From the NCBI GenBank assembly GCA_023246095.1, contig JAHFJA010000010.1, positions 1 through 37,042 on the forward strand: DNA of 37,042 bases, given 5' to 3'. Source of the stretch: a bacterium (GTDB lineage Bacteria > Patescibacteriota > Patescibacteriia > JACQRZ01). The position numbers and the translations under genes are program-made. This document shows, piece by piece, positions 1 through 37,042 of this stretch. How positions within the stretch are numbered: the first letter of the stretch is position 1; every line of letters begins with the position of its first letter. Below the pieces are notes generated by a model, which was not told the origin of the DNA, ran no database searches, and saw nothing but the letters and a program-made list of their open reading frames with translations.

Positions 1-61
1 CACCCTTGATTGCCGCAAAAGCGACCTTGGCCTTGAACTGGGGAGAAAAGACTTTTCGCAT
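1..61 (-). CDS. IS3-family transposase OrfA, N-terminal fragment
   Basis: Twenty complete codons are visible, beginning MRKVFSPQFKAKVAFAAIKG, and the frame is open to the window edge. The RKxFSPEFKAKVAxxAIKG pattern is the characteristic start of IS3/IS911-type OrfA proteins, whose N-terminal helix-turn-helix binds the element ends; OrfB, reached by frameshift, carries the DDE catalytic domain. The ATG at 61 is taken as start because it falls where the family starts; no clear Shine-Dalgarno is present. The gene is cut by the window edge, so whether the element is intact cannot be judged. No other transposase sequence was recognised in the window. Confidence 0.8.
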   Translation of the reverse strand, partial: MRKVFSPQFKAKVAFAAIKG

Positions 62-115
62 AGGGAGAGAAGGTTAGTTCTCTATCTAATATACCTGTCT
101 TAATTTTCCAGTCCA
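1..115 (-). mobile_element. Partial IS3-family insertion sequence, one end
   Basis: The minus strand carries the first codons of an IS3-type OrfA transposase (start at 61), and about 50 nt upstream of that start the minus strand reads TGGACTGGAAAATTAAG from position 115. A terminus beginning TG at this distance ahead of orfA fits the IS3 family. The other end lies outside the window, so neither the inverted repeat nor a target duplication can be confirmed. The boundary at 115 is an inference. Confidence 0.45.
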
Positions 116-156
116 GCTTACTTCTCATCTGAATACATCAGTGTTCTCCCTATTTA

Positions 157-165
157 TGTTATACT
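157..165 (+). promoter_or_regulatory. Extended -10 promoter of prmC
   Basis: TGTTATACT gives an extended -10 (TG, one base, TATACT at 160-165) with no good -35. Transcription would start near 172, leaving a ~50-nt leader before the ATG at 222. Confidence 0.45.
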
Positions 166-184
166 TTGATATGAACCAATAGCG

Positions 185-213
185 ATACTAACAGGCGAAC
201 GATATATTGTCAA
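185..213 (-). promoter_or_regulatory. Candidate minus-strand promoter facing the IS element
   Basis: On the minus strand TTGACA (213-208) is followed after exactly 17 nt by TAGTAT (190-185). It would read toward the IS fragment and overlaps the prmC leader. It could be a chance match. Confidence 0.3.
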
Positions 214-221
214 CAACTTCT

Positions 222-1076
222 ATGACAATTGCATGGGCATTGCGAACCGCACACGAAAGCCTTACTAAAAAAAAGATACCTTTAGCGCATCTCGACGCTG
301 AACTGTTACTTGCGTATATACTTAAAAAAGACAGACCATACGTCATCGCTCACAACAAAGACACCCTCTCCTTAGCACAGTTTAATCAGTTTAAAGCACT
401 GGTAAAAAAACGTGCAGCACGCATGCCTCTTGCGTATATTATCGGGACAAAAGAATTTTACGGACTCCCCTTTGGGGTGTCTCGAGATACGTTGATCCCC
501 CGCCCCGATACAGAAGCGCTGATCCAACAAGTATTAGAATACCTCTCTCGCCATCCAAAAGTACGCAATCTTGTTGATGTAGGAACTGGCTCAGGATGTA
601 TCCCGCTTTCACTTGCCGCACACGCCAGCCCGAAGTTAAATATTGAAGCATTTGACATATCCTCTTCTGCACTCACTTTGTCAAAAAAAAATGCGAAAGC
701 ATTGTCATTGAACAAGCGTGTACGTTTTGCTAAACGTGACTTATTAAAAGGAGTTACGACTAAGTACGATGTGATTGTTGCCAATCTGCCTTATCTATCG
801 AAAAAGGAATACGCATTTGCCATCAAACATTTTCCTGAAATTAAATATGAACCAAAGTCTGCCCTCCTCTCGGGCACAGATGGTCTCGACCTTATCAGGA
901 TTTTCATGGCACAAGCACCAAAAAACCTTAACAAAAAGGGCGCTATCTTCTTAGAAATCGGATATGAACAAGGCGCTGCCGTCACGGACATCGCTATACA
1001 ACAACTTCCCAAAGCAAACATTTGGATTATAAAAGACGATTGCGGGCGTGATCGTATTGCCTACATTCAGACATAA
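222..1076 (+). CDS. prmC: Peptide chain release factor N5-glutamine methyltransferase
   Basis: PrmC (HemK) methylates the glutamine of the GGQ motif in release factors RF1/RF2 and so tunes translation termination in the cytoplasm. The 284-aa protein has the family layout: an N-terminal helical substrate-binding domain, then a class I SAM-dependent methyltransferase with the glycine-rich SAM loop GTGSG (residues 121-125) and the active-site tetrapeptide at 188-191. That tetrapeptide is NLPY rather than the usual NPPY. I use the ATG at 222 because family members start with MTI-like residues; an in-frame TTG at 207 is possible. No Shine-Dalgarno is seen. prfA, its common neighbour, is not in the window. 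A shared terminator separates it from convergent rplY. Confidence 0.92.
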   Translation: MTIAWALRTAHESLTKKKIPLAHLDAELLLAYILKKDRPYVIAHNKDTLSLAQFNQFKALVKKRAARMPLAYIIGTKEFYGLPFGVSRDTLIPRPDTEALIQQVLEYLSRHPKVRNLVDVGTGSGCIPLSLAAHASPKLNIEAFDISSSALTLSKKNAKALSLNKRVRFAKRDLLKGVTTKYDVIVANLPYLSKKEYAFAIKHFPEIKYEPKSALLSGTDGLDLIRIFMAQAPKNLNKKGAIFLEIGYEQGAAVTDIAIQQLPKANIWIIKDDCGRDRIAYIQT

Positions 1077-1101
1077 ACGAGATATGTATGCTGCAACAAA
1101 A

Positions 1102-1131
1102 AAGCTCCTGAAATAAGTTCAGGAGCTTTTC
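1102..1131. terminator. Bidirectional terminator between prmC and rplY
   Basis: An 11-bp perfect stem (1102-1112 with 1118-1128, AAGCTCCTGAA) closes a 5-nt loop and has a T run on the plus strand and an A run before it, so it can end both prmC and convergent rplY. Confidence 0.85.
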
Positions 1132-1145
1132 TTATACAAGTGCAA

Positions 1146-1811
1146 TTACTTTTTGTCTTCGGCTTTATCCTCATCCTCCTTACCCTTCTTTTCGACTTCA
1201 ACTGCGGTAACGTCCTCAACTGGTTTTTCATCCAATGCAGCCAACTCTTCTTCAGAAGCCGGTTCTGAAACTGAAATCAATACTTCTTCCCCGTCATCCA
1301 ATGCTTCCATACCCTTTGGTAAAACAATATCCTTAACTTTAATAACATCCTCGAATGTGAGAAGGCTAGAAATATCAACGGTAATTTCGTGTACCAAATC
1401 ACCAGGAAGACATCGTACTTCCAATTCTTCGATGCTTTTTACTAATGTTCCACCAAGTTCTTTGACTGCTCTTGATTCACCCACGAAGACAAGTGGAATC
1501 TCCGTCTCCAATTTTTCGGTCATGTTTACTTGATAGAAATCAACATGTTCAACAAAACCTTTGACAGGATTTCTGCTTACGTCATGAATCAAAACTTTAA
1601 CTGGCGCGCTCCCTTCAATTGTAAGGTCAACGAGAGCACTTTCGCCTGCCTTTTCATACGTTTTATCAAACGCGACGACCGGAACAGACAAAAGTCTGTT
1701 TTCCACTTTGTGACCATACAAAACGGCCGGCACGAGCTTTTGTGCGCGGAGGGTAGATAACTTTTTCCCTGTAATAGTCCTTTGCTGTGCTGAAAGAGTG
1801 ATTGTTTCCAT
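1146..1811 (-). CDS. rplY: 50S ribosomal protein L25, CTC form
   Basis: L25 binds 5S rRNA in the large ribosomal subunit. At 221 aa this is the long CTC form: an N-terminal L25 beta-barrel (METITLSAQQRT..., residues 1 to ~90, with the typical G-KLSTLR-Q-VPAVLYG segment), then the C-terminal TL5/CTC beta domain (to ~185). The last ~35 residues are a Glu/Lys/Asp-rich tail that is probably disordered. The ATG at 1811 has no Shine-Dalgarno. It has its own consensus promoter in the gap after rodA, giving a ~20-nt leader, and it ends at the terminator shared with prmC. Confidence 0.95.
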   Translation of the reverse strand: METITLSAQQRTITGKKLSTLRAQKLVPAVLYGHKVENRLLSVPVVAFDKTYEKAGESALVDLTIEGSAPVKVLIHDVSRNPVKGFVEHVDFYQVNMTEKLETEIPLVFVGESRAVKELGGTLVKSIEELEVRCLPGDLVHEITVDISSLLTFEDVIKVKDIVLPKGMEALDDGEEVLISVSEPASEEELAALDEKPVEDVTAVEVEKKGKEDEDKAEDKK

Positions 1812-1838
1812 AAAAAAGATGCTTATATATGTGAAAGC

Positions 1839-1867
1839 ACTATACCGTCACATGAGAAGACTGTCAA
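1839..1867 (-). promoter_or_regulatory. Sigma70-type promoter of rplY
   Basis: Minus strand TTGACA (1867-1862), 17-nt spacer, TATAGT (1844-1839). The predicted start is near 1832, about 20 nt before the rplY ATG. It lies in the short gap between rodA and rplY. Confidence 0.75.
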
Positions 1868-1869
1868 GG

Positions 1870-2967
1870 TTATCCACTGTGACTGCGAATACCTTGAATT
1901 AAACCAACTGCCATCATAGAAGCAAGCAAAGAGCTTCCCCCGTAACTTATGAATGGTAGCACTAACCCTGTAACAGGCATTAAGCCGATCGTTCCGCCGA
2001 TGTTAATTGCCATACCTGCTCCGAACATCAATGCCACCCCCAGACAGACAAAGAGCGCATAGTCATCCCGTGACCTTCGCATACCTTGGCTCAAACGATA
2101 GAATAATAGTACCCAAAACAGCAGTATGACCGTTATCCCTACCAGGCCCATTTCTTCTGCTAATACCGCAAACACAAAGTCTGTTTGATTTTCCGGTAAA
2201 AATTTCAAATGACTTTGTGTTCCTGAACCCAATCCTCTTCCAAAAATTTGTCCCGCTCCTACCGCAATCTGCGCTTGAATGACGTTATAACTACGCCCAC
2301 TGACATCTTTACTAGGATTGACGAAGGTAAGAATTCTATCTTTTTGGTAATCTTTGAATACGAAAAACCAACAAACACCCAGCCCCACAACGATCAATAC
2401 AACAAGGGTAAAAAAGTATCGTTTAGGAATACCACTTACGAGTATCATGCCCAGCCAAATCAAGAAAAGCACAACAGCGGATCCAAAGTCTGGCTGCAGG
2501 GCCACAAGACCGATAGGAATACTCGCAATGGCTGCACTGATAAAAATATGCCGAAGCTGAGTAATCTGGCGTGTGTATTTATCAAAATAAGCAGCAAGAA
2601 AAATTATCAGCGCCAATTTCACGAACTCCACTGGCTGAAAACCAAACCCCAATATATTAAACCACCCTCGCGTCCCACGTACCGTATTTCCAAAAAAAAG
2701 TACACTGATGAGCAATATACATGCGCTTAAGTATATGAGAACGCTGAAATTTCTAACAAGTCGGTAATGGATCATGCCGACACTGACGATCAGACCCATA
2801 CCTATTGCAAACGTCGTAAGTTGTTTATAAAAAAAGCTAAAGTCCTGCGGATCTTTTCCCAACCCGACACTGTAAATTGCCGTTGCACCAAAAGCGAACA
2901 GGACAATAACTGCCAATAGTAATACCCAATCAAAGCGCGCAAAACGCGACAGCAACAGTGACCACAT
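1870..2967 (-). CDS. rodA: SEDS peptidoglycan glycosyltransferase RodA
   Basis: RodA is a polytopic SEDS membrane enzyme that polymerises lipid II into glycan strands during cell elongation, working with a class B penicillin-binding protein (a PBP2 C-terminus is at the far end of this window). The ~365-aa protein has about ten hydrophobic segments and the family signatures GWFNILGFGFQPVEFVKLA and, near the C-terminus, GLVLPFISYGGSSLL. The gene could instead be FtsW, but the short N-terminus and overall pattern favour RodA. I chose the ATG at 2967 over an in-frame TTG at 2976. It follows the upstream membrane-protein gene by 12 nt, so the two are probably cotranscribed. No Shine-Dalgarno is seen. 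Confidence 0.9.
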   Translation of the reverse strand: MWSLLLSRFARFDWVLLLAVIVLFAFGATAIYSVGLGKDPQDFSFFYKQLTTFAIGMGLIVSVGMIHYRLVRNFSVLIYLSACILLISVLFFGNTVRGTRGWFNILGFGFQPVEFVKLALIIFLAAYFDKYTRQITQLRHIFISAAIASIPIGLVALQPDFGSAVVLFLIWLGMILVSGIPKRYFFTLVVLIVVGLGVCWFFVFKDYQKDRILTFVNPSKDVSGRSYNVIQAQIAVGAGQIFGRGLGSGTQSHLKFLPENQTDFVFAVLAEEMGLVGITVILLFWVLLFYRLSQGMRRSRDDYALFVCLGVALMFGAGMAINIGGTIGLMPVTGLVLPFISYGGSSLLASMMAVGLIQGIRSHSG

Positions 2968-2979
2968 AGAAGTCAAATC

Positions 2980-3837
2980 TTAATCTTTCGGAGCGGGGGG
3001 AGCCGGTTCGCCTTGTGGTGTAAGGAATGTTCCTGGATCAAATATATCAATATCAGGTTCAACTGCATATCCATCCACAGGTCCGACTGGCACAAACCAT
3101 CGGATATCCCCTACTCGTTTTTCCGCTGCCATCAAAGAATCAATAATCGTATAGTGGATGGCTACAACGCTGCCACCATACCGCAGGACAACCGGAAGCG
3201 CAACATGAGAAAAACTGTATCCTGTTGGATTTTCGATATTAAACGTTAATCGACTGAATGGAATTTCACTGTCGCTAGGAATGAATTGAAAATCTTTTAT
3301 TGTAAGTCGCGTGCGTGCTTTAATCTCTTCAATGGTTTTCTTTGAAACTTTTGTCCAGTGAACGTCGCTTAGCACGAGCTGAATCTGCGAGCCAGATGTG
3401 ACTGGTGCCCCAATATCAAGAAGATATTTCTGTTGACCAGGATATATATATCCTTTGAACGTGCGACTGTCACCGCTAAACGCATAGGTAAAGCGAGCAA
3501 TATATCCGGCATTAGGATTTTGCACCAATCCATAAAGGTCAGATCGATCACCACTCGCTGTGACACCTCCAGTTTCAGTGACATGTAACTGTTCAACGAG
3601 CTGAGATGTCGCATTCAGCGAAATAAGAGGTTGCGCCATACTTCGAAGCATACGGGGGTACGATAATAGCTGAAACCCATACAGACCGACTATAAACCAC
3701 AAAATTACCAGCACAAGAATGCTATCAAAAACGATAAATAGTGAGAGTCCCAGTTTGTGAGCACCCGACACGTGGGACAACATCCAATAACGCGCATGGA
3801 GCTCATCAGCAGGAATAGGATTATAGTTTGCAGGCAT
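2980..3837 (-). CDS. Single-pass membrane protein of unknown function
   Basis: I do not recognise a family for this 285-aa protein. It has a short cytoplasmic N-terminus, one strong membrane segment (about residues 29-57, LGLSLFIVFDSILVLVILW), and a ~220-residue beta-rich domain that would lie outside the membrane. The C-terminal tail is rich in proline. It sits 12 nt upstream of rodA and shares its direction, which suggests a cell-envelope role; that is inference only. The ATG at 3837 lies about 2 nt after the start point predicted from its extended -10, so its transcript may be almost leaderless. Confidence 0.75.
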   Translation of the reverse strand: MPANYNPIPADELHARYWMLSHVSGAHKLGLSLFIVFDSILVLVILWFIVGLYGFQLLSYPRMLRSMAQPLISLNATSQLVEQLHVTETGGVTASGDRSDLYGLVQNPNAGYIARFTYAFSGDSRTFKGYIYPGQQKYLLDIGAPVTSGSQIQLVLSDVHWTKVSKKTIEEIKARTRLTIKDFQFIPSDSEIPFSRLTFNIENPTGYSFSHVALPVVLRYGGSVVAIHYTIIDSLMAAEKRVGDIRWFVPVGPVDGYAVEPDIDIFDPGTFLTPQGEPAPPAPKD

Positions 3838-3845
3838 ATGCTATA

Positions 3846-3854
3846 AGTATAGCA
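3846..3854 (-). promoter_or_regulatory. Extended -10 promoter of the membrane protein-rodA pair
   Basis: The minus strand reads TGCTATACT, an extended -10 like those at 4323, 6773 and 35139. The start point would be near 3839, only about 2 nt before the ATG. No good -35 is visible. Confidence 0.45.
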
Positions 3855-3863
3855 TCTGATAAC

Positions 3864-3898
3864 AAAAATGACTCCTGGATAAAACAGGGGTCATTTTT
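3864..3898 (-). terminator. Intrinsic terminator of the minus-strand RNA
   Basis: A 15-bp stem (3864-3877 with 3885-3898, AAAAATGACTCCTG, one G-T wobble) with a 7-nt loop ends in a T run on either strand. On the minus strand it closes the candidate RNA that starts near 4118. Confidence 0.75.
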
Positions 3899-4073
3899 GT
3901 ATAGCGGTGACGTTTACAGGAAAAACGATACAGATGAGTTGTGCATGGGAATTTGGGGGATATAAACATGATGTATTTTTTGCCCCGCTAATTCTCGCTC
4001 CTCCTTCTGTATCGCCCTTCCTGCAAGACAAGTAATCTTGCAAAAAGGTTTAAAAGTTCAAATAAAGCTTAAC

Positions 4074-4105
4074 GTTCTTAATTGGACATATAGTCAACTA
4101 AGAAC
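4074..4105 (-). repeat. Imperfect inverted repeat at the 5' end of the candidate RNA
   Basis: GTTCTTAATTGGAC (4074-4087) and AGTCAACTAAGAAC (4092-4105) pair at 11 to 12 of 14 positions. It is either the first hairpin of the minus-strand RNA or a protein-binding site just downstream of its promoter. Confidence 0.5.
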
Positions 4106-4120
4106 AAACCTTATTCCGAT

Positions 4121-4153
4121 GTAAAGTTTACCATGATTCTCAGGCTTTGTCAA
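4121..4153 (-). promoter_or_regulatory. Promoter of the minus-strand candidate RNA with palindrome on its -10
   Basis: Minus strand TTGACA (4153-4148), 17-nt spacer, TAAACT (4130-4125). An 11-bp palindrome GTAAAGTTTAC (4121-4131) covers the -10 box and may be an operator. Confidence 0.55.
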
Positions 4154-4300
4154 GGATTTAATAGGCATAAATACCCTTATATTTAGAATAATACGTAATA
4201 TCTTATGACTATAAGAAAATGATATTTGTTACATATTAGGGAAATTGGCAGTACCACAGAACGAACGTAACCGATATTCATGAAATTGCCGGTTTTGGGC

Positions 4301-4328
4301 TTGACAAATGCCGTTTTTGTGCTATAAT
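4301..4328 (+). promoter_or_regulatory. Strong promoter of the lipoprotein gene
   Basis: TTGACA (4301-4306), 16-nt spacer, TATAAT (4323-4328), with TGC just before the -10, making it also an extended -10. The short repeats GCCGT (4310-4314) and ACGGC (4329-4333) flank the -10. The predicted start is near 4335, giving a 66-nt leader. Confidence 0.85.
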
Positions 4329-4337
4329 ACGGCCGAA

Positions 4338-4387
4338 TCAAGGAAAGAACCTTGAAAATCTATTACGATTTCAATCCCATAAGGAGG
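4338..4387 (+). promoter_or_regulatory. Leader hairpin and Shine-Dalgarno of the lipoprotein gene
   Basis: The leader begins with a 6-bp hairpin (TCAAGG 4338-4343, CCTTGA 4350-4355), which may protect the 5' end. A full AAGGAGG follows at 4381-4387, with a rather long 13-nt spacing to the ATG at 4401. Confidence 0.6.
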
Positions 4388-4400
4388 GAAAGAAAAACAA

Positions 4401-6686
4401 ATGAACAAAAAAGGACTATTGAAACATTTCCCTTTCTTAGGGAGAGTTTTGCTTGTGCTGACGATCATTTTCCAGTTGAGTTTTACTGGATGTACCAGCG
4501 AAGTTCCAGCTGGGATTGATTTTAGCAACCCCACAGCCGCTTCATCTTATATTGATGCTAGTGGCTTTACTGAAAAACAAAAAGGCGATTTAAAAGCCTT
4601 ATTACAAAAAAATCAAGCAGTCGCACCGGGAACAACAGCAAGTGATCCAGTTATCTTGCAAAAGTTGGCGGATCTTGATGCTCAAAAAAAATTGCTGGAA
4701 TCACAAATTGCTGACGGAAAAAAACAGATCAGTGATTTAGACAAAAAAATCACTGATACCAAATCTGACATTTCAAATCAGATGGCCAACAACAATTCCT
4801 TGTTGATGAGCGATTATGGCGCCAAGATTACTAACGCTCAATCGAGTTTTAATAATCAACTCGCTGATCTGCTTAGACAGCAAAGAATATTGGAATCGCG
4901 TTTAGACAGTCAAGTGGCAAAACTTGCTGAACTGGACAAATTGACCAGAGACTTCATCATACAAAACAAAGATGACATGAAGCTTTTATTCGGCAACATG
5001 ACTAAATTGAAAGCAAGTGGTTTGCTGAGAGATGACGATGTAAATGTCGTTAAAGACCTTCAAACAAGAATAGATGATATGAACGGTCTTTTTGCAAAAA
5101 TATTCAATTCCAGCAAAACAGGTAGTGAAGTCCTTGAAGAAAACCGTCAGGTTTTGGAAAAACTGATGGTAAAAAACTTCGCCCGCTTCGTAACTGTTGA
5201 CGTTACAGACCCCGCACACCCCCAGGCCTTTAGTGCTGGGAGTGCAAATTTACTTCTTAAGTCAGGTAGCAAACTGGTATTTTCTACTGCCTCCCATGTT
5301 TCGAAAGAAATTTATCTTTCACAGAGAGGTATTGGAAAACAGAAGTTTGGACTACACATTGCGCCTTTACAGATGTTATCCGTGAAAGCGATAGCGGACA
5401 GGCCTGTAACTTTTGCGTATCAGGATTCACCTGGTGCAACAAAAGTACTGGTTTCAGATAGATACCAGACGCTAGTTGATCAAGAAGCTGCATTCATTGC
5501 AGAAATTGAACGATGCGAGGCACGCATATTAGTTATTTATCAACAGGTATATAACTTAGAACAGACTTTAAGTTTTAAGGATGTACTTGGTATGCCTGCC
5601 CCATCGGCAAGCATTGATGCGGAACATGCATATTATAATATGCTTGATTTGCAAGATGCAATCAATAGATACATCACAAAAAATGGTGTATCAAAAGTTG
5701 ATCAAACAATTGTTGATAATATGTCACCGCTCTTCACTGAGTTGAACGACATAGTGGATAACCATATCAATCCTGACTTCCAGGCTTTGGCCCAAATAAG
5801 TCAGGATGAGATCAGCGAAGATACTTCGTTGGTTGTCGTCGATGATCCTAATGAGCAGTTAAAAGACTTAACACCCCTATTAACTCTCAAAGACGGTCAG
5901 CTGGTTCCTCCAACGGTGACTATAAACGGGCAACCGTTTGTAGTTCCATTCACAATTGACAACTTGTTTGGAACTGGCGTATACAATGTGGGTTTAACTA
6001 CAGAAATATATGCCGGTGGACTTCCTTTTGACTCAATGGATTCAGACCAACAGGATGTTAACATTGACTACAATGGTAGCGTTCTTGACTGGCTGCTCGA
6101 AACAGACATTTGGTTTGAGAGAAAGATGATTTCTAGGGTCCATCAACCCAAACCAATCGGTGCACAAAGCGGTACAAGGAAAGGAATTCCGAACTACCTT
6201 CAGGTAACGGGATCTATGGGTTCAGGATCTTCAGGTGGGTTGAATTGGACAATAGAGTCTTACAAATCCAAAGCCCTTGTGTTCGGTAATCAGCCTGTCC
6301 TCACCAAGGAAGGTAAGGTCATCCTTCGTGGTTATGACGATACACTTAGAACAACTGACGCACTTCCAGTATACATAGGATCTGATAGTACTTTTACTGA
6401 AGTTCTAACAGGAACATTTTTAAGGATCGACAGCGATGGTAAGATCAGTAATGGACCAAAAAAAATTACTAATGATCTAAAATGGATTGACCTGAAAACC
6501 ATGCAAGGAATCGGAGTTAATAGCTTCGGTGTTCTTGACTGGTGGACTGGCGCAGTGCAATCTTCAAACATTGCTAACTTTGCTTTAACTGCAACTCAGT
6601 TAAGACAAAGGCTTGAAACAGCAATCGGTATAACAATACCGAACAATGTTTATAAGCAAAATTTAGTAGTTACTCTCGCTCAATAA
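4401..6686 (+). CDS. Large predicted lipoprotein with coiled coil, unknown function
   Basis: I do not recognise a family for this 761-aa protein. Its start is a lipoprotein-type signal: MNKKGLLKH, a hydrophobic stretch (about 14-29) and a lipobox-like SFTG-C31. Residues ~75-170 are heptad-rich Leu/Lys/Asp sequence (LADLDAQKKLLESQI...), a probable coiled coil; ~170-480 are mostly helical; the C-terminal ~280 residues look beta-rich with many Gly, Ser and Trp (GSMGSGSSGGLNWTIES). This suggests a surface-anchored structural or adhesion protein, which is inference. A consensus promoter, strong Shine-Dalgarno and its own terminator make it a monocistronic, probably highly expressed gene. Its AT-rich leader differs from the housekeeping neighbours. 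Confidence 0.8.
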   Translation: MNKKGLLKHFPFLGRVLLVLTIIFQLSFTGCTSEVPAGIDFSNPTAASSYIDASGFTEKQKGDLKALLQKNQAVAPGTTASDPVILQKLADLDAQKKLLESQIADGKKQISDLDKKITDTKSDISNQMANNNSLLMSDYGAKITNAQSSFNNQLADLLRQQRILESRLDSQVAKLAELDKLTRDFIIQNKDDMKLLFGNMTKLKASGLLRDDDVNVVKDLQTRIDDMNGLFAKIFNSSKTGSEVLEENRQVLEKLMVKNFARFVTVDVTDPAHPQAFSAGSANLLLKSGSKLVFSTASHVSKEIYLSQRGIGKQKFGLHIAPLQMLSVKAIADRPVTFAYQDSPGATKVLVSDRYQTLVDQEAAFIAEIERCEARILVIYQQVYNLEQTLSFKDVLGMPAPSASIDAEHAYYNMLDLQDAINRYITKNGVSKVDQTIVDNMSPLFTELNDIVDNHINPDFQALAQISQDEISEDTSLVVVDDPNEQLKDLTPLLTLKDGQLVPPTVTINGQPFVVPFTIDNLFGTGVYNVGLTTEIYAGGLPFDSMDSDQQDVNIDYNGSVLDWLLETDIWFERKMISRVHQPKPIGAQSGTRKGIPNYLQVTGSMGSGSSGGLNWTIESYKSKALVFGNQPVLTKEGKVILRGYDDTLRTTDALPVYIGSDSTFTEVLTGTFLRIDSDGKISNGPKKITNDLKWIDLKTMQGIGVNSFGVLDWWTGAVQSSNIANFALTATQLRQRLETAIGITIPNNVYKQNLVVTLAQ

Positions 6687-6700
6687 GTGAAGTAGTAACA

Positions 6701-6736
6701 ATACACCCACAATGACGTGGGTGTATTTTATTTTTT
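6701..6736 (+). terminator. Terminator of the lipoprotein gene
   Basis: A 10-bp perfect stem (ATACACCCAC 6701-6710 with 6717-6726), a 6-nt loop and a T-rich tail (TTTATTTTTT), 15 nt after the stop codon. Confidence 0.9.
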
Positions 6737-6749
6737 GTCTTTTTTTACA

Positions 6750-6778
6750 TTGACAAGAATGGTAAAATATGCTATATT
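6750..6778 (+). promoter_or_regulatory. Promoter of the 96-aa gene
   Basis: TTGACA (6750-6755), 17-nt spacer, TATATT (6773-6778), with an extended -10 TGC. The block TAAAATATGCTATA and downstream TAGAAAC recur at the promoter at 35116. Start near 6785. Confidence 0.8.
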
Positions 6779-6821
6779 CTGATCACTGAAAATATTATAG
6801 AAACCTCTGAAAGGAGATACC

Positions 6822-7112
6822 ATGGCCACAGTTCTTTTACCCATTAAAAAAACAATTACTGATTTTGACGTACGTATAGGAAAAAATCAAACGTATGGAA
6901 AAATTAAAAAAGGAGAATATAAAGTTGAAATGACTGAACTTGGAGGAAGTAAAAAGTATTACGAAGTATACCTGCAACTCACTGGAGAGACTCTTGGAGA
7001 TCCATGGGAATGGAGAAAAGACGGAACTTCTTCCAAACTTTCGGATGAAAAAATTATTCTTCTCGCAAAACAATTATTTTTAACAGAGATATCAAAAGAT
7101 AAAGATAAATAG
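6822..7112 (+). CDS. Small hypothetical protein, 96 aa
   Basis: I do not recognise this protein. It is soluble, highly charged and lysine-rich, with no signal peptide or membrane segment. The first half looks like beta strands (DFDVRIGKNQTYGKIKKGEYKVEM, read as alternating pattern in two stretches), with a WEWRKDG turn near residue 65 and a C-terminal helix. A strong Shine-Dalgarno (AAGGAG 6811-6816) sits 5 nt before the ATG, which fixes the start. It is monocistronic, with its own consensus promoter and a terminator shared with the convergent peptidase gene. Its promoter is nearly the same as that of the 299-aa unknown at 35224, so the two may be co-regulated. Confidence 0.75.
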   Translation: MATVLLPIKKTITDFDVRIGKNQTYGKIKKGEYKVEMTELGGSKKYYEVYLQLTGETLGDPWEWRKDGTSSKLSDEKIILLAKQLFLTEISKDKDK

Positions 7113-7123
7113 ATCAATCTATT

Positions 7124-7158
7124 AAAAAGCTCAACATAATATGTGTTGAGCTTTTTTT
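7124..7158. terminator. Bidirectional terminator
   Basis: A 13-bp stem (AAAAAGCTCAACA 7124-7136 with 7144-7156), a 7-nt loop, and T runs on both strands. It serves the 96-aa gene (+) and the convergent peptidase gene (-). Confidence 0.9.
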
Positions 7159-7183
7159 AACATACAAACAGATCCTTCTTGAT

Positions 7184-8191
7184 CTATTCCAATACATACT
7201 CCCCTTCTTTGAATATCACCTTTCCATCCGCAATAATCTCCGTCGCACCAACAAAAACATCAATATGATAACGTGTTTTCTTGTTGTTAAACCCTGCTTT
7301 TTTATACACACCATGTTTTCCTCCCAACGAAATATGTAATCCTTTTCGTCTTTCATACGCGGTGATGTCGTTCACAATCCTCTTTTCGTCCATTGCAGGA
7401 TTGAATCCCAGTCCAAATTCGCGCACCGTTACCTCTTCGTCAGCACGGATCAGGTCAAGGATTTCCATAAACTCAGCGGGCGCATCAGCCCCTGCGGTCA
7501 GTATTCCATCGGCGACCTTTACTTTAAACGGAGTAGGCTGTTTAAGTGTATGATCCATCCCCGCAAACCCAACAAGCATTGCTTCTCCATTTATCTGGTT
7601 CAAATCCTTCGATTCGGAAAATACCTCTCCAATGGGAAATGTCCCTCCCACATTGTCCATACCCGTATAGTCCCCGATGTTCAGCTTTGCCGACTCCATA
7701 CCACCCTCGTATACCAGTTCCGCCCCCTCCCCTTTCACGACAATACGTTGCGCGGAATCAATAACTGATTTCAAAAAATGACCATGTTTCAAAAAATATT
7801 CTTTATCATATGCCAACGCTTCAATGTAAGTAACAAATTGATCCTCAGATATGCGCTTTAAGTGCATGTGTTCAACCGCCTTAATGCCTCTTTTAAATAG
7901 TTCAATGCGAAGGCGAAACTCATTGAGACGAAAATTTGAAGACTGAACCAGGATCACAAGATCACCAGCTGTCAAACCATCAATGCGGTTTAAAATATCA
8001 ATAGGGGTTGTATCGGCAAAATTTACAAACACACCTTCTGGAAGTGCAGACTTATATGCTTCAGCAATAATCGCAGCAAGTGGCGATTCAGTATCATAAA
8101 TCACCAGAGCCACTCGCGCGGACGTATGCAAGAGAGATAGCCGAAGTACATCTGCAAGATTTTTTGAAGCAAGAGAAACGAGAGGATTCAT
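7184..8191 (-). CDS. M29-type metallo-aminopeptidase
   Basis: The 335-aa protein resembles the M29 (AmpS/AmpT/PepS) aminopeptidases, cytoplasmic enzymes that use two metal ions to remove N-terminal residues from peptides. The first ~150 residues are an alpha/beta domain that is weakly conserved. The C-terminal half holds what look like all the metal ligands: E189 in PIGEVF, E258 in REFGLG, H286 in LHISLGG, and H309/D311 in YHIDV. The ATG at 8191 starts the conserved fold; no Shine-Dalgarno is present. It stands alone, divergent from the gene at 8354 and convergent with the 96-aa gene. It is shorter than the usual ~400 aa for the family, so substrate preference is unknown. Confidence 0.75.
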   Translation of the reverse strand: MNPLVSLASKNLADVLRLSLLHTSARVALVIYDTESPLAAIIAEAYKSALPEGVFVNFADTTPIDILNRIDGLTAGDLVILVQSSNFRLNEFRLRIELFKRGIKAVEHMHLKRISEDQFVTYIEALAYDKEYFLKHGHFLKSVIDSAQRIVVKGEGAELVYEGGMESAKLNIGDYTGMDNVGGTFPIGEVFSESKDLNQINGEAMLVGFAGMDHTLKQPTPFKVKVADGILTAGADAPAEFMEILDLIRADEEVTVREFGLGFNPAMDEKRIVNDITAYERRKGLHISLGGKHGVYKKAGFNNKKTRYHIDVFVGATEIIADGKVIFKEGEYVLE

Positions 8192-8281
8192 AATCGCAAA
8201 ATGAAGGATAGTCCTATCACTCTAAAGCAAACGATTTGTTTGAGCAATATAGAAGATCACATAATCTTGTATTACGCGGGG

Positions 8282-8310
8282 TTGACAAAATGATAACTCT
8301 ATACTAGAGT
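8282..8310 (+). promoter_or_regulatory. Promoter and palindromic operator of the 182-aa gene
   Basis: TTGACA (8282-8287) is followed after 17 nt by TAGAGT (8305-8310). A perfect inverted repeat ACTCTA-TAC-TAGAGT (8296-8310) covers the -10 box, a typical operator position. Start near 8317. Confidence 0.6.
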
Positions 8311-8353
8311 GAAAATAATAGCGTATGTAATTTGGCTCGAAGGAGGGCTACTA

Positions 8354-8902
8354 ATGAAAAATAACACAGAAGGCATATTTCCCATACAAAAAAAATACCC
8401 GTGTGACCCGATTGATCTATTGATACCGGAATATACGTTAGGGGGAATATTGGGACGTATAGGTCCCGAAGAAGCGGCAGCGAGAATACTAAGGTATTCT
8501 CAAAACAGGAACGAATGGGTGGGGGTTAGCTGGCCACGGCTTTCAGAAGGAATGCAGCATGATCTACATATCATTGCTGCCCTCCGACAAGAGCACAACA
8601 AAAGAATCGAAACTCGAACCAGGAAAAAGGAATCACCTTCCGTATTTAGTAAAGTTTTAGATTTCTTTGGATTTACTATCACGGAGATCCCCCCACAACA
8701 CGATTCTGCCAGGCGTCTGCCTCAAACAGCTCTCATGAATCAAGGGACACAGGTGGTGATTAACGGTATCCATGAACTCGTGGAGTTCGGTTACCTTGAA
8801 AGAGTTGTTATGTCAAAAAAAGGAGAACAAGTCTCTATATATTTTCCAACAATATTGTTGGTCAATACAATACTAAAAAAACAGCAGGCCATCGGAGCCT
8901 AA
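8354..8902 (+). CDS. Hypothetical protein with possible winged-helix end, 182 aa
   Basis: I do not recognise a family. The start at 8354 is set by a full Shine-Dalgarno (AAGGAGG 8340-8346, 7 nt before the ATG); an in-frame upstream start at 8309 would overlap the -10 box and is unlikely. The protein is soluble. Residues ~10-80 are helical with a GGILGRIGPEEAAARIL segment; residues ~90-105 are Arg/Lys-rich; the C-terminal 45 residues (GIHELVEFGYLERVV, then SKKGEQVSIYFPT) resemble a recognition helix followed by a beta wing. With the palindrome over its own -10, an autorepressor is an attractive guess, but it is only inference. It is monocistronic, with a terminator before gyrB. Confidence 0.7.
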   Translation: MKNNTEGIFPIQKKYPCDPIDLLIPEYTLGGILGRIGPEEAAARILRYSQNRNEWVGVSWPRLSEGMQHDLHIIAALRQEHNKRIETRTRKKESPSVFSKVLDFFGFTITEIPPQHDSARRLPQTALMNQGTQVVINGIHELVEFGYLERVVMSKKGEQVSIYFPTILLVNTILKKQQAIGA

Positions 8903-8910
8903 TATATCAC

Positions 8911-8925
8911 GTCATAAAATATGAC
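8911..8925 (+). other. Small perfect hairpin after the 182-aa gene
   Basis: GTCATA-AAA-TATGAC forms a 6-bp hairpin 9 nt after the stop codon, just ahead of the terminator. It may stabilise the transcript's 3' end. Confidence 0.4.
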
Positions 8926-8930
8926 AACCA

Positions 8931-8968
8931 AGGTCGTCCTGACAAATCAGTCGGGCGATTTTTTATTT
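8931..8968 (+). terminator. Terminator of the 182-aa gene
   Basis: TCGTCC and GGGCGA pair around an inner TGA/TCA stem with a 3-nt bulge, followed by TTTTTTATTTAT. The stem is imperfect but GC-rich and well placed. Confidence 0.65.
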
Positions 8969-9052
8969 ATTTACTATCCCCCATCTATTCCCAAAAACAC
9001 CGGCAGACAGTCGCCCCAGACTTGCTCGGACTGTACGGGTATGATACTATAA

Positions 9053-11134
<2,082 letters not shown>

Positions 11135-11195
11135 GGCAATAGTTGGCCATCTAAAGGCTTTTGCAGGCTATTTGACTCCAATAAGTTTCGCCTGT

Positions 11196-11224
11196 TTGAC
11201 AAATTTCACGATTTCCCTTACTAT
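11196..11224 (+). promoter_or_regulatory. Candidate promoter ahead of the gyrB-secE terminator
   Basis: TTGACA (11196-11201), 17-nt spacer, TACTAT (11219-11224). The start would be near 11231, just before the hairpin at 11237, so transcripts for secE would have to read through it; it may act as an attenuator or the match may be chance. Confidence 0.35.
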
Positions 11225-11236
11225 AAAGGCACATTC

Positions 11237-11258
11237 AAAAGCCTCTCGGGGCTTTTTA
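11237..11258 (+). terminator. Terminator between gyrB and secE
   Basis: AAAAGCC (11237-11243) pairs with GGCTTTT (11250-11256), 6-nt loop, ending in a 5-T run. It separates gyrB from the secE-nusG-rplK-rplA cluster. Confidence 0.7.
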
Positions 11259-11266
11259 ATTTAGAG

Positions 11267-11272
11267 TATAAT
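11267..11272 (+). promoter_or_regulatory. -10 box placed for a leaderless secE transcript
   Basis: TATAAT ends 6 nt before the secE ATG (11279), so the normal start point would fall on the ATG itself. There is no recognisable -35 or TG extension. Confidence 0.4.
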
Positions 11273-11278
11273 AGATAT

Positions 11279-11479
11279 ATGGCAAAATTAATTAACGGTA
11301 TAAAACAATATTTCATCGGTTCGTACCAAGAACTTACGTTGGTCGTATGGCCATCCCGTAAACAGGTAATCCGAGATACCACTCTTGTGGTTATATTCAG
11401 TCTTGTTGTTGCCATATTTTTAGGAGCGCTTGATCTCCTTTTTAACTTTGGTCTTGAGAAAATTCTTTCTCTTAAATAA
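11279..11479 (+). CDS. secE: Preprotein translocase subunit SecE
   Basis: SecE clamps the SecY channel of the general secretion translocase in the cytoplasmic membrane. The 66-aa protein is the short single-span type: an amphipathic N-terminal helix with the family signature ELTLVVWPSRKQVIRDT (about residues 18-34), then one membrane segment (LVVIFSLVVAIFLGALDLLF, ~36-55). It is 3 nt upstream of nusG, the near-universal secE-nusG pair, which strongly supports the call. No Shine-Dalgarno is present; a TATAAT immediately upstream suggests leaderless initiation. Confidence 0.95.
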   Translation: MAKLINGIKQYFIGSYQELTLVVWPSRKQVIRDTTLVVIFSLVVAIFLGALDLLFNFGLEKILSLK

Positions 11480-11482
11480 CCT

Positions 11483-12028
11483 ATGGCAAAACAAACCTCA
11501 AACCTAGGAAAACGCTGGTACGCAATACACACCTATTCCGGATATGAAGAAAATGTGGTAAGAAACCTCAAACAGCGTATCGAATCAATGGACATGGAAG
11601 ATACCATCTATAATGTCCTTATCCCAACAGAGCGGAAAATCAAAATCAAGAACGGTAAACGGAAAACCGTAGTTGAGAAGATATTTCCCGGATACGTCCT
11701 TGTTGAAATGATAGTAACCGACGATTCATGGTATGTTGTGCGTAATACGCCCAATGTCACTGGATTTATTGGTACCGGCACTGTTCCTACTCCCGTTTCT
11801 GAAGATGAAATAGAATTCCTCATGAAGCGCATGGGTGCCGAAGAGCCGAAGTATAAGATTGACGTTGCCGAAGGAACCCCCGTACAGATCACTGACGGTC
11901 CGTTCAAGGGATTTGAGGGTAAGGTGGCAGAGATTGACGAAGCGCGTGGAAAGATTAAGGTGTTAGTAACGGTATTCGGCCGTGAAACCCCTGTCGAACT
12001 TGACTTTTTACAGGTAAAGAAGACATAA
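11483..12028 (+). CDS. nusG: Transcription termination/antitermination protein NusG
   Basis: NusG binds RNA polymerase near the RNA exit channel, promotes processive elongation and links transcription to translation or Rho. The 181-aa protein has the NGN domain ([20 protein letters not shown] at the start, later FPGYVLVEM and [14 protein letters not shown]) and a C-terminal KOW domain ([24 protein letters not shown], described here by its conserved G-F-G core). Length is normal. It follows secE by 3 nt and precedes rplK by 10 nt, as in most bacteria, so all are likely one transcript. No Shine-Dalgarno is present before the ATG. Confidence 0.96.
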
Positions 12029-12038
12029 TAGCAACCAT

Positions 12039-12461
12039 ATGGCAAAAAAAGTAAAGGCACTCATCAAATTGGCACTCCCCGCAGGTAAAGCAACCCCTGC
12101 ACCTCCTGTTGGTCCGGCACTCGGTCAGCATGGTCTTAATATCGCTGAATTTTGTCAAAAGTATAATGCTGCGACCCAAGGACGGGACGAGATTACACCA
12201 GTAGAAATTACCGTCTATGAAGACCGAACGTACTCATTTATTTTGAAGACTCCTCCGGCATCAGAGCTTATCAAAACTGCAATCGGCATCACTTCAGGAT
12301 CGGCTAAACCGCAGTCAGTCAAAGTGGGTAAAATCACCAGAGCACAGCTTGAGGCAATTGCTACTCGCAAAATGGCTGATCTTAACGCAAAAACAATGGA
12401 CGCAGCGGTCAATATTATCGCTGGTACCGCACGTCAAATGGGTGTTGATGTAGTAAACTAA
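12039..12461 (+). CDS. rplK: 50S ribosomal protein L11
   Basis: L11 binds the GTPase-centre rRNA at the base of the ribosomal stalk, where elongation factors act. The 140-aa protein has the expected length and both domains: the N-terminal domain with [19 protein letters not shown] and the C-terminal RNA-binding domain with [14 protein letters not shown] and later [12 protein letters not shown]. It follows nusG by 10 nt without a Shine-Dalgarno and is separated from rplA by a short gap holding a GC-rich hairpin. Confidence 0.96.
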
Positions 12462-12473
12462 TTATTCTCTTTC

Positions 12474-12503
12474 GTGGGAGCCCCCTAGGGGCGATTGAAC
12501 CAC
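12474..12503 (+). promoter_or_regulatory. Hairpin between rplK and rplA, possible L1 autoregulatory site
   Basis: GCCCC (12480-12484) and GGGGC (12488-12492) pair around a 3-nt loop, and GTGG (12474-12477) can pair with CCAC (12500-12503) outside it across asymmetric internal loops. It ends 10 nt before the rplA ATG. L1 is known to repress its own operon by binding mRNA that mimics its 23S site; that this hairpin is such a site is inference. Confidence 0.4.
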
Positions 12504-12512
12504 TACAATTAT

Positions 12513-13202
12513 ATGGTACGAATCAAAAGCAAGAAGTTTCAAGAAGGCCTCGCAAAGATTGATGAAAAGAAGCGATATCCTGCGGTAGAAGCAATCGCTC
12601 TCATTAAGTCTATTGCATTTGAAAAATTTGATGCATCTCTTGAGGTGCACATTAAAACGGGTGTTGATGCCCGTAAAGGAGATCAGCTTGTTCGCGCTTC
12701 CGTCATTTTGCCCCACGGTACCGGTAAGTCTATGCGCGTCGCAGTTTTTGCTGAAGGAGAAAAGCTTACTGAAGCAAAAGCAGCAGGGGCAGACGTCGCT
12801 GGTGATAAAGACCTTATCGAAGAAATCAAGAAAACAGGTAAGGCTGATTTTGATGTTGCTATCGCCACTCCTGACATGATGAAGAACATGGCCGCGATTG
12901 CAAAAATCCTTGGACCTCGCGGGCTCATGCCTTCCCCAAAGAACGACACAGTAACAATGAACATCAAACAGGCAGTAGAAAATGCAAAAAAAGGTAAAGT
13001 TGACTTCCGTAATGATGATTCTGCAAATATTCACCAAGCGATCGGAAAACTTTCATTTACCGACGAACAGTTGGTTGAAAACTATAAAACTTTTATTGAC
13101 TCAGTAAAGCGGGCCCGTCCTTCAACCGCAAAAGGTACTTTCTTTAAAAACATCACCATGAGCTCAACTATGGGTCCTGCAGTGATGATCGTAATCGATT
13201 AA
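12513..13202 (+). CDS. rplA: 50S ribosomal protein L1
   Basis: L1 forms the mobile stalk at the ribosomal E site and helps release deacylated tRNA. The 229-aa protein matches the family in length and in its two-domain plan; the most recognisable segment is ILGPRGLMPSPKNDTV (about residues 133-148), with KGKVDFRNDDSANIHQAIGK following in domain I. The ATG at 12513 is used; an in-frame TTG at 12495 lies in the leader hairpin. rplJ and rplL, which usually follow, are absent here; a membrane-protein gene follows instead. Confidence 0.96.
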   Translation: MVRIKSKKFQEGLAKIDEKKRYPAVEAIALIKSIAFEKFDASLEVHIKTGVDARKGDQLVRASVILPHGTGKSMRVAVFAEGEKLTEAKAAGADVAGDKDLIEEIKKTGKADFDVAIATPDMMKNMAAIAKILGPRGLMPSPKNDTVTMNIKQAVENAKKGKVDFRNDDSANIHQAIGKLSFTDEQLVENYKTFIDSVKRARPSTAKGTFFKNITMSSTMGPAVMIVID

Positions 13203-13229
13203 GTTATTATTCTTTAAATTCCCCTCACT

Positions 13230-14138
13230 ATGGGATTAAAAGGCACACTAACACTCATTAAAGAAGGGTGGCATTTGTTTTACAACAATCTTGGGGTTAT
13301 ATGGAAGCAGTCTCAATTCTCATTTTGGATGAGCATCGTAAGTACCATAGTTCTTGCAGGGTCAATTGTAGCCTGGGCGGTTGCACATTTAGTAATTACA
13401 GCGGCAAATTCCGGTGCAACCACAGCAACCTCTTCAAGTGGTATTTCTGTGCTGAATGTAATTTTCGTATTGTTGTCACTAGCTGCGGTCGTCGCAACAA
13501 TTATCTTTACAATGAGTTACTCTATTGCATTCACAAAAACTCTCGGACAGATCCAAGGAAAAGTCGATATTAATACGAAAGATAAATACAAGTTAGTACT
13601 GCCAGTTCTCGGTGTATCTCTCTTGACAGGCCTCATTGTGTGCGGTGGCTTCATACTACTTATTGTACCTGCGATAATTTTCTGGGTCTGGTTTGCATTT
13701 AGCACGTTCGCTCGCATGATTGATGAAAAAAAAGGACTTGAAGCGTTACGTTACAGCCGTTCTCTATCGAAGGGACGATTTTGGAAAGTACTAGGAAGAC
13801 TTCTCTTGATCAACATTATTTTGGGGATTATTTATATCATAATGTATCTCGGACCTCAGCTGTTGGCAGCTCTCCTCTCATCGATGGGAAATGACTCATC
13901 AGCTAAAACCGCATTGTTGTTGGCATTACTTCTCACTATCCCCGTTGGAATTATTTTCACAATCTTGCAAATTTTGTTTGCCATATTTATGGTTGCGATC
14001 TTGATAGTATTCTATTTCAACCTCAAGGAAACGATGAATGGTAACAATCCAGCAGGCAATCCATTAAATACAGAAGTATCTCCTGTACCTATTACTCTCG
14101 ATACTACCACTATTGCCACCGATACTGTCACACATTAA
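13230..14138 (+). CDS. Polytopic membrane protein of unknown function
   Basis: The 302-aa protein has a short amphipathic N-terminus and five or six membrane segments: about residues 31-55, 72-97, 126-163 (probably two spans, VCGGFILLIVPAIIFWVWF), 186-217 and 226-263. A conserved-looking cytoplasmic loop, MIDEKKGLEALRYSRSLSKGRFWKVLGR, follows the third/fourth span. This span-plus-loop pattern resembles the membrane domain of YciC and glycerophosphodiester phosphodiesterase-associated proteins, but no catalytic domain is present, so no enzyme activity is claimed. It lies 27 nt after rplA and 13 nt before gatB, so it is probably cotranscribed with both. No Shine-Dalgarno is present. Confidence 0.75.
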   Translation: MGLKGTLTLIKEGWHLFYNNLGVIWKQSQFSFWMSIVSTIVLAGSIVAWAVAHLVITAANSGATTATSSSGISVLNVIFVLLSLAAVVATIIFTMSYSIAFTKTLGQIQGKVDINTKDKYKLVLPVLGVSLLTGLIVCGGFILLIVPAIIFWVWFAFSTFARMIDEKKGLEALRYSRSLSKGRFWKVLGRLLLINIILGIIYIIMYLGPQLLAALLSSMGNDSSAKTALLLALLLTIPVGIIFTILQILFAIFMVAILIVFYFNLKETMNGNNPAGNPLNTEVSPVPITLDTTTIATDTVTH

Positions 14139-14151
14139 TCGAACACCTTAA

Positions 14152-15669
14152 ATGCCACTTCATTACGACACCACCATTGGTCTTGAAATCCATGTCCAGC
14201 TCAATACTGCGTCAAAGATGTTTTGTCGTTGTTCAAATGATGCAGAAGGTGCGGAACCGAACACACTCATCTGCCCTATTTGTTTAGGGCATCCTGGTAC
14301 ATTACCGGTCATTAACAGTGAAGCAATCCATAAAGGGGCTCGTATGGCCTTAGCGTTGCAATGTACGATCAATCCTCTTTCAAAGTTTGACCGCAAAAAC
14401 TACTTTTACCCTGATCTTCCCAAAGGCTATCAAATTTCTCAATATGACCAACCAGTCGGTAAAGACGGCTATATCGATATTGAAATCACCGGCGCGCCGG
14501 AAGGACAACGCACATCCGCCCATATCCGGTTCAACCGCCTTCACATGGAGGAAGATGCGGCAAAGCTTATTCACGACGGCGGAAGCTCTCTCGTTGACTA
14601 CAACCGTGGCGGTACTCCTTTGATGGAAATCGTTACTGAACCGGATATTTCGTCACCGCTTGAGGCTAAGATATTTTTGCATGAACTTCGCTTGATTGCT
14701 CGATACTTGGGAGTGTCTGAGGCTGATATGGAAAAAGGGCACTTGAGATGCGACGCAAATGTTTCAGTACAGTTTGAACAAAATGGAATGCGTGTGACCA
14801 CGCCGATTTCTGAGATCAAAAATCTTAACTCGTTCAAATCTGTTGAATCAGCATTAATCTACGAGGCAGATCGATTATATCAAGACTTTATCTCCGGAGG
14901 TGAAACTTCAAAACGTAAGAACAAAATTACAGTAGGTTGGGACGAGCAAAAGTTAATCACCACCATGCAGCGTGGCAAAGAAGAAGCGCATGATTATAAG
15001 TATTTTCCTGAACCAGACCTTCCACCGCTTCATTTTTCAATGGACGATATTGCTGCATTACACGCGAGCCTTCCGGAACTTCCTGCGGCTCGACGCAAGC
15101 GGTTTGTCAGTGAATATGCAATCAGTGTTGCTGACGCGCGGATTTTAGTCGACGACAAAGAACTTTCATATTTTTTTGAAAAAGCTACCTCTGAACTTGC
15201 CGAATGGATGAATGCACAAGGCAATCACGATGAGGAAATTGGCAATAAAGCGTATCAGCTCCTTGCAAACTGGCTATTAAACCGTTTTGTTGCAGTACTG
15301 AATGATAGAAAAATTGCTATTACTGAAACAAAAGTTACTCCTGAAAACTTTGCACAATTAGTTTCTCGAATAGCAGAGAAAAAAATTAACAGCACCGCAG
15401 CACAAGAGGTACTTCTTCAAATGATTGAAACAGGCGAAGAACCCGATCATATTATTACCAATAAAGGGCTTGAACAAGTCAATGACGAAGGAGTAATCAA
15501 AGAAATCTGTCAAAAGATTGTTGATTCTAACGAAAAAGTGGTATCAGAATATAAAGCAGGAAAAGAAAACGTCCTTATGTTTCTTGTTGGTCAAGTGATG
15601 AAAGAAAGCAAAGGAAAGGCTCAACCGGAGATGGTAAAAGACGTATTGCAACAGTTACTTGCTCAATAG
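14152..15669 (+). CDS. gatB: Aspartyl/glutamyl-tRNA(Asn/Gln) amidotransferase subunit B
   Basis: GatB is the tRNA-binding kinase subunit of GatCAB, which converts Glu-tRNA(Gln) and Asp-tRNA(Asn) into correctly charged Gln- and Asn-tRNAs. The 505-aa protein starts with the conserved TTIGLEIHVQLNTASKMFC, has the zinc cysteines CRC (about 24-26) and CPIC (about 42-45), the cradle signature YFYPDLPKGYQISQYDQP and the C-terminal YqeY-like tail (VGQVMKESKGKAQPEMV). Length is normal. gatA and gatC are not in the window. The gene follows the membrane-protein gene by 13 nt and converges with miaA 29 nt downstream; I see no clear terminator between them. Confidence 0.96.
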   Translation: MPLHYDTTIGLEIHVQLNTASKMFCRCSNDAEGAEPNTLICPICLGHPGTLPVINSEAIHKGARMALALQCTINPLSKFDRKNYFYPDLPKGYQISQYDQPVGKDGYIDIEITGAPEGQRTSAHIRFNRLHMEEDAAKLIHDGGSSLVDYNRGGTPLMEIVTEPDISSPLEAKIFLHELRLIARYLGVSEADMEKGHLRCDANVSVQFEQNGMRVTTPISEIKNLNSFKSVESALIYEADRLYQDFISGGETSKRKNKITVGWDEQKLITTMQRGKEEAHDYKYFPEPDLPPLHFSMDDIAALHASLPELPAARRKRFVSEYAISVADARILVDDKELSYFFEKATSELAEWMNAQGNHDEEIGNKAYQLLANWLLNRFVAVLNDRKIAITETKVTPENFAQLVSRIAEKKINSTAAQEVLLQMIETGEEPDHIITNKGLEQVNDEGVIKEICQKIVDSNEKVVSEYKAGKENVLMFLVGQVMKESKGKAQPEMVKDVLQQLLAQ

Positions 15670-15698
15670 TTATAGCAATTGGCAAACCAGATAGTTCC

Positions 15699-16598
15699 TC
15701 ATGCGAGAAAATCTGTAATGAGTTTTTCTGATTCCTCTTTTGTTTTTACCCATACAACCCGCTTGTCTTTCCGAAACCATGTTAATTGACGACGAGCAAA
15801 TCCGTGAATCGCATATTTGAGGCGCTGAACCATTTCTTCTTTCGATTCCCATTCTCCTAGGATATATTGCAAGCAAAAGCGGTATTCCTGACCGAAATCG
15901 TAGAGACGTTTTTCATCGACCCCTGTGTTAAGTAGGTTCTGCACTTCCTCAATCATTCCTTCGTTTATCCGGTCATCAACTCGCTGGTCAATTCGTTTAT
16001 AAAGCTCTTCGCGAGGAACGTCGATACCAATCAGTAACACATCGTATAGTGACTCCCCTACTTTTTTATTTTCGACAAACGATTCTCCTGTCATGTGATT
16101 GACTTCAAGCGCACGAACCACACGGCGTTTATTCTTGAGATCAACCGACCGATAACTCTCGAGATCGGTGGACTGTAAAAGGTCAACCAGTTCATCAAGT
16201 GACTTATTTTCAAGCTCTGCGCGATATTCAAAATCTTCTTCGCCGGATGGTATCGCATAATTATCGACAACTGCCTGGATATAAAGCCCCGTACCCCCTA
16301 CCAAGAACGGTATTTTTCCACGCAAAATGATGTCCGCAATTGCTTCGTCGGCACGTTGTTTAAAATCTGTAAGGGTAAATCTTTCTTTTGGGTCGGCTAC
16401 ATCGAGAAGATAGTGAGGCACGTCTTTTTGTTGTTCTTTTGTCGCCTTCCCGCTTCCTATATCCATACCGGTATACACTTGACGTGAATCGGCAGAAACA
16501 ATCTCACCGCTGAATTGTTTGGCAAGCTCAATAGCCATATCGGTTTTACCCGACGATGTGGGTCCAAGGATGACAATTAGTTTAGGTCTTTGTTCCAT
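15699..16598 (-). CDS. miaA: tRNA dimethylallyltransferase MiaA
   Basis: MiaA transfers a dimethylallyl group to N6 of adenosine-37 in tRNAs that read codons starting with U, the step before MiaB. The 299-aa protein has the P-loop LGPTSSGKT near the N-terminus, the substrate signature SADSRQVYTGMDIGSGKAT, HYLLDVADP, and VGGTGLYIQAVVD. The ATG at 16598 is chosen over an upstream TTG at 16625 because the family begins right before KLIVILGPT. It overlaps the end of miaB by 17 nt, so the two are coupled and encode consecutive steps of one pathway. Confidence 0.95.
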   Translation of the reverse strand: MEQRPKLIVILGPTSSGKTDMAIELAKQFSGEIVSADSRQVYTGMDIGSGKATKEQQKDVPHYLLDVADPKERFTLTDFKQRADEAIADIILRGKIPFLVGGTGLYIQAVVDNYAIPSGEEDFEYRAELENKSLDELVDLLQSTDLESYRSVDLKNKRRVVRALEVNHMTGESFVENKKVGESLYDVLLIGIDVPREELYKRIDQRVDDRINEGMIEEVQNLLNTGVDEKRLYDFGQEYRFCLQYILGEWESKEEMVQRLKYAIHGFARRQLTWFRKDKRVVWVKTKEESEKLITDFLA

Positions 16599-17922
16599 AT
16601 AATACCCATTCAACAGCACGATCAACTTTTACATCTTGAATTGTACCAATTAATGTTTTATCTCCCTTAAACTGTACTCGTTTCATTTCGCGTGAATTGC
16701 CACTGCAAATGCCTTTTGCAAAGTGATCTACCATCACGGAGACTGTCTTTCCTATAAATGCTTGGTTTTTCCGTACAGCAGTTTGTTCCATGAGCACTTG
16801 CAATTCGAGCCATCGACGCTTCTTTTCCGCACTCGATACATCGTCTTTGTACAACTCAGAAGCACGCGTCCCTGACCGAACGGAATACATCGCGGTATAC
16901 GAAATATCAAAGTCACATTCTTTATAAAGACTCACTGTGTCGTTAAATTGTGCTTCAGTTTCGCCTGAAAAACCAACAATTATATCAGTGCCTAAAGCCA
17001 AATTAGGCAACCTTTCTTTCAATCGATGGATGGTGTCAACAAAGTGTTCCCGTGTATACGGCCGATACATACGCTTTAGTACTTCATTGTTTCCGCTTTG
17101 CACGGGCAGGTGGAGAAAATTTAAATGTCCTGGCAATTGCATAGCAGCAATAACTTCGGGAGTCATATGATTAGGGTGTGGTGCGGTAAAATGAATACGC
17201 GTGAGACCCGAGATTTGATTGAGTTCCCACAAAAGCGCACCAAAGTAGTTCGTTGGATTCACCTTGAGAGGATTATTAGGCGAGAATGTTTCAATATCTT
17301 TGGGTCGATACCAGTTTACCGTTTGCCCCAAAAGAGTGATTTCAAGACAACCATTTTCAACCAATGCCCGAACTTCAGAAATAATATCTTGGGCCGGACG
17401 ATCAACTTGGCGCCCACGTGAAAATGGAACTACACAATACGCGCACATTTTATTGCACCCCGTACTGATAGGAACGTACGCAGAATATCTTGTGGTGTAG
17501 ACAGGTGCAATTTTAAGATAATGTTCATATTCTTCGGCCGTCGCGCCATCAAACATTTCAGGACGGATTTCGGCAAGGCGTCGTGCAAGATGCACCATTT
17601 CATTTGTTGGAAAAAAGAGATCAACCCATGGCATACGGTTACGGATTTTTCCATCATGATCGCGCCCGGGCATACACCCAGTAATTGCCACGACCAACTC
17701 AGGCTTTACTGCCTTCAGTTTCTCAACTTCGCGCATTTGCCCATAAATCCTATCTTCGGCAGTTTGGCGTACTGAGCATGTGTTGTACATGATCAGATCG
17801 GCTGTCTCATCATCCTCAGTTTCACTCATGCCAAGATCCCCCAGCAGCGTTTTAATACGCTCTGAGTCGGATTTGTTCATCTGGCAACCAAAGGTGTTTA
17901 TTTTATAGTGTTTTGAGGCCAT
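16582..17922 (-). CDS. miaB: tRNA-2-methylthio-N6-dimethylallyladenosine synthase MiaB
   Basis: MiaB is a radical-SAM methylthiotransferase that adds the 2-methylthio group to i6A37 in tRNA. The 446-aa protein shows the three-domain plan: an N-terminal UPF0004 domain with cluster cysteines (INTFGCQMNKSDSE, then NTCSVRQTAE, and ITGCMPGRD), the radical-SAM CxxxCxxC (STGCNKMCAYCVVPFSRG), and a C-terminal TRAM domain. The ATG at 17922 starts the conserved MASKHYKINTFGCQ; the longer frame upstream to 18015 has no family resemblance. No Shine-Dalgarno is present. It is the first gene of the miaB-miaA pair. A possible promoter with TATAAA lies near 18000 on the minus strand but is weak. Confidence 0.95.
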   Translation of the reverse strand: MASKHYKINTFGCQMNKSDSERIKTLLGDLGMSETEDDETADLIMYNTCSVRQTAEDRIYGQMREVEKLKAVKPELVVAITGCMPGRDHDGKIRNRMPWVDLFFPTNEMVHLARRLAEIRPEMFDGATAEEYEHYLKIAPVYTTRYSAYVPISTGCNKMCAYCVVPFSRGRQVDRPAQDIISEVRALVENGCLEITLLGQTVNWYRPKDIETFSPNNPLKVNPTNYFGALLWELNQISGLTRIHFTAPHPNHMTPEVIAAMQLPGHLNFLHLPVQSGNNEVLKRMYRPYTREHFVDTIHRLKERLPNLALGTDIIVGFSGETEAQFNDTVSLYKECDFDISYTAMYSVRSGTRASELYKDDVSSAEKKRRWLELQVLMEQTAVRKNQAFIGKTVSVMVDHFAKGICSGNSREMKRVQFKGDKTLIGTIQDVKVDRAVEWVLYGTKT

Positions 17923-18033
17923 ATGTGTCGATATGATACGAGATTTTGAGGAAAATGGCAATGCATGAGAGATGTTCAATGTTTCAAAAAGCTTATGTTT
18001 ATAATGAAAAGTCAAAATATGTCCTAAATACTC

Positions 18034-18062
18034 TTGACAAAGTGATTAATATATGATATAGT
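18034..18062 (+). promoter_or_regulatory. Promoter of the 18-kb structured RNA
   Basis: TTGACA (18034-18039), 17-nt spacer, TATAGT (18057-18062), with TG one base before the -10. Start near 18069. It reads away from miaB into a gene-free stretch. Confidence 0.8.
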
Positions 18063-18147
18063 GTTTTCAGCCCAGAAGATTTCTCGGGCAAGGAACACAA
18101 ATGAGTGGGGTTAAGGAAAGATGCTCCACGAATGACTGCCTCTTGGA

Positions 18148-18216
18148 AACAGGAGGAATAGGAGGAAGCAAAAGGTGAAAGAGTTTTTCACTGGGTTCGT
18201 TTAGGAGCAACTAAAC
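18148..18216 (+). repeat. Two-hairpin module, copy 1
   Basis: AACAGGAGG, a second AGGAGG, then hairpin A (GTGAAA 18175-18180 with TTTCAC 18186-18191) and hairpin B (GTTTAG 18199-18204 with CTAAAC 18211-18216). The last 46 nt match copy 2 at 37 positions; seven of nine differences fall in the two loops. Confidence 0.8.
18175..18204 (+). CDS. Possible 9-residue micro-ORF, copy 1
   Basis: GTG at 18175, 9 nt after AGGAGG (18160-18165), opens MKEFFTGFV and a TAG stop. The copy at 18469 has the same length and stop. The spacing is ideal for translation, but sequence differences between copies sit in RNA loops, so the frame may be incidental to an RNA structure, a leader peptide, or a relic of a signal-peptide gene. 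Confidence 0.25.
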   Translation: MKEFFTGFV

Positions 18217-18451
18217 AAACCATACCGCGCGAGAAGAGCGCCTACCTAATTTGGTTTAGGCGACTCAAATAATTAACTTAAAAAATCCGGTTTATTTAAG
18301 GGAGTGCATCCCGTCTATAACATTACGCGCCTTATATAACGGCAAGTAATGAAGTAGACTTCGTCATGACATGAATGTTAAGTAAATATTAATGTCAAAA
18401 ATGCGAGTATTACAATGGCAGTGATTTGGAAGACGATCCATTAAGAATGCC

Positions 18452-18510
18452 AACAGGAGGCAAGAAAGGTGAAAAAATATTTCACCGGGTTCGTTTAGTA
18501 GTTGCTTAAC
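18452..18510 (+). repeat. Two-hairpin module, copy 2
   Basis: AACAGGAGG followed by hairpin A (GGTGAAA 18468-18474 with TTTCACC 18480-18486) and hairpin B (GTTTAG 18493-18498 with CTTAAC 18505-18510, one mismatch). The AGGAGG can itself be held in a TGCC/GGCA stem (18448-18462). Confidence 0.8.
18469..18498 (+). CDS. Possible 9-residue micro-ORF, copy 2
   Basis: GTG at 18469, 8 nt after AGGAGG (18455-18460), opens MKKYFTGFV and stops with TAG. Its FTGFV end is identical to copy 1. Start codon and Shine-Dalgarno can both be masked by hairpins. Translation is unproven. Confidence 0.25.
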   Translation: MKKYFTGFV

Positions 18511-18537
18511 AAGTGACTACAGACATATCCGGTAAAC

Positions 18538-18574
18538 AAGGTCTATACTTATTACGTATAGGCCTTTTCATTTT
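18538..18574 (+). terminator. Terminator of the structured RNA
   Basis: An 11-bp stem (18538-18548, AAGGTCTATAC, with 18556-18566; one wobble), 7-nt loop and a T-rich tail. It lies 8 nt before the end of the convergent pseudouridine synthase gene and may also serve it. Confidence 0.85.
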
Positions 18575-18581
18575 AAGCTTT

Positions 18582-19274
18582 CTAATACCCCTCACAGCAA
18601 CCTCCGGACTTATGTTCTTGATGAATTCCACTCTTATCAACAGGCACTTCAATACATTTTCTCTCGCCACCGACAGGGGTATTAAAGCAAAGTTTTGATG
18701 CGGTCAGCGCTATAGCACCTTTTTTATACGGCAAAAAACTACCATACTTAGAATCTCCCATTATGGGATGCCCGATAACACTCAGCTGTGCACGAATTTG
18801 ATGAGAACGGCCTGTCTCTAAATGCACTTCAAGAAGCGTTGTCTGGCCTTTATAACCCAATACATTATATGATAAAATCGCTTCCTTGCTTTCAGGGCGC
18901 TCAGTGCTAAACGCTTTCACGGTATTAGTACGCTCATCTTTCACTAAGTAGTGCTTAAGAGTTTGCTCTTTTTCTTCAACGATCCCTTCAACACAGGCAG
19001 TATATACTTTTTCAAATTCATGATTGCGAATTTGTGCGGAAAGACGGGAAGCACCTTTACTCGTTTTTGCAAAAATAACGATGCCATCGACAGGTCGGTC
19101 GATGCGATGAACCATCCCCAAAAACACGTCGCCAGGCTTATTTCCTTTTTCTTTAAGATACGCCCTTACTTCGTCTGCAAGTGTCCTATCTCCTGTTATA
19201 TCGCTTTGCACCAGCATTCCTGCGGGTTTATAGACAACGATACAGTGATTGTCTTCATACAGCACTTTTATCAT
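18582..19274 (-). CDS. RluA-family RNA pseudouridine synthase
   Basis: The 230-aa protein isomerises uridines to pseudouridine in rRNA or tRNA; the exact target cannot be read from sequence. It has the family's start (VLYEDNHCIVVYKPAGMLVQ), the catalytic-Asp motif HRIDRPVDG, and the later VHLETGRSHQIRAQLSVIGHPIMGDSKYG signature, given here by its core GRSHQIR. There is no N-terminal S4 domain, as in the short RluA/RluC-like forms. The HRIDRPVDG variant replaces the more common HRLDRxTSG but keeps the Asp. The ATG at 19274 overlaps the stop of the upstream methyltransferase gene as ATGA, so translation is coupled and both probably modify RNA in one pathway. Confidence 0.9.
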   Translation of the reverse strand: MIKVLYEDNHCIVVYKPAGMLVQSDITGDRTLADEVRAYLKEKGNKPGDVFLGMVHRIDRPVDGIVIFAKTSKGASRLSAQIRNHEFEKVYTACVEGIVEEKEQTLKHYLVKDERTNTVKAFSTERPESKEAILSYNVLGYKGQTTLLEVHLETGRSHQIRAQLSVIGHPIMGDSKYGSFLPYKKGAIALTASKLCFNTPVGGERKCIEVPVDKSGIHQEHKSGGCCEGY

Positions 19275-20155
19275 ATAGACTTCCAGCGAGCGACAATACC
19301 GCATGGCAAAAGGAAACCACGATCAGAGGATTCTTTGATAGTCAGTTCACCGTGCTCAAAAATACCCTCTCGATCCCCTAGCATTCGTTTAAGATTGTAT
19401 AGATACACGAGAGACGAATATCCGGCGGCATATCCATTAAGAATCACAAATGCGGGCTTTTCAGACAATATCTGGCTACATAGATCAATGAGAGGAAGAA
19501 AATCATTTTCAATTTTCCATACTTCATTATCCGGTCCATGCCCAAATGATGGCGGATCCATAATGATACCATCGTACTTATTTCCGCGTTTTATTTCACG
19601 CTTCACAAACGAAGTCACATCATCAATAATCCAACGAACCGGCTTATCTTCCAAGGCGGATAATTTGGCATTTTCTCTCGCCCAATTCACCGCAACTTTC
19701 GATCCATCTACATGACATACATGAGCTCCAGCTTGAGCAGCCACTAGACTTGCAATCCCTGTGTACCCAAATAAATTAAGCACCTTAAGAGGACGGTCTG
19801 CCTCTTTAATTACTTCTGACATCCAATGCCAATTTGCACGATGTTCGGGAAACATACCGACATGCTTGAACGAGCTCAATCGTCCAACTGCCACGATTCC
19901 CTCGCCTAATGAAATCTCCCACTGGCTCGGCATGGATTTAAACGCTTTCCAGGCCCCATTTTTCGCGCTATTTGAAAAAGATGCATGCACATCTCGCCAT
20001 TGCTCAGTACTAAGGTTCTTATGCCACAAAGCCTGCGGATCGGGTCGAGACACGACAATATCGCCAAAACGTTCCAGCTTTGCTTCTTCCCCTGAATCAA
20101 GGAGTTCGTAATCCCCAAAAGCAGGAGTGGTAAATAGTGTTGGTTTTTCATCCAT
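19271..20155 (-). CDS. Class I SAM-dependent methyltransferase, RlmI/RlmK-like
   Basis: The 294-aa protein resembles the RlmI/RlmK group, which methylates 23S rRNA. The SAM-binding motif is VLNLFGYTGIASLVAAQAGA (motif I), followed by HVDGSKVAVNWARENAKLS, and the catalytic-region motif MDPPSFGHGP. The N-terminal ~120 residues lack an obvious PUA domain, so it is shorter than classical RlmI (~396 aa); the target nucleotide is uncertain. The ATG at 20155 is preferred to an in-frame TTG at 20167. There is no Shine-Dalgarno. The stop overlaps the start of the pseudouridine synthase gene by 4 nt. Confidence 0.85.
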   Translation of the reverse strand: MDEKPTLFTTPAFGDYELLDSGEEAKLERFGDIVVSRPDPQALWHKNLSTEQWRDVHASFSNSAKNGAWKAFKSMPSQWEISLGEGIVAVGRLSSFKHVGMFPEHRANWHWMSEVIKEADRPLKVLNLFGYTGIASLVAAQAGAHVCHVDGSKVAVNWARENAKLSALEDKPVRWIIDDVTSFVKREIKRGNKYDGIIMDPPSFGHGPDNEVWKIENDFLPLIDLCSQILSEKPAFVILNGYAAGYSSLVYLYNLKRMLGDREGIFEHGELTIKESSDRGFLLPCGIVARWKSI

Positions 20156-20223
20156 AATAAAAGGCAATATACTCTATTATGACCATTTTGGGAAGATATG
20201 ATGTATAAATGACATTTTTACCA

Positions 20224-20259
20224 TTGACAAAACACCTTTATGGAGGTATAATTTATACC
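20224..20259 (+). promoter_or_regulatory. Promoter with palindromic operator ahead of the 51-aa gene
   Basis: TTGACA (20224-20229), 17-nt spacer, TATAAT (20247-20252), a perfect consensus promoter. The -10 lies inside a perfect 15-bp palindrome GGTATAATTTATACC (20245-20259). Start near 20259. Confidence 0.8.
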
Positions 20260-20295
20260 GTCGCTATAATATTATGAACAATAAAGAGGTTCCAA

Positions 20296-20451
20296 ATGGG
20301 TACTTTAGAATGTATAAAAGAATTATTTGACCTAACCATCGATCCACCAGAGGTCGCTGAAAAGAGGCACAAACACGTTAATGAGACAATTTTAAAAATG
20401 TCCAATAATGGATATTTGAAACAAATCTGGAGAATATTTTTTTCGATTTAA
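20296..20451 (+). CDS. Small hypothetical protein, 51 aa
   Basis: The frame MGTLECIKELFDLTIDPP... runs for 51 codons to TAA at 20449-20451. Evidence that it is real: a perfect promoter 37 nt upstream, and AGAGG (20285-20289) 6 nt before the ATG. The peptide is a likely amphipathic helix pair with a basic middle (EKRHKHVNE) and an aromatic, hydrophobic C-terminus (LKQIWRIFFSI) that could touch a membrane. I do not recognise it; a small regulator or toxin-like peptide is possible but unsupported. It is followed at once by the promoter of a small RNA candidate in the same direction, an arrangement worth testing for a linked function. Confidence 0.5.
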   Translation: MGTLECIKELFDLTIDPPEVAEKRHKHVNETILKMSNNGYLKQIWRIFFSI

Positions 20452-20455
20452 TCGT

Positions 20456-20488
20456 TTGACATTAGCATATAATCCAGTATAATACTGG
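20456..20488 (+). promoter_or_regulatory. Promoter with palindromic operator of the small RNA
   Basis: TTGACA (20456-20461), 16-nt spacer, TATAAT (20478-20483). The -10 is centred in a perfect 15-bp palindrome CCAGTATAATACTGG (20474-20488). It begins 5 nt after the stop of the 51-aa gene. Start near 20490. Confidence 0.8.
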
Positions 20489-20489
20489 T

Positions 20490-20561
20490 GTTCATTGGAT
20501 AGGATCTCCTTTATAAAGATCCACACCACACTAGGCACAAGCCGAAATGTGGTATTTTTTT
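20490..20561 (+). ncRNA. Candidate small RNA of about 70 nt
   Basis: The span from the promoter to an intrinsic terminator is ~70 nt. It holds a first hairpin GGATCT/AGATCC (20502-20507 with 20517-20522) with a palindromic loop CTTTATAAAG overlapping it, then the terminator hairpin. No reading frame of use is present, and nothing lies downstream in the same direction: convergent thrS follows. So it is not a leader of a visible gene. The function and target are unknown. Confidence 0.6.
20525..20561 (+). terminator. Terminator of the small RNA
   Basis: ACCACA (20525-20530) pairs with TGTGGT (20548-20553), with an inner stem GGC-ACAA-GCC (20534-20543), followed by ATTTTTTT. Confidence 0.75.
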
Positions 20562-20582
20562 GTCCAAAAATTGCCCAAATTT

Positions 20583-20610
20583 AAAAGTCCCATAGCAATA
20601 CGGGACTTTC
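20583..20610 (-). terminator. Terminator of the thrS-side operon
   Basis: AAAGTCCC (20584-20591) and GGGACTTT (20602-20609) form an 8-bp stem with a T-run on the minus strand, 17 nt after the thrS stop codon. Confidence 0.75.
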
Positions 20611-20626
20611 ATTCATTTACTCAGTA

Positions 20627-22363
20627 CTATACGTCGCACTCTCCTTTTATACGATTAACAAAGTCATCAACACTGGTTACTAACGCTTCCTCTTGACCGC
20701 GAACACGAACTGAAAGTTGCGCGAGGTCTTTTTCTTTTTCGCCGATGACAATGATATACGGAATTTTATCTTTTGCCGCACTACGCACTTTGTAGCCCAC
20801 ACTTTCTTTTGAATCATCGAGATGTGTACGTATTCCCGCTTTTTTAAGTTTTTCAGCAAGTTCCTGTGCGGTTGGGATGAAAGCTTCCGCAACCGACACA
20901 AGCTGAACCTGGACCGGTGAAAGCCAGACGGGAAATGCTCCAGCGAAATGTTCAATTGCAATTGAAAGAAAGCGTTCAATAGACCCCATGATAGCAGCGT
21001 GAATCATCACAATTCGTTCATGCTCATTATTTTCATTAACACAACTAAGATCAAACCGCTCTGGCATGTTCATGTCGAGCTGAATCGTAGCTACCTGCCA
21101 TTCACGACCAATCGAGTCTTTTGCCATAAAGTCCAGTTTTGGACCGTAAAAGGCAGCTTCCCCTACGCCCTCAAACCAGTCAATCTTCTTTTCTTGCACA
21201 ATTTCACGCAACATATTTTCAGCGTATTCCCATCGATCCGGATTTCCAAGATATTTGTCTGGTTCGGCTGGATCATGAAGTGATAGACGAACGCGTAATG
21301 CGAAACCTAATCTTCCATAAAATTCATGAACAATATCCCATATTTTAAGGAATTCTTCCTTGCTCTGACTTAACCTACAAAACACATGTGCATCGTCTTG
21401 GGTAAAACTTCGAACACGTGAAAGTCCTGATAATTCACCGGACTGCTCATCTCGATAACACATGGTGGTATTTGCATACCGCTGTGGTAGTTCACGATAA
21501 CTCCATTGTTTGCGATTATATATTTGCGTGTGGTGAGGACAATTCATTGGCTTCATCGCAAATTCATGTCCTTCGCGCGTAGTGATTCGAAAAAGCTCAT
21601 CCTTAAATTTATCCCAATGACCACTTCGCTCATAGAGATCTTTCTTTGTGATATGCGGAATTTCAACGCGCTCATATCCATAGCGTTGGCGAATTTCCCA
21701 AACGTACGAATCCAACAAGTTACGAAGCAGTGTGCCCTTTGGAGTCCAGAGAGGCAAACCAGAACCAACAAGCTCAGAAAAAACAAACAAATCAAGTTGC
21801 GGTCCGAGTTTTTTGTGATCTCTCAATTTTGCCTCCTCCAACATTTTCAAATAAGAATCCAGCTCTTCTTTTGTTGAAAAACAAGTACCATAGATACGAG
21901 TAAGCATGGTATTTTTCTCATTGCCTCTCCAATATGCGCCAGCAAGATTCAAGAGTTTAAACGCACCAATTTCTTTACTTGGGTTTTCTGAGTGTCCCCC
22001 TCTGCAGAGATCTGAAAAATCACCACTGGTATAGATCGTCAACGTCTGTCCTTCTGCTGAAAATTCATTGATCAATTCAATCTTATAAGGATTGCCGGCA
22101 AACCGTTCTCGAGCTTGGTCGGCGGTCACTTCCTCGTGAGTCATTTCTGTCCAAGTCGGTAAAATACGTGCCATCTCCTCTTCTATCTTTGGGAGTTCAT
22201 CATCACTCAACGGTGTCTGAAACTCAAAATCATAATAAAAACCTGTCTCAATAGACGGGCCAATAGTACGCTTGGCGTCCGGATACAAATGAGCTACCGC
22301 AGCTGCCAACAAATGGGCGCATGAGTGTCGTAACTGCGCCAATTTCTCTGAATCATTGTTCAT
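20627..22363 (-). CDS. thrS: Threonyl-tRNA synthetase lacking the TGS domain
   Basis: ThrRS charges tRNA(Thr). The 578-aa protein starts directly with the editing (second additional) domain, LRHSCAHLLAAAV holding the HxxxH of that site, and therefore lacks the ~60-residue TGS domain common in bacterial ThrRS. The class II catalytic core is complete: motif 2 region (FRITTREGHEFAMKPMNCPHH with the zinc Cys and His), YRDEQSGELSGLSRVRSFTQDDAH, and motif 3 MIHAAIMGSIERFLSIAIEH, followed by the anticodon-binding domain. The ATG at 22363 is preferred to the frame start at 22378. It lies 45 nt after the baseplate-J-like gene and ends the long minus-strand operon. Confidence 0.95.
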   Translation of the reverse strand: MNNDSEKLAQLRHSCAHLLAAAVAHLYPDAKRTIGPSIETGFYYDFEFQTPLSDDELPKIEEEMARILPTWTEMTHEEVTADQARERFAGNPYKIELINEFSAEGQTLTIYTSGDFSDLCRGGHSENPSKEIGAFKLLNLAGAYWRGNEKNTMLTRIYGTCFSTKEELDSYLKMLEEAKLRDHKKLGPQLDLFVFSELVGSGLPLWTPKGTLLRNLLDSYVWEIRQRYGYERVEIPHITKKDLYERSGHWDKFKDELFRITTREGHEFAMKPMNCPHHTQIYNRKQWSYRELPQRYANTTMCYRDEQSGELSGLSRVRSFTQDDAHVFCRLSQSKEEFLKIWDIVHEFYGRLGFALRVRLSLHDPAEPDKYLGNPDRWEYAENMLREIVQEKKIDWFEGVGEAAFYGPKLDFMAKDSIGREWQVATIQLDMNMPERFDLSCVNENNEHERIVMIHAAIMGSIERFLSIAIEHFAGAFPVWLSPVQVQLVSVAEAFIPTAQELAEKLKKAGIRTHLDDSKESVGYKVRSAAKDKIPYIIVIGEKEKDLAQLSVRVRGQEEALVTSVDDFVNRIKGECDV

Positions 22364-22408
22364 ATTGGTGGATATCAATAGTATTTCATCTAGAACTATC
22401 CTACCGTA

Positions 22409-23536
22409 CTACTTGGTATCCAGCAAGATGTTAATATGATCCGTCAGAGCCGGCGCGGTAAACACCCAAAAGGGATAGAGGCGAACATCTACCGATCCAA
22501 TATCATCAAAGGAAGCAAAATAGGCAATAATCTCTGCTTTGCTCTTATTCGCCAAAGCTTTAGTGTCAAATAATCGAGGGTCTTGCGATGTTGTCTTTTT
22601 TGCTTGGGAAGAAACTTTTAATTGCATTTGCGAAAGCGATGGACCGCCGATTGTAACATTGTATTCAAGTTGTCCTGGTTCTGGCGGAACCAATTCTTGT
22701 GTAGCTGATAACTTTCCTTTCATTCCCTCAATGAATCTGTCATAAACCGCCTTTCTATCAAACGACACCGCAACAAAACGAGCTTTAATCGTTACCGTTA
22801 TCTGGTTAGCCGTCTTCCCTTCCTTTGCTGAGGTGGTGTAACTCAGGATTTTTGAATCAACCGCTTGATACTGGGGTGAGTCGCTGGTCGACAAGAGGGA
22901 AAGTTTTTCACGAAATTTCGTATCGAGTCGTGCAAGAAGCGTATTCTTTGCTTGATCGATATCTGCTTGCTGTACCAATTTAATTTTTTGAACATCTGCT
23001 TGTTTCTGAGTGAATCCTTCACCGTAAATCTGTGACTGTAGCCCTTCCCACAAACCAGGGATGGTAAAGCGACCTGCTGGAATAGTACCCACCTCGCCTT
23101 CTTTATCGGGATACACAGACACTGTCACTCTGCTGCGCGGAAGAACATTGACAAAATCATGAATTCTAAAAAGCACTCCATTGGGACTCAAAAGACGTGT
23201 CGTTGCCCTTAGGGGCTGTGCTGTTGCGGTGGTATTCACAAGAGTAACGGAGGCGCTTGAATCTCCCACCAATTCCTTGACGCCCGTCGTATCAAATTGT
23301 CCGTCCGCATCAAGGATATCCGTTTGCAGTGTTGCCTTTATTTCATCAGGACTTTGAGTATCGTTTTCAGTCAACGAAAATACTTTTGAAGTGGTAAATC
23401 CCTCTGAGTGTGGTTTGATTACTATTGTCGCCCAGCTAAAAGAAAAATAAAATACAGCAAGAGCAATAAGAATGGAAAACAAAAAAAATGTTCCTGCTAT
23501 ACGTCGATAAAGGTTTGTTTTGTTGTGCATTATCAT
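22409..23536 (-). CDS. Membrane-anchored protein with baseplate-J-like domain
   Basis: The 375-aa protein has one N-terminal membrane segment (about residues 14-36, GTFFLFSILIALAVFYFSF) and a beta-rich external part. The stretch around residues 90-175, with VTLVNTTATAQPL, LLSPNGVLFRI, and RFTIPGLWEGLQSQIYGE, resembles baseplate J/gp47-type domains that are seen in membrane-anchored proteins of candidate phyla bacteria; this is my recollection of the pattern, not a search. It does not look like a phage gene here, because no other phage gene is present. Its start overlaps the dnaE stop as ATGA, so it is translated with dnaE. Function is unknown. Confidence 0.65.
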   Translation of the reverse strand: MIMHNKTNLYRRIAGTFFLFSILIALAVFYFSFSWATIVIKPHSEGFTTSKVFSLTENDTQSPDEIKATLQTDILDADGQFDTTGVKELVGDSSASVTLVNTTATAQPLRATTRLLSPNGVLFRIHDFVNVLPRSRVTVSVYPDKEGEVGTIPAGRFTIPGLWEGLQSQIYGEGFTQKQADVQKIKLVQQADIDQAKNTLLARLDTKFREKLSLLSTSDSPQYQAVDSKILSYTTSAKEGKTANQITVTIKARFVAVSFDRKAVYDRFIEGMKGKLSATQELVPPEPGQLEYNVTIGGPSLSQMQLKVSSQAKKTTSQDPRLFDTKALANKSKAEIIAYFASFDDIGSVDVRLYPFWVFTAPALTDHINILLDTK

Positions 23537-26500
23537 ACTGCAGTGGATGTTTGTTCCGATTGTCGCGCGGTGAGCACGGCGATCATCTCTTCATTGACCT
23601 CTTTGACCGCGTTACAAATAATTTTTGCATCGTTATCTTTAGTCGAAATCTTACCATCGATTGCGATTATCTTATCGACGTCCCAGCAACTAGCGGTATC
23701 TTTCAGAATTGAAGGAAACACGATCACTTCTACCGAATCAGTTAAGTCTTCAACCGTGACAAACAACATCGGCTCATTGGTCTTAGTATAGATCTTCTTG
23801 GCGGTTGTCACAATTCCGCTGACACGAACCGCAGTATTGTTTTTCTTTTGTTTGGCCTCAGCGCAGGGGATAACGAACTTCTCAAGCAAATGGCGTACGC
23901 TATCAAGTGGGTGCGCTGAAATGTATAGCCCCAACAACTCTTTTTCCCATGCAAGTTTTGTGCGCTGATCAATCTCATTCGGAGCTGCTACCATTTTGAA
24001 ACTCTGCATCGATGAAGATACTGGTAGGGCGCCAAACAAACTTGGCTGCCTCGACGAGCTTTCTTGTGATGTCCGTTTATGAAACGCAAGCATTCCCTCT
24101 ACATTATAGAACATTTGGTTGCGATCTCCAAAACAATCGAACGCGCCTGATCGTATAAAACTTTCTAATGACTTCTTATTGAGATCTTTGTCTTGTATCC
24201 GCATCAACAAATCCTCAAGAGAAGCATATTGGCCCTTTTCGGTTCTATCAGTAACGATAACTTCAACAATATGTGCACCAACATTTTTTATGGCCATTAA
24301 TCCAAATCGAATTTTGTCATTTTCCCCCGGTGTCGTTGCCTTCAAAACAGTAAAACTACCATTACTTTCATTGACGTTTGGTGCAAGAACTTCGATTCCC
24401 ATGCGGCGACATTCTTGAATAATTTCCATGACTTTTTCCGCATCGTTTGATTCAGCTGTGAGAACTGCTGTCATATACTCTGCAGGAAAATGCGCCTTCA
24501 TATAGGCGGTCCAGTACGCAACTAATCCATAACTGGCCGCATGCGCTTTGTTAAAACCATAGCCTTGGAACGGTTCAAACAACTTCCAAATATCTTCAGC
24601 TTTTTGTTTTGTCAATCCCCCATGTGACTGACAGCCCGCTACGAAAATTTGGTGCTGCTTTGCCATTTCTTCAGGTATTTTTTTACCAACTGCCTTTCTG
24701 AATTTATCTACCTCTTCCCATGTATAACCGGCCACTTCGATAGCGGTCATAAGCAAGTCATCTTGATACACCAACACGCCATACGTAGGCTCAAGAAAGT
24801 TTTTCATTGCCGGATGCGGATACGTTACCGGACTTGTACCGTTTTTACGCGCAATGTACTCATTGATGTTTTCAATTGGACCCGGACGATACAATGCCAC
24901 CATGAGGTTGATGTCATAGATCGACGTGGGTTTAAGATCTTTTAAAGATTTTGTCATACCCGCACCATTGAGCTGAAACAAACCCATCGTTTCACCTCGT
25001 GCCAGCATTTGATATGTTTTTTTATCGTCAACGGGCAATTTTTGTAAGTCAATCGTGATGCCATGTATTCGTTGAACACAATCGACGGCATCTCCCAAAA
25101 TAGAGAGGTTGGTGATACCCAAAAAATCAAATTTCAAAAGACCTGCTTCCTCAATATCATACATGTTGTATTGAGTGATAATTTTTCCTCCTTTGGGATC
25201 AAACTGAACAGGCGCAAAATCAGTAAGAGGTGATGGCGCCATGACAACCCCCGCAGCATGAACAGACACGTGACGGACACATCCTTCAAGTTTTTTTGCT
25301 AAATCGATAATTTCTGTAGTTTCAGGATCACGTTCATAAATTTCCTTCAATTCCGGAACAATGTCCATTGCGTGATCCAAGGTCATCGGAGCCCCCTGGG
25401 CTCCTAATGGAATAAGATTAGAGATCATATCCCCTTTTGCATACGGATAACCTAATGCACGCGCCACGTCCCGTACGGCACCCTTCGCCATCATGGTACC
25501 GAATGTACCGATTTGAGCGACTTTATCGGCGCCATACGTGTCAACTGCATATTGAATCATTTCCGCACGTCGATTGTCAGCAAAGTCCATATCGATATCA
25601 GGCGCTGATGGTCGAAATGGATTTAAAAAACGTTCAAACGGGATATTGAATTTAATAGGATTAACATTGGTAATACCAATTAAAAACGTAACCATGGATC
25701 CTGCAACCGATCCGCGAATGTTTGTCAATATACCCTTTTCACGCGCATATCGAATCAAATCACCCACAACCAAGAAATATGGAGAATATCCCTTGTCACG
25801 AATTATTTTCAATTCATATTCAATGCGCTCTTTCATCACATCATCCATTTCTAATTCCCGCTCGCCAATTCCTCTATACACCCATTGACGAAGTTCATCA
25901 TCGTGAGAGGTAGCACCTGGCGATAATGCGATATTGGGAAATACCCACCTCCCCAATTCAAGTTCGATATTGCATCGCTCCGCTATTTTTGAAGTTTGCT
26001 CAACCGCCTCAGGTGCATATGAAAGATTTGAGTACGCGGTTTCAGTATCAATAAATGAATAATCTTCCCCATCAGAAAACAAATCTCCTGCACCTTGCAC
26101 GGCCAGTAGGGTTTTGTGTGCTTTTGCATCCTCCGTCAAAAGATAGTGCGTATCTTGAGTACCAACCAAAGGAATACTGAGTTCTTTCGATAAATCCATC
26201 ACTGCATAATTCAACTCTGTCTGACGAGGTACTCCAGGGTGATGCATTACTTCAAGGAAATAATTATCTTCTCCAAAAATATATTGATATTCTTGGGCAA
26301 TGGCCTTTGCCTCATCATGTTTTCCTTCAAGAATTTGTCGTGCAAGCTCTCCTCCCATACAACCCGATAACGCAATAATTCCTTCATGGTGTTCACGAAG
26401 GAGGTCTCTATCCATGCGTGGTTTGTAATAATACCCCTCTAGGTTTGCCGCAGTTACCAGTTTAATGAGATTGAGGTACCCCGTTATGTTTGTTGCCAAC

Positions 26501-26784
26501 AAAGTAAGATGGAAACGCTTATTGTCAATATTGGGCTGTTTATCAAAACGAGTACGATTGGCGACATAAGCCTCAACACCGATAATTGGTTTAACACCCG
26601 CCTTTGTAGCTTTTTTATAAAATTCAATAGCACCATGCATGTTGCCGTGATCAGTTACAGCTACCGCGGGCATACCCAGTGATTTTGTCCGTTTTACTAA
26701 TCCGTCTATCTTAGAAAGACCATCCAAAAGACTGTAGTGGCTATGAGTATGCAAATGTATAAATGGCGGCCGTTCTGACTGCAT
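23533..26784 (-). CDS. dnaE: DNA polymerase III subunit alpha
   Basis: DnaE is the replicative polymerase subunit. The 1083-aa protein has the N-terminal PHP domain (FIHLHTHSHYSLLDG, AVTDHGNMHGAIEF), the palm with catalytic aspartates in PDIDMDF (about residues 399-405) and LKFDFLGITNLSIL, the thumb/fingers region (FNKAHAASYGLVAYWTAYMK), a helix-hairpin-helix segment and a C-terminal OB domain (VRVSGIVTTAKKIYTK). Length fits a standard DnaE1 without an inserted exonuclease. The ATG at 26784 has no Shine-Dalgarno. It follows the small membrane protein by 25 nt and overlaps the next gene by 4 nt, so it sits in the middle of a long operon with envelope and tRNA-synthetase genes. Confidence 0.97.
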   Translation of the reverse strand: MQSERPPFIHLHTHSHYSLLDGLSKIDGLVKRTKSLGMPAVAVTDHGNMHGAIEFYKKATKAGVKPIIGVEAYVANRTRFDKQPNIDNKRFHLTLLATNITGYLNLIKLVTAANLEGYYYKPRMDRDLLREHHEGIIALSGCMGGELARQILEGKHDEAKAIAQEYQYIFGEDNYFLEVMHHPGVPRQTELNYAVMDLSKELSIPLVGTQDTHYLLTEDAKAHKTLLAVQGAGDLFSDGEDYSFIDTETAYSNLSYAPEAVEQTSKIAERCNIELELGRWVFPNIALSPGATSHDDELRQWVYRGIGERELEMDDVMKERIEYELKIIRDKGYSPYFLVVGDLIRYAREKGILTNIRGSVAGSMVTFLIGITNVNPIKFNIPFERFLNPFRPSAPDIDMDFADNRRAEMIQYAVDTYGADKVAQIGTFGTMMAKGAVRDVARALGYPYAKGDMISNLIPLGAQGAPMTLDHAMDIVPELKEIYERDPETTEIIDLAKKLEGCVRHVSVHAAGVVMAPSPLTDFAPVQFDPKGGKIITQYNMYDIEEAGLLKFDFLGITNLSILGDAVDCVQRIHGITIDLQKLPVDDKKTYQMLARGETMGLFQLNGAGMTKSLKDLKPTSIYDINLMVALYRPGPIENINEYIARKNGTSPVTYPHPAMKNFLEPTYGVLVYQDDLLMTAIEVAGYTWEEVDKFRKAVGKKIPEEMAKQHQIFVAGCQSHGGLTKQKAEDIWKLFEPFQGYGFNKAHAASYGLVAYWTAYMKAHFPAEYMTAVLTAESNDAEKVMEIIQECRRMGIEVLAPNVNESNGSFTVLKATTPGENDKIRFGLMAIKNVGAHIVEVIVTDRTEKGQYASLEDLLMRIQDKDLNKKSLESFIRSGAFDCFGDRNQMFYNVEGMLAFHKRTSQESSSRQPSLFGALPVSSSMQSFKMVAAPNEIDQRTKLAWEKELLGLYISAHPLDSVRHLLEKFVIPCAEAKQKKNNTAVRVSGIVTTAKKIYTKTNEPMLFVTVEDLTDSVEVIVFPSILKDTASCWDVDKIIAIDGKISTKDNDAKIICNAVKEVNEEMIAVLTARQSEQTSTAV

Positions 26785-26809
26785 GAAGTGGGGGTCTTAA
26801 GGGTATTGC

Positions 26810-27088
26810 TCACTTTTTACCTCGTCCGCGATTTCGTTGCAAGGAGGATATCACACCGCCAATAGTTTTAGCGATAACAATAGCTTGTTTCAAACGAGTA
26901 GCCGCATTACCCCCCAGTGTACAAAGACGAATAATGCTGCCTTTACATTCATCAACCACTTCATTCAGTTGTCGCAAAATACGGATACTATACAGTAACG
27001 CGATGATAGAAAGCACCACCACAGCAACTCCCCCTACAATGATGAGACCAAGGCAAAATTGGAGAAGTATTGTTATAAAAGTATCCAT
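26810..27088 (-). CDS. Small single-pass membrane protein, 92 aa
   Basis: I do not recognise the family. The protein has one strong membrane segment (about residues 5-32, ITILLQFCLGLIIVGGVAVV) and a ~55-residue cytoplasmic amphipathic helix ending in a very basic tail (SSLQRNRGRGKK). The overall form resembles DUF948-like or small membrane-scaffold proteins, but that is only by shape. It lies 3 nt after the PDZ protein and 25 nt before dnaE, in the same operon. No Shine-Dalgarno is present. Confidence 0.65.
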   Translation of the reverse strand: MDTFITILLQFCLGLIIVGGVAVVVLSIIALLYSIRILRQLNEVVDECKGSIIRLCTLGGNAATRLKQAIVIAKTIGGVISSLQRNRGRGKK

Positions 27089-27091
27089 ATG

Positions 27092-28189
27092 TTATTTAAG
27101 AATCAATGGTATATCCAACATTTTATTATCACGTTGGACTCCAAGATCTACCGTGCTCCCCGGCTTGTACTGACTTAAAATATCTGAAAAACTCCGATTA
27201 ATATCAATATTCTCATTATTTACATCAATGATCACGTCACCCTTCTTTAACCCGAACGACGCCGCAGAAATGACAGCGGGTCCTGGATCAACGATCGTTG
27301 CACCGGTGATATCTAATGAGGGCTTACTAACCTGCGTATAGGGCATCCATGCATTGTCGTAATAACTTATATTGGTGGAAATGCGTTTAACGGAATTATT
27401 GACCAATACTTGCTCCAACGAACCACGAAAATGGTCTGCGGGGATAATGCCACTACGATCTGCGATACCAATAATATCGCCATTGTCCATAACGATGGCT
27501 TGCCCAACAACAGAAAATGACATATCGGGATTTAATCGTTTTGAAAGTGTATTAGTGTGAAGAATATAATTATCCGCTGTTGCAGCTGACGCATAGTGAG
27601 GCTGTCCAATATACACGGTCGACACGTTAGTATCACTTGATACGGAATAACTAGATACAAGACCGGTCATGCTCTGTTCCCAAGCAAATGATGCAGGGCG
27701 CAATGATACTCCATCCAATTTTATAAAAGAAACCCCCGAAGCAGGATCATTAATCGTTTGACCTATCGGATAGACTTTTTGTTTGTATATAGCAATGTAC
27801 TTATATTGAACTTTTGTATCCTTCTTTTCTACTGTCGGCACTAAGAGCGCACTCGGTACAACCATCCATCCGTCGGCGGACACTGCAACAGCATCTCCCA
27901 TGTATGATTGCTTAGTCGGCAATGGGTAGAGACTATTTGCCTTATCCGTAACTTCAACACGATAAAGAGCCACCAAACTTGGTGATGTATGAGCAATTAA
28001 ATCAAAAAGTCCTAGCGCCTGCGATCCTCTCGGTTTTTGAATTTGTGCCTGGGAAGGAACAAATTGCTGTATGTAATTAATGTATTGTTGACCACTCAAA
28101 CCGCCGACATATCCGGCAGCAAGACCAAGAGCAGTAACTCCCAGCATTACAGTTATTGAAAACGATTTTGATGGATGTGAAATGGCCAT
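27092..28189 (-). CDS. HtrA-like membrane protein with degraded protease triad and PDZ domain
   Basis: The 365-aa protein has an N-terminal membrane anchor (about residues 10-30), a trypsin-like fold region and a C-terminal PDZ domain (ISAASFGLKKGDVIIDVNNE). Compared with HtrA/DegP, the catalytic positions are changed: the segment GDAVAVSADGWMVVPSALL aligns with the GSGVII-DG-IVTNNHVV motif with Ala at the His site, NDPASGVSFIKL has Gly at the Asp site, and FSVVGQAIVMDNGDIIGI has no GNSGGP. So it is probably an inactive, scaffold-like pseudoprotease. Whether the Ser aligned here is the nucleophile is uncertain. The ATG at 28189 is used; an in-frame TTG is at 28201. The gene follows the 254-aa membrane protein by 2 nt. 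Confidence 0.75.
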   Translation of the reverse strand: MAISHPSKSFSITVMLGVTALGLAAGYVGGLSGQQYINYIQQFVPSQAQIQKPRGSQALGLFDLIAHTSPSLVALYRVEVTDKANSLYPLPTKQSYMGDAVAVSADGWMVVPSALLVPTVEKKDTKVQYKYIAIYKQKVYPIGQTINDPASGVSFIKLDGVSLRPASFAWEQSMTGLVSSYSVSSDTNVSTVYIGQPHYASAATADNYILHTNTLSKRLNPDMSFSVVGQAIVMDNGDIIGIADRSGIIPADHFRGSLEQVLVNNSVKRISTNISYYDNAWMPYTQVSKPSLDITGATIVDPGPAVISAASFGLKKGDVIIDVNNENIDINRSFSDILSQYKPGSTVDLGVQRDNKMLDIPLILK

Positions 28190-28191
28190 AA

Positions 28192-28956
28192 TTAACGCCA
28201 ACGAGTGGTTATCAATACTAATAATACCACAACGGCGATGATGACACCATTACGAATCATCTCTTTTCGAGTCAGCTCTTTTTGCAAAGCGGCAATTCCC
28301 AAATGCACCGTCATATAGTAGCAGAGAACAAGCCATAGTGCGTTTACAAAATACACACTGGGTAATATTTGTGTTGCGAATATCAATTGAGTCATCACCG
28401 TCAACGCAACAACAACGTAATACCAACGCCGTCGCAACGAGACATCGTGAATCCACATATTTTGAATGATCGTCAAAAAGAGAAAAAGAAGAAGCGGTCC
28501 AATGCTGTACCAAATTGGAATATCCTGATAGAAACTTAACGCATACACCAACACAGTAGCATAAAACACATTCACAATACCGGTGTAACTCGTAATATGT
28601 GGCAAGGCTCTTTTTTGATATCGGTCAAACTTATAGAGAAAATAATATACATTACCTAAAAAAATGTATTGAAGAATGCATTGCGCGATAGCGACAGTAT
28701 AGAGAAAGTGAATATCTTCGACGTAAAAAAGAACAGCCCAGGCCAACAGCATATGAAACACAATAGGGAACGTTATGCTAACCACATCCCATTTCCGTTC
28801 CTGTCGAGGAAAGAGGAAAAATAGCATGATATCTTGAAGCACAAACGAAGCGACAACCGCTTGAAAATAAAAAGACGGATATTGCAAAACAAAAATCATG
28901 GAAGCTGTTATAGCCAACGGGACGAGAACAATCAGAGATAAACGAAGGAATTTCAT
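28192..28956 (-). CDS. Polytopic membrane protein of unknown function, 254 aa
   Basis: I do not recognise the family. The protein has seven or eight hydrophobic segments through its length, for example LSLIVLVPLAITASMIFVLQ near the start and NGVIIAVVVLLVLITT at the end, with short loops rich in Arg (FPRQERKWD, RRRWYYV). It has no visible catalytic motif. It lies between the glycosyltransferases and the HtrA-like protein; a role in envelope polysaccharide handling is possible by context but unsupported. Its ATG is 15 nt after the glycosyltransferase stop and has no Shine-Dalgarno. Confidence 0.7.
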   Translation of the reverse strand: MKFLRLSLIVLVPLAITASMIFVLQYPSFYFQAVVASFVLQDIMLFFLFPRQERKWDVVSITFPIVFHMLLAWAVLFYVEDIHFLYTVAIAQCILQYIFLGNVYYFLYKFDRYQKRALPHITSYTGIVNVFYATVLVYALSFYQDIPIWYSIGPLLLFLFLTIIQNMWIHDVSLRRRWYYVVVALTVMTQLIFATQILPSVYFVNALWLVLCYYMTVHLGIAALQKELTRKEMIRNGVIIAVVVLLVLITTRWR

Positions 28957-28971
28957 AACAAAAACATCATT

Positions 28972-30087
28972 TTAAGGCCGAGTAGTAAGGATTTTTAACG
29001 TTTCTTTTGCCGCCTGTGCCCAACTAAACTGTGATACGCGAGCAAATCCCATTTTCTGCAATTCAGTTCGCAATACAGAATTATACCGTATCTTCTTAAT
29101 AATTTCAAGCCATGCGGTTGGGTCATCCGGTGAGGCATACAAAGCTGCCTGTGCATACACCTCAGGCAAACAAGAAGCTGATGAAGCAATCACTGGAAGC
29201 CCGTATGACATCGCTTCCAGTCCCGGTAGCCCAAATCCTTCCTCTTGAGAAGGAAACACATACGCCAAAGCATTACAATACAATTCACTTAGTGCTTCTT
29301 CCGACACAAAACCTCGATGTTCAATAAACGACTGCAAATCCTCGCGTATGATACGTAGTCGTAGTTCTTTAGCAAAGTAATCTTCTTGACCAACCATAAC
29401 GATTCTCATATCCGATGATTCTTTCTTTAGACTATGGGCAACCTTGAGCAGAAGTTCGAGATTCTTGTGAGGGTAAGCATTCCCCACATATAACATGTAT
29501 GGTTTTATACTGTTGTTTGAAGATACCGCACTGCAGGCCGGTACATCCATCGCCGCTTCATAAATTCTTGTGATCTTTGTTTCATCGCAATGTAGAGCGG
29601 AAATAATATCTCGTTTTACGTAATCCGTCGGAACAATAATTTTTTTGGCTTGTTTTACTGCTCGTCTGAGTACATATTGATACGCCGCATATTTGATATC
29701 GTAAATCAACGATAATCGTGTCGTTGCTGCGAGACGCGCAGAACGCGGCATTTTTAACAGAATGAGATCGTGGATAGTAACAATGAACGGTTTTTTATAC
29801 CAAATAGGCACGTTAAAATGGGGAAAATGGACAACATCAAGCTTATGCTGATTCAGAAGGCGTGGAAAAAAAAGCTGTTCTTGGATGGAATACCAACGAA
29901 AAGGCGCTAGAACAGTTTTAATGCGCGCGTTTTTTGGTACAAAATCAACCATCCCCTCTTCTGATAGAAAGACAGTTAGTGTATGTCCCACCAGATCCAT
30001 TTTGTCATATTGAAGCAATAATTGTTCAACATACCGCCCCAGCCCTTGGCCTTTTTGGAATAATCGTGCGTCAAATCCAATATTCAT
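28972..30087 (-). CDS. GT4-type glycosyltransferase
   Basis: The 371-aa protein is a GT-B fold retaining glycosyltransferase that would transfer a sugar from a nucleotide donor to an envelope glycan or lipid acceptor. The N-terminal acceptor domain begins MNIGFDARLFQKGQGLGRYV, and the C-terminal donor domain holds the signature FPSQEEGFGLPGLEAMSYG with the E-x7-E pair, after the donor-site YVGNAYPHKNLELLL. Substrates cannot be read. The ATG at 30087 overlaps the stop of the upstream glycosyltransferase as ATGA, so both are translated together. It is similar in plan to that neighbour; they may add successive sugars. Confidence 0.88.
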   Translation of the reverse strand: MNIGFDARLFQKGQGLGRYVEQLLLQYDKMDLVGHTLTVFLSEEGMVDFVPKNARIKTVLAPFRWYSIQEQLFFPRLLNQHKLDVVHFPHFNVPIWYKKPFIVTIHDLILLKMPRSARLAATTRLSLIYDIKYAAYQYVLRRAVKQAKKIIVPTDYVKRDIISALHCDETKITRIYEAAMDVPACSAVSSNNSIKPYMLYVGNAYPHKNLELLLKVAHSLKKESSDMRIVMVGQEDYFAKELRLRIIREDLQSFIEHRGFVSEEALSELYCNALAYVFPSQEEGFGLPGLEAMSYGLPVIASSASCLPEVYAQAALYASPDDPTAWLEIIKKIRYNSVLRTELQKMGFARVSQFSWAQAAKETLKILTTRP

Positions 30088-31238
30088 AGAGATAATGGTG
30101 AGTTGGCTACGTGTTGAAGAACATTCAGTGTTTTCTCTGATGTCGCTTTCCAACTATATTGTTGCGCCTTTTCCTTTCCCTTTTTTGAAAGAGAAACCCG
30201 AAGAGATGCATTTGATAATACAACATCGAGAGCGCGACTCATCGCGTGAGGATTATAAGGGTCTGTATAATAAGCACTATCCCCCGCCGTTTCGATGATT
30301 GCAGAGTTCGGACTCGTAATAACAGGCGTTCCCATAGCCATAGCCTCTAGTAGTGGGAGCCCAAATCCTTCATAAAACGACGGATACACGAACACTGACG
30401 CGCGACGCGTCAACATCGCAAGCGCATCATACGTTAGGTCATGATGGATATGTATTGACGATGAATGTTTCGCTGGTACCATAGCACGAAAACGATTCGC
30501 CCATTTTCCTTGTCGTCCCACCAAATACAACGATACATCGGATGTATGCGGATTACGCTCACGAAGTAAACAAAATCCCTCAACAACAGAAGCAATATTC
30601 TTTCGGGGATCGTGTGATGTTGAAGCAACAATGATACGCCCTGTCGCTTGAACTTCTTTACCGGTTGAAATTGGTGTAGATAAATATGCAGAGTTAATAC
30701 CCAAATGAGTGACGGTAATTTTTGAATCGGGGATACCAAACTCTTTAATCATGTCTTCCTTTGTATATTCTGAAACAGCGAGGAGATGTTGTGCGCGAGA
30801 AAAAAGCAGATGAGGGTTTACGGCCGTATGCCACCAGCGTTGTTTGCGGGAATAAAATTCGGGATATCGTTGAAAGCTAACATCGTGCGCGGTCATCACC
30901 ACTTTTTGGAAAGAAGAAAGTGATACAAAATTTAAATTTGGCAACAACCAGGCATCAATAGGAGTGGGAACAATTTTTTTTATCAATACATCAAATGTGG
31001 GTCTACGAGAAAGATACAGTGACATATTGGTGATTTTGTTGGGTACTCGATGCACATAAGACACCACATTTTTTGCTTCCGAGACCCACGACGGAAACCT
31101 GACGTGTGACCCGCTAAAAAACAATACAAACGTATGTTCAGGCGCTAATTGCGAACAGGTATACGCGACCATGGAGGTATACTCTGCAATACCCCCCATA
31201 CCCTCTTGAGCCGGCCGCATGTCAATGGCAAAAGTCAT
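30084..31238 (-). CDS. GT4-type glycosyltransferase
   Basis: The 384-aa protein has the same GT-B plan as its neighbour: N-terminal MTFAIDMRPAQEGMGGIAEYT, the middle HLLAVSEYTKEDMIKEFG, donor-domain STSHDPRKNIASVVEGF, and the signature YPSFYEGFGLPLLEAMAMG with the E-x7-E pair. It is a retaining glycosyltransferase of the mannosyl/galactosyl/glucosyl-transferring kind, but donor and acceptor are unknown. It starts 6 nt after ftsQ and overlaps the next glycosyltransferase by 4 nt. Together with ftsQ and rodA/PBP2 elsewhere in the window it forms a modest envelope-biosynthesis set. Confidence 0.88.
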   Translation of the reverse strand: MTFAIDMRPAQEGMGGIAEYTSMVAYTCSQLAPEHTFVLFFSGSHVRFPSWVSEAKNVVSYVHRVPNKITNMSLYLSRRPTFDVLIKKIVPTPIDAWLLPNLNFVSLSSFQKVVMTAHDVSFQRYPEFYSRKQRWWHTAVNPHLLFSRAQHLLAVSEYTKEDMIKEFGIPDSKITVTHLGINSAYLSTPISTGKEVQATGRIIVASTSHDPRKNIASVVEGFCLLRERNPHTSDVSLYLVGRQGKWANRFRAMVPAKHSSSIHIHHDLTYDALAMLTRRASVFVYPSFYEGFGLPLLEAMAMGTPVITSPNSAIIETAGDSAYYTDPYNPHAMSRALDVVLSNASLRVSLSKKGKEKAQQYSWKATSEKTLNVLQHVANSPLSL

Positions 31239-31244
31239 ATACGT

Positions 31245-32153
31245 TTATTTCTTCTTAATATATATCCGATTATCAAAACGTACATCGACATATTGAAGGT
31301 CATTTCGATCTTTATCTACTCGTTGCTGCAATACGACACGCAAATGATCAATCTGTTCATCAACATGTTCAAATACATTGATCCGTATCGACCAGCGCTG
31401 TGTAGTTACAATTTCAATATCATGCTCAAGTGGTTTTGTTACAATATAATATGGCTCTATGTGCTGTGAAGCGAGCTTATCCCGCAACGTACCCATAGCC
31501 TCAACAGTATGAGGCGATAATACCGTCATGCCTGATGACGTATCAGAATTTGTACTATCTTGGATAAATAACAAAGGAGGTGCTTTTAACTCGGTCTTTG
31601 CAGGGGGAGTACGAATAGGAGCGATCGTTCCAAAATTATCAGCAGACGGAAGTGCGTACGGTATATCAGTGAGCAAATCCGCATCAACTTCCTTTATAAT
31701 TATACCTCTCCCATCCACTTTGTAATATTTTCCTTTAGTGTACCAGATAGCCTGAAACGGTTCCTCGTACACATTTATCTTTAGTGTATTGGGCGATTGT
31801 TTCTCAATCGAAAGCTGACTGATGGCATATTCTTCCCAAATTGCGTGTTGAGCCGCTTCGCTATCAAAAAATGATATGTTTCTCTGCGGAAAAATGTGAT
31901 ATCTACTTTGGTCCATCTGGGAAAAAATAAGCCGTCGAACACCTGACATATCCAGACCATTAGCACCGCTGATTTCTACATAATCAATAACGAAATGAGG
32001 AGAAAACCAAATAAAATAGATCGACAAAAAAAGACTGAGGACTGGAATCCCAATCGCCATATATAGACCTATCCTCAACCACTGACGCCGTGATAGCGGA
32101 CGCCTTGCTTGAGAAGGAACAGGAACAGAAAGCTGAATACGCCGTAATTGCAT
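31245..32153 (-). CDS. ftsQ: Cell division protein FtsQ/DivIB-like
   Basis: FtsQ/DivIB joins the divisome and links FtsL/FtsB to the septal peptidoglycan machinery. The 302-aa protein has a basic cytoplasmic N-terminus, one membrane segment (about residues 29-51), a POTRA domain (HFVIDYVEISGANGLD through NTLKINVYEEPFQAIWYTKG) and a beta domain ending with the characteristic LQYVDVRFDNRIYIKKK. A ~35-residue Pro/Ala/Ser-rich stretch in the middle is probably a flexible insert. The family is poorly conserved in sequence, but domain order is clear. Usual neighbours (murB, ddl, ftsA, ftsZ) are missing; it follows serS by 33 nt. Confidence 0.82.
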   Translation of the reverse strand: MQLRRIQLSVPVPSQARRPLSRRQWLRIGLYMAIGIPVLSLFLSIYFIWFSPHFVIDYVEISGANGLDMSGVRRLIFSQMDQSRYHIFPQRNISFFDSEAAQHAIWEEYAISQLSIEKQSPNTLKINVYEEPFQAIWYTKGKYYKVDGRGIIIKEVDADLLTDIPYALPSADNFGTIAPIRTPPAKTELKAPPLLFIQDSTNSDTSSGMTVLSPHTVEAMGTLRDKLASQHIEPYYIVTKPLEHDIEIVTTQRWSIRINVFEHVDEQIDHLRVVLQQRVDKDRNDLQYVDVRFDNRIYIKKK

Positions 32154-32186
32154 GGTAATCGTGGCGAAACGTAAATAAAGAAAAAA

Positions 32187-33503
32187 CTACAGAATTGAGG
32201 AACCAACTTTATTAATGCGACAATAATCGCGGAGAACTTCTGGTATAGCTACCGTTCCGTCCTCATTTTGATAATTCTCAATAATCGCTATCAAGAGACG
32301 ACCAATCGCAAATGCAGTAGCGTCATTTGTATGAACAAACTCAAGCTGCCCTTCATCACGACGTACGCGTGTGTTAAGTCTCCGTGCCTGGTAATCAGTC
32401 ATGTAATCGGCCGTATGAGTCTCCCGATACGTATTTTGACCAGGAAGCCATACTTCAATATCAACACCGCGCGCGTTAGGTTTACCAATATCTGCCGTAC
32501 ACTTTAATAAAACGCGATACGGTAATTGTAATTGCTGCATCAAATATTCTTGAATCGCAACCATAAACTTGTGCTCTTCCAACGATTGATTATGGGTGCT
32601 GAAACTCTCCATTTCCAGCTTGTCAAATTGATGCATGCGAAAAATTCCTTCCATATCTTTACCATACGTCCCCGCTTCCTTTCGAAAAGACGTTGCATAT
32701 CCAAGATAGCGTACGGGCAATTCTTTCTCTTCAAAAATCTCATCCGTATGCATACTCCCCAATACATGTTCAGCGCTTCCCTGAAGCCACAACTCTTCCC
32801 CCTCAATCTTATAACGATCATCGCGAGGTTCAAGACGGTCCATCGCATCGTAGGGCTCTGTCTTAATCATGAGCGGTGGTAAGACGGGGATGAACGCGTT
32901 CGCACTCACCGTAAGTCCATTATCAGCAATAATACGTGCAAGAATCATTTCATTGCCAAGCGTTTCAATGACAAACTGTACGATAGCGAGTTGCAAGCGC
33001 ACCAAATCCCCTTTTATATAAGCAAAGCGTGAACCGGCGACGGTTGCTGCCCTTTTTTTATCGATCAAACCTTGAGCTTCCGCAATTTGCCAATGGTTTC
33101 TTATTTCAAAATCAAATACACGTTTTTCACCGACTTCTTTTACTACCACATTTTCGTCTTCAGTCTTTCCAATAGGGACGTCAGCAGTAGGTACATTTGG
33201 CACCTTTTTGAGTAAGGCGAGATATTCAGCCTCGATTATGGTGAGAGCCTCTTCTTGTTTCTTGATTTCATCTTTAAGATCTCGCATTTCCGCTATTTTG
33301 TTGTCGCGCTCTAATCCTTGCATCTTTGCTATCTCATCGCTAATGCGGTTCTGATGAGCTTTTACATCATCAACAATACGGATTGCATTACGACGTTTTT
33401 CATCAAGTTCCAATAGCAACGCAACATCAACGTCGGCATTTTTATTGCGCACAGAAGCTTCTACTTCCTCTTTATGTTCACGAATATATTTGATATCGAG
33501 CAT
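32187..33503 (-). CDS. serS: Seryl-tRNA synthetase
   Basis: SerRS charges tRNA(Ser). The 438-aa protein has the N-terminal tRNA-binding coiled coil (about residues 30-105), then the class II core: motif 1 region PVLPPLMIKTE, motif 2 FRKEAGTYGKDMEGIFRMHQF, and motif 3 NDATAFAIGRLLIAIIENYQ with EDGTVAIPEVLRDY. TxE serine-binding residues are replaced here by QGSAEHVLG, the usual place of the TAE/TSE motif; that reads as SAE, a conservative change. The length is normal. The ATG at 33503 lies 12 nt after the lysS stop and has no Shine-Dalgarno, so it is the second gene of the lysS operon. Confidence 0.96.
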   Translation of the reverse strand: MLDIKYIREHKEEVEASVRNKNADVDVALLLELDEKRRNAIRIVDDVKAHQNRISDEIAKMQGLERDNKIAEMRDLKDEIKKQEEALTIIEAEYLALLKKVPNVPTADVPIGKTEDENVVVKEVGEKRVFDFEIRNHWQIAEAQGLIDKKRAATVAGSRFAYIKGDLVRLQLAIVQFVIETLGNEMILARIIADNGLTVSANAFIPVLPPLMIKTEPYDAMDRLEPRDDRYKIEGEELWLQGSAEHVLGSMHTDEIFEEKELPVRYLGYATSFRKEAGTYGKDMEGIFRMHQFDKLEMESFSTHNQSLEEHKFMVAIQEYLMQQLQLPYRVLLKCTADIGKPNARGVDIEVWLPGQNTYRETHTADYMTDYQARRLNTRVRRDEGQLEFVHTNDATAFAIGRLLIAIIENYQNEDGTVAIPEVLRDYCRINKVGSSIL

Positions 33504-33515
33504 ATAACAAATCCA

Positions 33516-34988
33516 TTATTCTTCTATCTTAGGACGTAACGCAGGAAATAATATTACTTCTTTGACTGCATGCGAATTGGTCAGCAAAGCAACCATACGA
33601 TCAATTCCCATACCCAAACCGGCAGTAGGAGGCATCCCATGCTCTAAGGCAGTAATATAATCCCTATCGAGTCGTTGAGCTTCAACATCACCTTTTTCTC
33701 TCATACATTCCTGTTCCTGGAATCTTTCAAGCTGATCTACCGGATCATTCAACTCAGAAAAAGCATTCATGCGCTCCACTCCTGCGATAACAAGTTGGAA
33801 ACGTTCAGTATATGCAGGATTATCATTCTTCTTACGCGCTAACGGCGAAAGTTCGATAGGATAGTCAATAACAAAGGTAGGTTGAACAAGAGTTGAAGCG
33901 ACAAAGGTCTTAAACAGTTGATCAAGCACCTGTGAACGAGACGTACAATCTTTCAAATTCACACCTCTCGATGCCGCTGCAGCAGAGAGTGTTTCAAACG
34001 AAGTATGGTCATCAATGTCAATATCTCCATATTGAATGATCGCGTCACGAAATTTTATCCGAGGAAATGGCCCCGCACATTCAATCATTTGTCCTTCAAA
34101 TTCAAAATGTGTTGTCTTGTGCACTGCCTCTACCATCTTTAAAACTAGTCTTTCAGCCAAATCCATAAGATCATGATAGGTAGCATACGCCATATAGGCC
34201 TCCACTTGAGTGAATTCTGGATTGTGAGTATGGTCGATTCCTTCGTTGCGGAAGCATCGTGCTATTTCAAACACTCGCTCAAATCCCCCAACGATCAAAC
34301 GCTTCAGGTATAACTCAGGAGCCACACGCAAGTACATATCCGTATCCAGGGCATGATGATGTGTCATAAATGGACGTGCCGTCGCACCGCCGGGAATAGC
34401 TTGAAGTATTGGGGTATCGACCTCTATAAAATGTTCATGTTCAAAAAACTCACGGATGGTACGAATAATAATGCTTCGCGCGCGAAATATCGCGGCAACC
34501 GAGGGGTTCGATATCAAATCAAGGTACCGCTGTCGATAGCGCGTTTCCACGTCACTGAGACCATGCCATTTTTCCGGCAATGGCAAAAGAGCCTTGGTAA
34601 GCAAAGAAAATGTTGCGACCTGCAATGTTTTTTCTTCTTTTTTAGTGAGAAACAGTGTGCCTTTTACATACACAATATCGCCGATATCCAAAAGATCGTT
34701 GGCAACATCAAAATCCGCAGGAGAGACAATATCTTTCTTTATGAACAGCTGAATTCGGTCAGTCCCATCATCAATGTCCATGAACATGGATCCTCCATGT
34801 TTACGGACACTTCGCACACGCCCCGCCAGACCTATTTCATGAGTGCTTGCTGACCATTCTTCAAATCGCGTCTGCGCCTCATGGCAAGACACCCGTGGGC
34901 CAAGCTGATTAGTATACGGATCCATGCCCTTCTCTCGAAGGGTATCTCGTCTTTGTGCACGAACAATATGTTCTTCAATATCAGGCAT
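33516..34988 (-). CDS. lysS: Lysyl-tRNA synthetase, class II
   Basis: LysRS charges tRNA(Lys). The 490-aa protein has an N-terminal OB-fold anticodon-binding domain (EIGLAGRVRSVRKHGGSMFMDI) and the class II core: motif 1 region EVDTPILQAIPGGATARPF, motif 2 FRNEGIDHTHNPEFTQVEAY, and motif 3 GLGMGIDRMVALLT. The ATG at 34988 (MPDIEEHIV) fits the family; the frame open to 35075 overlaps its -10 and -35 sites. A consensus promoter sits just upstream, which makes it the first gene of the long operon to thrS, though later promoters inside the series are possible. Confidence 0.96.
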   Translation of the reverse strand: MPDIEEHIVRAQRRDTLREKGMDPYTNQLGPRVSCHEAQTRFEEWSASTHEIGLAGRVRSVRKHGGSMFMDIDDGTDRIQLFIKKDIVSPADFDVANDLLDIGDIVYVKGTLFLTKKEEKTLQVATFSLLTKALLPLPEKWHGLSDVETRYRQRYLDLISNPSVAAIFRARSIIIRTIREFFEHEHFIEVDTPILQAIPGGATARPFMTHHHALDTDMYLRVAPELYLKRLIVGGFERVFEIARCFRNEGIDHTHNPEFTQVEAYMAYATYHDLMDLAERLVLKMVEAVHKTTHFEFEGQMIECAGPFPRIKFRDAIIQYGDIDIDDHTSFETLSAAAASRGVNLKDCTSRSQVLDQLFKTFVASTLVQPTFVIDYPIELSPLARKKNDNPAYTERFQLVIAGVERMNAFSELNDPVDQLERFQEQECMREKGDVEAQRLDRDYITALEHGMPPTAGLGMGIDRMVALLTNSHAVKEVILFPALRPKIEE

Positions 34989-35012
34989 AAAAAACGGGTA
35001 AATAGTAGCCCT

Positions 35013-35041
35013 ATTGTAACGCGTGTGGGCGGTTACGTCAA
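35013..35041 (-). promoter_or_regulatory. Promoter of the lysS operon
   Basis: Minus strand TTGACG (35041-35036), 17-nt spacer, TACAAT (35018-35013). Start near 35006, giving a leader of about 18 nt before the ATG at 34988. Confidence 0.7.
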
Positions 35042-35115
35042 AAAGATGGGTCTTATAGGTTTTTCTTATATTCACGAGCTTGCTTTATACGCAAGTATTT
35101 TTGCCCACAATATAC

Positions 35116-35144
35116 TTGACAAAAAGGATAAAATATGCTATACT
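35116..35144 (+). promoter_or_regulatory. Promoter of the 299-aa gene
   Basis: TTGACA (35116-35121), 17-nt spacer, TATACT (35139-35144) with an extended TGC. Spacer and -10 share TAAAATATGCTATA with the promoter at 6750. Start near 35151; the ~73-nt leader is AT-rich. Confidence 0.8.
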
Positions 35145-35209
35145 GAAAATTGTAAAAGTACTAGAAACGTCTTTTATACATTGAAAATATAATATAATTA
35201 GAAATCCTG

Positions 35210-35215
35210 AGGAGG
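35210..35215 (+). promoter_or_regulatory. Strong Shine-Dalgarno of the 299-aa gene
   Basis: AGGAGG, 8 nt before the ATG at 35224, fixes the start. Nearly all housekeeping genes here have none. Confidence 0.85.
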
Positions 35216-35223
35216 AGTTAAAA

Positions 35224-36123
35224 ATGAGTATTTTTTTTAGCGTTGCATCAAACAATTTCTTTAATGAAGTTGAAGAAAACAAAAAAATAACCAATAAAGA
35301 GTACTACGCTCTAGAAAAAGAAACCATTGTATATTTGGACAAAATTTTGGCTGAAACAAAAGATGAAATCCTTCCAGAATCATTTTTTATTCAAAGTACA
35401 GAATTTGCACTTAAGTATGCAAAGATGGACAAAGAGCACTGTGAATATTTGGAAAATGCGAGAGTTGGTATACCTCGTGCAAAATTATATGCTTTATTGT
35501 CGCACCCTAGGGTGATGAGCGATATGAGATGTACAGATATTCTTAATGCTCTTAAACTCTGCAAAAACAATGTACCCTATAATTTCGACATGTACATTCA
35601 GGGGATTGAAGGAAGTTGGGGATATAGAGTGAAAGAGGGTTTTGGAAAAGATCACATTAAGATCTTCTCCTCAATTTTGCAGAACCAGAATAATTGGGAA
35701 GGTAAACTGCAAGACTCATTAAAATATCCTAATGGATATGTAGAGAAACTTGATTTCGGACTTTTGGTGGGAAAACCTGAATTTTGTAGAGTATATTTAA
35801 CTGCCGTACTTAAAGCTCTCACTCATATGCCAACAGAGCTTAGAACTGAAACATTCCCCGCTCGCATAACAGCATGGTTCTTGAATGCTAAACTATTCAA
35901 TAACCAATACGAATATATCTATCAAGAAACAGCTCATACATTTGATAAGTCATCAGAAAAATGGATTTTCGAGTTGATTGCCCGGTATAATGAGCTGAAT
36001 GCTGAAGAAAAAGATATGATAGAAAAATATATTCCCGTTAATCAAATAGAAGAAAGGATTATATTGGACGTTAAAAAGTGGATTATTCCTGTAATTGAAG
36101 GAAAAGCAAGCATAATGACCTAA
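35224..36123 (+). CDS. Hypothetical soluble protein, 299 aa
   Basis: I do not recognise a family. The protein appears soluble, mostly helical and acidic, with no signal peptide or membrane segment. Residues ~1-65 are charged helices (EENKKITNKEYYALEKE); ~75-115 include ARVGIPRAKLYALLSHPRV and CTDILNALKLCKNN; ~125-145 an aromatic stretch (DMYIQGIEGSWGYRVKEGFGKD); the C-terminus is a long charged helix set. It is monocistronic, with its own promoter, strong Shine-Dalgarno and terminator. The promoter matches that of the 96-aa gene at 6822, so both may belong to one regulon. It lies between divergent lysS and convergent greA. Confidence 0.75.
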   Translation: MSIFFSVASNNFFNEVEENKKITNKEYYALEKETIVYLDKILAETKDEILPESFFIQSTEFALKYAKMDKEHCEYLENARVGIPRAKLYALLSHPRVMSDMRCTDILNALKLCKNNVPYNFDMYIQGIEGSWGYRVKEGFGKDHIKIFSSILQNQNNWEGKLQDSLKYPNGYVEKLDFGLLVGKPEFCRVYLTAVLKALTHMPTELRTETFPARITAWFLNAKLFNNQYEYIYQETAHTFDKSSEKWIFELIARYNELNAEEKDMIEKYIPVNQIEERIILDVKKWIIPVIEGKASIMT

Positions 36124-36127
36124 AAAG

Positions 36128-36167
36128 AATTACCCTAGCACTATAATAGTGAAGGGTAATTTTTTAT
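36128..36167 (+). terminator. Terminator of the 299-aa gene
   Basis: AATTACCCT (36128-36136) pairs with AGGGTAATT (36153-36161), enclosing a second perfect stem CACTAT/ATAGTG, followed by a T run, 5 nt after the stop codon. Confidence 0.9.
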
Positions 36168-36196
36168 TTCCAACAAGAACTATGTTCCACTACAGA

Positions 36197-36334
36197 GCGG
36201 GTGTATCCCATACCTTCGAGTGGCCTCCACAGCCGAACGGGCACGATGTCCCGAAGGGACGAGTGAGGCGAGGACAGAGTTGAAATCCTCGCAGGGGATT
36301 TCAACGTACGCGAGAAGGTATGGGATACACCCGC
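36197..36334. repeat. GC-rich palindromic element, 138 bp
   Basis: A perfect 20-bp terminal inverted repeat (36197-36216, 36315-36334) begins GCGGGTGTATCCC. Inside lie three more stems: GCCTC/GAGGC around GTCCC-GAA-GGGAC (36248-36260), and GTTGAAATCC/GGATTTCAAC (36279-36288, 36296-36305). The whole could fold as a branched cruciform or RNA. It is much more GC-rich than its surroundings. It may be a REP/MITE-like mobile palindrome or a strong bidirectional transcription stop between the 299-aa gene and greA. Confidence 0.8.
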
Positions 36335-36364
36335 GTTCTCGTGATTGACTAGAATCTCAGAAGG

Positions 36365-36823
36365 CTACTTTATCTCCACAATCTCATATTCGAACTCTCC
36401 TGCTGGTGCTTTGATGATTACTTTCTCACCGACTTTCCTATTCATGAATGCTTTGCCCAATGGTGACTCGTATGAAATCTTGTTTGCGCCCGGATCAACT
36501 TCTTCAGGGCCGACAATCATGAACTCCATGTGCTTGTCACCAAAGCGAGCATTAAATTTGGTACCGACACCCACCTGTGTATGGGGTACAGTTGACTCAA
36601 CAACAATTTCAGCATTTTTCAATAAATGTTCAATTTCAAGTATACGCGACTCAATAGTCGCCTGATCTTCTTTTGCTTGTGAGTACTCGGCGTTCTCTGA
36701 TAAGTCGCCATGTTCTTTAGCAGTAAACACGCGAGCAATTACCGCTTTTCGTGCTGTATTTTTGAGATGGTCAAGCTCAGCAAGTAGTTTGTCTCGCCCC
36801 TCTTTCGTAAGATATTGTGCCAT
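36365..36823 (-). CDS. greA: Transcription elongation factor GreA
   Basis: GreA enters the secondary channel of stalled RNA polymerase and stimulates cleavage of backtracked RNA. The 152-aa protein has the N-terminal coiled coil with the acidic tip residues in GDLSENAEYSQAKEDQ and the C-terminal FKBP-like domain (VGPEEVDPGANKISYESPLG, KVGEKVIIKAPAG). Length is normal for the family. The ATG at 36823 has no Shine-Dalgarno, and a TATAAT 6 nt upstream hints at a leaderless transcript. It follows a PBP2 gene by 68 nt. Confidence 0.96.
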   Translation of the reverse strand: MAQYLTKEGRDKLLAELDHLKNTARKAVIARVFTAKEHGDLSENAEYSQAKEDQATIESRILEIEHLLKNAEIVVESTVPHTQVGVGTKFNARFGDKHMEFMIVGPEEVDPGANKISYESPLGKAFMNRKVGEKVIIKAPAGEFEYEIVEIK

Positions 36824-36829
36824 ATGATT

Positions 36830-36835
36830 ATTATA
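36830..36835 (-). promoter_or_regulatory. Possible -10 of greA, leaderless spacing
   Basis: TATAAT on the minus strand (36835-36830) ends 6 nt before the greA ATG, so the start point would be at or next to the ATG. There is no good -35, and the region is AT-rich, so chance matches are likely. Confidence 0.3.
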
Positions 36836-36891
36836 TATATTCGTATATACCGAAAATATCCCTTGTAGTATAGAGAAATATAATACCCTTT

Positions 36892-37042
36892 TTATGGCTT
36901 TACGTCAAGACTATTATCCACACGAGATTTAGCCCCATCTGTCCCAAAATACCATGACAAAATACTGCGCGTAATTTGCACGGCAGGCAACGTTCCATCC
37001 TCCCCTTGTTCAACTAATACTGTGATGGCAATTTCAGGTTTA
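36892..37042 (-). CDS. mrdA: Penicillin-binding protein 2, C-terminal fragment
   Basis: The last ~50 codons of a gene cut by the window edge read PEIAITVLVEQGEDGTLPA, then VQITRSILSWYF and a short polar tail ending VKP-stop at 36892. The pattern PEIAVTVLVExG...A..IARxILxxYF is the usual C-terminus of class B penicillin-binding proteins of the PBP2 (MrdA) group, the transpeptidases that partner RodA. FtsI is a possible alternative. It lies 68 nt upstream of greA in the same direction. Confidence 0.75.
   Translation of the reverse strand, partial: KPEIAITVLVEQGEDGTLPAVQITRSILSWYFGTDGAKSRVDNSLDVKP

Follow-up and report, generated by a model that had tools for sequence, protein, structure and literature searches.

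Long structured RNAs and the rluA-miaB gap

The bacterial RNAs GOLLD, ROOL and OLE are several hundred nucleotides long and carry many hairpins (PMC12286853), as is predicted for the element described here. Phages and prophages carry GOLLD and ROOL, often near tRNA islands; the function of GOLLD is unknown and that of ROOL is hypothetical (PMC12286853). Orphan intergenic structured RNAs of bacteria, gathered by pipelines that screen intergenic regions (for example, PMC8632094 and PMC11109978), likewise occupy long gene-free gaps, with their own promoter and terminator and a significant folding energy, but those classes rest on cross-genome comparative sequence analysis, whereas no alignable relative of our element was found. 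CsrB-type protein sponges also resemble it in repeating GGA in an RNA of many hairpins. In leader peptides and dual-function small RNAs with a tiny open reading frame (ORF), a Shine-Dalgarno sequence, a short ORF and hairpins are interleaved as they are here; in contrast to those systems, there is no regulated gene behind the element on the same strand, and its ORFs are putative. A literature search revealed no study focused on the non-coding RNAs of Patescibacteria.

The element lies within the window, the whole 37,042-nt stretch of patescibacterial DNA that was analyzed, which belongs to a draft genome of roughly 1 Mb (40 contigs, 95% complete). It sits in the gap at 17926-18581, which at 656 nt is the longest in the window (median gap, 33 nt). 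The gap is bounded by rluA (18582-19304, - strand; pseudouridine synthase, Pfam PF00849) and miaB (16582-17925, - strand; radical SAM, PF04055 and PF00919), and miaA follows rluA and miaB downstream on the - strand. An earlier, sequence-only reading had described about 500 nt without a gene at this position, and the ORF list indeed holds no + strand ORF of 40 aa or more inside 18063-18512; one 61-aa + strand frame begins at 18513 and exits through the terminator. Judging from its sequence signals, this gap probably encodes a real, separately transcribed structured RNA. The reading that we favor, a lineage-specific RNA gene with a tentative mode of action set out below, has in our judgment an even chance of being right.

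Transcription signals and predicted fold

Both signals that the sequence-only reading had placed around the element, a TTGACA-17-TATAGT promoter and an 11-bp terminator, are present. The sigma-70-type promoter (18034-18062, + strand) matches the consensus at 11 of 12 positions and has an extended -10 element (TG), while the intrinsic terminator (18538-18566, + strand) has an 11-bp stem and the tail TTTTCATTTT, the T-rich sequence after the stem reading TTCATTTTAA. With its start taken from the promoter and its end from the terminator, a + strand transcript of about 505 nt (18069-18574; z, -9.4) from the rluA-miaB gap is well supported by the sequence; it would stop a short way ahead of the 3' end of rluA. 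When the whole window was scanned at a consensus match of at least 11/12, nine promoter sites were recovered, and all seven of those with a perfect TTGACA are intergenic and stand at the start of a gene or unit, which makes the promoter at 18034 credible. The RNase P gene of the same genome has a promoter of like type (TTGACA-16-TATAAT). The locus therefore has its own promoter, by consensus match and by specificity across the window, and its own terminator, by stem and T-rich tail, as expected of an independent bacterial small RNA gene.

The 541-nt stretch containing these signals folds better than its shuffles, with a z of -9.3 for the + strand and of -5.0 for the - strand, and the + strand retains a z of -6.3 without the terminator; the significant folding energy looked for in structured RNAs is found either way. 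The z-score alone is not unique to the element, because 16 random stretches of equal length, mostly near 0, included two (467-nt stretches from 4295 and 36097) that reached about -6. Local 150-nt windows in the element were less extreme (z of -1.7, -1.7, -3.6 and -5.6). More than seven helices have a pairing probability above 0.8, in agreement with the earlier count of at least seven local hairpins, and the element RNA is predicted to form about a dozen hairpins. From the 5' end on the + strand, these include GCCC...GGGC at 18070-18089 (pair probability, 0.81 to 0.96), GTGGGGT...GCTCCAC at 18105-18129 (0.99), CCUCUUG-GAAA-CAGGAGG at 18139-18156 (0.48), GAGCGCCTACC...GGTTTAGGCGACTC at 18236-18266 (0.87 to 0.99), a three-part hairpin, GTCTAT/CATTAC/GCC...GGC/GTAATG/GTAGAC, at 18313-18359 (0.99 to 1.0), and TGACAT/AATGTT...AATATT/ATGTCA at 18367-18397 (0.92 to 0.94).

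Since the - strand also beats its shuffles and miaB and miaA lie downstream on that strand, the structure could instead be part of a leader that serves the miaB-miaA operon, is transcribed by read-through from rluA and acts, for example, as an attenuator or riboswitch. We regard this as very improbable: the + strand fold is the better one, both the strong promoter and the tail of the terminator are oriented for the + strand, miaB has a promoter-like site of its own near its start (TTGCCA-17-TATCAT, 17961-17933, - strand), and no Rfam leader or riboswitch scored above threshold.

A separate structured stretch was noted near the end of the window, where the gap between a 299-aa ORF and a 152-aa ORF (36365-36823, - strand) holds a long imperfect inverted repeat, GCGGGTGTATCCCATACCTTC ... 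GAAGGTATGGGATACACCCGC (36180-36340); the 467-nt stretch from 36097 in this inverted-repeat region has a z of about -6.5.

The internal repeat and its two readings

The element had been described as containing two modules about 294 nt apart that match at 37 of 46 positions, and this similarity is real, as 300 dinucleotide shuffles reached at most 29. The two copies (18171-18218 and 18465-18512, + strand) are 81% alike over 48 nt with a spacing of 294. In copy 1, hairpin A spans 18174-18192 and hairpin B spans 18194-18221. In copy 2, hairpin A is at 18468-18486 (probability, 0.38), and hairpin B has an ensemble probability of 0.00; a 21-bp hairpin is predicted in its place at 18484-18533 (+ strand; -22.9 kcal/mol; z, -6.5). 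The proposal of a duplicated two-hairpin module was therefore only half right, in that the duplication stands and the second hairpin of copy 2 is predicted to give way to another fold. The 5' arm GGGUUCGUUUAG is common to both copies and in copy 2 is predicted to pair with a new 3' arm farther downstream. In the folding model, each copy would form a hairpin from this same 5' arm, with an internal loop in nearly the same place and with different 3' arms.

Aligned without gaps, the copies differ at nine positions, and these are distributed as had been described: the first loop holds three and the second holds four, one turns a G-U pair into G-C and one breaks a pair. No relative aligned in which base pairs kept by compensatory change could be sought; inside the repeat, the differences that touch pairs are the one G-U to G-C change and the one broken pair. 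The pattern of the differences had been taken to favor selection on RNA structure. We find the argument from the positions of the differences not decisive, because a coding pattern is a comparably good explanation of the repeat, and selection on structure is not established, since no relative aligns and both copies also read as a Shine-Dalgarno sequence followed by a nine-codon ORF.

Under this coding reading, the transcript would be a short messenger for tiny peptides, with a translation unit in each repeat copy composed of AGGAGG, 8 to 9 nt, GTG, nine codons and TAG. The copy 1 ORF (18175-18204, + strand) would encode VKEFFTGFV and the copy 2 ORF (18469-18498, + strand) VKKYFTGFV, each behind AGGAGG. 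A further possible ORF of 25 codons, MSGVKERCSTNDCLLETGGIGGSKR, lies at 18101-18178 (+ strand; putatively coding) with AAGGA 6 nt upstream, and its stop codon and the GTG of the following ORF overlap (GTGA). The Shine-Dalgarno sequence, GTG, frame and TAG are kept in both copies, and only 4 of 30 ORF bases differ (two of them countable as synonymous), compared with 5 of 12 after the stop. In the same vein, the copies agree throughout the 5' arm of hairpin B, which makes up the end of the ORF, but differ in the 3' arm past the stop. AGGAGG is also enriched in the element (3 seen versus 0.22 expected; P, 0.002). Against these points, both GTG starts fall within the stem of hairpin A, with an unpaired probability of 0.05 to 0.40, nine codons is very short, a start codon 8 to 9 nt behind AGGAGG is fairly likely by chance, and a coding test would need more than four changes. 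Moreover, among 95 relatives the peptide pattern occurs in this genome alone, and the sister species lacks it. On balance, we consider a messenger for tiny peptides unlikely. The possibility that the repeat is a truncated copy of a gene start was also rejected, as no such gene was found in the 95 relatives.

The presence of over ten GGA motifs had been offered as a hint of a protein sponge. The count holds (11 triplets), but there is no enrichment behind it (mean of 10.0 expected; P, 0.40), so the hint is not supported. Nor was CsrA (PF02599) found in this genome or in 18 relatives (19 genomes). With GGA at chance level in a genome without detected CsrA, the element differs from CsrB-type sponges in both respects, and we rejected a role as a CsrA sponge.

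Comparative searches and possible mode of action

The earlier reading had been unable to fit the element to a known RNA class, and our searches bear this out. An Infernal cmscan of the window against 4,227 Rfam models, at gathering and at relaxed thresholds, gave no match, with the best sub-threshold score at about 18 bits or less. GOLLD, ROOL and OLE, whose models were presumably part of the Rfam copy searched, were not among the matches, and unlike GOLLD and ROOL the element shows no tRNA or phage similarity. For the families tested, membership in a known RNA family is excluded. The element is not the missing RNase P RNA or tmRNA of this genome either, as both were found on other contigs. 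The Rfam model detected no 6S RNA in this genome, so that a diverged one could be hidden somewhere, and the silence of this model means little because it also misses most control genomes. Even so, it is extremely improbable that the element is a highly diverged 6S RNA or other known housekeeping RNA, given that its length of about 505 nt far exceeds the 187-position 6S model, that its predicted fold is a series of many local hairpins instead of one long bulged rod, and that RNase P RNA and tmRNA are accounted for elsewhere.

Homologue searches were also negative. A blastn search of the element against the 95 relatives found no relative, the matches being to the promoter or short chance ones; a match in genome G005 belongs to a 189-aa gene and not to an RNA. 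No relative could be aligned, and a covariance model of the hairpin module found no homologue among 381 genomes of the class. Module matches in genomes G002 and G175 were rejected as chance, both lying inside long ORFs. A distant-mode search of plasmids and phages found no homologue, and one scan of viral contigs with the module gave no match.

Gene order places the gap in a narrow lineage. A contig search via the neighboring methyltransferase gene showed that the rluA-miaB gap is retained only in a sister species of the same genus, while the other Patescibacteria loci that we read have other genes close behind rluA or reach the contig end. In most other members of the family, thrS adjoins miaB at a distance of about 40 to 220 nt, too short to hold the element. 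The methyltransferase-rluA pair (18582-20167 in the window) between thrS and miaB, and the gap with it, was found in this genus alone when family loci were compared (L022 and L027-L034).

All the comparative results are limited by a base of one draft genome and one sister species (G001) that does not align. Gene order in the sister species is the same, with a shorter gap, and MiaB is 81% and RluA 75% identical. Its gap contains a + strand promoter of like kind at the corresponding place (TTGACA-17-TAATAT) and a + strand terminator, with no long ORF on that strand, and a block of 15 nt around the -35 box, AATACTCTTGACAAA, is identical between the two species. Beyond this -35 block, alignment of the element with the G001 transcript gave no signal, with Smith-Waterman scores no better than those of shuffles. 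The G001 RNA between promoter and terminator is about 260 nt, half as long, and is weakly structured (z of -4.8 with the terminator and -2.5 without it). The transcript sequence of the sister species is unrelated to that of the element.

These results could also be explained if the gap were a weakly constrained transcribed spacer, with a real promoter but an RNA that is a by-product or decaying relic whose structure has no selected role. The lack of sequence conservation between two species whose neighboring proteins are 75 to 81% identical is consistent with this, as are the failure to find a homologue anywhere searched and the presence of other window stretches with equal z. However, a 656-nt gap lies far above the median of 33 nt in a compact genome, the z of -6.3 without the terminator and several hairpins with probabilities near 1 are unexpected of drifting sequence, and the promoter position and the terminator persist in both species. 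We judge a spacer of this kind rather unlikely and keep it, along with the tiny-peptide messenger, as a live rival.

Returning to the lineage-specific RNA gene, a mode of action can be sketched. The internal duplication provides two segments, each consisting in sequence of AGGAGG, then hairpin A, then the GGGUUCGUUUAG arm, which by folding prediction closes the second hairpin with a different partner in each copy. The likeliest mode of action would be that of a regulatory RNA working in trans through Shine-Dalgarno-like docking sites. In the folding model of this one sequence, CCUCUUG (18139-18145) pairs at about equal probability with the CAGGAGG of copy 1 (0.48) or, over a long range, with that of copy 2 at 18454-18460 (0.43), and masking of one CAGGAGG would leave the other accessible to the 30S subunit or a C-rich partner RNA. 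We propose Shine-Dalgarno-like docking with alternate masking tentatively, as a possibility. A more specific version is quite improbable: a large, fast-evolving Patescibacteria regulatory RNA would work as a bistable switch, CCUCUUG masking by turns the duplicated pair of Shine-Dalgarno-like modules. The ribosome would then be engaged, by the RNA or by its two peptides of nine residues, in either of two ways. Arguing against the RNA gene as we read it are a transcript sequence that is not kept even in the sister species, the short and weakly structured element there, the other window stretches that reach a z of about -6, and a copy 2 that lacks the fold of copy 1. The sequence of the element was found in no other genome searched.

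If the reading is correct, it would suggest that reduced cells retain their own regulatory RNAs, with an RNA gene of about 500 nt kept in a genome of roughly 1 Mb that yielded neither CsrA nor a recognizable 6S RNA. The two species would also illustrate, by keeping promoter and terminator while the sequence turns over, how such genes escape homology searches; they would need to be found by synteny and transcription signals.

Three other intervals of the window, all on the + strand, carry transcription signals that we record separately. At 20456-20560, between a 51-aa ORF and thrS, a perfect promoter (TTGACA-16-TATAAT) precedes a second candidate small RNA of about 80 nt, which has a GGATCT...AGATCC hairpin, a terminator (ACCACA...TGTGGT followed by a T run) and no notable ORF. 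At 20224-20451, a perfect promoter (TTGACA-17-TATAAT) lies before the 51-codon ORF (MGTLECIKELFDLTIDPPEVAEKRHKHVN...), a probable small protein. At 6750-7113, a TTGACA-17-TATATT promoter and a Shine-Dalgarno sequence precede a small protein, slightly short of 100 codons, that starts with MATVLLPIKKTITDF.
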